Under the pieces are notes generated by a model. The model was not told where the DNA came from. It made no database searches and was given only the letters and a program-made list of their open reading frames with translations. Both the position numbers and the translations under genes were made by a program. A stretch of DNA of 47,885 nucleotides from an uncultured Alphaproteobacteria bacterium. GTDB lineage: Bacteria; Pseudomonadota; Alphaproteobacteria; MPNO01; UBA830. Positions 1 through 47,885 of this stretch are shown in pieces. Position 1 is the stretch's first letter. Each line of letters opens with the position of its first letter. The stretch covers positions 1 to 47,885 of the forward strand of contig CAJWUK010000005.1 of NCBI GenBank assembly GCA_913047365.1. Direction: 5' to 3'.

Positions 1-112
1 CAGTTTTAAGCCCGCGCTTCGGGACTGGGTGCCGGATGAGTTGGCGCAATCGCTGGCGACCAACGGTGCTAGAAGCTGGGGGAAAGTCGAAGAGCTTATA
101 CGCGAGGGCTAG
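1..112 (+). CDS. 3' end of an unrecognised gene, cut by window edge
   Basis: Reading from base 2, an open frame of 36 codons runs to a TAG at 110-112. The visible tail starts SFKPALRDWVPDELAQ and ends VEELIREG. It is rich in Ala, Glu and Leu codons typical of this genome and ends 6 bases before the stop of the convergent bicupin gene, which fits a real gene end. The start and most of the protein lie outside the window. I do not recognise the family and assign no function. Confidence 0.5.
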   Translation, partial: SFKPALRDWVPDELAQSLATNGARSWGKVEELIREG

Positions 113-118
113 GCGGAA

Positions 119-973
119 TTACGACGCCTTCAATTTCAACGCCGCTACTGACGGGATGGTTATACAGAGAAGCTCGGTTCGCGCCTCCGGAGTGAAAGCC
201 GCCGTCTCGCCGGGCGCGACTTCGATGGCGGTGTGGCGCAGGTAATACCTCCGTCCGCATTTTCCGTTCCCCTTCATCACAAACAGGATCCGCAGGTGAT
301 CCGTGCCGGGCAGCACCTGGCGTTTGCCGGGTGCAAGTCGATAGATTGTCACCTCGGTTCCCCGCTCGGAAAACCGACCTAAATTCTTTTGTTCGATGCC
401 GAATGTTCCGCCCTGCCGCCAGGCAAAATGGGCTGGCTTCATGATGACGGGTTCGCTGTATCGCGGCGGCGGAAATTCCAGTGGCGCACCGGTCAGGTAC
501 TGCCAAATGGCCTCATACCCATCCATGTTTCGTTTTCCGTTACCGCGCGTGCGCCGGAATATACCCTTTTCGAACCGGCCGAATTCGCCGAGCTCGTCAT
601 AGGCTCGGTTTATTTCGTCCCGGTTCAAATATCCCTTGCCGCTGGCCCCGCCGAACTGAATGACCATGACGGTTCGTTCGGGGCCTTCCTGTGGACCGTA
701 ATGCAGCCCTTCTGGGAAATAACCGATTTCACCGGCGTCGATTGTCTTCCCCGGTCCGATAGGCACGCTGCCCGAAATGCAATAGCGGATCTGATCCCAG
801 GGGTGGCGGTGGCGGGGCGAGAAGAATTCGGCGCTCTCACGCCCGATATGCAGGCCGTAATTCTCTGTGCTGCCGGCTTCGCCCTCGATAAGGCGTTTAA
901 GCAGGATTTTTCCTTTGCGATGGCGAAGCTGATTCCCGCGCCATTTTTTTTCTGATGCCTGAACCAGTCTCAC
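119..973 (-). CDS. Bicupin domain protein
   Basis: A 284-residue protein with two cupin-like beta-barrel halves. The N-terminal half (about 50-110) carries likely metal ligands H55, H57 and H91, with Q61 where a Glu or Gln ligand usually sits. The C-terminal half (about 200-275) keeps the barrel pattern but lacks the histidine pair, so it may be structural. The start is a GTG at 973, preceded by a strong AAGGGGG ribosome binding site; no ATG lies nearby. The family includes dioxygenases, isomerases and sugar- or ligand-binding proteins, so the substrate cannot be named. No signal peptide is seen, so it is probably cytoplasmic. It faces away from the metY-hydrolase pair and ends against the convergent gene tail at 112. 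Confidence 0.75.
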   Translation of the reverse strand: MRLVQASEKKWRGNQLRHRKGKILLKRLIEGEAGSTENYGLHIGRESAEFFSPRHRHPWDQIRYCISGSVPIGPGKTIDAGEIGYFPEGLHYGPQEGPERTVMVIQFGGASGKGYLNRDEINRAYDELGEFGRFEKGIFRRTRGNGKRNMDGYEAIWQYLTGAPLEFPPPRYSEPVIMKPAHFAWRQGGTFGIEQKNLGRFSERGTEVTIYRLAPGKRQVLPGTDHLRILFVMKGNGKCGRRYYLRHTAIEVAPGETAAFTPEARTELLCITIPSVAALKLKAS

Positions 974-1283
974 CGGCGTTCCCCCTTGGTCAGAACAGGA
1001 GATTAGCGGGACGCAAGCGGTTTAGACAACGTGCTATAAACACCTAGATACCCATTCTTAGGGGAACCGATAGCTGATATGTCCCAGCACCTAGGCTAGG
1101 CGTGCTCCGTCCGGGCCAACAAGGTTCTCTTCCTGTACCGACCATGTGCCACCGGCCTGTCGTCGTCTTCTCAGCCTTTAGCGGTTCCTTCGACGATGGC
1201 CATCTGACGGTCATGAAAGGCCCCCAGCAGGGGGGAAAGAACTATCGGCGCTCGCCGGGCCGAACAATCGGCAAAGCGCCGCG
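974..1283. other. 310-base intergenic region without a supported gene
   Basis: This gap separates the bicupin gene start from the 3' end of the alpha/beta hydrolase. It should contain the bicupin promoter, but no convincing -35/-10 pair stands out. A small GC hairpin with arms GCCCCC and GGGGGG lies near 1219-1236. Open frames in it are short and lack a ribosome binding site or family resemblance. Confidence 0.5.
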
Positions 1284-1313
1284 AAACCCGCGATCAGAAA
1301 GCGAGATCGCGGG
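1284..1313 (-). terminator. Possible Rho-independent terminator of the metY-hydrolase operon
   Basis: On the minus strand CCCGCGATC (1313-1305) and GATCGCGGG (1295-1287) form a perfect 9-bp stem with a 9-base loop, followed by TTT. The stop codon of the hydrolase (1294-1296) lies inside the structure. The T-run is short, so termination strength is uncertain. Confidence 0.5.
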
Positions 1314-2103
1314 GTGATATCGCACGGATCAGCGTATCCAGAGTTTCGTCAGGGCGTTCAACCATCATTATGTGGCCGCATTCTTTCAAAATGACGGTCT
1401 TCGCGTCAGGTATCGCGTCGGCCAGTGGTGCGGCGGCCTTTACCGGGGTCATCATGTCGCGGTCGCCGGCAACGATCACCGTCGGACAGGTAACCCTGGC
1501 CGCGGCCTCGGGCGCGCGCTTCCAGGCATCGCAGGCGGCCATGTCGATCCCCAGCACGTCAACCGGCGCGCGGGCCAGCAGCGACCGGCCGCCGCCCTGC
1601 ATCCACATGCCGGGCGCGCGGTTCATACCGAAATGGGCCGGTTTCCCGAACCCCCAAGAGACGATCAGGTCCCACGCCACGGGGTCGTTCGATTTTGTCG
1701 CTGCCAGAAGATCGGGATGCACCGGCATCGCCGCCGCGGTTCCCAGCAGCACGAGAGACGAGAGCCTGCCGCCTGCTTCCGCCGCTGCAGCCAGCGCGAC
1801 CAGAGATCCCATGGAATGGCCGACCAGGGACACCTTCTCCGCGCCACAGGCATCGATCATGCGCACCACCCAGGCGGCCATGTCGTCAATGGTCTCATAC
1901 GCAGGTCCATCCGACTTACCGTGACCCGGCAGATCAATGGCGAGGACGCCATAGCCGTGCCAGGCAAACCAGCGCGTCTGTAGCGCCCAGATGCTGTGAT
2001 CCATCCCCGCACCGTGAAGGAAGATCACAGCCGGCAGGGACGGTGCGAATTCCTTGCCGCCGGTCGCCGCGAAGACCGTTTTTTCGTCAACCTTCAGTTC
2101 CAT
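1294..2103 (-). CDS. Alpha/beta-fold hydrolase
   Basis: A 269-residue alpha/beta hydrolase. The oxyanion loop HGAGMDHSIW lies near 30-39, the nucleophile elbow GHSMG puts the serine at 97, a downstream GDRDMMTP segment supplies the acid, and CGHIMMVERP near the end supplies the histidine. There is no signal peptide, so it is probably a cytoplasmic esterase or C-C bond hydrolase; the substrate is not readable. Its ATG shares one base with the TAA of the upstream metY-like gene (TAATG at 2105-2101), so the two are very probably translationally coupled. That makes an acyl-homoserine-related or thioester-cleaving role conceivable, but it is not a recognised MetX, because the family-specific regions are absent. 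Confidence 0.85.
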   Translation of the reverse strand: MELKVDEKTVFAATGGKEFAPSLPAVIFLHGAGMDHSIWALQTRWFAWHGYGVLAIDLPGHGKSDGPAYETIDDMAAWVVRMIDACGAEKVSLVGHSMGSLVALAAAAEAGGRLSSLVLLGTAAAMPVHPDLLAATKSNDPVAWDLIVSWGFGKPAHFGMNRAPGMWMQGGGRSLLARAPVDVLGIDMAACDAWKRAPEAAARVTCPTVIVAGDRDMMTPVKAAAPLADAIPDAKTVILKECGHIMMVERPDETLDTLIRAISPRDLAF

Positions 2104-3419
2104 TATTCGGCAGCCTTTACCTGGGTGGCACGAAGCGCGGCTCGCAGGGCCTGATCCAGGTCGTCCATAAGATCGTCCGGGTCTTCCAGCCCGATGGACA
2201 GGCGTACCAATTCCTCCCCGATACCGGCTGCCTTCAGCGCCTCCGTATCCATCTGCTGATGGGTGGTCGACGCGGGATGGATAACCAGCGATTTCGCGTC
2301 ACCCACATTGGCGAGATGGGAAAACAGGGCGAGCCGTTCGATAAACACGCGCCCGGCTTCGCGACCGCCTTTGATGCCGAAGGAAAAGATCGCCCCCGGC
2401 CCCTTTGTCAGTAACCGGGCGGCAAGGTCCTTGTCGGGATGATCGTCGCGTTCCGGCCACGTGACCCAGTCGACCGCATCGTGACCGCCGAGGAACTCGA
2501 CCACCTTTCGCGCGTTCGCCACATGGCGTTCCATTCGCACATGAAGGGTTTCAACACCCTGCAGAATGTTGAAGGCGTTGGTCGGGCTAAGGGTCGCGCC
2601 GAAATCACGCAGACCTTCCGCCCGAGCCCGCATGATGAAAGCCGCAGGGCCGAACTCTTCCGCGAAATTGAGGCCATGATACCCAGCATAGGGTTTGGTC
2701 AGTGTCGGGAACTTACCGGAGGCCTCCCAGTCGAAATTGCCGGAATCGACGATCACGCCGGCGATGGAGGTGCCGTGTCCGCCCAAGAACTTGGTCGCCG
2801 AATGCATCACCAGATCGACACCGTGTTCGAACGGCCGACACAAAAAAGGAGTGGCGAAGGTGTTGTCGATCATTATCGGAATATCGGCATCATGCGCGAT
2901 CTCCGCGATACGCGGCAGGTCCATGACCTCAAGCCCGGGATTGCCAAGGGTTTCACCGAAAACCAGACGCGTGTCCGGCGTAATGGCCTTTGCAAACCCC
3001 ACCGGATCCCGCGGATCGACGAAAGTCGCGGTGATCCCGAAGCGCGGCAGCGTGTGATAAAACATGTTGTGGCTGCCACCATAGATGGACGCAGACGACA
3101 CGATGTGCCCGCCCTGCCCCATTAGCGTAACGACAGCGAGATGCAGCGCCGCCTGACCGGACGACGTCGCCACCGCGCCGAGCCCCCCTTCCAGCGCTGC
3201 GATGCGTTCTTCCAGAACAGCCACCGTGGGGTTTGAAATCCGCGAATATATGTGGCCCGCCCGTTCCAGATTGAATAGCGCCGCTGCGTGGTCCGTATCC
3301 TGAAACACATAGGACGTGGTCTGGTAAATGGGTTGCGCGCGGGCGCCGGTGGCAGGGTCAGGCTGCTGGCCCGCGTGTAAGCCCAGCGTATCGAATTTGA
3401 AAAGCTTGGGATCGATCAT
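2103..3419 (-). CDS. metY: O-acetylhomoserine sulfhydrylase (Cys/Met metabolism PLP enzyme)
   Basis: A 438-residue PLP-dependent enzyme of the Cys/Met metabolism family. It would make homocysteine from O-acetylhomoserine and sulfide in the cytoplasm. The N-terminal signature [12 protein letters not shown] (11-22), a YSRISNPT segment near 58-65 and the cofactor lysine in [11 protein letters not shown] (K210) fit O-acetylhomoserine aminocarboxypropyltransferases, which are longer (about 425-440) than cystathionine synthases. The start ATG at 3419 has AGGGG close upstream. It overlaps the downstream hydrolase by one base. No SAM riboswitch is visible upstream, in contrast to metZ at 15369. Substrate choice between O-acetyl- and O-succinylhomoserine is inferred from length and N-terminus only. 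Confidence 0.88.
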
Positions 3420-3428
3420 TTTTGGCCC

Positions 3429-3653
3429 CTATTCCGCGCGGATAATCAAGATTGCTCGGTCAATTTCGACTGCTCTAGCGAAGGTGCGTTCGTGATAGCC
3501 GATTAAACTGTCGCGCTTTTTAATGAACTGGCCGCGGTTGGTATGCGGAATATTACCGGTCGCCGTCAACACGACCGCACCCATTGCCCGGCACAGATGG
3601 GCGGCGGCGGAAAATGCAAGAAGCAAGGTTGTTAGAAACGTGAATATTCGCAT
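3429..3653 (-). pseudogene. Truncated secreted molybdopterin-oxidoreductase-like remnant
   Basis: A 74-codon frame begins with a signal-peptide-like segment (MRIFTFLTTLLLAFSAAAH) and continues VVLTATGNI, TNRG, YH and DRA. That order resembles the N-terminus of small periplasmic molybdopterin-dependent oxidoreductases, as I remember them. The frame then stops at TAG (3429-3431), about 100 residues short of such proteins and without the cofactor-binding part. The stop lies 9 bases before the metY-like gene, so nothing of the missing part remains downstream. It could be a decayed gene or a short secreted peptide; the family match is from memory. Confidence 0.45.
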
Positions 3654-3772
3654 GGCGGTTCTCCTGCCATCGGATAACAGATCACCACAATGTACGGGGC
3701 TTTACGGGCATCCGCAAAGCGTGTCATGTGTTGGTCAGCAACAAATTCACGACGCAGAACACGGAGAAGATA

Positions 3773-4537
3773 ATGGGCAAGCTGGACGGTAAGGTCGCCA
3801 TCGTTACGGGCGCGGCGCAGGGGATCGGCGCGTCCTATGCCAAGGCGCTGGCCGAAGAGGGCGCGAAGGTCGCCGTCGTCGACGTCCTGGACGGCGCGGA
3901 AACAGCCGAACGTATTTCATCCGAGGTTGCCGGCTCCGAAGTCACAGCCTTTGAATGCGATATCTCCGACGAGGCGGCTACACTGAAACTGGTCGAAGAC
4001 GTGACGGCGAAACTGGGCGGCCTGCATATTCTGATCAACAATGCCGCGGTGTTCGGCACACTGCAGCCGCAGCCGTTTGACGAAATCGACATTGATCTGT
4101 GGGACAAGGTTCAGTCGGTCAACGTACGCGGCATGCTGCTGATGTGCCGGGCCGCCGTGAAGGTTTTCCGTCCGCAGAAATACGGCAAGATCGTGAATAT
4201 CGGATCGGACACGATCCTGAAAGGCATACCCTTTATGTCGCACTACGTGACATCCAAGGGCGGCGTCTACGCCCTGACACGTGTGTTGGCACGGGAACTG
4301 GGCGCCGACAATATCTCGGTCAACACGCTGGCCCCCGGCCTGACTATGAGCGAGGCGGTTCTTGCCTGGGGACCGGAAGGCGATCACGACAAAAACCTGG
4401 TGATCCAGTCGCGCAGCCTTCAGCGCGAACAGCTGCCCGCCGATCTGACCGGTGCCTGCGTGTTCCTGTCCTCGCCGGAAAGCGATTTCATGACCGGCCA
4501 GTACGTGGCCGTGAACGGCGGTGACTGCTTCAGCTAG
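3773..4537 (+). CDS. Short-chain dehydrogenase/reductase
   Basis: A 254-residue classical SDR, an NAD(P)-dependent oxidoreductase acting on an alcohol or ketone. The cofactor motif TGAAQGIG is at 12-19, NNAA at 89-92, the catalytic serine at S145 and YVTSK gives Y158 and K162. D37 after the second strand (VAVVD) suggests NAD preference. The ATG at 3773 was chosen because GGAG lies at 3763-3766; a longer frame upstream has no such site and no similarity. The C-terminal FMTGQYVAVNGGD is the usual SDR end. A GST gene follows 273 bases downstream on the same strand. The substrate cannot be read; an aromatic-degradation or hydroxyacid role is only suggested by the neighbourhood. Confidence 0.9.
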   Translation: MGKLDGKVAIVTGAAQGIGASYAKALAEEGAKVAVVDVLDGAETAERISSEVAGSEVTAFECDISDEAATLKLVEDVTAKLGGLHILINNAAVFGTLQPQPFDEIDIDLWDKVQSVNVRGMLLMCRAAVKVFRPQKYGKIVNIGSDTILKGIPFMSHYVTSKGGVYALTRVLARELGADNISVNTLAPGLTMSEAVLAWGPEGDHDKNLVIQSRSLQREQLPADLTGACVFLSSPESDFMTGQYVAVNGGDCFS

Positions 4538-4810
4538 GCGGACCCACGCTGTCCACCCGCGATTTTGCTCCAAGCAGTGGCAATCCAAACCAAGAACCCG
4601 AAGACGGCCCTGTTTGAGGTAGGAAGCAGGCACCTCTTTGAGAAAGCCCATGTTTTGACCAACTAGGCCGTTAGCATAGCCTTTCAAAATATTCAGACAG
4701 CCTAGAGCCGCTCACCCAGTTATGGGAGGCGTCTGCTGGACCTTACCTGTCCGACTGCGCGATAATCACAGTTAAGGTCGATTAAAAAATCTAACCAAGG
4801 GAGAGGATCC

Positions 4811-5422
4811 ATGAAACTGTATTACACCAAAGGTACGTGTTCGTTCGGCCCGCACATCGCCATGCGCGAACTGGGGATCGAACCAGAAATGATCCCCGTC
4901 AACCTGATGGAAAAGAAGCTGCCGGGCGGCGGTGATTTCAAGGGTCACAATCCCAAAGGCTACGTGCCCTATATCGAAACCGATGACGGCACCGGCCTCA
5001 GCGAATGCGGGGTCATCCTGCAGTATCTGGCCGACCAGTATCCGGAGAAAGGCCTGATCCCGGCGGCGGGCACCTCCGAGCGCTATAAGGTGCAGGACTG
5101 GCTCAGCTTTATAGGCTCCGAACTGCACAAGAACCTGCCGCCGATGTTCCTACCGAATATTCCGGAAGACTACCGCCCGGTGGCCCGCGCCCGGCTGGAA
5201 GTCCGCCTGAACTACATGAACGAGGAGCTGGAAGGTAAACATTACCTGATGGGCGATAGGTTCACCGTGGCGGATTGTTATGCAACCGCAATCCTGAACT
5301 GGACCAAGCCTGCGAAGTACGACCTGTCCGCGCATCCCAATGTGCAGGCGTATTACGAACGCTGTTGCGCCCGCGACAGCGTTGTGGCGGCTAACGCGGC
5401 TGAGGAAGCAGCCGCGGCTTAG
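4811..5422 (+). CDS. Glutathione S-transferase family protein
   Basis: A 203-residue cytosolic GST, close to the family's usual 200-220. The N-terminal thioredoxin-like domain starts MKLYYTKGTCSFGPH with C10 and S11 at the position of the catalytic Cys/Ser of beta-type bacterial GSTs. GYVPYI provides the cis-proline and SECGVI the glutathione gamma-glutamyl contact region. The C-terminal helical domain carries the conserved FTVADCYA pattern. The start has AGGGAGAGG just upstream. In bacteria such enzymes often act in aromatic catabolism, dehalogenation or ring-cleavage product isomerisation; here the neighbours (SDR, TauD, Rieske) make a catabolic role plausible but unproven. Confidence 0.88.
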   Translation: MKLYYTKGTCSFGPHIAMRELGIEPEMIPVNLMEKKLPGGGDFKGHNPKGYVPYIETDDGTGLSECGVILQYLADQYPEKGLIPAAGTSERYKVQDWLSFIGSELHKNLPPMFLPNIPEDYRPVARARLEVRLNYMNEELEGKHYLMGDRFTVADCYATAILNWTKPAKYDLSAHPNVQAYYERCCARDSVVAANAAEEAAAA

Positions 5423-5432
5423 TCCTTGTAGC

Positions 5433-5537
5433 TGTCACCCCAGCCTTATCCCGGGGTCCAGTCTCAAACGGCGCAGACGGAAAAGCGGCGGGGGTAGGGG
5501 AACCTTCATAAAATGCCGGCACAGGGCCGGGAGGACA
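5433..5537. repeat. Inverted intergenic repeat, copy A
   Basis: A 29-base unit at 5433-5461 (starts TGTCACCCCAGCC, ends GGGGTCCAG) and an oppositely oriented relative at 5509-5537 (CCGGCACAGGGCCGGGAGG then ACA) flank about 47 unrelated bases. Copy B at 36468-36544 has the same two units: by eye 23 of 29 bases agree for the first unit and about 20 of 29 for the second. It lies in a gap after the GST gene, like a REP/BIME-type element. Confidence 0.6.
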
Positions 5538-5620
5538 ATCGAGCCTTGATAGACGGACCCGTCTTCTTTTCCACAGTTGCGTGTGGTTAGATTTCCCTGA
5601 CGACAGGAAGAGGTACCATC

Positions 5621-6526
5621 ATGCATGTTCATCCGACCGGCGAATTCGCCAACCATGCGAAGGATTACGATCACATCACCGTCGTGCCGCTGGGCGCCGC
5701 GATGGGAGCGGAAATCCAGGGCATCGATGTCCGCGACCTGACCGACGAAAGTTTTGCCGAGGTGGCGGATGCGCTGTACCGCCACAAGATGATCTTTTTC
5801 CGCGACCACGATATCTCCCACACCGATCAGGAGGAATTCACCCTGCGGTTCGGGGAATTCGGCAAGGATGCCTACACCCCTGGCGTTGACGGACACCCGG
5901 AAGTACAGCCGGTGCTGAAGGAAGCCGAATCGAAGGCGCATATGATTTTCGGCGGCGCCTGGCACACGGATTCGCCGTTCCTGCCGCAACCCCCGGCCAT
6001 CACCATCCTGTTCGGCAAGGACATCCCGCCCTATGGCGGCGATACGATGTGGACGAACACCGCACTGGCGTATGCGTTTCTGAGCGACACCATGAAGAAC
6101 ACCATCGCCGGTCTGCGGGTTCACATGTCTGCCCGTACCGTGCTGGCGGAAGTGAAAAAGGGCGCGGAGAAATTCGGCGAAAAAAGCCTGGGCGGAACGC
6201 CGCTTCAGTTCGATCCCGAACCCATGATCGCTGGCGCGTTCCATCCGCTGGTCCGCACCCATCCGACGACGGGCGAAAAGGCCTTGTATGTGGACGACGC
6301 CTATGCGGTCTCAATCGAGGGAATGACCGAGCCGGAAGCCAACGCGATCATGGAATTTTTGCGCTGGCACGTCACCCAGCCGGCCTTTACCTGCCGCCTG
6401 CACTGGGAGCCGCATACCCTGACCGTCTGGGACAACCGGCTGTGCCTGCACCACGCCTTCAACGACCACGACGGGTACCGCCGCGAAATGTACCGGACGA
6501 CCGTCCTGGGGGAAGTACCGGCTTAA
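5621..6526 (+). CDS. TauD/TfdA-type Fe(II)/2-oxoglutarate dioxygenase
   Basis: A 301-residue non-heme iron dioxygenase that couples 2-oxoglutarate decarboxylation to hydroxylation of an organic acid, sulfonate or aryl-oxy acid. The iron ligands are visible: H115 and D117 in AWHTDSPF and the distal H277 in WDNRLCLHH; the 2-oxoglutarate-binding arginine is expected in YRREMYRTTV, 11-16 residues later. Length is typical (280-310). The ATG has AGGAAGAGG close upstream. It converges on the VanA-type Rieske gene with only 3 bases between stops. A second, distinct TauD protein lies at 44891, also beside Rieske genes. The substrate cannot be determined from sequence alone. Confidence 0.9.
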   Translation: MHVHPTGEFANHAKDYDHITVVPLGAAMGAEIQGIDVRDLTDESFAEVADALYRHKMIFFRDHDISHTDQEEFTLRFGEFGKDAYTPGVDGHPEVQPVLKEAESKAHMIFGGAWHTDSPFLPQPPAITILFGKDIPPYGGDTMWTNTALAYAFLSDTMKNTIAGLRVHMSARTVLAEVKKGAEKFGEKSLGGTPLQFDPEPMIAGAFHPLVRTHPTTGEKALYVDDAYAVSIEGMTEPEANAIMEFLRWHVTQPAFTCRLHWEPHTLTVWDNRLCLHHAFNDHDGYRREMYRTTVLGEVPA

Positions 6527-6529
6527 ACC

Positions 6530-7621
6530 TTATTCCGCGGCCACCGCGAACGGCTGGGTGACGACATCGTCATCGGCGAGCATGACAGGCGGCAGGCAGA
6601 AATTGGGGTCGTCCTGCTCCGCCTGGATCATGGCCTCCAGCAACTTGCGGCCCTGCACCGGCGCTTTGTCCACCTTAACCGGCAGCTGCGGCAGTTTGGG
6701 CATACCCTCCGCCCGCAGACGCTGATCCTGTATTTCCAGCAGTTCCCGGTCTTCCATGAAGGTTTGTTGCGTCGCTTCATAAATCCGGTCGTTAAGTTCG
6801 TCGTCGTCGAGCTGGAAGTTGCGGGCAAGCCCCCAGATGTAGTGCGAAGAGTGGTCGGTTTCCGGCGTGATGATGTGGATCGGCCGCATCATGAAATGAT
6901 CCCGGGTGCGATCGGTGCCCACGGTGTGAAAGGCGGCCTCGGTCATGTTGAAACCGGGGGCCATGTAGATCGCGATCTGCCAGCGATTGATGGGCTTGTC
7001 GTTTCCCTGGGCCATGGCAAAGAAGGGTGGCGGGTCAATATTGGGCATTTCACGGTGCGCGCGAACGACCCGGTCGCCGATCACTTCGGTCATCACCGGC
7101 GAATCCGCCACCGCATCGTTGCCGATGGTATGCTTGTGAATATAGGTCTCGTGCGACAGATCCAGCAGGTTGTCGTTGATCAGCCGGTAATCACATTTGA
7201 AGTGCAGGTAGCCCGTGGTCGCCGCCCAGCCGGGAGCATCCATCCAGTGCAGATCGGGGATCAGGTCTTCATCGGCCAGATCGGCCGCGCCCATCCAGAT
7301 CCAGATCAACGCGTGGCGCTCAGCCACTGGAAATTTTTGAACCTTGATGTTTTTCGGTGTCGTGTCCTGACCGGGCACCATCGCGCAGGCGCCGCCGGAA
7401 TCGAAGCGCAGGCCATGATAGCCGCATTCGACCAGCCCATCGACGGTCTTGCCGGTGGACAGCGGAACCAGCCGGTGGGGACAGCGGTCTTCCAGCGCCG
7501 CGATCGACCCGTCCGCTGCGCGCCAGATAATGACGGCCTGGTTCAGGATGGTGCGGGCGAAAATCTGATCGGTAATTTCGTGCGCATGGGCTGCGACGTA
7601 CCAGCAGTTTTTGGGATACAT
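6530..7621 (-). CDS. Rieske non-heme iron oxygenase, vanillate demethylase (VanA)-like
   Basis: A 363-residue oxygenase component. The Rieske [2Fe-2S] motif is C47-x-H49 with C66-x2-H69, and the mononuclear iron site is in LLDLSHETYIHKH. The start MYPKNCWYVAAHAHEI is typical of VanA-like O-demethylases and related monooxygenases, which use NADH through a ferredoxin-reductase partner. No reductase gene lies beside it. The ATG at 7621 is set by GGGGAG just upstream; the frame stays open beyond it only because it runs antisense-free through the tRNA-Leu gene. Its C-terminal half resembles the partial gene at 47196 (both have HWMDAPGW and the LSH...H segment). Substrate unknown; demethylation of a methoxyaromatic is one option. 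Confidence 0.9.
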   Translation of the reverse strand: MYPKNCWYVAAHAHEITDQIFARTILNQAVIIWRAADGSIAALEDRCPHRLVPLSTGKTVDGLVECGYHGLRFDSGGACAMVPGQDTTPKNIKVQKFPVAERHALIWIWMGAADLADEDLIPDLHWMDAPGWAATTGYLHFKCDYRLINDNLLDLSHETYIHKHTIGNDAVADSPVMTEVIGDRVVRAHREMPNIDPPPFFAMAQGNDKPINRWQIAIYMAPGFNMTEAAFHTVGTDRTRDHFMMRPIHIITPETDHSSHYIWGLARNFQLDDDELNDRIYEATQQTFMEDRELLEIQDQRLRAEGMPKLPQLPVKVDKAPVQGRKLLEAMIQAEQDDPNFCLPPVMLADDDVVTQPFAVAAE

Positions 7622-7702
7622 ACGAAAACTCCCCTGTCTGTTGCCAATATTGTCGCACCCCGCCGGAAATGGCGCAATTGATAGGGTAAAGGAAAATTCA
7701 GG

Positions 7703-7789
<87 letters not shown>

Positions 7790-7799
7790 AGCGGCACTG

Positions 7800-7829
7800 G
7801 CTTTACCGCGCGACTGGCCGCGCGGTCAA
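7800..7829 (-). promoter_or_regulatory. Likely tRNA-Leu promoter with a dyad in its spacer
   Basis: On the minus strand TTGACC (7829-7824) and TAAAGC (7805-7800) are 18 bases apart, which puts transcription start a few bases before the tRNA 5' end at 7789. The spacer is almost filled by a perfect 8-bp inverted repeat, ACCGCGCG (7805-7812) and CGCGCGGT (7819-7826). Confidence 0.5.
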
Positions 7830-8052
7830 GGATGCGATTGATGCGTGCCCCGCGCTGACTGGTAAAATAAGGGAACTACCGAACGGATGATTCCGTCTGG
7901 AAGAGAAACAGGACAACCGGCCGCGACCTTCAGACCTGCTCTCGTTGGGTACTACCGGACATACTGGTAATACCAAGCGGAAAACCGCAATATTGCGCCA
8001 TTTTTATGGAGAGGCATTACTTTTGTTGAACTGCCCAACGGGCCGATTGGAC

Positions 8053-9252
8053 CTAGAGAATATCCGTTCCCGGCTCTAGGCCTAGGAGGGTGCGGCCATA
8101 GATTTCGGCGTTGGTGCTCAACTGCAACAAAGCGTGCTGGTTGATCGCGTGCAGATCGCGCCAGGCGCGCTGAATAGGGTTCTTTTCCGACAGACCTGAT
8201 CCGCCGCAGGCCAGGAAGACTTCCTCCCCTGCCTCCATGCACAGCCGCACGGCATAGGCGCTGTCCATGCGGATACGGGCACGAACTTCCTGCGGCATGT
8301 CCCCGCCCTGCTCCGCCGCTTGGTGAATGTCGTCCGCCGCGCGGTGCAGCAGAACACGGGCGGCATCCACACGGCCCTTCGCCTCCGCCACAACCTGATG
8401 GGTGATGGGTGAATCTATCTGCGACGCGCCCCGCAGTTGGGGGTTCCGGCGTTCCTGCACATAGGCGGCGAAATCGCGGATTGCGCCTTCGGCAATCCCG
8501 ACCGCCGGTCCGCAAAGGGCGATGGCCAGAGCCGGGGAAAGAGGTGCCCGGAACAGCGTGCCGTCGTGCAAATCAGCGCCGGGCGTCAACCCCCTACGGC
8601 CCTCGACGAAAGAAATATACCGGTACGTCGGTACAGCAACGCCCTTGGCCACCATGCTGCAACTGCCGGTACCGCGCAGCCCGACGACGTGCCAGTCATC
8701 CCGTATTTCGATATCCGAGGCGGGCACCGCGAAACAGCCTTCATCAACAACTTCGTCATCAGCATCGAGCACCTGCGCGCCCAGGACCAGCCAGCTTGAA
8801 TGTTCGCTGCCGGACCCGAAGGGCCAGAATCCTTGCAGGGTGTACCCGTTATCGGTCTGACGTGCCGTTCCCCGTGGATTAAGAACCGCCGCGATCAGCG
8901 CATCTGGATCGTCGCGGTAAATGTCTTCCTGCGCCTGTTCGCCCAGCAGGCCGACAAGCCAGGAATGAATTTGCAGCACGCCAAGACACCAGCCGGTGGA
9001 CCCGCACCCGGCAGCGACTTCCTCCACCACGTCGAGATGGGCATGAAAATCCATCTGCCAGCCGTCGCACCGTTCGGGCTGGATCACCCGGAACAGGCCA
9101 GCCGCCTTGAGATCGGCGACGTTCTGGTCTGGCAGTCGGCGCAGCGCCTCGGTTTCGGCAGCCCGTTCGCGGAAGACAGGCGCTAGATCTCGGGCGGCAG
9201 CAAGAAGCGTAGAGAGATCCGGCGGCGCGGATGGAGCTGGCTGAGTATTCAT
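8053..9252 (-). CDS. Flavin-dependent monooxygenase, acyl-CoA dehydrogenase fold (HpaB/HsaA-like)
   Basis: About 399 residues with the acyl-CoA dehydrogenase fold, but with the features of two-component flavin monooxygenases: GCGSTGWCLGVLQIHSW in the N-terminal helical domain, WPFGSGSEHSSWLVLGA in the central beta domain and the C-terminal LGLEPGTDIL. Such enzymes use FMNH2 or FADH2 from a separate reductase to hydroxylate aromatics or steroids, or to desulfurise. No flavin reductase is next to it. The catalytic glutamate of acyl-CoA dehydrogenases is not apparent. Start choice: ATG at 9252; an in-frame GTG sits directly before it (9255), and neither has a clear ribosome binding site. Transcribed divergently from yqaA. 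Confidence 0.85.
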   Translation of the reverse strand: MNTQPAPSAPPDLSTLLAAARDLAPVFRERAAETEALRRLPDQNVADLKAAGLFRVIQPERCDGWQMDFHAHLDVVEEVAAGCGSTGWCLGVLQIHSWLVGLLGEQAQEDIYRDDPDALIAAVLNPRGTARQTDNGYTLQGFWPFGSGSEHSSWLVLGAQVLDADDEVVDEGCFAVPASDIEIRDDWHVVGLRGTGSCSMVAKGVAVPTYRYISFVEGRRGLTPGADLHDGTLFRAPLSPALAIALCGPAVGIAEGAIRDFAAYVQERRNPQLRGASQIDSPITHQVVAEAKGRVDAARVLLHRAADDIHQAAEQGGDMPQEVRARIRMDSAYAVRLCMEAGEEVFLACGGSGLSEKNPIQRAWRDLHAINQHALLQLSTNAEIYGRTLLGLEPGTDIL

Positions 9253-9342
9253 CACCGAAATCTAAAACAAATCGGCGCAGGTTTCCATTGCCGGTTCGGG
9301 TAGCCCCTGCTACACCGCGCCCACCAAAATCAGGGAACTATC

Positions 9343-9924
9343 ATGCTGCGCAGACTGTACGACTGGACCATGGAAATGGCCGCCCAAAAGAACGCCGTCT
9401 GGGTTCTAGCCGCAGTCGCATTCGTGGAAAGTTCGGTCTTTCCCATCCCGCCGGACGTGTTGCTGATTCCCATGGTGCTGGCGGCGCGAAACAGCGCGTG
9501 GCGTTATGCCGCAATCTGCACGATCGCGTCAGTGTTGGGCGGTATGCTGGGCTATGCCATCGGGTCGGGCCTGTATGAAGGCGTTGGCCGGCCGATCCTC
9601 GATTTTTACGGGTATGGCGCGAAGTTCTCGGATTTCACAGCACGGTACAACGAATATGGCGGCTGGATCGTCTTTATCGCGGGCGTCACACCCTTCCCAT
9701 ACAAGGTAATCACCATTGCCAGCGGCGTCACCGATCTGGACTTTGCGACCTTCACCACCGCGTCGGTGCTGGCGCGGGGCTTGCGGTTTTTTGTTGTAGC
9801 GGCACTGCTTTACTGGATTGGTCAGCCAATCCGCGAATTCGTCGAAAAGCGCCTAGGCCTGTTATTCACGATTTTCTGCGTCCTCTTGATTGGCGGGTTC
9901 GTACTTATCAAGTTAATTGCATGA
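9343..9924 (+). CDS. YqaA-like DedA-family membrane protein
   Basis: A 193-residue integral membrane protein of the DedA/SNARE-associated (VTT) superfamily. It shows a helix from about 18-47 with VESSVFPIPPDVLLIP, the conserved GYAIGSGLYE stretch, the re-entrant-type GGWIVFIAGVTPFPYKVITIASG and a final helix near the C-terminus. Members are thought to move or scramble lipid carriers in the inner membrane; YqaA itself is poorly characterised. It starts the operon yqaA-dsbB-coq7-helicase and overlaps dsbB by 4 bases (ATGA at 9921-9924), which indicates tight coupling. Confidence 0.88.
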   Translation: MLRRLYDWTMEMAAQKNAVWVLAAVAFVESSVFPIPPDVLLIPMVLAARNSAWRYAAICTIASVLGGMLGYAIGSGLYEGVGRPILDFYGYGAKFSDFTARYNEYGGWIVFIAGVTPFPYKVITIASGVTDLDFATFTTASVLARGLRFFVVAALLYWIGQPIREFVEKRLGLLFTIFCVLLIGGFVLIKLIA

Positions 9925-10439
9925 AAATTGCTGGGCTCGATATCCCCGACCGGGACATCCCGTTATGGGCAATGACCGCATCCGGCGCCGCGCTCGGCAT
10001 CGCCTTGTTATCCCAGTACTGGGGTGGGCTGGCGCCGTGCAAATTATGCATGTGGCAGCGCCTGCCCCACGGCGCGGTAATCGTTATCGGCTTGGGCGGG
10101 CTTTTGTGGTTCCGGGGGGGCCGCGAGCGTGCGTTGCTGACCTGGTTGGCCGCCGCCGCCTTCGGGGTCGGTGCCGGGATCGCGATTTATCACGCGGGGG
10201 TCGAACAAGGCTGGTTCGCCGGGCCTACATCCTGTTCGGGATCGGCCACGCTGAACCAAGCCACCACGGTTGACGAGCTGCGCAGACAGCTTCTCGCCGC
10301 CCCGTTAGTTCGCTGCGACGAAATTGCCTGGTCGTTGTTCGGCCTGTCGATTGCCGCGTGGAACGCACTATTCTGTACTGCGCTTACCGCCGTTTGCTCT
10401 GTCGCGGGGTGGCGGCAGAGGAAGGGGACCTCGGCATGA
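9921..10439 (+). CDS. dsbB: DsbB-family disulfide bond formation protein
   Basis: A 172-residue four-helix inner-membrane protein. The first redox pair is C40-KL-C43 in APCKLCMWQR, and the second periplasmic loop has C105 and C132, separated by 26 residues as in DsbB. DsbB-type proteins reoxidise DsbA and pass electrons to ubiquinone. The next gene makes ubiquinone, so the operon pairs a quinone user with a quinone-biosynthesis enzyme. Overlaps at both ends (ATGA at 9921 and at 10436) show co-translation. No dsbA is in the window. The N-terminus carries a short charged segment before the first helix, which is not unusual for alphaproteobacterial members. Confidence 0.93.
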   Translation: MKIAGLDIPDRDIPLWAMTASGAALGIALLSQYWGGLAPCKLCMWQRLPHGAVIVIGLGGLLWFRGGRERALLTWLAAAAFGVGAGIAIYHAGVEQGWFAGPTSCSGSATLNQATTVDELRRQLLAAPLVRCDEIAWSLFGLSIAAWNALFCTALTAVCSVAGWRQRKGTSA

Positions 10440-11014
10440 ACGCCGATATAGATACACCCCGCAAAAGGCGGACCGAACACGGGCTTCTTCCGGGCGATCC
10501 TTCGGTGGAAAAGCTGCTGGAGCGCATCGTCCGCGTCGATCATGCTGGTGAATACGGTGCGGTGCGTATCTATCGGGGCCAGCTTGCCGTTCTCGGCAAG
10601 ACTGGTACCGGAGATGTCATCCGCGAAATGGCCGATAAAGAACGCGAACATCTGGAAACCTTCGACCGAATGATCGGCGACCGGCGGGTGCGCCCGACGG
10701 CGCTGATGCCGGTCTGGCATGCTGCCGGTTACGCACTGGGTGCGGCGACGGCCATGATGGGCGAAAAAGCGGCCATGGCCTGCACGGCGGCGGTCGAAGA
10801 AGTGATCGACGAGCATTACGCCAAACAGGCCGCCGCGCTGGGCGATGACGAAGCGGAATTGCGCGCGACCATCGAACAGTTTCGCGCTGATGAGCTGGAA
10901 CATCGGGATACCGCGCTGGAACACGACGCCGAACAGACACCCGGCTACGAAGTGTTGTCCGCCGTCATTAAGCGCGGCTCGCGCCTCGCAATATGGCTCA
11001 GCGAACGGATATAG
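10436..11014 (+). CDS. coq7: Demethoxyubiquinone hydroxylase
   Basis: A 192-residue di-iron carboxylate enzyme that hydroxylates demethoxyubiquinone, the penultimate step of ubiquinone synthesis, at the inner membrane. The iron ligands are in RVDHAGEYGA (E39), EREH (E69, H72), EEVIDEHY in the middle, and the ELEH repeat near 140. Alphaproteobacteria use this Coq7 enzyme in place of the flavin hydroxylase UbiF. The ATG at 10436 overlaps the dsbB stop by 4 bases; an upstream in-frame ATG would lie deep inside dsbB and adds no family sequence. Length matches bacterial Coq7 (about 190-215). Confidence 0.95.
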   Translation: MNADIDTPRKRRTEHGLLPGDPSVEKLLERIVRVDHAGEYGAVRIYRGQLAVLGKTGTGDVIREMADKEREHLETFDRMIGDRRVRPTALMPVWHAAGYALGAATAMMGEKAAMACTAAVEEVIDEHYAKQAAALGDDEAELRATIEQFRADELEHRDTALEHDAEQTPGYEVLSAVIKRGSRLAIWLSERI

Positions 11015-11041
11015 CGTTTAGGATTCGACGATACTTCGCCG

Positions 11042-13819
11042 ATGGCTGATCTTCCCCCCCCCGACGAAACAGATGAAGCCCCGCCCGCCCAGCGATTGGA
11101 TCTGCCGGCCCTCGTTCCGGGGCATCGAGAGGTCGCGCTAGTCGACGCGTCGGGTGAGACAGTCACGATTTCGCACGCAGATATGGTTGAAAGATTGGCG
11201 AAGGATCTGGTACCGATGGTTTGCCACAAGCCGTCTACGGCACGGCGATTAAACACGTCCCTTTTCCCTGCGCTGGATCTTCTGGAGCTGTTTGCCTTCG
11301 TCCACCCGGCGACATTCTGCCGCCCCACCCCATCGGGCCTGGCCGATGCACTGGACTTACCTCCGCCGGGCGGGCTGGGAGAAGAAGCAAAGCTGTTGCA
11401 GATCGTGGGCGGAGTACTACTGACCGATCTGTTGCGCATGCAAGCTGGCCGCGACCGCGATCTGATCGCTGAAACCGCTCGGATGATGGGAGCCAGCAAA
11501 TGGGGCTGGGGGCCACTGGTCTTGCGCGCGTTGAATGCGGAGATCCCGCCGGCGTTCGACGGCGGCGCCAACCAGGCGTTTGAAATCTGGCGCAGACTGC
11601 CGGATTGGTCCGAATTCGCCCCCGAAGGACAGCCCGGCAATCTGTCCGTCGAGCCCGATGAGGCCCGCGCTCGTCTGGCGGAACTTGTGGGCGCAGAAGC
11701 AGAGGACCGCCCGCAACAGGGGGATTACGCATCGGCAGTTTCCCAGGCCTTCACGCCCAGGGACGAAGAAGGCGCGCCTAAGGCCGTACTAGCGGAGGCG
11801 GGTACCGGCGTTGGAAAGACGCTGGGCTATATCGCGCCGGCCAGTCTTTGGGCGGAACGGAATGACGGTACAGTCTGGATCAGCACCTATACCCGCAATC
11901 TGCAGCGCCAGATCGATGACGAACTGAAACGGCTGTATCCCGATCCCGTGATGAAGAACCGCAAGGTCGTCATCCGCAAGGGACGTGAAAACTATCTGTG
12001 CCTGCTGAACTTCGAAGATTCCGTCACCGGGCTTCGGGGGCGGCCGCAGGATGCCGTCGGACTGGGGCTGATGGCGCGTTGGGCGTCAGCAACGCGGGAC
12101 GGCGATATTGGTGGTGGCGATTTTTCCGCCTGGCTGGTCGACCTGGCCGGTGCCCGCAACACAATCGGCATGGCGGACCGGCGGGGCGAATGCATTTATT
12201 CAGCATGCGCCCATTATCACAAATGTTTCGTCGAAAAGACCGTGCGCCGGGCCAGGCGCGCCGACATCGTCGTCGCCAATCACGCGCTTGTGCTGGCGCA
12301 GACGGCCACCGGCGGCATGGATGACGGGCAGATCCCGCACCGTATGATCTTTGACGAAGGCCATCACCTGTTCGACGCGGCGGACAGCGCGTTTTCGGCT
12401 CAACTGAGCGGGCAGGAAGGCGCGGAACTGCGGCGCTGGCTGCTGGGCCCGGAAGAAGGTCGCAAGACCCGCGCCCGCGGCCTACAACGCCGGGTCGAGG
12501 AAATAGCTACGCTGGACGAGAGGATCGGCGAATGCGTGGAGGCGATACTCAATGCCGCTACCATCCTGCCCGGTCCGGGCTGGAACAAGCGCATATCCGG
12601 GGGCACGCCGCGGGGAGACGGAGAGCACTTCCTCGCCCAGATCCGTCAGCAGGTCTATGCCCGGGCAAAGGACACGCGATCGCCCTATGACATCGAAACA
12701 GAGACGGACAATCCCGTTCCCGGCCTGCTTGAAGCCGCGGCGGAACTTCGGGATGCTCTGAACCGACTGATCCAGCCGATGCGCGCTCTGTCGGAACGGC
12801 TGATGGCGGTGCTGGACGAATATGCGTCGGACCTCGACACACCGACCCGAAACCGGATCGAAAGCGTCAGCCGCGGCCTTCGCCGCCGCGCCGAAGGCGA
12901 GCTGGAAGCCTGGCAATCCATGTTGGACGCTTTGGCTGATAGCGCGCCGGAGGAGTTCGTCGACTGGTTTTCGGTCACACGGTCCCAGGGCCGGGATTTC
13001 GACGTCGGCATGCACCGCCACTGGATCGACCCCATGCTGCCCTTCGCCAAAGCAGTCGCCGAACCATCACACGGAATTGTGGTGACATCTGCCACACTGC
13101 GCGACGGCACCGGCGACGCCGAGGCCGACTGGTTGTCAGCCGAGGAGCGGAGCGGCGCCATCCACTTGGAGGAACCTCCCTTTCGCGCCCAGGTTGCGTC
13201 TCCTTTTGATTACGTAAATCAAACGCGCGTGCTGGTCGTAACCGATGTGCGAAAGGACGACCTGACCCAGGTAGCCACCGCCTATCGGGAGCTGTTTCTG
13301 GCGTCAGGCGGTGGCGCGCTGGGGCTGTTCACCGCCATCACCCGCCTGCGCGCGGTACATGAAAACATTGCCACGTCTCTGGAAGATGCCGGTTGTCTGC
13401 TGCTGGCCCAGCATGTCGACCGCATGGACACCGGCAGTCTGGTGGATATCTTCCGGGCGGAGGAAAGATCCTGTCTGCTGGGGACCGACGCGGTACGTGA
13501 CGGCGTGGATGTGCCGGGGCGCAGCCTGCGGCTGATTGTGTTTGACCGGGTTCCGTGGCCGCGACCGTCCATTCTGCACCGCGCCCGGCGCAAGGCATTC
13601 ACCCGGTCCCGTTACGACGACATGATTACCCGCCTACGGCTGAAACAGGCCTACGGCCGGCTTGTGCGCCGCGCCACCGATCACGGCGTGTTCGTGATGC
13701 TGGATCCGATGATGCCGTCGCGGCTTGCCGGCGCCTTTCCGGACGGCATTGAAGTACAGCGGATGGGGCTCAAAGAGGCGGTTTCGATGACAAAAGGCTT
13801 CCTCACACAACCCAAATGA
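11042..13819 (+). CDS. DinG/XPD-type ATP-dependent DNA helicase
   Basis: A 925-residue superfamily 2 helicase. The Walker A motif GTGVGKT is at 254-260 and the DEAH-box variant DEGH at 438-441. Between them C320, C384, C389 and C395 match the four-cysteine [4Fe-4S] domain of DinG/XPD helicases. The C-terminal half carries VTSATL (motif III-like region near 680) and LLGTDAVRDGVDVPGRSLR followed by an arginine-finger QAYGRLVRR. The N-terminal 200 residues before the ATPase are an extension of unknown role. It probably unwinds DNA 5' to 3' at R-loops or replication barriers. It is last in the yqaA-dsbB-coq7 operon, 27 bases after coq7. Confidence 0.92.
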   Translation: MADLPPPDETDEAPPAQRLDLPALVPGHREVALVDASGETVTISHADMVERLAKDLVPMVCHKPSTARRLNTSLFPALDLLELFAFVHPATFCRPTPSGLADALDLPPPGGLGEEAKLLQIVGGVLLTDLLRMQAGRDRDLIAETARMMGASKWGWGPLVLRALNAEIPPAFDGGANQAFEIWRRLPDWSEFAPEGQPGNLSVEPDEARARLAELVGAEAEDRPQQGDYASAVSQAFTPRDEEGAPKAVLAEAGTGVGKTLGYIAPASLWAERNDGTVWISTYTRNLQRQIDDELKRLYPDPVMKNRKVVIRKGRENYLCLLNFEDSVTGLRGRPQDAVGLGLMARWASATRDGDIGGGDFSAWLVDLAGARNTIGMADRRGECIYSACAHYHKCFVEKTVRRARRADIVVANHALVLAQTATGGMDDGQIPHRMIFDEGHHLFDAADSAFSAQLSGQEGAELRRWLLGPEEGRKTRARGLQRRVEEIATLDERIGECVEAILNAATILPGPGWNKRISGGTPRGDGEHFLAQIRQQVYARAKDTRSPYDIETETDNPVPGLLEAAAELRDALNRLIQPMRALSERLMAVLDEYASDLDTPTRNRIESVSRGLRRRAEGELEAWQSMLDALADSAPEEFVDWFSVTRSQGRDFDVGMHRHWIDPMLPFAKAVAEPSHGIVVTSATLRDGTGDAEADWLSAEERSGAIHLEEPPFRAQVASPFDYVNQTRVLVVTDVRKDDLTQVATAYRELFLASGGGALGLFTAITRLRAVHENIATSLEDAGCLLLAQHVDRMDTGSLVDIFRAEERSCLLGTDAVRDGVDVPGRSLRLIVFDRVPWPRPSILHRARRKAFTRSRYDDMITRLRLKQAYGRLVRRATDHGVFVMLDPMMPSRLAGAFPDGIEVQRMGLKEAVSMTKGFLTQPK

Positions 13820-14187
13820 CTTGACGACGAAGCGGTGGATTTAGGCGCCATAAAAAATGCTTATTCATTTCTGAATTTTGCGAGGCGCTTTAGCTCAAAA
13901 AAATGCATTAAAACAACGCATTGTATCTACATTTACTCTCATTACTCCTGCACCCGCGCCTGGCCGGCCACGTCCATCATTCATTGATGCTGCACTAGAG
14001 CTTTGTTAAATCGGTTCCGGCCCTACTATTTCTCCCGGGCATACGCGGGAGCATCCTATTGGTTGGACGGAAGGGCGCTGAGTTCGCAGGGCGGACGAAA
14101 GCCGGCACTTTACCTTGCATACGGACATCAAGGGCAAAACGCCGCAACCCGTTGCCAGATGGCCGGCCGGCGACTAGGTATCGAGTT
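13820..14187. other. 368-base AT-rich intergenic gap before ctaA
   Basis: The first half (13830-13960) is markedly AT-rich for this window, with TAAAAAATGC and CAAAAAAATGCATTAAAAC. A 6-bp GC hairpin CTCCCG/CGGGAG lies near 14032-14051. Frames here, including one that would extend ctaA at its N-terminus, show no family pattern. It probably holds the ctaA promoter; I cannot place -35/-10 boxes with confidence. Confidence 0.5.
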
Positions 14188-15204
14188 ATGCCTGCCGCAC
14201 GTCCACCTGCGCCGCTGAAAGCGGTTCGTCTCTGGCTTTATATCTGTTGCGGCTTCGTTTTCGCGATGGTCCTGCTGGGCGGGATCACACGCCTGACCGA
14301 GTCCGGCCTTTCCATCGTTGACTGGCGACCGGTAACGGGTTGGTTGCCGCCGATGGGCGATGCCGCCTGGGCCACACTGTTTGACGCCTATCGGGAGTCA
14401 CCGGAATTCCGGAAACTCAATTTCTGGATGGGCATTGAAGATTTCAAACGCATCTTCTGGCTTGAATACCTGCACCGGTTGTTAGGACGCATACTCGGCA
14501 TCGTCTATCTGCTGCCGTTTATCTGGTTCGCAATCCGCTACCGCCTTCCGGAAGGGTTGTGGAAACGCCTGGCCATCCTTTTCGTTCTAGGCGGCACACA
14601 AGGGGCACTGGGCTGGTATATGGTCAAATCTGGCCTAGTTGACGAACCTTCGGTCAGCCAGTACCGGCTGGCCGCACACTTGGGTCTTGCCGTCCTGATA
14701 TACGGCATGATGCTTTATACCGCCTTGGCAATTCGGCCGGAGGGGCGGCCGGGAGGCATTTCTCGAGGTCTGGCACGTAATCTTACGGTGCTGATCTTCT
14801 TGACCATGATCTGGGGCGCGTTCGTATCCGGTCTCGACGGCGGAGGCGTGTTTAACACCTTCCCACTGATGGATGGCCGCCTTATCCCACCCGGCGCGTT
14901 GTCGATGTCGCCGGTGTGGCTGAACTTGTTCGAGAACATAGAAACCGTGCAGTTCCTTCACCGCATTCTCGCCGTGACGACCTTACTGGCCGTGCTGGCG
15001 ATCTGGTGGCGTTACCGGGCATCTGGATCAACTGTCTTGAACCTCATGGCAGTCATGGCAATTGTACAATTTTGCCTCGGCATCGCTACGATCCTGACGG
15101 GTGCGGAAATATATATCGCCTGGGCGCATCAGGGGGGGGGCATGGTCCTATTCAGCATGGCCGTCTGGATATGGCAAAAAACTGCGAAAAAACAGGGCAC
15201 TTGA
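14188..15204 (+). CDS. ctaA: Heme A synthase
   Basis: A 338-residue polytopic membrane protein. It oxidises the C8 methyl group of heme O to give heme A for aa3-type cytochrome oxidases. Visible motifs are GGITRLTESGLSIVDWRPV at helix 1, LEYLHRLLGR with the first conserved histidine, YRLAAHLGLA, QFLHRILA and WAHQGGG, so the histidines expected to bind heme are present. About eight helices are seen, and length is standard for the alphaproteobacterial (COX15-like) group. The ATG at 14188 is chosen because homologous sequence starts shortly after it; a longer frame to 14059 adds an Arg-rich segment with no family pattern. The metZ promoter overlaps its stop codon. Confidence 0.94.
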   Translation: MPAARPPAPLKAVRLWLYICCGFVFAMVLLGGITRLTESGLSIVDWRPVTGWLPPMGDAAWATLFDAYRESPEFRKLNFWMGIEDFKRIFWLEYLHRLLGRILGIVYLLPFIWFAIRYRLPEGLWKRLAILFVLGGTQGALGWYMVKSGLVDEPSVSQYRLAAHLGLAVLIYGMMLYTALAIRPEGRPGGISRGLARNLTVLIFLTMIWGAFVSGLDGGGVFNTFPLMDGRLIPPGALSMSPVWLNLFENIETVQFLHRILAVTTLLAVLAIWWRYRASGSTVLNLMAVMAIVQFCLGIATILTGAEIYIAWAHQGGGMVLFSMAVWIWQKTAKKQGT

Positions 15205-15230
15205 CGCGGTCCCTGACAAAGTCGTATCAC
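15201..15230 (+). promoter_or_regulatory. Likely metZ promoter
   Basis: TTGACG (15201-15206) and TATCAC (15225-15230) are 18 bases apart. The predicted start, near 15237, is just before the SAM-II element. The -35 box overlaps the ctaA stop codon. Confidence 0.5.
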
Positions 15231-15240
15231 TCGCTCCCTC

Positions 15241-15301
15241 TCGTGGTGATTTGAGCCGACCGGCTTGCGGCCACGTAAAAAAACAACGCTAAAAGGTCGG
15301 G
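15241..15301 (+). promoter_or_regulatory. SAM-II riboswitch aptamer
   Basis: The conserved SAM-II (metA motif) sequence is visible. CGTGG (15242-15246) pairs with CCACG (15271-15275), with GATTTGAGCC and GGCTTGC between them. CCGACC in the loop (15256-15261) pairs with GGTCGG (15295-15300) to close the H-type pseudoknot, and CGCTAAAAGG gives the conserved CTAAA before that strand. The class binds S-adenosylmethionine and is typical of alphaproteobacterial methionine genes. It sits upstream of metZ, as expected. Confidence 0.95.
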
Positions 15302-15314
15302 AGGTTCCTTAAAG

Positions 15315-15340
15315 CCCCGGCCCATCGGTCGGGGGTTTTT
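15315..15340 (+). terminator. Attenuator terminator in the metZ leader
   Basis: CCCCGGCC (15315-15322) pairs with GGTCGGGG (15327-15334) around CATC, an 8-bp stem with one G-U pair, followed by G and TTTTT (15336-15340). It lies between the SAM-II aptamer and metZ, where it would end transcription early. Confidence 0.85.
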
Positions 15341-15368
15341 ATTTGGGGCAAAACCTCGGGAGCAGAAT

Positions 15369-16565
15369 ATGGCAATCAACAAACCCATTCGGGATAGCTG
15401 GCGCGCGCAGACACTGGCGGTGCGGGGCGGTACGCGACGCAGCGAATTCGGTGAAACCGGCGAAGCAATCTTCGCGACCTCGGGCTATGTATACGAGTGC
15501 GCCGAACAGGCGGAAGACGCTTTCAGGGATCGCGTCGACCGGTTCATATATTCCCGGTTCTCTAACCCGACCGTCGATATGTTCCAGGACCGCATGGCTA
15601 TGATGGAAGGCGCCGACATGGGCAAGGCAACCGCCACCGGGATGGCGGCTGTGTTCGCTTCCATGGCCTCCATGGTCGAAGCCGGTGATCGTGTGGTCGG
15701 CAGCCGGGCCCTGTTCGGATCATGTCTCTATATTCTGACCGAAATTCTGCCCAAATACGGCGTAGAAACCACCATCGTCGACGGCACCGATCAGAACCAG
15801 TGGGAAGATGCGCTGAAGCGTCCCACCAAGTGCGTATTTGTGGAAACGCCGTCGAACCCCGGTCTCGACATTATCGATATCCAGACAGTGTCAGATCTCG
15901 CCCATAAGGCGGGGGCGAAGGTGATCGTCGACAATGTGTTCGCGACGCCGCTGTTACAGCACCCGCTGGAACTGGGGGCTGACATCGTTGTTTATTCCGC
16001 AACCAAACATATTGACGGCCAAGGACGCGCGTTGGGCGGCATAGTGCTGGGCGACAAAGAATACTGCGAAAACACTTTGAAGCCCTTCCTGCGGCACACC
16101 GGCCCTTCACTGAGCCCGTTTAACGCCTGGATTATGCTGAAAGGCCTAGAGACGCTTGATCTGCGCATGCAGCGCCACTGCCGAAACGCGCGGCAGATCG
16201 CCGATTATCTGGAGGGCCGGGGTGATCTTGCCAAGGTTCGCTATCCGGGACTGAAAAGCCATCCGCAGCACGAATTGGCGGCGACGCAAATGTCTGATTT
16301 CGGCAATGTCGTCACGTTTTCTCTGGCGGGGGGCAAGGAAAACGCCTTCCGGTTCATGAACGCAATGAAGATGATCGATATCTCCAATAATTTGGGCGAT
16401 TCCAAAAGTCTGCTGACACACCCGGCGACCACGACCCATCAGCGACTCAGCGCGGAAGACCGCGAGAGCCTGGGGCTGGACGACGGCATGGTGCGTCTGT
16501 CTGTAGGCCTGGAAGACCCGGAAGACGTCAAGGAAGATCTGGAACAGGCCCTGAGCGTGGTCTGA
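15369..16565 (+). CDS. metZ: O-succinylhomoserine sulfhydrylase
   Basis: A 398-residue PLP enzyme of the Cys/Met metabolism family. It makes homocysteine from O-succinylhomoserine and sulfide. The start DSWRAQTLAVRGGTRRSEFGETGEAIFATSGY is the MetZ signature, YSRFSNPT is near 58-65, and the cofactor lysine is K213 in YSATKHIDGQGR, where GQGR is typical of MetZ. The ATG at 15369 has CGGGAG at 15357-15362. Expression is controlled by the SAM-II element and terminator just upstream. apaG follows after 66 bases. With the metY-like gene at 2103, the window encodes two direct-sulfhydrylation enzymes. Confidence 0.96.
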   Translation: MAINKPIRDSWRAQTLAVRGGTRRSEFGETGEAIFATSGYVYECAEQAEDAFRDRVDRFIYSRFSNPTVDMFQDRMAMMEGADMGKATATGMAAVFASMASMVEAGDRVVGSRALFGSCLYILTEILPKYGVETTIVDGTDQNQWEDALKRPTKCVFVETPSNPGLDIIDIQTVSDLAHKAGAKVIVDNVFATPLLQHPLELGADIVVYSATKHIDGQGRALGGIVLGDKEYCENTLKPFLRHTGPSLSPFNAWIMLKGLETLDLRMQRHCRNARQIADYLEGRGDLAKVRYPGLKSHPQHELAATQMSDFGNVVTFSLAGGKENAFRFMNAMKMIDISNNLGDSKSLLTHPATTTHQRLSAEDRESLGLDDGMVRLSVGLEDPEDVKEDLEQALSVV

Positions 16566-16631
16566 ACCGGCGATTTCCTTCCAAAGCCAGATTCGATAGA
16601 CTGCCGCCGAACACGAAACGGACCGGAAAAC

Positions 16632-17024
16632 ATGTATTCAGCCGTTACCCGCGCGATCCGCGTCGAGGTCGAACCGATCTATCTGCACGAGCAGTCCGAA
16701 CCGGACGACGGGCAGTTCGTCTGGGCCTATCGCGTGCAGATCGAAAACGAAGGCCCGGAAACGGTGCAGCTTCTGACACGTTACTGGCAGATCACCGATG
16801 GTATGGGCCGGGTACAAGAAGTGCGGGGTGCCGGCGTGGTAGGCGAACAGCCAGTTCTGAATCCCGGCGAATCGTATGAATACACCAGCGGTACGCCGCT
16901 GCCCACGCCATCAGGGATTATGCAGGGTAGCTATCAGATGAGAAACAATTCGGGGGAAAAATTCGATATCAAAATTCCAGCATTCTCGCTGGATTGCCCG
17001 CACGAAACACGCCAGTTGAACTGA
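16632..17024 (+). CDS. apaG: ApaG protein
   Basis: A 130-residue ApaG, an all-beta fibronectin III-like domain. It shows [14 protein letters not shown] at the start, [23 protein letters not shown], the glycine-rich [21 protein letters not shown] and the terminal MQGSYQM and [11 protein letters not shown]. Genetic work links ApaG to cobalt/magnesium tolerance, and structural work to pyrophosphate binding, but its biochemical role remains unclear. It is small, cytoplasmic and of normal length (about 125-130). It follows metZ and precedes trkH by 25 bases; metZ-apaG neighbourhood is common in alphaproteobacteria. Confidence 0.95.
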
Positions 17025-17049
17025 CCCGCCCACAGCACCGGATCGGCCC

Positions 17050-18498
17050 GTGCTCGATTTCCGCCCCGTCCTTTACATAATCGGCATTCTGCTGACCACG
17101 CTGGCCGCCGCCATGTGCGCGCCGCTGATGGCCGACCTGATGGTCGGCCATCCAGACTGGCAGGTCTTCGCCGGATCGGCGGGGCTGACCGCATTCGTGG
17201 GAATCACGCTGCTGCTGACGACCATGTCGCCACCTGCCCGGCTATCTGTGCGTCAAGCCTTTATCCTGACCACCACAAGCTGGCTTGCGCTGACCCTCTT
17301 TGCCGCCCTGCCCTTTGCCTTTGCCGACCTGGAACTGAACTTCACCGACGCGTTTTTCGAAGCAATGTCAGGTCTGACTACCACCGGATCGACGGTGATC
17401 ACAACACTGGACACCGCGCCAAGCGGCATATTATTGTGGCGCGCCATTCTTCAATGGCTGGGCGGGATCGGCATCATCGTCATGTCGATCGCGATCCTGC
17501 CCATGCTGAAGATCGGCGGGAACCAGCTTTTCCGGACAGAATCATCCGACAGTTCGGACAAGGTACTACCCCGCGTCGCGCAGGTCGCGAGCGGTGTCGG
17601 CTTTGTCTATCTCGCGCTAACGGCAGCCTGCGCTGCCCTACTATGGTTGACTGGGCTAAATGGGTTCGACGCCATCGCCCACGCCATGACAACCATCGCG
17701 ACGGGCGGGTTCTCCACCCGGGACGGATCGGTTAGCGCCTTCGCCAATCCCGCGGCAGAACTGATCATCACCGGCTTCATGTTGATGGGGGCGCTGCCCT
17801 TCGTGCTGTATCTGCAGGCGGTACGCGGCAAACCGTCTTCGTTGTTTCGCGACAGACAGGTTCGGTGGTTCTTCTGCATCGTCATCTTTTTCGTCATCGC
17901 AGTCGCGCTGCCCCACCACGCAAACAACGATATCGGTATCGGGCGGGCATTTCGGGAATCCGCTTTCAACGTTATCTCGATCATGACCGGAACCGGATAT
18001 TCGTCGGCGAACTACGCCGCCTGGGGTGCGTTCGCCACCGGCGTATTCTTTTTCATCATGTTCATTGGCGGATGCGCCGGATCGACAACGTGTTCTATCA
18101 AAATCTTTCGCTATCAGGTCCTCTATCAGACAGCGAAGGTGCAGATGAAACACCTGATCCGCCCGCACGGCATATTCATCGCCACCTTTAACGGCAAGCC
18201 GATTACGGACGAGGTCGAAAACTCGGTGATGAGCTTTTTCTTCCTGTTCATGCTGACCTTTGCCGTGCTGGCGGGACTGCTGCACTTCATCGGCCTGGAT
18301 TTTCTAACCGCCATTTCCGGCGCTGCCACGGCGATCTGCAATGTGGGGCCGGCGTTGGGTGAAATCATCGGCCCCAGCGGCAGTTTCGCGACCCTGCCGG
18401 ACACCGCGAAGTGGGTGCTGTCCGCCGGCATGCTGCTGGGCCGGCTGGAACTGTTCACCGTGCTGGTCCTGTTTGCCCCCTGGTTCTGGCGGGGCTGA
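17050..18498 (+). CDS. trkH: TrkH-family potassium uptake protein
   Basis: A 482-residue K+ channel-like transporter subunit with about ten membrane helices. All four filter loops can be seen: TTTGST after MSGL, ATGGFST, TGTGYSS and CNVGPALG, as in TrkH/KtrB. These proteins bring in K+ together with a cytoplasmic NAD-binding TrkA, not found in this window. The start is a GTG at 17050 directly before the first hydrophobic helix; ribosome binding site is weak. Its TGA shares one base with the argE ATG (TGATG at 18496-18500), which indicates coupling, though no functional link to arginine synthesis is obvious. Confidence 0.93.
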   Translation: MLDFRPVLYIIGILLTTLAAAMCAPLMADLMVGHPDWQVFAGSAGLTAFVGITLLLTTMSPPARLSVRQAFILTTTSWLALTLFAALPFAFADLELNFTDAFFEAMSGLTTTGSTVITTLDTAPSGILLWRAILQWLGGIGIIVMSIAILPMLKIGGNQLFRTESSDSSDKVLPRVAQVASGVGFVYLALTAACAALLWLTGLNGFDAIAHAMTTIATGGFSTRDGSVSAFANPAAELIITGFMLMGALPFVLYLQAVRGKPSSLFRDRQVRWFFCIVIFFVIAVALPHHANNDIGIGRAFRESAFNVISIMTGTGYSSANYAAWGAFATGVFFFIMFIGGCAGSTTCSIKIFRYQVLYQTAKVQMKHLIRPHGIFIATFNGKPITDEVENSVMSFFFLFMLTFAVLAGLLHFIGLDFLTAISGAATAICNVGPALGEIIGPSGSFATLPDTAKWVLSAGMLLGRLELFTVLVLFAPWFWRG

Positions 18499-19649
18499 TG
18501 CACGCGAAAACCGATACCGCGACATCGCTGCTCCGCGATCTGGTGGGCTTCGACACGACCTCCCGAAATTCAAACCTGCCGATCATCGAATATATCGCTG
18601 ACTATCTTCTCAATCTCAAAATTCCGGCCCGCATCATACCGTCGGAAGACGGCGCCAAGGCCAACCTGTTCGCCACTATCGGACCGGACATCGACGGCGG
18701 AATCATTCTTTCCGGTCATTCCGATGTGGTGCCCGTTGACGGTCAGCACTGGTCAACAGATCCGTTCGACATGGCGGAAACTGACGGTAGGCTGTTCGGC
18801 CGCGGCACCGCGGACATGAAAGGCTTTATTGCCTGTTCGCTATCGATGGCACGTGATTTCGCGGAAATGGAATTGCGGCGGCCTATCCACCTTGCCTTTT
18901 CCTATGACGAGGAGGTCGGGTGTTTGGGCGTGGGCCGGATGATCCATACGATTAAATCGGAGCTGCCTCATCCCGCCGCGGTGATTGTGGGCGAACCGAC
19001 GAACATGCAGATTGCCAACGCTCACAAGGGCATCTGCGTCATGTCGACCACGATACGCGGCCGGGAAGCCCATTCCAGCCGACCGCAGGTCGGGGTGAAC
19101 GCGATCGAAGCGGCCGGGTCGTTGGTGTCATATCTGTACTGGCTCTGCGACGAGCTGGCCCGGACGGAACGTGATGACCGGTTCGAGCCACCCTTTACGA
19201 CCTTTAACGTCGGCGGGATTTCAGGGGGTGGTGTCGTCAATATCATTGCCCCGGAATGCCAATTGAACTGGGAGTTTCGCCCGATCCCCGGCGCCAATCC
19301 AGACGCGATCTCCGCAAGGATAGAAGACTGGGTGGAAACGGAACTGCTGCCCCGTATGCGTCGGACCGACCCTGATTGTTTTGTCGATTCCGTTCGGGAT
19401 GTCATGGTCCCACCGTTCGATGCGCCGAATTCGGCTGCAGAAGCGATAGCCCGCTCGGCATCCGGGCATAACAATGCCGGGGCTGTTGCCTTCGTCACCG
19501 AAGCCAGTCTTTTTTCCGGTGCGGGCATTCCCGCTGTGATTTGCGGGCCGGGCGATATCGCTCAGGCGCACCAGCCGGACGAGTTCATCGCCGTCGACCA
19601 GCTATCGGCTTGCCTTGAATTTCTGGGGGCGCTGGCCAAAGAGGTTTGA
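18498..19649 (+). CDS. argE: Acetylornithine deacetylase (M20 family)
   Basis: A 383-residue di-zinc M20 hydrolase, probably releasing ornithine from N-acetylornithine. Visible features are GFDTTSRNSN near the start, the metal site LSGHSDVVPVDGQHW and GRGTADMKGF, the catalytic/metal stretch SYDEEVGCLG, and VGEPT. The C-terminal QAHQPDEF carries the last histidine ligand. The ATG at 18498 overlaps the trkH stop. The other ornithine/arginine genes argD and argF lie 2-4 kb away on the other strand, which supports argE over a dipeptidase. It converges on a lipoprotein gene with 8 bases between stops. Confidence 0.88.
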   Translation: MHAKTDTATSLLRDLVGFDTTSRNSNLPIIEYIADYLLNLKIPARIIPSEDGAKANLFATIGPDIDGGIILSGHSDVVPVDGQHWSTDPFDMAETDGRLFGRGTADMKGFIACSLSMARDFAEMELRRPIHLAFSYDEEVGCLGVGRMIHTIKSELPHPAAVIVGEPTNMQIANAHKGICVMSTTIRGREAHSSRPQVGVNAIEAAGSLVSYLYWLCDELARTERDDRFEPPFTTFNVGGISGGGVVNIIAPECQLNWEFRPIPGANPDAISARIEDWVETELLPRMRRTDPDCFVDSVRDVMVPPFDAPNSAAEAIARSASGHNNAGAVAFVTEASLFSGAGIPAVICGPGDIAQAHQPDEFIAVDQLSACLEFLGALAKEV

Positions 19650-19657
19650 ACAGGCCG

Positions 19658-20248
19658 CTACCGAATCCAGTCCTTCATGTGAATTCGGACCTGCTTTTCC
19701 AGAGATGTGTTCAGGTCAACCATCATCGCCTCCGTCATCCGAAACCAGACCTTTTGGCGCTCGCTGAGCGAAATGTTTTCTGACACCGATTCCGACCTCT
19801 TGGCGATAGATTCCGCCGTTACCCGCACCTTGCCCACCTGGTCACGCACTTCGACCATCATGTCGATCACCGCGTCGTAACGTTCCGATTGATCTCGGGT
19901 GAACAATCCCTTTACACCGGTCGATTTTGGCAACGCTACTTCCACTACGCTTGCCCGGCGCACAATCACACGCGCAACGCCCGACGATCCGCCCGCGCGC
20001 AGGCGATCCCTGCCCCAGTTCAATGCGGACGCGGCCGGGGAAACCGGAAATTCGTGTTCTACATTGGGCCGGGTTGCCGGCGGTACATACCTGTTTTCCA
20101 CCTCAACGCGCGCGACATTCAGGGAGATTGGCTGCAGGTGGGCAAAAGAGATTTGTGCAAAGATCGGTTTCTGCGCGTCATTAGCGCACCCGGCAATACC
20201 CAGCAAAAAGATTGCGACGCATGCCACTAACAATTTTTTCAAAACCAT
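19658..20248 (-). CDS. Conserved lipoprotein of unknown function
   Basis: A 196-residue protein with a lipoprotein signal: a short basic start MVLKK, a hydrophobic stretch and the lipobox LGIAG-C21. D24 at +3 weakly hints, and N23 at +2 does not give a clear, sorting preference. The mature part starts FAHLQPISLNVARVEVENRY and ends with a likely helical, charged region (SERQKVWFRMTEAMMVDLN) containing EKQVRIHMKDW. No domain is recognised. It lies 61 bases after hslO on the same strand, so it may be the last gene of the argD-argF-hslO operon. It is probably attached to the inner or outer membrane, facing the periplasm. Confidence 0.78.
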   Translation of the reverse strand: MVLKKLLVACVAIFLLGIAGCANDAQKPIFAQISFAHLQPISLNVARVEVENRYVPPATRPNVEHEFPVSPAASALNWGRDRLRAGGSSGVARVIVRRASVVEVALPKSTGVKGLFTRDQSERYDAVIDMMVEVRDQVGKVRVTAESIAKRSESVSENISLSERQKVWFRMTEAMMVDLNTSLEKQVRIHMKDWIR

Positions 20249-20309
20249 TTCATCCGTTTCCCGATTTGTAATCCGGACGGAAACTATATGCGGTCAATTA
20301 CCGCCAACA

Positions 20310-21245
20310 TCAACCGTTATAGATGCCGTCGATCTGCGCATCGGTAAACGCGTAGTCGCGACCGCAGAATTCGCAGGTAACGACGACATTGTCATCCACC
20401 TTCAAATCCTCGATCTCTTCGCGCGGGAACGACTTAAGCATCGTCTGCACCCGTTCTTCCGAACACCGGCAACGCATCTCCAGCGGCTGTGCATGGAACA
20501 CCCGTACACCGTCTTCATTAAACAGCCGGAACAGAAGCTCATGCGGATGAAGATCGAGGCCCAGCAATTCCTCGTCCTTGCTGCTGCCCATTAAAATGAC
20601 GGCGCGACGCCAGGCATCTTCGAATTCTTCATCAGCGATGTCGCCCGATTGCAGTACCATGCCCTCCGGCGGCATTTTCTGTACAAGCAGACCGCCCGAC
20701 CTCCAGTTACCATCCGCATCCTGACCCGCGGTCAGCTTAACTGCGCCGTCGAACTGGTCGGACTGGCGAAAATAGTTGTGGGCGCAATCTGCCAGGGTCG
20801 CACCGGTCAGGTCGACAATGCCCTGGTAGCGGTCGGCCTCACTACCCTGATCGACGGTAAAGGCCAGATACCCGCCGCCCAGTAGATAAGGTACAGGATT
20901 GCCCCGCCATGTATCGCCCAGAGCAACCAGCGCTTCTTCCTTGTACTGCGCAAACCCCCTTAGCCCACCATCGCTGGTCATGTCGGCAACCAACAAGCCG
21001 ACCGGGCCGTCGCCCTTTGCCTGAAGGGAGAAAACTCCCTCGAACTTGAAAATGCCTGCAACCAGCGCGGTCAGCGCAAGCATTTCGGACAACAACGACG
21101 CAACCGGTTCGGGATAATCGTGACCTCCGATTACCGTCTGTGCTACCGGGCCAAGACGCACCAGGCGTCCACGCGCGGTGTTGTTTTCTATCTGAAACGG
21201 CTGAACTAGATCGTCTTTCGGAAAGTGGCCCGGAGTTTCTTCCAT
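20310..21245 (-). CDS. hslO: Hsp33 redox-regulated chaperone
   Basis: A 311-residue Hsp33. The N-terminal region has VQPFQIENNTARGRLVRLG and the C-terminal zinc centre is visible as CRC in MRCRCSEE, then CEFC in VTCEFCGRDY: four cysteines that bind zinc when reduced and form disulfides under oxidative stress, unlocking holdase activity. The ATG at 21245 is preferred; a longer frame reaches into argF without family sequence. It starts 8 bases after the argF stop. Length is slightly above the usual 290-300. Cytoplasmic. Confidence 0.94.
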   Translation of the reverse strand: MEETPGHFPKDDLVQPFQIENNTARGRLVRLGPVAQTVIGGHDYPEPVASLLSEMLALTALVAGIFKFEGVFSLQAKGDGPVGLLVADMTSDGGLRGFAQYKEEALVALGDTWRGNPVPYLLGGGYLAFTVDQGSEADRYQGIVDLTGATLADCAHNYFRQSDQFDGAVKLTAGQDADGNWRSGGLLVQKMPPEGMVLQSGDIADEEFEDAWRRAVILMGSSKDEELLGLDLHPHELLFRLFNEDGVRVFHAQPLEMRCRCSEERVQTMLKSFPREEIEDLKVDDNVVVTCEFCGRDYAFTDAQIDGIYNG

Positions 21246-21252
21246 CGCGGAC

Positions 21253-22167
21253 TCAGGCAAGACACCAGGCAAGAATGCCCTTTTGCGCGTGCAAACGGTT
21301 TTCGGCTTCGTCCCAGACAACGGATTGCGGGCCGTCCATGACCTCTGCCGTCACCTCCTCGTCGCGGTGGGCGGGAAGACAGTGCATGAAAATCGCGTCC
21401 TTGTTGGCTCGTGCCATAAGCCGGTTGTCCACTTTGTAAGGAGTCAGAAGATTGTGCCGCTTCTCGGCTTCGGTATCACCCATCGACACCCAGGTGTCGG
21501 TGACGACGCAGTCGACGCCGTCCACGGCTTCCTTCGGATCTGTCGTCGACAAGATCTTCGCACCTTCGCCGGTCGCCCAGTCAATCGCGTCCTGCGGGGG
21601 CGCCAGTTCCGGTGGGCAGGCCAGCCGCATTTCGAAATCAAACCGGGCCGCGGCTTCGATCCAGCTGCGTGCCATGTTGTTACCATCGCCGCACCAGGCA
21701 ATCCGCTTGCCCGCGATATCGCCGCGATGCTCTTCGAACGTCATGATGTCGGCCATCAGCTGGCAGGGGTGGGAATGATCCGTCAGACCGTTAATTACCG
21801 GCACTTCCGCATGGGTGGCCAGTTCCGCCAGCTTCTTGTTTTCGTTCGTCCGCATCATAATCACATCGACATAGCGGGACAGCACCCGGGCTGTATCGGC
21901 GATGGTCTCGCCCCGGCCGATCTGCATTTCATTGGGCGTCAGCACGACCACCGAACCGCCAAGCTGCTTCATGGCGATTTCGAACGATACCCGCGTCCGC
22001 GTGGACGGCTTTTCGAAGATCATGGCAAGCGCCCGGCCGTCAAGCGGTTGCATAGTTCCATTTACCCGCTCGCCCCGTTTGAAAGACGCACCGAGCTCGA
22101 CAATTCGCCGCAATTCTTCCGCTGCGACGTCTTTTAGCTCCAGGAAATGCCTGGGCGGCTGTTTCAT
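21253..22167 (-). CDS. argF: Ornithine carbamoyltransferase
   Basis: A 304-residue OTCase that makes citrulline from ornithine and carbamoyl phosphate. The carbamoyl phosphate loop STRTR is at 55-59 in [13 protein letters not shown], with HPCQ near 133 and the ornithine-binding DxxxSMG (DTWVSMGD) near 225; HCLPAHR completes the set near 266. Normal length. The ATG overlaps the argD stop by 4 bases (ATGA at 22167-22164), so argD and argF are translationally coupled. The expected catabolic or anabolic use is anabolic, judging from argD, argE and absence of arcA/arcC. Confidence 0.97.
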
Positions 22168-23336
22168 GATTCCAGTTCTTTGCAGCAGGCGTCGATAATG
22201 CCGACTGCTTCGTGAATGTGATCCTGGGTAACGATCAGGGGAGGCAAGAACCGCACCACATTTTCGCCCGCGGGAACTGTCAGCAGGCCGTGATCGAAGG
22301 CGTTAGCCACCAGGTCACCGTTGGGGACAACGCATTTCATGCCCCACATCATGCCGGCACCGCGGACGCTCTCGATCACGTTGGAATGATCGCCGATAAC
22401 GCGTTTAAGCTCGTCATTTACCAGCTGACCCATCTTCAGGACGTTGGCGAGAAACCCGTCTTCGAGCAGCACGTCTAGAACAGCATTCGCGCACGCCGCA
22501 GCCAGCGGATTGCCGCCAAAAGTGCTGCCGTGCGTACCGGGCACGATGCCCTTGGCTGCTTCTTCCGTTGCAAGACACGCCCCGATGGGAAACCCACCGC
22601 CCAGTGCTTTGGCCGACGACATGACATCGGGCGCAACGCCTGACCATTCATACGCCCACAATTTGCCGGTCCGCCCGACGCCGGTCTGAACCTCGTCAAA
22701 CATCAGCAACAGGCCCTCTTCGTCGCAGAGCGCCCGCAGGTCTCTTAGGAATTCCGGATCAGCCGGGCGAATACCGCCCTCGCCCTGAACAGGTTCGATC
22801 ATGATTCCGGCGGTCTCCGCCGACACCGCATGGCGGACTTCGTTGATATTACCAAAGGCGACGTGATCGAAACCGTCGACAGTGGGGCCGAACCCCGCCC
22901 GGTGGGCATCGTTGGCACCAGCGGCAACTGTTGCCAGCGTCCGGCCATGGAAACTGCCCTCGAAAGAAATCATCCGATAGCGCTGGGGATTGCCGCTGGC
23001 GCTGTGGTATTTGCGCATCAGCTTGATAGACGCTTCGACCGATTCCGCGCCAGAATTGCAGAAGAACACCGTGTCGGCGAAGGAATTCGCGACCAGTCGG
23101 TCCGCCAGGCGCTGCTGCAGCGAAATATTGTAAAGATTGGACGTGTGCCACAGCTTGCCTGCCTGTTCTGTCAAGGCAGTAACTAGTTTGGGATGATTGT
23201 GACCTAGCGCCGTCACCGCAATCCCGGCGCCAAAATCGAGAAATTTCCGACCGTCATCGGAAAAGAGATAAGGTCCATCCCCGCGCTCGAACGCAACATC
23301 GGTACGACCGTAAGAAGGCATAACTGACTGGTTCAA
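22164..23336 (-). CDS. argD: Acetylornithine aminotransferase
   Basis: A 390-residue class III PLP aminotransferase that interconverts N-acetylornithine and its semialdehyde. [19 protein letters not shown] is the family start, [14 protein letters not shown] lies near 92-105, the aspartate of [14 protein letters not shown] and K243 in [14 protein letters not shown] bind PLP. Start choice: a TTG at 23336 has GGGAG 7 bases upstream and gives a short MNQSV lead; the ATG at 23321 has no ribosome binding site at the right distance. TTG is therefore preferred but unusual. It is the first gene of argD-argF-hslO and has a well-formed promoter on the minus strand. Confidence 0.94.
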
Positions 23337-23369
23337 CGACCGTCTCCCGCTGTCTGGACCCAGAATCCG

Positions 23370-23391
23370 TTCGGCCCGTCGCCGGGCCGAA
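23370..23391 (-). promoter_or_regulatory. Stable hairpin in the argD 5' leader
   Basis: TTCGGCCC (23370-23377) and GGGCCGAA (23384-23391) form a perfect 8-bp stem around a 6-base loop. It would fall at the very 5' end of the transcript predicted from the promoter at 23403-23431. No T-run follows it in the direction of argD, so it is not a terminator for that strand. Confidence 0.6.
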
Positions 23392-23402
23392 AAAGGAGCG
23401 GG

Positions 23403-23431
23403 AGTATGTTTAGGTCGGCCTTTGCTGTCAA
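23403..23431 (-). promoter_or_regulatory. Likely argD-argF-hslO promoter
   Basis: On the minus strand a perfect TTGACA (23431-23426) is followed after 17 bases by CATACT (23408-23403). The predicted transcription start, near 23396, leaves a leader of about 60 bases before the TTG start of argD. Confidence 0.65.
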
Positions 23432-23537
23432 TCGGCGGTTTTCAGGGACTTTCATGGGTAAGAATAGTCCTTGAAGGCGGTCCGCCGGTCCTCAATACTT
23501 GATCAGAACTCAGCGCGCGCGAAGGGACAAGGATATA

Positions 23538-24797
23538 ATGGACGTTAATCGCGGCCTCTCTGGAAACTCCAACGGTTTCGACCGTGCGTGGCCGGATGAT
23601 GCGACGCGTATTCCTGACTGGATCTACACGGATCAGGATGTCTATAAGCGCGAAATTGAGAAAATATTTCTGGGCCGCCACTGGAACTATGTTGGGCTGG
23701 AGTGCGAAGTCCCCGAACCGGGAAGCTACATGCGGTCCTATGTCGGGCCCTTCCCGGTTGTCGTTACCCGGGACATGGACGGCGCCCTTCATGTCTTCGA
23801 GAACCGCTGCGCCCATCGCGGGGTCGAATTTTGCCGCGAATACCGCGGCAAAGCCGACAGCTTCATCTGCCCCTATCACAACTGGACCTATGACCTGAAA
23901 GGCGATCTGACCGCCATTCCCTTCCGGCGCGGCGTCAAAGGCAAGGGTGGTGCGCCGAAAGATTTCGAGATGTCGGAATACGGCCTGCGCCGGTTTCGCG
24001 TTTCCACCCGCGGCGGGGTGATTTTCGCCACCGCCTGCGAGGACCTGGAATCGATCGAAGATTATCTCGGCCCGGAAATCTGCGCCGAGTTCGACGCCAC
24101 CTTTGACGGAACCGAATTCACCCTGCTGGGGGTTCATCGCAACATCCTGCCCAGCAACTGGAAGCTTTATCAGGAAAACCTCAAGGACCCCTATCACGCG
24201 ACCCTGCTGCACACATATCTGACGACGTTCGGCCTATTCGTATCATCCAATGAATCCAATATCCCGACGGATAAATACGGCCGCCACGGTGGATTGCTGT
24301 CTCGCCGACCGGAAGGCCGTCCAGACGTGTCGGAGGAAGAAAAATCGAATATGCAAGCGTTCAAGCAGACGATGGAACTGAACGACCCCCGAGTGCTGAA
24401 ATTCTTTCCGGAGGCCGATTCCAAATGGTCGGGATCTGTCCTGACCATCTTTCCTACACTAACCGCGCTGCGCCAGACCAACATCCTGAACACAAGGTTG
24501 CTGGTGCCGCGCGGGCCCAACGAATTCATGATGTTGTGGACGGTGTTTGGCCGCTCCGATGATGATGAGGAAATGACCCGCCACCGGCTGCGTCAGAACA
24601 ACATATTCGGTCCCGCCGGGTTCCTGGGGATCGAGGACAATGAAGCCCTGAAATTCCTGCAGGACGGGATACGCAAGGCGATGCCGCGGGAAGGCCTTGC
24701 CGTCTTGGGGGAAGACGACGAGGCGACGGACACTCTCATTACCGAACGCGCGATCCGGGGCATGTACCGCTACTATCGTGACGTGATGGGGTTCTAG
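23538..24797 (+). CDS. Aromatic ring-hydroxylating dioxygenase, large (alpha) subunit
   Basis: A 419-residue Rieske oxygenase alpha subunit. The [2Fe-2S] ligands are C91, H93, C111 and H114 (CAHRG and CPYHNW). The mononuclear iron site is complete: H220 and H225 in DPYHATLLH, with the bridging D217. The pattern resembles salicylate 5-hydroxylase and anthranilate/benzoate-type enzymes; substrate unproven. The ATG at 23538 is preceded by AAGGGACAAGG. The small subunit follows after 2 bases and a small barrel protein after that. No ferredoxin or reductase is nearby, so electrons must come from elsewhere. It is transcribed divergently from argD. Confidence 0.93.
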   Translation: MDVNRGLSGNSNGFDRAWPDDATRIPDWIYTDQDVYKREIEKIFLGRHWNYVGLECEVPEPGSYMRSYVGPFPVVVTRDMDGALHVFENRCAHRGVEFCREYRGKADSFICPYHNWTYDLKGDLTAIPFRRGVKGKGGAPKDFEMSEYGLRRFRVSTRGGVIFATACEDLESIEDYLGPEICAEFDATFDGTEFTLLGVHRNILPSNWKLYQENLKDPYHATLLHTYLTTFGLFVSSNESNIPTDKYGRHGGLLSRRPEGRPDVSEEEKSNMQAFKQTMELNDPRVLKFFPEADSKWSGSVLTIFPTLTALRQTNILNTRLLVPRGPNEFMMLWTVFGRSDDDEEMTRHRLRQNNIFGPAGFLGIEDNEALKFLQDGIRKAMPREGLAVLGEDDEATDTLITERAIRGMYRYYRDVMGF

Positions 24798-24799
24798 GT

Positions 24800-25303
24800 A
24801 TGGCGACGGTCATCCAAAACAAGGCCGGCACATTGCGCGATGCGCGGCTAGAAATCGAAGAATTCAACTATGCCTATGCCGAAACCCTGGACCAGATGGA
24901 TGTCGACAGTTGGGCCGAATTCTTCAGCGACGATGCGTTCTATCAAGTGATCGCCCGCGACAATTTCGAGTCCGGACTGCCGCTGGGCCTGATCTACTGC
25001 GAAGGCAAGGCGATGATGAAGGACCGCGCTTATGCCCTGCTAAACACCGAAATGTTCGCGCCGCGATATCTTCATTTGACAATCACGAATACCCGCGCGC
25101 TGTCATCAGACACCGATGGAATTCGCGCATCCGCCAACTACACACTGATCGAAACCCTGGTTGAGGAACCCAGCCGTGTGCAGCAGGTAGGTAAGTACCG
25201 CGACCTGTTCGTTCGCGACGCAGAGGGCGCGCTGAAACTGAAAGAACGCGTTTGTATTTATGACAGCGTGATGATCGACAACTGTCTAGTTTTTCCGGTT
25301 TAG
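24800..25303 (+). CDS. Aromatic ring-hydroxylating dioxygenase, small (beta) subunit
   Basis: A 167-residue NTF2-like beta subunit of a ring-hydroxylating oxygenase. It begins with a helical stretch (EEFNYAYAETLDQMDVDSWAEFF) and ends with the strand-rich KLKERVCIYDSVMIDNCLVFPV, both standard for this family. Beta subunits hold the alpha3-beta3 hexamer together and have no cofactor of their own. The start follows the alpha-subunit stop by 2 bases, so the pair is made in matched amounts. Length is typical (155-185). Confidence 0.92.
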   Translation: MATVIQNKAGTLRDARLEIEEFNYAYAETLDQMDVDSWAEFFSDDAFYQVIARDNFESGLPLGLIYCEGKAMMKDRAYALLNTEMFAPRYLHLTITNTRALSSDTDGIRASANYTLIETLVEEPSRVQQVGKYRDLFVRDAEGALKLKERVCIYDSVMIDNCLVFPV

Positions 25304-25318
25304 GGAGGAAAGTGAACT

Positions 25319-25690
25319 ATGGCGCTCGTACCACTTGCCGATAAAGGCAACTTTTTTCACATATACGATTTCTGGGTCAAACCCGGTACAGGCGAGGAGT
25401 TCGTCAGAAAGTTCGAGGAATTCGATTATTCGGACGGCAACCCGATGCACAAATCACCTCACCAGGTGAAGGACGGCGTTATGCTGCGGGATACCGAGGA
25501 TGAGGACCATTTCTGGTTGATCGGCGAATGGGCCAGTGTCGAGGAACACAAACGCATTCTTCTGGAACTAAAAGAGATCGCGCCGGAATTCGTGATGTTC
25601 ATAGAGGACTTGGACAAGGGCGCGTTCCTGCCGAAATACGGCGAGGTTGTGTCGTCAACGCCGCAGCATATTCTCGACGCCGCAGAGTAG
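25319..25690 (+). CDS. Small alpha-beta-barrel (ABM-like) protein of unknown function
   Basis: A 123-residue protein with the alternating pattern of a ferredoxin-like alpha-beta barrel: FHIYDFWVKPGTGEEFVRKF at the start, DGVMLRDTEDEDHFWLIGEW in the middle and a helix EEHKRILLELKEI. It resembles the antibiotic biosynthesis monooxygenase-like superfamily, whose members range from monooxygenases to heme degraders and EthD-like accessory proteins. The ribosome binding site GGGAGGAA is strong, and it is 15 bases after the beta subunit, so it is co-expressed with the dioxygenase. A helper role or action on the hydroxylated product are both open; no catalytic residue can be named. Confidence 0.75.
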   Translation: MALVPLADKGNFFHIYDFWVKPGTGEEFVRKFEEFDYSDGNPMHKSPHQVKDGVMLRDTEDEDHFWLIGEWASVEEHKRILLELKEIAPEFVMFIEDLDKGAFLPKYGEVVSSTPQHILDAAE

Positions 25691-25693
25691 CCG

Positions 25694-26671
25694 TCAGGCA
25701 ATAGCCCTGAACGAGTCCTCGAAAAACCGGAGCCAGTTGCCGCCCATCACTTTTTCAACGTCTGTATCTGCAAATCCGAAGGTGCGCAGGCCGTCGGCGA
25801 TATTGCCGAAATCCAAATTCCCGCCGAACCAGGGCGGCATAGGCGGGAAGCCGGCGTCGCTGGCGGAACCTTCGCCGTAATCGATATCCTTAGTCCAACG
25901 GCCCACCCGCATCCATTCAACCACGCTGTCCGGCTGGTCCTGGCATAGATCGCTGCCAATCCCGATGTGATCGATGCCCATCAGATCGGCGGTCCGCGCC
26001 ACCATGGCGCAGAAACTTTCTAGCGTGCAGGCGGATTTGTCTTTCAGATGGTGGGGATAGACAGAAAATCCCAACATGCCGCCGCTGTCGCCCAGCACCT
26101 TCAGCACCTTGTCAGACTTGTTGCGCAGCGCCGGATGCCAAGACGCGGGGTTCGCGTGGGTAATGGCGATGGGACGGTCGGAAATCTCGATGGCTTCGAG
26201 GGTGGACCGTTCGCCCGAATGGCTCATATCGACGACCAGGCCGACCCTGTTCATTTCGGCAATAACCTGCCGGCCCATACGGGTGATGCCAGTATCGTTG
26301 TCTTCGTAGCAGCCGGTCGCGAGCAGGCTCTGGTTGTTATAGGAAAGCTGCATGAACCGGGCGCCGAGTTGATGGCAAATCTCGACGAGGCTGATATCGT
26401 CTTCGATTGGCGAACAATTCTGGAATCCGAAAATGATCGCCGTCTTTCCGGTAGCATGGGCCGAGCGCACATCCTCCGCCGTGCGCCCAGGCACGATCAG
26501 ATCTGGGAACCGTTCGAACATCCGGTTCCAGTCGGCGATGTTTTTGACCGTTTCGCGGAAATCCTCATGGTAGCAGATCGTGACATGGACGGCGGCGACA
26601 CCACCCGCGTGCATTTCGCGAAATATCTTTTCGGACCAGTTCGCGTACTGGCAGCCATCAATAATGATCAT
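25694..26671 (-). CDS. Membrane dipeptidase (M19)-family protein, atypical metal site
   Basis: A 325-residue TIM-barrel protein related to renal dipeptidase (M19). H151 in DMSHSG, H172 in ITHAN and the aspartate in IGIGSDL match conserved M19 positions. The first ligand pair, normally HxD near the N-terminus (DGHND), is replaced here by DGCQYA at 5-10, and the bridging glutamate position reads FQNCSP, apparently Q84. Only one classical metal site could therefore remain. Family members cleave dipeptides, D-Ala peptides or other amides; this subgroup's substrate is unknown. It converges on the dioxygenase cassette with 3 bases between stops and is divergent from a RidA gene. No signal peptide. 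Confidence 0.88.
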   Translation of the reverse strand: MIIIDGCQYANWSEKIFREMHAGGVAAVHVTICYHEDFRETVKNIADWNRMFERFPDLIVPGRTAEDVRSAHATGKTAIIFGFQNCSPIEDDISLVEICHQLGARFMQLSYNNQSLLATGCYEDNDTGITRMGRQVIAEMNRVGLVVDMSHSGERSTLEAIEISDRPIAITHANPASWHPALRNKSDKVLKVLGDSGGMLGFSVYPHHLKDKSACTLESFCAMVARTADLMGIDHIGIGSDLCQDQPDSVVEWMRVGRWTKDIDYGEGSASDAGFPPMPPWFGGNLDFGNIADGLRTFGFADTDVEKVMGGNWLRFFEDSFRAIA

Positions 26672-26760
26672 GGATGTCCCCGCATCGGTGTGACCCCCAG
26701 ACTATACGCAGGACACCGCCAACCCTGCTAGGGTAGGGCCAAAAAGGGAAGCAAGAAACG

Positions 26761-27237
26761 ATGACATCGACCAGCCACACCGAAGCTCGCCTTGCCGCCG
26801 CCGGATTACACCTGCCGGCGCGGGAAGGCCCGGCCTTTGACTACGACCCGTTCAAGGTGGACGGCGATGTTGTTTATCTGGCCGGCACGCTGGGTAAGGA
26901 AAAAGGCGCAGTTCAGAATCTTGGCCGGGTTGGTGTGGAGATCGCGGAAGAAGAAGCCGGACGACAGATGCAGCTATGCGGACTGCAGGCCCTGAACTGG
27001 CTGAAGGAAGCGGGCGACGGCGACCTGGATCGAATTTCAGGTGTCCTGCAACTAAAATGCTATGTCGCCTGCACGGCGGAGTTCGACGGCATCTCCCGCG
27101 TTGCCGACCACGCCTCGGGCGTTTTCATGGCGGCCTTCGGCGACGATGGCCGCCATCCCCGAAGCGTCCTCGGTATGATGCGCCTGCCTCAGAATGCACC
27201 GGTCATGATCGATTTGATTGCTGGAATAAAAAAATAG
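26761..27237 (+). CDS. RidA/YjgF/YER057c/UK114-family protein
   Basis: A 158-residue RidA-fold protein. These trimeric cytoplasmic proteins hydrolyse reactive enamines and imines made by PLP enzymes or act on related catabolic intermediates. R139 in HPRSVLGM sits at the position of the substrate-binding arginine, and VMIDLIAGI replaces the usual VEIEAIA, with Asp in place of Glu. It is longer than canonical RidA (about 128) by an N-terminal extension, as in the RidA-like group with EEAGRQMQLCGLQ. A lipocalin-like gene follows 10 bases later. A housekeeping RidA1 seems less likely than a pathway-specific member. Confidence 0.88.
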   Translation: MTSTSHTEARLAAAGLHLPAREGPAFDYDPFKVDGDVVYLAGTLGKEKGAVQNLGRVGVEIAEEEAGRQMQLCGLQALNWLKEAGDGDLDRISGVLQLKCYVACTAEFDGISRVADHASGVFMAAFGDDGRHPRSVLGMMRLPQNAPVMIDLIAGIKK

Positions 27238-27247
27238 GAGAAACCAT

Positions 27248-27691
27248 ATGGTCGCCGAACCGGACATCACCGGCACGTGGCTGCTTGTCGCCCGCGGCAA
27301 TGACGATCCCGACGACGAAAAGGTATCGATCGATCGATACGGAAACGACCCGCGGGGTATGGTCATTATCTCGCCCGACGGCTGGATGAATGCCTCACTA
27401 AGCCACGGCGACAGACCGCCGCTCACCGGCGACCCCGCCTGGCACACCGATGCGCCGGAGTCCGACCGGCTGACCGCGTTCGACACGTATATCTCCTACG
27501 GCGGGCAATGGCGGCTGGAAAACGACACCTTTATCACCAAAGTCGAATTCGCCCTGAATCCCGGCTGGGTGGGCGGCGAACAGAAACGTGGGGTCGAACT
27601 TCTGCCCGACGGCGGAATGAAACTGCTGCTGTCCCGCAAATGGCCAGACGGCCAGGTCGTCAACGCCTGGGTCCAGTGGCGCAGGGCCTGA
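27248..27691 (+). CDS. Lipocalin-like domain protein
   Basis: A 147-residue protein with the repeated-strand pattern of the lipocalin-like family: ITGTWLLVA at the N-terminus, then GMVIISPDGWMNASLS, FDTYISYGGQWRLENDTFI and the final VNAWVQWRRA. The ITGTW start is typical of calycins. There is no signal peptide, so it is probably cytoplasmic and may bind a small hydrophobic or aromatic ligand. The ribosome binding site AGGAGAA precedes the ATG at 27248. It lies 10 bases after the RidA-family gene and probably shares its transcript. Function unassigned. Confidence 0.8.
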   Translation: MVAEPDITGTWLLVARGNDDPDDEKVSIDRYGNDPRGMVIISPDGWMNASLSHGDRPPLTGDPAWHTDAPESDRLTAFDTYISYGGQWRLENDTFITKVEFALNPGWVGGEQKRGVELLPDGGMKLLLSRKWPDGQVVNAWVQWRRA

Positions 27692-27708
27692 AAGAGGCAA
27701 TTAGACCT

Positions 27709-28500
27709 TTAGTTTTTCAGTTTCCAGCCCCGGGCAAACGCCTGGTGACAAATCGTCCAGAGGATGACGTTAAGTCCGCCCACTACGACAACCCCGACCC
27801 ACAATGGTGCATCCGACGTTCCTATGAAACCGGCCCGGAACCCATCGATCATGTAGAAAAACGGATTTAGCTGCGCGACCGTTTGCCAGAACGCCGGCAA
27901 CCGGTCGATCGAATAGAAAGTGCCGGACAGGAACGACAGCGGCGTGATGACGAAATTCGTAATCGACGCCACATTGTCATACTTGTCAGCCCAGATTGCC
28001 GTAATCAACCCCAGCAGTGACAGCATCATCGACGCGCCAATGGCATGGAAGATCACAATCCATGGGTTGACGATTTCTATCGGCGTGAACAGCCACATGG
28101 CGGAGCCGACCAGCAACCCGACCAGTACACCGCGCGTCACACTGCCCGCGATGAAACCGAACGCCAGTTCCCCCGGTGTTAGGGGTGGCATCAGCAGGTC
28201 GACGATGCTTCCCTGAATTTTCAGAATCAGCATGGACGAAGACGTGTTCGCGAAGGAATTCTGGATGATGGCAAATACGATCAGACCAGGCGCCAGAAAC
28301 ACCTCGAACGTTACGTCCTTCACGGTTTCCACCGACCGCCCCAGCGCCAGGGAAAAGACCGCTAGAAACAGGAGCGTCGTTACTACGGGGGCGAACAATG
28401 TCTGGAACGCTACTTTCCAGAAACGTTGAACCTCTTTCTGATAGTGAGTCCAAAGGCCGATCCAGTTGACGCGGCCCATGGGTTGAACGGAGGCGGACAT
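27709..28500 (-). CDS. ABC-2 type transporter permease, no ATPase neighbour
   Basis: A 264-residue inner-membrane permease of the ABC-2 family (YadH/NodJ-like), with about six hydrophobic segments. The sequence NWIGLWTHYQKEVQRFWKV followed by APVVTTLLFLAVF is typical, as are the mid-protein LMPPLTPGELAFGF and the late FLSGTFYSIDRLP. Such permeases export polysaccharides, drugs or lipids together with an ABC ATPase. No ATPase gene is adjacent in this window, so the partner must be elsewhere. The ATG at 28500 is chosen because family sequence begins after it; a GTG at 28554 directly follows the upstream mscS stop and would add 18 residues. Confidence 0.85.
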   Translation of the reverse strand: MSASVQPMGRVNWIGLWTHYQKEVQRFWKVAFQTLFAPVVTTLLFLAVFSLALGRSVETVKDVTFEVFLAPGLIVFAIIQNSFANTSSSMLILKIQGSIVDLLMPPLTPGELAFGFIAGSVTRGVLVGLLVGSAMWLFTPIEIVNPWIVIFHAIGASMMLSLLGLITAIWADKYDNVASITNFVITPLSFLSGTFYSIDRLPAFWQTVAQLNPFFYMIDGFRAGFIGTSDAPLWVGVVVVGGLNVILWTICHQAFARGWKLKN

Positions 28501-28557
28501 TAGAGTTTTCTGCGAAAGCTTGTTGACGGCATCGACCCTGCGTGGGTTTACCACGAC

Positions 28558-30870
28558 TTATTCACCGTCGTCCGCGAAGTTATCGACATTGTCCGTATGC
28601 GCCGGGCCTTCCTTCTTTTCCGAAACGTCCCTGCCAGGTTTTTCCCGCGTATCGCGCACCTCTACATTACCAGGCGGCGCAATGCTGGGTTTGTCCTCGC
28701 CAAAATAGATCGTCTGGTGCGGGAACGGAATTTCGATGCCAAGCTCGTCGAATCTGCGTTTCATCCGGCGATTGTATTCGCGCCCCACTTCCCATTGTTT
28801 GATCGGTTTTGTGGTCAGCCGAGCCCGGATGATCACGGCAGAATCGGCAAATTTGTCGAGCCCCATGATTTCGATCGGCTTGTTGATGAGGGGGCCGTAA
28901 TATTCGTCTTCCTGCATTTCCGTACCCAGATCGCGCAGTACGTCGATCACCTCGTCCACGTCTTCGCGATAAGCGACGCCGACGTCGAACACATAGCGCG
29001 AGAAATCCTTGGTCTTATTCTCAACCATTTCCACCGAGGAGAACGGGATCATGTGTACATTGCCACCCAGATCGCGAAGCCGGAGGGTGCGGATGTTGAT
29101 TTCTTCCACGACGCCGGCCTTGTCGTTGACGCGGACGATGTCGCCGACGGCAAACTGATCCTCCGCCAGAATAAAAACGCCGGTAATTACGTCTTTCACC
29201 AGGGTCTGTGCCCCAAAACCTATGGCAAGGCCAATCACACCCGCGCCGGCCAGCAACGGCCCGATGTTCACGCCGATCTCAGACAGAACGATAAAGGAGA
29301 CGATCGTTACCACGACAATCAGAAGCGCCTTCCGCAACAGCGGGAGCAACGTTTTGGCACGGGCACTCAGATTGAAGTCGCCTTGCTCACCCCGGGCGAG
29401 GTAACGTTCGATGACGGACGACACCATTTCCCAGAAGACGACTGCGACCACGATGACGAACAGGCTGGAAATCGTGCTGCCCACTACGCGACGGCCAATA
29501 TCGGTGGCCAGCCAGCCGAAAGAATCGACACCCCACGCTTCAAGAATAGCGAAGACCGCGAGTACAGTGATGATCGTCGAAATGACGGTGTGCAAAATGC
29601 CGAAATATCTATTCGACCGGTTAGCGAGACCGGGATACTGGTCCATCACCTCCTGACGAACGCCGAAACCTTTTTTCACCGCGTGCCGCGATCCGATCAT
29701 CAGGATTTTCGCGGCGAACAGGATCACGATGCTGAGCGCGGTTGCCCGAAAGACAAATTCGAAACCGCCATCGACTTCCAGCGCCCAGACGATGTAAACG
29801 GCAACCACATAGATGACGGCGAGGACGTGCCAAATGTCCCCGAGCCGCCGCCGCAGGACGCGAAGCCCAACAAGGCCTGAGGTTTCGGATCCGCGAATCC
29901 ATCCGGCAACAACCCGCCGGTTCTGTAACAGGAAGATGATCAGCAGCAGGGCCGTCAGCAAGCCGACTATCTTTATCAGCCCCGAATAACCGCCCCGGGG
30001 CAGACCCAATAACAACGCGGCCTCCGCGAGGAAATACCCGTAGACGGTGACATTGGTCAGCCGCCTGATCCACAGGACGACATAGTTCGCTGTTTCGTCA
30101 CCAAGCCGGACGACCCGTAGATTGGTCGCCCGGGGCACGAAGAACATTCGCGCCGCCGCCATGATCGCCCGGGCGATTACGTTTGCGTTGACCAGGGAAA
30201 TGGCAACCAGACGGGTCACTTCGTCCGGTTCCAGCAACGGAAGGATGACATAGGCTGCGCCGGCAAACGCCGCAACCGGCACGATATCGATGACCGTCCG
30301 CGCGAACAGAAACGGTATACGCATCCATATCGAATCCCGTTCCCTGCCTTCGATCGACGTGCGTGTGCGTATAAGCAGTCGTCGTACGATCGCTTCGGCG
30401 ACCAGCCCCGCGGCCAGAACGATGAGAATTTTCCACAAAACGTCCAGCCAGAGACGTCGGTTGTCCGGAACAGACGACTGACGTTCGACCCATGCAATAA
30501 GTTTCGGCGCATCCAAAATTAAAGCGGCGCCTTTGACCAGTTCCTCGCTTACACGGTCAATCCGACCGGAGAGTGCTTCCACCACCCGTCCGCCGACACG
30601 TGCGGGGGACTTCTCAACTTTGTCAGCGGCTTCAGCAGTGCCGGCCTTTAACGTTTTCAACCGACCGACGAACCTGGTCCGGGCGTCCGGATCTTCCAGT
30701 GTTGAAATCAAATCTTCGACGTCGCCCGCTTTAAGCCCCGCTTCTTCCAGCGCCTTGGCTTCGGCATGCTGAGCCTTTAACGCCGCATTCGCCTGTGCGG
30801 ACGCAGGCTCAATACTTAGAAAGGCAAAAACTGCGAACAACGGCAGCAGAAAACGAAAACGAAATTTCAT
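28558..30870 (-). CDS. Large MscS-family mechanosensitive channel
   Basis: A 770-residue protein, much larger than E. coli MscS (286) and closer to YbiO/MscM-like channels. A signal peptide (FLSIEPASAQA at about 16-26) precedes a periplasmic helical region to about 140 and a series of helices. The channel core is near 530-720: the pore-lining AGAGVIGLAIGFGAQTLVKD, then the beta domain GDIVRVNDKAGVVEEINIRT. The C-terminus is hydrophilic (about 730-770). It opens under membrane tension to release solutes on osmotic downshock. The ATG at 30870 gives the clean signal peptide; the frame upstream lacks support. The gene is divergent from a flavoprotein. Confidence 0.9.
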   Translation of the reverse strand: MKFRFRFLLPLFAVFAFLSIEPASAQANAALKAQHAEAKALEEAGLKAGDVEDLISTLEDPDARTRFVGRLKTLKAGTAEAADKVEKSPARVGGRVVEALSGRIDRVSEELVKGAALILDAPKLIAWVERQSSVPDNRRLWLDVLWKILIVLAAGLVAEAIVRRLLIRTRTSIEGRERDSIWMRIPFLFARTVIDIVPVAAFAGAAYVILPLLEPDEVTRLVAISLVNANVIARAIMAAARMFFVPRATNLRVVRLGDETANYVVLWIRRLTNVTVYGYFLAEAALLLGLPRGGYSGLIKIVGLLTALLLIIFLLQNRRVVAGWIRGSETSGLVGLRVLRRRLGDIWHVLAVIYVVAVYIVWALEVDGGFEFVFRATALSIVILFAAKILMIGSRHAVKKGFGVRQEVMDQYPGLANRSNRYFGILHTVISTIITVLAVFAILEAWGVDSFGWLATDIGRRVVGSTISSLFVIVVAVVFWEMVSSVIERYLARGEQGDFNLSARAKTLLPLLRKALLIVVVTIVSFIVLSEIGVNIGPLLAGAGVIGLAIGFGAQTLVKDVITGVFILAEDQFAVGDIVRVNDKAGVVEEINIRTLRLRDLGGNVHMIPFSSVEMVENKTKDFSRYVFDVGVAYREDVDEVIDVLRDLGTEMQEDEYYGPLINKPIEIMGLDKFADSAVIIRARLTTKPIKQWEVGREYNRRMKRRFDELGIEIPFPHQTIYFGEDKPSIAPPGNVEVRDTREKPGRDVSEKKEGPAHTDNVDNFADDGE

Positions 30871-30944
30871 AGGGCAACGCGCGTGTCGTGGAGGTATTGT
30901 CTCGGCGGAGAACCTATCGCCTTGCGCCCGCAGTGTCACATTTT

Positions 30945-30972
30945 TTGAAACGCTCTGAGCGCAGGGTATGCT
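30945..30972 (+). promoter_or_regulatory. Likely promoter of the flavoprotein gene
   Basis: TTGAAA (30945-30950) and TATGCT (30967-30972) are 16 bases apart, placing the start of transcription shortly before the AGG ribosome binding site and ATG at 30993. Confidence 0.5.
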
Positions 30973-30992
30973 GCCTAAAAAGGTAAGTGTGT

Positions 30993-32480
30993 ATGGACAA
31001 GCCTGACAAAATTAATTGCGACGTTCTGGTAATCGGGGGCGGAGGTGCGGGCCTGGCGGCGGCGATAGAGGCGCGTGCAACTAGTGCGTATGTTGTTCTG
31101 GTCGAAAAAAACCCGGAACTGGGCGGTACCACCGCCTGGTCGATCGGCTCGTTCACGGCCACCCAAACACCCCAGCAGATTGCCGCCGGCATCGATGACA
31201 ATCCCGAGGCCCATTTCGAGGACATGCCTAAATTCGCCGGCAAGGATGCGGACCGGGACAACCCGGTCCTCCGCCGGTTGTTCGTCGACAACGCGAATGA
31301 CACCCTGCAATGGCTGATGTCCCTGGGCGTCGAATTCTTTGGTCCAATGCCCGAGCCGCCCCATACTAGGCCACGCATGCACAATGTATTGCCCAATTCC
31401 CGGGCCTATATCCGTCTGCTGAGAGAACACGCCCGTAAGATTGGTGTCGACATTCGCTGCAATGTCCGTGCCCGACGTTTTTCGCTGGAGGGGGACCGGG
31501 TAACCGGGATCGACGCGGATGGGCCGGAAGGGCCAATCGGTATTGCGGCAACGGCCACGGTGCTGGCCAGCGGAGATTACGCGGCGAATGCGGATCTGAA
31601 GGCCAAATACATCTCCGAAGCGGTATCACGTGTCGATGCCATGAACCCCACTGCCACCGGGGACGGGCACACTATGGCGTTTCCTCTTGGTGCGAAGGTT
31701 TTGAACGGCGACGTGTTATCGGGGCCCAATCTGCGGTTCGTTCCCCCGCCGAAGGAAACAATCGACCGCCGCCTACCGCCATCGCGGATCGCCACCAAAA
31801 TAATGAAATTTGGCTTAACCTATGCACCCGGATGGTTGTTGCGACCCTTCGTGCTTCGCTTCACCACGACGTCCATGGCGCCGGAACTGGACTTTTTCCG
31901 CAACGGAGCGCTGCTGGTCGATAAAACGGGTCAGCGGATCGATGCCCCTGCTCAGGAACTGGGCCTTCGCACCGCGGAACGGCCCGACAAAATCGGCTAC
32001 GTCATTCTCGATGCCAAGCTGGCGCAACGTTACTCGAAGTGGCCGGACTTCATCGCTACCGCGCCAGGCGTTGCCTATGCCTATCTGGCCGATTTTCGCA
32101 AAACCCGCCCGGATCTGTTTCGCCGCACCGATACCATCGAAGACCTGGCCAGCATGCTAGGCATGGAAACCAAAACGCTTCGCCGGTCGGTGGATCAGCA
32201 CAACGGGTTGAGAGAGGACGGCGGGCTAACCGACGGTCCGTTCTTTTCACTGGGCCCGGCTAAGAGCTACATCGTGCTGACCGACGGCGGCCTTGCCGTG
32301 GACGAGAACCTGCGGTTGCTCGGTCATGGTGATACACCTGTTCCCGGCCTGTGGGCGGCCGGATCGGCCGGGCAGGGCGGACTGTTGCTGAAAGGCCACG
32401 GACATCACATTGGCTGGGCCTTCACGTCGGGGCGCATCGCGGGCCGTAACGCGGCTGCATCTTTAGGTCGCAACGGTTGA
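30993..32480 (+). CDS. FAD-dependent oxidoreductase (fumarate reductase/ketosteroid dehydrogenase-like)
   Basis: A 495-residue flavoprotein of the FAD_binding_2 group. The dinucleotide-binding motif [10 protein letters not shown] lies near 14-23, followed by [16 protein letters not shown], which holds the FAD. The C-terminal [22 protein letters not shown] is the second FAD-contact region. Members include fumarate reductases, 3-ketosteroid dehydrogenases and tricarballylate dehydrogenases; none can be chosen here. The ATG at 30993 is preferred to the GTG at 30987 because of the distance from AGG at 30981-30983. fhs follows after 61 bases on the same strand. Confidence 0.88.
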
Positions 32481-32541
32481 TGATTCCAGCGCCACAGGCC
32501 TAGGTTTCAGGGTCTTAGTCTTAGCAGCGGATAACCTAACT

Positions 32542-34221
32542 ATGGCCGACCAAGGTTCCGACATCGAAATCGCGCGTGCCGCGACCCTGCAACCGATTAC
32601 TGAGATCGGGACCAAGCTGGATATTCCGGCCGATGCCCTGCATCTTTACGGGGCCAACAAGGCCAAGATCGATTACGAATTTCTGAACGACATTGCGGAA
32701 CGGCCCCGCGGCAAACTGATCCTTGTCACCGCGATCACGCCGACACCAGCAGGCGAAGGCAAGACAACGACGACGGTGGGGCTCGGCGACGGGTTGAACC
32801 GGATCGGCAAGAACGCGATGATCTGCATTCGAGAACCGTCCCTTGGCCCCTGCTTCGGCCTGAAGGGTGGAGCGGCGGGCGGGGGATACGCGCAGGTGGT
32901 GCCCATGGAAGACATCAACCTGCATTTTACCGGCGACATGCACGCCATCGGTGCTGCTCACAATCTCCTGTCGGCAATGATCGACAACCACATGTACTGG
33001 GACAACAACCTGCGCATGGATTCACGCCGAGTGTCCTGGCGGCGTGTGGTCGATATCAATGACCGCGCCCTGCGAGATATCTCGGTGGGCCTGGGCGGCA
33101 TTGCCAACGGCTTTGCCCGGGAAACCGGGTTCGACATTACCGTGGCATCAGAAATCATGGCGATATTCTGCCTGGCGACATCGCTGGAGGACCTGGAACG
33201 GCGGATCGGCAATATCGTGGTCGGCCAGACCCGAAAACGGGAAAATATCACCGCCGGACAACTGGAAGCCGACGGCGCCATGGCAGTACTGCTGAAAGAC
33301 GCCCTGATGCCAAACCTTGTACAGACGCTGGAAAACAACCCTGCCTTCGTCCATGGCGGGCCGTTCGCCAACATCGCCCATGGCTGCAATACCGTGATGG
33401 CGACCGAAGCCGCCTTACGTCTGTCGGATTATGTGGTGACGGAGGCTGGTTTCGGGGCCGATCTGGGGGCGGAGAAATTCTTCGACATCAAGTGCCGAAA
33501 GGCCGGGCTCGCCCCCGATGCCGCCGTCATCGTCGCCACCGTGCGTGCCCTGAAAATGCATGGCGGTGTTGCCCGGGACGACCTAGGAACGGAAAATGTC
33601 GGCGCGGTGAGAGAAGGCCTTTCCAACCTGAAGCGTCACATCGAAAACATCAAAAAATTTGGCATCGCCCCTGTGGTCGCCATCAACCGTTTCATCACCG
33701 ACACCGATGCGGAAATCATGGCCATCGCAGAAGCCGCCGGCGAAACGGGCGCGGAGACAGTGGAGTGCACCCATTGGGCGGATGGCTCCGCCGGTACAGA
33801 GGCGCTGGCGCACAAGGTGGTCGAGATCGCGGATAGCGGCACATCTAATTTTGCGCCGATCTATCCGGACGGGATGGGCCTGTTCGACAAGATCAACGCC
33901 GTCGCCAAAGAGGTCTATCGCGCGTCGGAAGCTACCGCGAACAAGAACCTGCAGGACCAGTTGAAACGATGGGAAGACGATGGGTATGGAGATCTTCCCG
34001 TCTGCATGGCGAAAACCCAATACAGCTTTTCCACCAACCCGGACCTGAAAGGCGCGCCGGTCGATCACACCGTGCCCGTCCGTCAGGTACGACTGTCCGC
34101 AGGCGCCGAGTTCGTCGTCGCCATCTGCGGCGACATCATGACCATGCCGGGCCTGCCCCGCGTGCCCGCTGCGAATTCGATCCGTTTGGGTGACGGCGGT
34201 CGGGTGGAAGGTTTGTTCTGA
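32542..34221 (+). CDS. fhs: Formate-tetrahydrofolate ligase
   Basis: A 559-residue FTHFS, very close to the usual 555-560. It joins formate to tetrahydrofolate with ATP to give 10-formyl-THF. The ATP loop [13 protein letters not shown] is near 66-78, with [34 protein letters not shown] and [16 protein letters not shown] all conserved. In heterotrophs it recovers one-carbon units from formate for purines and serine. The nearby Rieske O- or N-demethylase-like genes would produce formaldehyde or formate, so a supply link is plausible, but it is inference. No folD or fchA sits next to it. Confidence 0.97.
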
Positions 34222-34329
34222 CGGTTACTTCCGGCACACGGCGAAATGAGACTGTCAGGAAAGGGACCCGACGCCAAATGACCTGAAAGCCCCATTCCCC
34301 GGCGTGGTCAAATACCCTAAACCCTCCTT

Positions 34330-35580
34330 ATGGCTATAGCCCCTAACGCAACCGACGACAACGTCGCGGAGCCGCCGCATCCCTATCGCTGGGCGATGCT
34401 GTGGGGCGTCTGGCTGCTGTATTTTGCGTTTGCGCTCGCGATCGCGTCGATGGCGCCCCTGGTCTATAAACTGATGGCAGATCTGAACATGCACCGGGGC
34501 GAAATGGGCACGGTGCTGGCGGCGTGGCAGCTTACCTATATCTTCTGCTCGGTGCCCTGCGGCGGATTGCTCGACCGGTTCGGTCCCCGGCGGATGATGT
34601 TCGTCTCCGTGCTTGTGATTGCCGCCTCCGTCGCCCTTCGGGGAATCGCATCCGACTACGTCACCCTTTTGCTGGCGGTGATGGTGTTCGGACTTGGCGG
34701 TCCGCTGATTTCGTCCGGTGCGCCGAAGGTGGTCAGCCTTTGGTTTACCGGCAAGGAGCGCGGACTTGCCATGGGCATCTATTTCACAGGAAATGCGACC
34801 GGCGGCATCGTTGCCGTGGCGCTGACCAACAGCGTGTTTCTGCCCGCCGTCGGCGGCGACTGGCGCGACCTGATGAGCGTGTTCGCCCTGTTCGTCATTG
34901 CCATCGGCGTAGTCTGGATGGCGATCAGCGCACATCCCGCAAGCCGCGACATGGAGGCGAAACTGTCGGCTGAGGTAAAGCGGCGGTCGCGTGACGTTTT
35001 TCTGGAATTGGTATGCGATCCCGTGGTGCGGCTGGTCCTGCTAATGGGGCTGTTCATTCTGTTTTTCAATCACGGCATGAACCACTGGCTGCCGGATCTG
35101 CTACGGTCCTATGGAATGACACCGTCGGAGGCCGGCTACTGGGCGGCGATCCCGACCCTCTTCGGTATGGTGGCGTCGCTGTCGTTGCCGCGCATGGCGA
35201 CACCCGACAAACGCTTTGCTATTTTGCTAGGCCTTTTTTTGTGTGCTGCGGCAGCTACATTGATGGTTTGGTCGGCGTCGGGGCCGTTGCTCGCCATCGG
35301 ACTGGTATTACAGGGCATGTGCCGCGGCGCGATGACATCCATTTCCATCTTACTGCTGATTGAAAGCGGTGACGGCAATACTAGTCGCGTCGGCGCAGCC
35401 AGCGGGCTATATTTTTCAGTCGGCGAGGTTGGTGGCGTGCTGGGGCCGATGTCGATGGGCGCACTTGCCCATACGACCGGCGATTTCGACGCCTCGCTGT
35501 TCATGATGTTCGGCGTTGCGTGTCTGTTGATGCTGATATTGTTCCGTCTGCGGACGGTGCAGGGGCGCATCGCAACGTGA
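34330..35580 (+). CDS. MFS transporter
   Basis: A 416-residue major facilitator superfamily protein with about twelve helices. The cytoplasmic loop after helix 2 carries GGLLDRFGPRRMM, the diagnostic MFS motif A, and RGIASDYVTLL and GAPKVVSLWF follow in the N-terminal half. The second half has GLYFSVGEVGGVLGPMSMG. Substrate cannot be read; the architecture fits a small-molecule or organic-acid transporter. There is no good ribosome binding site at the ATG (34330), so the exact start is less certain. An SDR gene begins 31 bases downstream and is probably co-transcribed. Confidence 0.88.
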   Translation: MAIAPNATDDNVAEPPHPYRWAMLWGVWLLYFAFALAIASMAPLVYKLMADLNMHRGEMGTVLAAWQLTYIFCSVPCGGLLDRFGPRRMMFVSVLVIAASVALRGIASDYVTLLLAVMVFGLGGPLISSGAPKVVSLWFTGKERGLAMGIYFTGNATGGIVAVALTNSVFLPAVGGDWRDLMSVFALFVIAIGVVWMAISAHPASRDMEAKLSAEVKRRSRDVFLELVCDPVVRLVLLMGLFILFFNHGMNHWLPDLLRSYGMTPSEAGYWAAIPTLFGMVASLSLPRMATPDKRFAILLGLFLCAAAATLMVWSASGPLLAIGLVLQGMCRGAMTSISILLLIESGDGNTSRVGAASGLYFSVGEVGGVLGPMSMGALAHTTGDFDASLFMMFGVACLLMLILFRLRTVQGRIAT

Positions 35581-35611
35581 TAGGTTGACCACAATAAAGG
35601 GGAGAAACAGC

Positions 35612-36433
35612 ATGACCGATATCGATCTCAGCGGCACCACCGCCATCATTACCGGCGGGGGCCGCGGCCTCGGCCGGTCGATGGTGTTCGCGCTGGCCGG
35701 CGCGGGCGCGAACGTGACCGCCGCCATGCATATCGAAGACGACATCGAAGCGGAGACAAAAGACCTGCCCGGTACCGTGAAGGCGATGATCGCGGACATC
35801 CGCGATCCCGACGCCTGTGCAAAGATCGTCGCCGATACCGCATCGGAATTCGGCGGCGTGGATGTGATGGTCAACAACGCTGGCGTCGGCATGCTGCTGG
35901 TGTCGGACACGTTCAACCGTACGCCGACTAGGTTCTGGGATGTGAAACCCGAAACCTGGGCACAGATCATCGAAACCAACGTGACTGGCGGGTTCCAGAT
36001 GGCGCGCGAAGCGGTCACCCACATGCTGGACAAGGGCTGGGGCCGCATCGTCAATGTCACGACTTCCATACACACCATGCAGCGGGCGGGTTTTTCGCCC
36101 TACGGCCCGTCCAAGGCGGCGATGGAAGCGACCACAAGCTGCTGGTCCGAAGACCTGGAAGGCACCGGTGTGAGCTGCAACATCCTGATCCCGGGCGGTG
36201 CGGCGGATACCAACCTGCTGCCTGGCAATCCGGGCGATCCGGGGCGGTCGGGTGCCGACGGCATGCTTGTGGACCCGGTGGTCATGCGAGCGCCCATTGT
36301 CTGGCTGGCATCAAAACAGTCCGACGGCTGGAACGGCAAGCGATTTATCGGTCGTCTGTGGGACGAAAGCCTGCCCACCGACGAAGCCGCCGCGGGATGT
36401 TCCGCCCCCGCCGGGTTCGGAGACCGGTTGTAG
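35612..36433 (+). CDS. Short-chain dehydrogenase/reductase
   Basis: A 273-residue SDR, distinct from the one at 3773. TGGGRGLG at 14-21 binds the cofactor, NNAG is at 88-91, and S152, Y164 and K168 (SPYGPSK) make up the active site. The C-terminal part is unusual in ending with a proline- and alanine-rich segment (AAAGCSAPAGFGDRL). The ATG at 35612 is set by AAGGGGAG at 35597-35604; an earlier in-frame ATG would overlap that site. It lies 31 bases after the MFS gene. The substrate is unknown; being next to a transporter suggests a catabolic step on the imported compound. Confidence 0.9.
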   Translation: MTDIDLSGTTAIITGGGRGLGRSMVFALAGAGANVTAAMHIEDDIEAETKDLPGTVKAMIADIRDPDACAKIVADTASEFGGVDVMVNNAGVGMLLVSDTFNRTPTRFWDVKPETWAQIIETNVTGGFQMAREAVTHMLDKGWGRIVNVTTSIHTMQRAGFSPYGPSKAAMEATTSCWSEDLEGTGVSCNILIPGGAADTNLLPGNPGDPGRSGADGMLVDPVVMRAPIVWLASKQSDGWNGKRFIGRLWDESLPTDEAAAGCSAPAGFGDRL

Positions 36434-36467
36434 CCGCGTATCGCCAATACCGATAAACCATGTCGAA

Positions 36468-36544
36468 TGTCATCCCGGCCATGTGCCGGGATCCAGAAAC
36501 CTTTTGAACAAAAGCCTGAACCCCGGTACAGGCCCGGGGTGACA
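36468..36544. repeat. Inverted intergenic repeat, copy B
   Basis: Two oppositely oriented 29-base units (36468-36496 and 36516-36544) are separated by 19 bases. The outer ends are TGTCATCCCGG and CCGGGGTGACA, which pair; about 23 of 29 positions are complementary. The same units occur in copy A at 5433-5537. The element lies in the gap after an SDR gene and before a DMT transporter gene. Confidence 0.65.
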
Positions 36545-36565
36545 GCGAGGGACTGCGGTATCTGA

Positions 36566-37468
36566 ATGGAAACCTGGGTCGCCATAACGGTCACGGCGGC
36601 GTTCCTGCAGAACGTCCGCTCGACCCTGCAGAAATACCTGAAAGGCAAGATTGGCACGACGGGGGCGACCTTCGTGCGGTTCGGCTTCGGCCTGCCGTTC
36701 GCGTTTCTGTTCTTGGCTATCCTTTATTACGCGATGGGCTATCCCCTGCCTGCCCTCCACTGGCAATTCGCGGGATGGATTGTGCTGGCGGCGATGGCGC
36801 AAATTTTCGCCCAGGCCCTTCTGATCCATTTGTTCAGCTATCGCAATTTCGCGGTGGGTACGGCCTATTCCCGCACCGAACCGGCGCAGGCGGCCCTGTT
36901 TGGCCTGGTGTTCCTGTCCGAAACCGTATCCTGGGTGGTGCTGATCGCCATCGGAATATCAGTGGCGGGGGTGATGCTGATTTCCGTCGCGCGCACGGAA
37001 TTGCGGCCCAGCGCGCTGGTCACATCGCTGGCCACCCGCAGCGTGGCCATCGGCCTGTGTTCGGGAACCTTCTTCGGCATCGCCGCCGTCGGATACCGCG
37101 GGGCGTCGCTGTCGCTGGGTGGGCCGAACTTTCTGATGCAGGGCGGGGTTACGCTTAGCGCCGCGATCACCTTTCAGACCCTCGTCATGCTGGTCTTCAT
37201 GGCGATCCGCGATCCCGGTGAGATAAAGCGCATCGCCGCCGCCTGGAAACCTGCGCTGGCGGTTGGTTTCGTGGGCGCCAGCGCCTCATTCGGCTGGTTC
37301 ACGGCCATGACGCTGGAAAAAGCCGCCGTGGTAAAGGCGGTGGCGCAGGTTGAAATGCTGTTCACCTTCGCCTCCACCTATTTCATTTTTCGCGAACCGA
37401 TCAATCGTCTGGAAGTCGGCGGCTGTATCGCCATCGTCGCCGGTATTCTGCTTCTGCTGCTTGCCTGA
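36566..37468 (+). CDS. EamA/DMT-family transporter
   Basis: A 300-residue drug/metabolite exporter-family protein with about ten helices in two EamA halves. The first half begins METWVAITVTAAFLQNVRS and has AYSRTEPAQAALFGLVFLSE; the second has AAVVKAVAQVEMLFTFASTYFIFREPINRLEVGG, the usual C-terminal pattern. Such proteins export amino acids, purines or metabolites, or import some nucleotide sugars. The substrate cannot be named. It is separated from the preceding SDR gene by the copy-B repeat, so it may be a separate transcription unit. Confidence 0.88.
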   Translation: METWVAITVTAAFLQNVRSTLQKYLKGKIGTTGATFVRFGFGLPFAFLFLAILYYAMGYPLPALHWQFAGWIVLAAMAQIFAQALLIHLFSYRNFAVGTAYSRTEPAQAALFGLVFLSETVSWVVLIAIGISVAGVMLISVARTELRPSALVTSLATRSVAIGLCSGTFFGIAAVGYRGASLSLGGPNFLMQGGVTLSAAITFQTLVMLVFMAIRDPGEIKRIAAAWKPALAVGFVGASASFGWFTAMTLEKAAVVKAVAQVEMLFTFASTYFIFREPINRLEVGGCIAIVAGILLLLLA

Positions 37469-37551
37469 GCGCGTGCTTGCACGCCGGACGAGCGGGCGGT
37501 ACACAAATCCTTGTATTGAACCTGCTATCGCGGGATCGCACCGGCTCTCTC

Positions 37552-37599
37552 CCCCTCCCGGCCACCCAGTAGGATCATCCCGTGGATAGCCGGGAGGGG
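37552..37599. terminator. GC-rich inverted repeat downstream of the DMT gene
   Basis: CCCCTCCCGGC (37552-37562) and GCCGGGAGGGG (37589-37599) are perfect 11-bp arms around 26 bases that include CCAC/GTGG. No T-run follows, so it could be a Rho-independent-like stem, a transcript-end stabiliser or a repeat element. Confidence 0.4.
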
Positions 37600-37666
37600 A
37601 AGAAAGCTGGCGCCGACAAATTGTGGCGCTCCGCAAAGCGCATCGCAAAAACAAAAGGGTATTGGG

Positions 37667-40006
37667 ATGACCAAATTCGGAATTGGACAGGGTGTACCGC
37701 GCTGGGAAGACCCTCGGCTGCTGCGCGGCGGTGGACGCTATTCGGACGACCTGAACCGGCAGGGCCAGGTTTACGGCCATGTTCTGCGGTCCCCCCATGC
37801 CAACGCCAAAATTCTATCGATGGATACCTCGACCGCCGCCGGCATGCCGGGCGTTATGGGCGTCTGGACGGGCGAAGATTATGCCGCCTCCGGCCTCGGC
37901 AACATTCCCTGTGCGGTACCGCGTCAGAAAGCGGACGGATCGCCCATGTTCCTGCCGCCGAATGGGGCGCTGAGAAAAGACGCTGTGAAAATGGTCGGGG
38001 ATCCGGTGTGCTGGGTCGTCGCCGAAACGCCTAAACAGGCGCAAGACGCCGCGGAGGCGATCTTTGTGGACTACGAGGAAATACCATCGGTTACCGGCAC
38101 CGGCCACGCTCTGGACAAGGGCGGTGCAACCGTCTGGGATGAAGCGCCCGACAATGTGTGCTTCGTATTCGAGATGGGCGACAAGGAAAAGACCGACGCC
38201 GCCTTCGAAAATGCACACCACGTCACCAGCCTGGATGTCGATATCAGCCGAGTGTCGGTCGCGCCGATGGAACCGCGCGCCTGTATCGGCGAATACGACG
38301 CATTCGACGAACGCTACACGCTTTATACCGGCACACAGGGTCCGCACGGTGTACGCCAGGCGATGGCCGAACCTATTTTAAAAGTGCCGCAGAACAAGCT
38401 ACGCGTGGTGTCGGAGGACATGGGCGGTGCATTCGGCATGCGGTCGGGGCCGTATCCGGAAAACATACTGGTTCTGTGGACGGCGAAACTTCTTGGCCGC
38501 CCGGTGAAGTGGACCGGCGACCGGACCGAAGCTTTCCAGTCGGACGACCAGGCGCGGGACAATCTGTCTACGGTCGAACTGGCGCTGGACGAAGACGGCC
38601 ACTTCCTCGGTCTTCGCGTGACCACGGTGGCAAATCTAGGGGCCTATCTGACGTTGCTGGGGCCGCATTCGGCGACGAACAATCTGGGCTCTCTGTCCAA
38701 CACATATAAAACCCCGGCCATCTACACCCACGTAACGGGCGTGTTCACCAACACAAATTCCACCGGCCCCTATCGTGGGGCGGGTCGACCCGAAGCGGTG
38801 TATTGCGTTGAACGGGTGATCGACACAGCCGCCCGCGAAATGGGCATCGACGCCGCGGAACTTCGCCGCCGCAATCTGATACCGGCGATCAGCGAACCTT
38901 TCAGCACCGGTTTCCTGTTCACATACGATTCCGGTGAGTTCGAAAAGAACATGGACGGCGCGCTCGGCATGATCGGCTATGACGACTTTGCAGGCCGCCG
39001 GGCCGAAGCCAAAAGTCGGGGTAGGCTGCGCGGCATCGGCATCGCCAATTGCATCGAACAATCAGCGGGCGGCCCGCCGGAGTGGGCGCAGATCCGGTTC
39101 GATCCGTCCGGCACGGTGACCCTGATCATGGGCACCCACAATCACGGTCAGGGACATGAAACGATTTTCCGCCAGATGCTGGCGGACATGCTGGGCTTGG
39201 AATTCGAACAGGTCCGACTGGCCCAGGGCGATTCCGATGTGTCGATGATGGGCACCGGCACCTTCGGTTCGCGGTCGTCCGGCGTGGGCGGGGCATCGAT
39301 CCAGTTGGCGGCAGAGAAGATCGTCGACAAGTGCAAGACCCTGGTATCGCACCATCTGGAAGCCGCCGTCGAAGATATCGAATTCGCCGATGGGACGTTC
39401 ACCGTGGCCGGCACCGACAAGACCATGAGCCTGATGGACGCCGCCAAGCATGCGCACAACTTCATGACCGCGCCGCCGGGCTTCGAACTGGGGCTAGACG
39501 AATGGGCTGCCTGGTCTCCCCCGGCACCGACCTTTCCCAATGGCTGCCATGTGGCGGAGGTCGAAATCGACCCGGACACCGGCGAGACCGATATCGTGCG
39601 ATACTGCATGGTCGACGACGTCGGCACGATCATTAATCCGCTGCTGCTGGCCGGCCAGGTGCATGGCGGCGCGGTGCAGGGCATCGGCCAGATCATGTGC
39701 GAAAACATGGTTTGGGATGACGATTCCGGCCAGATGGTGTCCGGCTCGTTCATGGATTACACCATGCCGCGTGCGGATGACTGCCCCAGCTTCGAAATGG
39801 ACGAAAACGAAGTACCGACCCCGACAAATCCGATGGGGATCAAGGGCGCTGGCGAAGCCGGATGCGTCGGCGCCATGCCGGCGGTAATGAACGCCATATG
39901 CGACGCGATGGCGAGCCGGGGCGTGAGGACATTCGATATGCCCGCGTCGCCCAACCGCATATGGCAGGCATTTCAGACTGCGCAAACACAACAAGCAGCG
40001 GAATAA
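37667..40006 (+). CDS. Xanthine dehydrogenase/CoxL-type molybdopterin-binding subunit
   Basis: A 779-residue large subunit of a molybdenum hydroxylase. It starts with GIGQGVPRWEDPRLLRGGGR; EDMGGAFGMRSGP and PYRGAGRPEA (368-377) lie in the domain that holds the molybdopterin cytosine dinucleotide. The C-terminal GAGEAGCVGAMP carries the catalytic glutamate, about E730. The loop reads PYRGAGR rather than the AYRCSFR of true (form I) CO dehydrogenase, so CO oxidation is unlikely; hydroxylation of an aromatic or aldehyde is more likely. The partner [2Fe-2S] and FAD subunits are not next to it. coxG-like gene follows after 11 bases. Confidence 0.92.
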   Translation: MTKFGIGQGVPRWEDPRLLRGGGRYSDDLNRQGQVYGHVLRSPHANAKILSMDTSTAAGMPGVMGVWTGEDYAASGLGNIPCAVPRQKADGSPMFLPPNGALRKDAVKMVGDPVCWVVAETPKQAQDAAEAIFVDYEEIPSVTGTGHALDKGGATVWDEAPDNVCFVFEMGDKEKTDAAFENAHHVTSLDVDISRVSVAPMEPRACIGEYDAFDERYTLYTGTQGPHGVRQAMAEPILKVPQNKLRVVSEDMGGAFGMRSGPYPENILVLWTAKLLGRPVKWTGDRTEAFQSDDQARDNLSTVELALDEDGHFLGLRVTTVANLGAYLTLLGPHSATNNLGSLSNTYKTPAIYTHVTGVFTNTNSTGPYRGAGRPEAVYCVERVIDTAAREMGIDAAELRRRNLIPAISEPFSTGFLFTYDSGEFEKNMDGALGMIGYDDFAGRRAEAKSRGRLRGIGIANCIEQSAGGPPEWAQIRFDPSGTVTLIMGTHNHGQGHETIFRQMLADMLGLEFEQVRLAQGDSDVSMMGTGTFGSRSSGVGGASIQLAAEKIVDKCKTLVSHHLEAAVEDIEFADGTFTVAGTDKTMSLMDAAKHAHNFMTAPPGFELGLDEWAAWSPPAPTFPNGCHVAEVEIDPDTGETDIVRYCMVDDVGTIINPLLLAGQVHGGAVQGIGQIMCENMVWDDDSGQMVSGSFMDYTMPRADDCPSFEMDENEVPTPTNPMGIKGAGEAGCVGAMPAVMNAICDAMASRGVRTFDMPASPNRIWQAFQTAQTQQAAE

Positions 40007-40017
40007 GGGATAAAATC

Positions 40018-40641
40018 ATGGAATTCGATAACAGCTTTGACGTACCGCTTCCGCCCGATCAGGCATGGAAAACCCTGATGGACATCGAGAGCATCGCCCC
40101 CTGCATGCCGGGGGCGGAGCTGACGGAAATCGTCGATGACAAAACATTCAAGGGAAAGGTGTCAGTTCGCCTTGGACCGGTCGCGCTGACATTCCAGGGG
40201 ACGGCTTCGTTCGAAGACGTCGACGAGGCCGCCCACAAAGCATCTGTAAAAGCACAGGGAGCCGATGCAAAGGGTCGCGGCGGCGCCAATGCTAATGTCG
40301 GTTTCCACCTCGAGCCGTCGGACGCGGGTTCGACCGTGAAAATCCACACCGATCTGCAGCTTTCGGGATCGGTAGCCCAGTACGGCCGGGGCGCGGGCAT
40401 GATCCAGGATCTGGCCAGCCAGATCATCGGCCAGTTCGCGGATAATCTGTCAAAGCAGATAGAAGCGGATCAACCGGCAGTAACCCCCGATGCTGCACGG
40501 GACACGTCTGAGGCTTCTCCGGCCACCGCACCGCCACCGCCGCAAGCCGCCGCACCGGCACAGGTCGGTGGCATGGCGTTCAAGGTGCTGTGGAACCAGA
40601 TCGTCCGGTCGATCAAGGGGCTCTTCGGCGCGAAGAGTTAA
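40018..40641 (+). CDS. CoxG-like SRPBCC protein
   Basis: A 207-residue protein with the SRPBCC/CoxG fold from about 1-150: MEFDNSFDVPLPPDQAWKTL, MPGAELTEIVDDKTFKGKVSV and MIQDLASQIIGQFADNL. Proline- and alanine-rich linker (PPPPQAAAPAQVGG) connects it to a short basic-hydrophobic tail (FKVLWNQIVRSIKGLFGAKS), a plausible membrane anchor. CoxG is reported to bring the CO dehydrogenase to the inner membrane and has been proposed to pass on menaquinone electrons. The ATG at 40018 follows the CoxL-like stop by 11 bases. Its stop overlaps the stop of the convergent NTF2-like gene by 2 bases. Confidence 0.88.
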   Translation: MEFDNSFDVPLPPDQAWKTLMDIESIAPCMPGAELTEIVDDKTFKGKVSVRLGPVALTFQGTASFEDVDEAAHKASVKAQGADAKGRGGANANVGFHLEPSDAGSTVKIHTDLQLSGSVAQYGRGAGMIQDLASQIIGQFADNLSKQIEADQPAVTPDAARDTSEASPATAPPPPQAAAPAQVGGMAFKVLWNQIVRSIKGLFGAKS

Positions 40642-41042
40642 TTCAGCGGCCCGGAAGGGCCCGCCTCTTCCATCTGCGGACGTTCCGACGTTGGACCCGC
40701 CTGATGGTGGACCATCTTCCACACCCGGCCTTCGTGTACAAACACATTTGTCGCCACCAGAAAATTCCCGGCTATTTCTTCGAAACAGACAACGTAGGCC
40801 GTTTCGCCGCAGATTTGCGCGCGGGCATCATGGCAGAGAATTGGTGGTGAGTTCGGGTTCCGTATAATCGCCATCCAGCTCTCGATCACCTCTTCGCGAC
40901 CGAAGAGAGGTCCCCAGCCGGGATGAAGGCAGGCGACCGGCGCCGTTTCCGACCACAGCGCCTCCATTGCCGCCTCATCGCGATCTGCAAACGCTCGGTA
41001 AAACGCCTCATTGGCGAACAAAACTGCGTCGGTATCGGACAT
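40638..41042 (-). CDS. NTF2/SnoaL-like protein
   Basis: A 134-residue NTF2-like cone-fold protein: DTDAVLFANEAFYRAFADRDEAAMEALWSE makes the first helices, HPGW... the pocket turn, and EIAGNFLVATNVFVHEGRVWKMVHHQAG the curved sheet. Such proteins act as isomerases, lyases, or ligand-binding pieces. The tail ends with GPLN and is likely disordered. The ATG at 41042 was chosen because the longer frame begins in an unrelated, Arg-rich stretch. It is transcribed toward coxG and away from the TRAP operon, whose promoter region it shares. Function unassigned. Confidence 0.8.
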   Translation of the reverse strand: MSDTDAVLFANEAFYRAFADRDEAAMEALWSETAPVACLHPGWGPLFGREEVIESWMAIIRNPNSPPILCHDARAQICGETAYVVCFEEIAGNFLVATNVFVHEGRVWKMVHHQAGPTSERPQMEEAGPSGPLN

Positions 41043-41119
41043 AACGGTCTTTTTTACCCTGTATTCGGATCGTTGAAAATGTGCGTTTCTTATTGATCGT
41101 TCGATATCTAAGTATGGGT

Positions 41120-41148
41120 TGACCCTGAAAAGCGCGGCCAATACGATT
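41120..41148 (+). promoter_or_regulatory. Likely TRAP operon promoter
   Basis: TTGACC (41120-41125) and TACGAT (41143-41148) are 17 bases apart. A second possible -10, a perfect TATAAT, lies at 41158-41163 but has no good -35 at the right distance. Confidence 0.45.
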
Positions 41149-41166
41149 GCGTCAACTATAATTTCG

Positions 41167-41182
41167 CCGGATCAATCCGGCT
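41167..41182. promoter_or_regulatory. Perfect dyad, candidate TRAP-operon operator
   Basis: GCCGGAT (41167-41173) and ATCCGGC (41176-41182) form a perfect 7-bp inverted repeat around CA. It follows the TATAAT by 3 bases and precedes the DctP ribosome binding site, the place where a repressor would block the start of transcription. Confidence 0.45.
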
Positions 41183-41206
41183 GGCTTCAACAAGGGAGAG
41201 AACTCC

Positions 41207-42223
41207 ATGAAACTTCGCAACGTTACAATTGCGGCCGCTGTACTCGCCGTCGCACTGCCGACAGCCGCATCGGCGCAGAAGATCACCATCAAATACCTGA
41301 CAGCCTGGGACAACCGCGTCCAGGGGACGCCCAAAATCGCCTATCGTTTTGGCGACATGGTGAAAAAAGCGACCAACGGCAGGATTACGTTCAAGTTCTC
41401 CGGTCCCGAGGTAATCAAGTCTCGCCAGCAATTCCAGCCGACACAGCGCGGGGTTTTCGACATGAATTTGTCGGTAGCGCCCTACTACATCGGTACGACC
41501 GGCGTAACCATGGCTGCCTTCGCTATGCCGGGCACCACCGAAGATTGGAGGAAAAAAGGATACTGGGATTATTTCGACAAGGAAATGAACCGGTTTAACC
41601 AAAAAATGATTTCCCATGTTCTGGGCGGCACCGGTCCGGACGTCTTTCATGTAATGCTAAAGCGGCCTTTATCCAAAGGGGCACTCCCTCTTAAAGGCCG
41701 GAAAATTCGCGCCAATGGGTTTTACAAACCGGTTATCGAACCTCTTGGGGGTTCGATGGTGAACCTAAACGGCGGTGAAATCTATTCCGCGCTTCAGAAA
41801 GGCGTTGTCGAAGGGGCGGCCTGGCCGGTCCAGGGCGCAATCGACTTCAAATGGTACGAACAGGCCAAATATATGATGCGCCCGCGTTTCGGAATGTCGC
41901 CTTATACGGTGACGATGAACATGGACCGCTTCAAGAAACTATCCAAAGCGGATCAAACACTAATGTTGAAACTTGGCCGGGAGATAGAACGGCTAGCACC
42001 GGACGACTTTGCTAAGGCGACCGAGGATGAGATCGTCGAATTGAAAAAGCGCGGTGTTAAGGAAACTCACCTAGACCCCGAGGTCTACAAGAAGATGAAT
42101 GCTGGTTTCATTAAAGGTGTTTGGAATTTCGCAATTAACTTTAACAAAAAATCTAAGCCACGGGTCCAGAAGCTTTATGAAATGGCAAAAGCCAATGGTG
42201 ACGCACCCGCAAGCCTGAAATAG
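41207..42223 (+). CDS. TRAP transporter periplasmic solute receptor (DctP)
   Basis: A 338-residue periplasmic substrate-binding protein. A Sec signal peptide (MKLRNVTIAAAVLAVALP, cut after ASA at residue 24) leads to the DctP fold with KITIKYLTAWDNR. Residues around GPEVIKSRQQFQP and the NGGEIYSALQKGVVEGAAWP stretch, with a conserved Arg/Glu region, contact an organic acid, typically through a carboxylate. DctP delivers it to the DctQ/DctM pair that follows. The ribosome binding site GGGAGAG is at 41193-41199. The closest functional guess is an aromatic or sugar-acid solute. Confidence 0.94.
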   Translation: MKLRNVTIAAAVLAVALPTAASAQKITIKYLTAWDNRVQGTPKIAYRFGDMVKKATNGRITFKFSGPEVIKSRQQFQPTQRGVFDMNLSVAPYYIGTTGVTMAAFAMPGTTEDWRKKGYWDYFDKEMNRFNQKMISHVLGGTGPDVFHVMLKRPLSKGALPLKGRKIRANGFYKPVIEPLGGSMVNLNGGEIYSALQKGVVEGAAWPVQGAIDFKWYEQAKYMMRPRFGMSPYTVTMNMDRFKKLSKADQTLMLKLGREIERLAPDDFAKATEDEIVELKKRGVKETHLDPEVYKKMNAGFIKGVWNFAINFNKKSKPRVQKLYEMAKANGDAPASLK

Positions 42224-42254
42224 ACAGGTAAATAACTAACTAAGTAGCCGAGCG

Positions 42255-42806
42255 ATGGCGGTCATTAAAGGCTTCTGCCGTGTCCACGACGGTATATCCG
42301 ATTTCGGATATATCGTCGGGGCGCTCGGGCTCGCTTCCATGGCAACAATGTATTGTTACGAGGTTCTTACTCGCTACTTTCTAGGGGTTGCAACAGATTG
42401 GGCAAACGACGCCTTTTCTAACGTTCTCTTAATTACGATTTTTGCAATGGTACCTCATGCGACCCGTATGGGGCAGCATGTTTCAATTACTTTAATAACC
42501 GAATTGGTGCCTTCATCGCAGAAAGTACTGAAAATTTTTACGGGAATTTTTGGGATAGCCGTTTGCCTTTTAGCGGCTTGGATGAGCTTCGAAGAGAACC
42601 TCCGGCATATCGAACTTGAAATCGTAACGGAACAGAATCGTCCCGTCCCCAAGATCTGGATGTCCTTTTGGCTGACCTTTGGATTTTTCTTCTCCGCTTT
42701 TTATTTTCTGCGGGCGATGTTTAACTCCGACGCCACCAAACCGGTGTCTTGGATCACTCCGGGACGTAGGGCCTTGCAAGGCGGAGAAGTGGAGCAGACC
42801 GTCTGA
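42255..42806 (+). CDS. TRAP transporter small permease (DctQ)
   Basis: A 183-residue protein with four helices: SDFGYIVGALGLASMATMYCYEVL, DAFSNVLLITIFAMVPHATRMGQH, VLKIFTGIFGIAVCLLAAW and SFWLTFGFFFSAFYFL. The MGQHVSITLI segment is characteristic of DctQ. This subunit ties DctM to the receptor in the inner membrane. The codon use in this stretch is AT-richer than in neighbouring genes. Its stop shares one base with the DctM start at 42806 (TGATG), so the two are translated together. Confidence 0.92.
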   Translation: MAVIKGFCRVHDGISDFGYIVGALGLASMATMYCYEVLTRYFLGVATDWANDAFSNVLLITIFAMVPHATRMGQHVSITLITELVPSSQKVLKIFTGIFGIAVCLLAAWMSFEENLRHIELEIVTEQNRPVPKIWMSFWLTFGFFFSAFYFLRAMFNSDATKPVSWITPGRRALQGGEVEQTV

Positions 42807-44134
42807 TGGAATGGTACTGGATACTGACGATTGGCCTGTCCCTGCTGGTTCTTCTGTTCCTGACCGGTGCCCCTATATTTCTCGCCTTTTTTATCATTAT
42901 TTGTAGCGGTGTCGTCTTTATGTTGGGACCGGCGGCATTCGGCATGGTGTCAAATTCAGTATACGAAACGGCAACAACAGCGTCCTTAGGAACCGTTCCA
43001 CTATTCATTCTTCTCGGAGAAATTCTCTTTAGATCGGGTTGCATGGAAGTGCTGCTCGACTCTATCGATAAGCTGGTCGGTCGTATCAAGGGCCGTCAGT
43101 ACGTGCTGTCAATTTCTCTCTCTACAGTTCTTGGCGCGCTCTCGGGCTCAGCAATTGCGGTGGGAGCCATGCTGGGTCGGTCGCTTCTACCCATCATGCG
43201 GGAACGCGGTTACGACACCAGGTTATCCATCGGTACCATATTGGCGGGCGCCTGCCTTGCCCCAATAATTCCACCTTCAATCCTGGCCATCATAGTGGGT
43301 ACCCTGGCCGATGTTTCCATTGCATCGCTGCTGATTGCCGGGGTGTTGCCAGGACTTATGTTGTCAGGCCTTTTCATCGCAGCCTGCCTGATCAAAGTGA
43401 AAATCGACCCAAGTCTCGCGCCGCTGGAAGAAGATGTTGAGAAGATCAGCCTACTTGGAAAGCTGAAAGCTGTAGCCGGATTGCTGCCATTCTCCGTTAT
43501 CATTTTTATGGTGATGGGGCTGATCATGTTGGGTGTCGCCACACCGTCAGAGTCTGCTGCAACCGGTGTGCTTGGGGCAATTTTGACCGCAGCCTATTAC
43601 CGGAGACTTAATTTCAAGATGTTGTTCGAAGCCGTGGGCGAAGCTGCTCTGCTCGCCTGCGTGGTCCTACTAATCTTGTGTTCTGCGGTTATGTTCACGC
43701 AACTTCTCGCCTTTACGGGTGCGACATCGGCCCTCACCGAGGTCGTCACATCTTTGGAGGTAAACCGATGGGTCATGTTCTTTATCCTGATGGCCCTACC
43801 CTTCGTGCTTTGCATGTTTATAGACCAGCTGGGTCTAATGCTGATCGTAGTACCTATATATCTGCCGATCCTGAAAGCTTTAGAGTTCGATCCAGTGTGG
43901 TTCTGGCTATTGTTTCTCCTGAACATCACATTAGGTGCGATCACACCGCCCTTCGGCTATGTTATGTTTGCGGTTAAGGCGGCCGCACAGGACGTATCAA
44001 TGGGTGAAATTTTTAGCGCCTCCTGGCTCTTCGTGGGGCTTACACTGATAGGCATGTTCATCATGACGGTGTTCCCTGAGATCGTCACGCTTCTGCCCGA
44101 CTGGGCCAATTCCCTGGCCAACGACACCGGTTAG
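42806..44134 (+). CDS. TRAP transporter large permease (DctM)
   Basis: A 442-residue channel-forming subunit with about twelve helices. LFLTGAPIFLAFFIIICSG at the start and the substrate/ion stretch GALSGSAIAVGAMLGRSLLP, then LAPIIPPSILAIIVG and GLIMLGVATPSESAATG, the usual DctM motifs, are all present. The late LNITLGAITPPFGYVMF fits too. It uses the sodium or proton gradient to import what DctP delivers. It overlaps dctQ by one base. A strong terminator follows 25 bases after its stop. Confidence 0.95.
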   Translation: MEWYWILTIGLSLLVLLFLTGAPIFLAFFIIICSGVVFMLGPAAFGMVSNSVYETATTASLGTVPLFILLGEILFRSGCMEVLLDSIDKLVGRIKGRQYVLSISLSTVLGALSGSAIAVGAMLGRSLLPIMRERGYDTRLSIGTILAGACLAPIIPPSILAIIVGTLADVSIASLLIAGVLPGLMLSGLFIAACLIKVKIDPSLAPLEEDVEKISLLGKLKAVAGLLPFSVIIFMVMGLIMLGVATPSESAATGVLGAILTAAYYRRLNFKMLFEAVGEAALLACVVLLILCSAVMFTQLLAFTGATSALTEVVTSLEVNRWVMFFILMALPFVLCMFIDQLGLMLIVVPIYLPILKALEFDPVWFWLLFLLNITLGAITPPFGYVMFAVKAAAQDVSMGEIFSASWLFVGLTLIGMFIMTVFPEIVTLLPDWANSLANDTG

Positions 44135-44158
44135 AACGGCTTTTCCGACGCTCGCGAG

Positions 44159-44196
44159 AAACCCCGGTTGAAACCGAAAACCGGGGTTTTGTTTTT
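44159..44196 (+). terminator. Rho-independent terminator of the TRAP operon
   Basis: AAACCCCGGTT (44159-44169) and AACCGGGGTTT (44179-44189) form a perfect 11-bp stem around a 9-base loop, followed by TGTTTTT. It ends the TRAP transcript. The opposite strand has only a short T-run, so weaker action on the convergent cupin gene is possible. Confidence 0.9.
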
Positions 44197-44215
44197 GCTC
44201 TTTATCGAAGCTGCG

Positions 44216-44617
44216 TCAACGAAGCTGCACGCCTTCGTTCTCGCCGTCGAGGAAGATGTTCGGTTTCAGGAACATAGATAGGATCAGTGCCCCGTCCTCG
44301 GTCCAGGCATCGTGCCGGCTGCCAGCCGGCCGCCAGACGTAATTCCCGGCCGTCACCGTGCCTTCATCATCAGTCAGCGAGCCTTCAATCACGAAAGTCT
44401 GTTCCAGCGCGACATGTTCATGGAAGGTCAGCTTCGAGCCCGGCGCCCATTTGAACAGCGCCGTCATCATACCGGTATCCTCATCCTCCATCAGGACCTT
44501 CATTTCGATCCCGTCGCAGGGCGTCGGCTTCCAGAGAATATCGTCCACCTCCACGAAGCGGGAAGCCAGATCGGGCAGTTCTTCATGCCCTTTGAACAGC
44601 GGTGTAACGACGGCCAT
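44216..44617 (-). CDS. Small cupin domain protein
   Basis: A 133-residue single-domain cupin. Likely metal ligands are H66 and H68 (FHEHVALEQ), E72 and H102 (GSRHDAW), the full motif for a mononuclear metal site. Such cupins act as small dioxygenases, isomerases or sensors. The ATG at 44617 follows a perfect GGAGG 5 bases upstream; a TTG at 44629 would put that site inside the gene. It lies 273 bases from the TauD gene on the same strand, so it may be a separate unit. Substrate unknown; location beside ring-oxygenases fits an extradiol-like role, but this is inference. Confidence 0.87.
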   Translation of the reverse strand: MAVVTPLFKGHEELPDLASRFVEVDDILWKPTPCDGIEMKVLMEDEDTGMMTALFKWAPGSKLTFHEHVALEQTFVIEGSLTDDEGTVTAGNYVWRPAGSRHDAWTEDGALILSMFLKPNIFLDGENEGVQLR

Positions 44618-44890
44618 AACGTCCTCCAAGTAATCTATCGGGAACAGTGTGCTACCTGCCCCCGGGGACCGTCAAGCGGCAGCTTTTACCGCCAGGCTTA
44701 TCTGTTCGATACGCCGATGATCCGCACCATCAAAGCCGCCCAGCACGGTTAGTTGGGGATTGTCCCGAAACAGCCTGGAAAGGACCTGACATGCTGAGAC
44801 ACAGAAGCTATGCCTTGCCATGCGGGTTTGCCGTGGTTCGATTGATCGGCGGCGTCTCGAAAGGCGGTTGCCGGGGGGCCGCCTGACCGT

Positions 44891-45739
44891 CTAGGCCGCG
44901 TCCGCGAACGCGGCTTCCGGCGGCTGCCCGGCAACGGTGGTCCGCCGCAACACTCGGCTCATCGACGGGTCGAACCAGGTGCGCGCATGCAGCGTGCACA
45001 GATTATCCCACATCACCAGATCGCCCGGCGTCCAGACATGCTCATAGCTATGGGCCGGATCTTCCAGCACTTGGAATAGGCCTTCCAGTAGGGCATCACT
45101 TTCAGCACGGTCAATGCCGACGATATGATCCGTCATCAACCGGTTCACATACAGGACTTCGCGCCCTGTTTCCGGGTGACGAATGACGACCGGATGGGCA
45201 TAGCGCGGTGCGTCGGGCGAGCTCTCGTTGGTCTTTACGGTCGCGTTGGCGTCATAATCATAGACGTTGAGCGCTTTCAGCCCACTAAGGCGTTCCTTGG
45301 TTGCGGAATCCAGAGAATCATATGCCTGATATGCGTTTGCGAATTTCGTGTTACCGCCCTCCGACGGAATTTCAATCGCAAACAGGATCGTCGCCCGGGA
45401 CGGCGTTTCGTAATAGCACTGGTCGGTGTGAAACTGCATCTCCCCATCCGGCAGCACGCCATCCATACCGTCGACCTTTTTGTTGGCGACATACATGAAA
45501 TTCTGCGGCCCTTCATCCACGACCTTCACTGTCCTCACTTCCTGACGCGGGCCGAACCATTCGGTGAACGCAATCTGGTCGTCGCCTGAAAGGTTCTGGC
45601 CGGGGATGACAATGACGAAGTTGTCGAGCCATGCCCGATGAATATCCTTCATCACAGCATCGTCCAGCCCACCGCGCAGATCGACGCCGCTAATCCTGGC
45701 GCCTGCCGCTTCTGAAAGTCGTTCAACCGAGATCCCCAT
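44891..45739 (-). CDS. TauD/TfdA-type Fe(II)/2-oxoglutarate dioxygenase
   Basis: A 282-residue non-heme iron dioxygenase. H104 and D106 in FHTDQ and distal H251 in LCTLHART bind iron; the arginine pair in SRVLRRTTV binds 2-oxoglutarate. Gene order is Rieske, Rieske, TauD on the minus strand, 76 bases after the second Rieske gene. It is not closely similar to the TauD at 5621, beyond the family motifs. GGAGA lies 7 bases before the ATG. The substrate may be an aryl-oxy acid, sulfonate or similar; unproven. Confidence 0.9.
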   Translation of the reverse strand: MGISVERLSEAAGARISGVDLRGGLDDAVMKDIHRAWLDNFVIVIPGQNLSGDDQIAFTEWFGPRQEVRTVKVVDEGPQNFMYVANKKVDGMDGVLPDGEMQFHTDQCYYETPSRATILFAIEIPSEGGNTKFANAYQAYDSLDSATKERLSGLKALNVYDYDANATVKTNESSPDAPRYAHPVVIRHPETGREVLYVNRLMTDHIVGIDRAESDALLEGLFQVLEDPAHSYEHVWTPGDLVMWDNLCTLHARTWFDPSMSRVLRRTTVAGQPPEAAFADAA

Positions 45740-45815
45740 AATGCATCTCCGATAAATTACTTTGGTATCTAAGTTTTATTCTACTTTGGGAGTTTGCCCT
45801 GCGTCAAAAAAATCC

Positions 45816-47183
45816 CTATTCGGCGGCCTCACCGCGAACGGTCCGGCCGGTTTCACTGTTTCCGCGGGCCAAATCGGTCCAGTCCGCCGATTTTGGGATC
45901 ACGGTATCCGGCACAGCGACAACGTTCGAATAATCTTCCACGGTCAGACCGAGTGGATTTCCTCCGGCCTCATTGAGCGCCACTGAGTCCAGGAGGCGCC
46001 GGCGCAGACGGATCACGGCTTCGTCGCTGGGAACAAGGTATTCCTTTGTGCGGTCCACGATGGGCGTCATCGACATGGCGATAACCGAATCTTCCTGCTC
46101 GATCCCAGCAAAACCCGACCAGTTGCGGTCCATGCTATCCCGATCCTGCCCGAGACGGTCATTCCAACTGGCCTGGAAATCGCATCCTTCATAGGTCCAG
46201 AACCGCAGATCGGCGAGACCCATGGTGTCGATGATAACGTCGCGGTCCTGCGGACCGGACCCGTGAAAGACAAGATAGGTCGCCGTCATTTCGTCGGTCA
46301 TCGGTATTTCGAAAACATAGAACTGGAACGCGTTTGCGGGAATGATGCGCCCGGCAGGGAACATCACCGGCGTAATGCGCACGCTCCACGCGGGATCGCC
46401 GTTTTCGTCCTGCCCGGTATCGCGCAGGGCCGCATACTGGAAACCATAGGCCGTGTCTTCAATGCCCAGATCGGGCGTTTCCTCGAACACGGTAGACGAC
46501 ATGTACATGCCCGCCTTGCCGTCTTCGCCGTAGTCACCTGCCTCCCCCCCCCAACCCTTGCCGCCATCTTGATTAGTCTTGCCGTCAACAAAAGCAGAAT
46601 CCTTCCAGCCCGGATTCATCATGTTCATATGCAGAATGCCGACATGGGCGGAATCGACCCCGCCCTCATAGAGCTGCAAATAATTCGCCGGGTTATTGAT
46701 GCGCAGAACGACATAATTTTCCGAGGGCGCGTCAAACCAGCCATATTTCTGGAACGGCGGCTGTTGCGCCGGATCGCCGATATAGGTCCAGATCATGCCG
46801 CCCGCCTCAATCACGGGATAGGACGGCTGTTTGATCTTTTCGCGCACGTTGGCGGATTTGTGGTTCGGTGTTTCCACAATGGTGCCGTCGCAGGTGAACT
46901 TCCAGCCATGCAGCAGACAGCGTAGCCCACCCTCTTCGTTCCGGCCCAGCGCCAGCGAAGCGCGGCGATGGACGCAGAATTCGTCCAGCACGCCGAGATT
47001 GCCGTCGGTATCACGGAACACCACCAGATGTTCGCCTAGAAGCTGCGTTCGCAGGGGTGCGCCATCCGGTGCCGCCACCTGATGCGCCGATGCTACCGGC
47101 AACCAGAACCGCCGCATCATCCGACCCATCGGCGTATCCGGCCCGGTGCGGGTAAGGGTTTCGTTTTCCTCAGCGGTCAGCAT
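45816..47183 (-). CDS. Rieske non-heme iron oxygenase, phthalate dioxygenase-like
   Basis: A 455-residue oxygenase component. The Rieske ligands are C70, H72, C89 and H92 (CVHRRASL and CLLHGWKF). The mononuclear iron site is in EGGVDSAHVGILH. The start MLTAEENETLTRTGPDTPMGRMMRRFW is typical of phthalate 4,5-dioxygenase-type enzymes, as is the length near 440-460. Such oxygenases need a separate flavin-FeS reductase, not present here. The ATG at 47183 is preceded by AGGGAG. It is 12 bases after the partial Rieske gene, so both are probably in one operon. Confidence 0.9.
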   Translation of the reverse strand: MLTAEENETLTRTGPDTPMGRMMRRFWLPVASAHQVAAPDGAPLRTQLLGEHLVVFRDTDGNLGVLDEFCVHRRASLALGRNEEGGLRCLLHGWKFTCDGTIVETPNHKSANVREKIKQPSYPVIEAGGMIWTYIGDPAQQPPFQKYGWFDAPSENYVVLRINNPANYLQLYEGGVDSAHVGILHMNMMNPGWKDSAFVDGKTNQDGGKGWGGEAGDYGEDGKAGMYMSSTVFEETPDLGIEDTAYGFQYAALRDTGQDENGDPAWSVRITPVMFPAGRIIPANAFQFYVFEIPMTDEMTATYLVFHGSGPQDRDVIIDTMGLADLRFWTYEGCDFQASWNDRLGQDRDSMDRNWSGFAGIEQEDSVIAMSMTPIVDRTKEYLVPSDEAVIRLRRRLLDSVALNEAGGNPLGLTVEDYSNVVAVPDTVIPKSADWTDLARGNSETGRTVRGEAAE

Positions 47184-47195
47184 TCCCGGATCTCC

Positions 47196-47885
47196 CTACT
47201 CTGCCGCCTGAACGGCCTCTCCCGCACCCTCCGCGTTGATCATGCCATCCAGCAGACGAATGGCCTGAAGCGCGGCACCATCATGATTAATATCAATGCG
47301 ATCAGGCGTGACCCCGGAGTCCATGTTCGCCTGCTGATGCCCGATGATCCAAAGATCTTCGGAAAACGCTTCATGCGTCGTGTCGACAAACAGGTCGGAT
47401 ATCCAATCCTCGTCGGTGCGGAAATTGCGGGCCTGCGCCCAAAAATAATGCGTCGTCTTATCGGTTTCCGGGGTGATGGCATTCAGGTTCCAGTAACCGA
47501 AACCCTGTGACCGGTCGCCGTCGATGGCTCCGGTATTGGCGCGGGCGGCGCCGACATCCAACTTGACGAAGGCGGGTGGCGTCCAGGTTACGTGCTGCCA
47601 GCGGTCTACATGTTCGTTGACCTCGAACCGACCAAGCTTCTGGAACATGCTCGACACTGGCGAATCCATGATCCACCGGGTCAGCGTAACGTGGCGTTCA
47701 CCCCGATCGAAATTCATCTGCGCCTCAGCGACGGCATCGGTGCCCAGCGTCTTCGCATGAACGTAGGACAGATGAGACAGTTCCAGCAGGTTTTCGATCA
47801 GCAACTTGTAATTCGCCTTCAGATGCATGCGTTCGCCCTTGGCCCTCCAGCCAGGCGCATCCATCCAGTGGAAATCCTCAATATC
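47196..47885 (-). CDS. Rieske oxygenase (VanA-like), C-terminal part, cut by window edge
   Basis: The frame runs to the window edge; reading through gives DIEDFHW followed by MDAPGW, so the start is outside. About 229 residues of the C-terminal catalytic domain are visible, with the iron site in LLELSHLSYVHAKT. HWMDAPGW and this site are close to the VanA-like gene at 6530. The Rieske domain itself lies outside the window, so it cannot be checked. It ends 12 bases before the next Rieske gene. Function as for the VanA-like gene, likely a demethylating or hydroxylating oxygenase. Confidence 0.88.
   Translation of the reverse strand, partial: DIEDFHWMDAPGWRAKGERMHLKANYKLLIENLLELSHLSYVHAKTLGTDAVAEAQMNFDRGERHVTLTRWIMDSPVSSMFQKLGRFEVNEHVDRWQHVTWTPPAFVKLDVGAARANTGAIDGDRSQGFGYWNLNAITPETDKTTHYFWAQARNFRTDEDWISDLFVDTTHEAFSEDLWIIGHQQANMDSGVTPDRIDINHDGAALQAIRLLDGMINAEGAGEAVQAAE

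Follow-up and report, generated by a model that had tools for sequence, protein, structure and literature searches.

The question raised by this locus is how an RNA element in front of metZ controls that gene, and in particular whether it acts on transcription or on translation. The locus belongs to an uncultured alphaproteobacterium and lies in a stretch of 47,885 nt that was analysed as a whole (the window). The element scores above the Rfam gathering score for SAM_alpha, which is 36 bits. Its P1 and P2 helices have 6 bp each, and the conserved motifs GATTTG, CTTGC and GCTAAA are all present. Judged by covariance-model score, P1/P2 architecture and position upstream of a methionine gene, the segment 15233-15312 is a SAM-II riboswitch, and it would be expected to bind SAM. 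This is the single SAM-II match in the genome, which is incomplete, and no SAM-V partner was found in the window. The gene downstream scores 573.8 bits against TIGR01325 (cut-off 510.05), identifying it as metZ.

Upstream of the aptamer, the sequence pair TTGACG/TATCAC is likely a promoter, and its first hexamer overlaps the stop codon of ctaA. Every aptamer in the 14 printed alignment rows (the window and 13 relatives) is preceded by CTTGAC, and the position in the window agrees with the description of promoters upstream of SAM-II by Corbino et al. (PMC1273637). A strict σ70 scan of the window did not report a promoter at 15201-15230, as the last position of TATCAC is not a T. In the 3' part of ctaA there is a run of nine G residues (15132-15140) across which the frame is open, and this could be an assembly-sensitive spot. 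The window also carries a tRNA gene on the minus strand (7706-7789, 54.9 bits).

Table 1. Features of the metZ leader and its surroundings (window coordinates).
Feature	Position	Strand	Details and basis
ctaA (heme A synthase-like)	3' end 15204	+	ORF and protein family match
Candidate promoter	15201-15230	+	TTGACG 15201-15206, 18-nt spacer, TATCAC 15225-15230; by sequence
SAM-II aptamer (SAM_alpha, RF00521)	15233-15312	+	Rfam, 66.9 bits, E 5.5e-13
P1 5' strand CGTGGT	15242-15247	+	Partner GCCACG 15270-15275; Rfam alignment and sequence
P2 pseudoknot 5' strand CCGACC	15256-15261	+	Sequence
SAM-site core GCTAAA, conserved	15288-15293	+	Sequence and Rfam alignment
P2 3' strand / predicted antiterminator 5' strand GGTCGGG	15295-15301	+	Sequence, nascent fold, background control
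Intrinsic terminator	15315-15344	+	CCCCGGCC-CATC-GGTCGGGG (15315-15334) + TTTTTATTT (15336-15344)
Predicted antiterminator 3' strand CCCGGCC, part of terminator 5' arm	15316-15322	+	Nascent fold, background control
metZ ribosome-binding site GGGAG	15358-15362	+	6 nt before ATG, 3' of terminator; by sequence
metZ, O-succinylhomoserine sulfhydrylase, regulated gene	15369-16565	+	398 aa; TIGR01325 and ORF

An intrinsic terminator stands between the aptamer and metZ. Its hairpin was recovered independently by a pattern scan, with 8 pairs and the tail GTTTTTATTT. The G-rich strand GGTCGGG, which closes the pseudoknot, is repeated at 15327-15333 in the terminator 3' arm, and the copy in the aptamer can pair either with CCGACC in P2 or with CCCGGCC in the terminator. 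Taken as a plain duplex, P2 has a helix energy of -9.5, compared to -12.2 for the antiterminator and -18.4 for the terminator. The second copy of the G-rich strand also gives the P2 5' strand a possible partner in the terminator 3' arm (-14.6), so that four strands compete. The sequence-only reading had described one 7-mer shared by three competing pairings; its coordinates for CCGACC, CCCGGCC, both copies of GGTCGGG and the T tract from 15336 are all exact, as is its antiterminator of 7 bp with one G-U. The competition that it proposed is real and the match to the terminator arm is not random, but the number of strands was set too low. In the predicted folds the antiterminator excludes both the bound aptamer and the terminator, sharing 15295-15301 with the former and 15316-15322 with the latter.

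A second way for the element to work would be through translation, either in addition or as its main action. The sequence GGAGG at 15300-15304 overlaps the end of P2, and SAM could hide it as a ribosome-loading site that serves the remote start of metZ; distant Shine-Dalgarno use is reported for S. meliloti metA (PMC9373788). However, there is no start codon 5-12 nt 3' of 15304, a separate GGGAG for metZ lies beyond the terminator, and a canonical terminator with its U tract separates GGAGG from the gene. We therefore consider control through GGAGG very unlikely, chiefly for want of a nearby start codon.

For attenuation, the order in which the strands emerge matters. In nascent-chain folding, the antiterminator hairpin (15295-15301 with 15316-15322) is the minimum-energy structure for transcripts with 3' ends at 15322-15330, and the terminator takes over from a 3' end at 15334 (-39.1 kcal/mol). 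Blocking the P2 3' strand, which mimics the SAM-bound state, abolishes the antiterminator while the terminator stays. With the full leader at equilibrium and no ligand, the minimum-energy structure is the terminator regardless; the predicted switch is therefore kinetic, with the choice made during transcription. A rival, nested partner for the P2 3' strand, CCGGCTT (15260-15266), also appears in the minimum-energy fold, and this pairing would leave termination possible. Combining the nested antiterminator with the pairing of the P2 5' strand and the terminator 3' arm gave no better energy than the terminator at equilibrium. As the energy model handles neither the pseudoknot nor SAM, these folds serve as a consistency check and not as proof.

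To gauge how far a GC-rich arm would match by chance, alphaproteobacterial DNA totalling 0.97 Mb (119 loci and the window itself, with SAM-II regions left out) served as background and yielded 219 terminator-like hairpins with comparable scores. With its own terminator 5' arm, the P2 3' strand region forms a duplex of -13.9 kcal/mol, compared to a mean of -5.8 kcal/mol (sd 2.4) with the background 5' arms, none of which (0/219) pairs as well. GGTCGGG itself occurs in the 3' arm of 1/219 background terminators.

The same arrangement was then sought in homologues. SAM-II was found in 25/27 genomes of the same order and in 198/386 sampled genomes of the class (Alphaproteobacteria), and the survey comprised 266 distinct SAM-II loci, 206 of which are followed by a metZ-like gene. 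One locus (L191), whose contig likewise measures 47,885 nt, was checked as a possible copy of the window DNA, and this was rejected. A terminator-like hairpin (score of at least 26) is present at 217/266 loci, compared to 15/266 dinucleotide-shuffled stretches, and it starts no more than 60 nt from the GCTAAA core in 209/211 loci. Where arms could be assigned, GGYCGG occurs in the terminator 3' arm of 119/205 SAM-II loci and of 6/219 background hairpins. In nascent folds, the terminator 5' arm pairs with 4 nt or more of the P2 3' strand in 182/198 loci (92%), and this falls to 39% when background terminators are substituted. The arm pairs no better than a typical background arm in 21/198 loci. 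The sequence-only reading had itself proposed homologues as a test of the switch, and in them terminators, GGYCGG and nascent pairing all recur.

Exchanging terminators among SAM-II loci is a poor folding control, because the arms are common to the whole family: about 78% still pair after the exchange. Native terminators nevertheless have better energies than swapped ones (permutation z -7.4, uncorrected for relatedness). All four strands are retained in L004 and L005, which are among the nearest relatives, as is L002, where the terminator is shorter. In L003, from a genome of the same family, metZ is still preceded by the aptamer and the C-rich strand (about 1501-1650), and no recognisable terminator was found there. 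L164 and L189 keep the second GGTCGGG and the hairpin without a U tract, and possibly use a different expression platform.

Several relatives carry elements that fall below the Rfam cut-offs. In four genomes of the same order, L006 (positions 1501-1684; G005), L149 (G019), L281 (G016) and L283 (G013) match SAM_alpha at 28-34 bits, below the cut-off of 36, and differ in the sequence of P1. A sub-threshold SAM-V match (28-35 bits, cut-off 41) lies about 35 nt downstream in L006, L149 and L283, and about 500 nt downstream in L281. These have the appearance of SAM-II/SAM-V tandems that have diverged. The SAM-II-like element of this diverged type also precedes an O-acetylhomoserine sulfhydrylase-like gene in L007 and L150 and a MetH-like gene in L008 (translations assessed by eye).

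Pairing between the antiterminator arms was also followed across the homologues. Position 3 of the P2 3' strand and its antiterminator partner form 51 T-A, 30 C-G and 26 T-G combinations, the incompatible C-A occurring in 2/109; at position 2 the counts are 84 G-C, 17 G-T and 14 A-T, with A-C in 0/115. Choosing the register by best pairing biases such counts, so for the counts given here and for the tree test the register was set without the tested position. On the MetZ tree, about 1.4 of 4 and 2.9 of 3 contrasts go in the expected direction and almost none are opposed, numbers too few for significance, with about 5 informative independent antiterminator contrasts. The established P2 helix, used as a positive control, itself gives only 6 independent contrasts (4.7 in the same direction), indicating that the test lacks power. 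Tree-corrected covariation of the antiterminator is thus consistent with the switch, though not conclusive. A terminator that is constitutive and uncoupled from the aptamer, with the repeated 7-mer a mere GC-rich similarity, would fit the ligand-free minimum of the full leader, the lack of significance of tree-corrected covariation taken alone and the frequent GC-richness of alphaproteobacterial terminators, but it is very unlikely given the absence of any background terminator that equals the window arm in pairing with the P2 3' strand, the enrichment of GGYCGG in SAM-II terminators and the near absence of incompatible combinations.

Taken together, the terminator, the nascent folds and the homologues support action on transcription, as the sequence-only reading had suggested. 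Very probably, the locus is a SAM-II riboswitch of the standard kind, and metZ is repressed through attenuation of its transcription. Sequence and computation show the component parts, the competing pairings with their non-random match, and the recurrence of both among homologues, while SAM binding, the kinetic outcome and termination itself are inferred. RNA polymerase would start a few nucleotides 3' of 15230 and then make the aptamer. With SAM bound, P2 (15256-15261 with 15295-15300) would hold the G-rich strand and leave the terminator 5' arm free; the hairpin at 15315-15334 and the U tract would then form, releasing a transcript of ~105 nt. Without SAM, P2 would be unstable, and the G-rich strand would capture 15316-15322 as it emerges, delaying the terminator so that polymerase reads into metZ.

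The four-strand design might hold for all SAM-II switches that act on transcription; the terminator 3' arm would then be a copy of the P2 3' strand, either C-rich strand could pair with either G-rich strand, the ligand would decide between these pairings, and the SAM-free P2 5' strand could also capture the terminator 3' arm. We regard this generalisation as doubtful. An explicit four-strand description was not found in the literature searched, which took in PMC9373788 in part and excluded its Figure S1, a model for S. meliloti metZ.

The switch in the window is an ordinary representative of a class already known, and its arrangement is common to most of that class and not specific to the locus. 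The survey shows this generality: a terminator-like hairpin is present at about 80% of the alphaproteobacterial SAM-II loci sampled, and in most of them the terminator is able to pair with the P2 3' strand. The locus is a clean example of SAM-II transcription control that leaves knowledge of the class unchanged. Since the best-studied SAM-II RNA is translational, transcriptional loci could serve as compact templates in studies of cotranscriptional folding.

Terminators near SAM-II were noted in 2005 (Corbino et al., PMC1273637), and in alpha- and beta-proteobacteria SAM-II is most often associated with a terminator (Barrick & Breaker 2007, PMC2258182). The premise of the sequence-only reading, that many SAM-II riboswitches act on translation, reverses that published survey. 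The alphaproteobacterial met-gene elements in these two papers share with the window the aptamer sequence, the pseudoknot, a methionine-biosynthesis target, a promoter just before P1 and a terminator between P2 and the gene; with no difference of substance, the window is a further instance. In Sinorhizobium meliloti, Scheuer et al. 2022 (PMC9373788) predicted transcription attenuation for the same gene, metZ, by a SAM-induced terminator, and detected a leader RNA of ~100 nt (RZ), the length expected, that is more abundant at high SAM, with RNA stabilisation contributing to its abundance. That system differs in species, and many rhizobial terminators in our survey have longer arms than that of the window. 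In SAM-II/SAM-V tandems (reviewed in PMC9481103), SAM-II always precedes an intrinsic terminator, as in the window, whereas the window has SAM-II alone. The metX SAM-II from the Sargasso Sea metagenome (2QWY; PMC10907184) has the same aptamer fold, but hides a ribosome-binding site in P2, where the P2 of the window is linked to a terminator.
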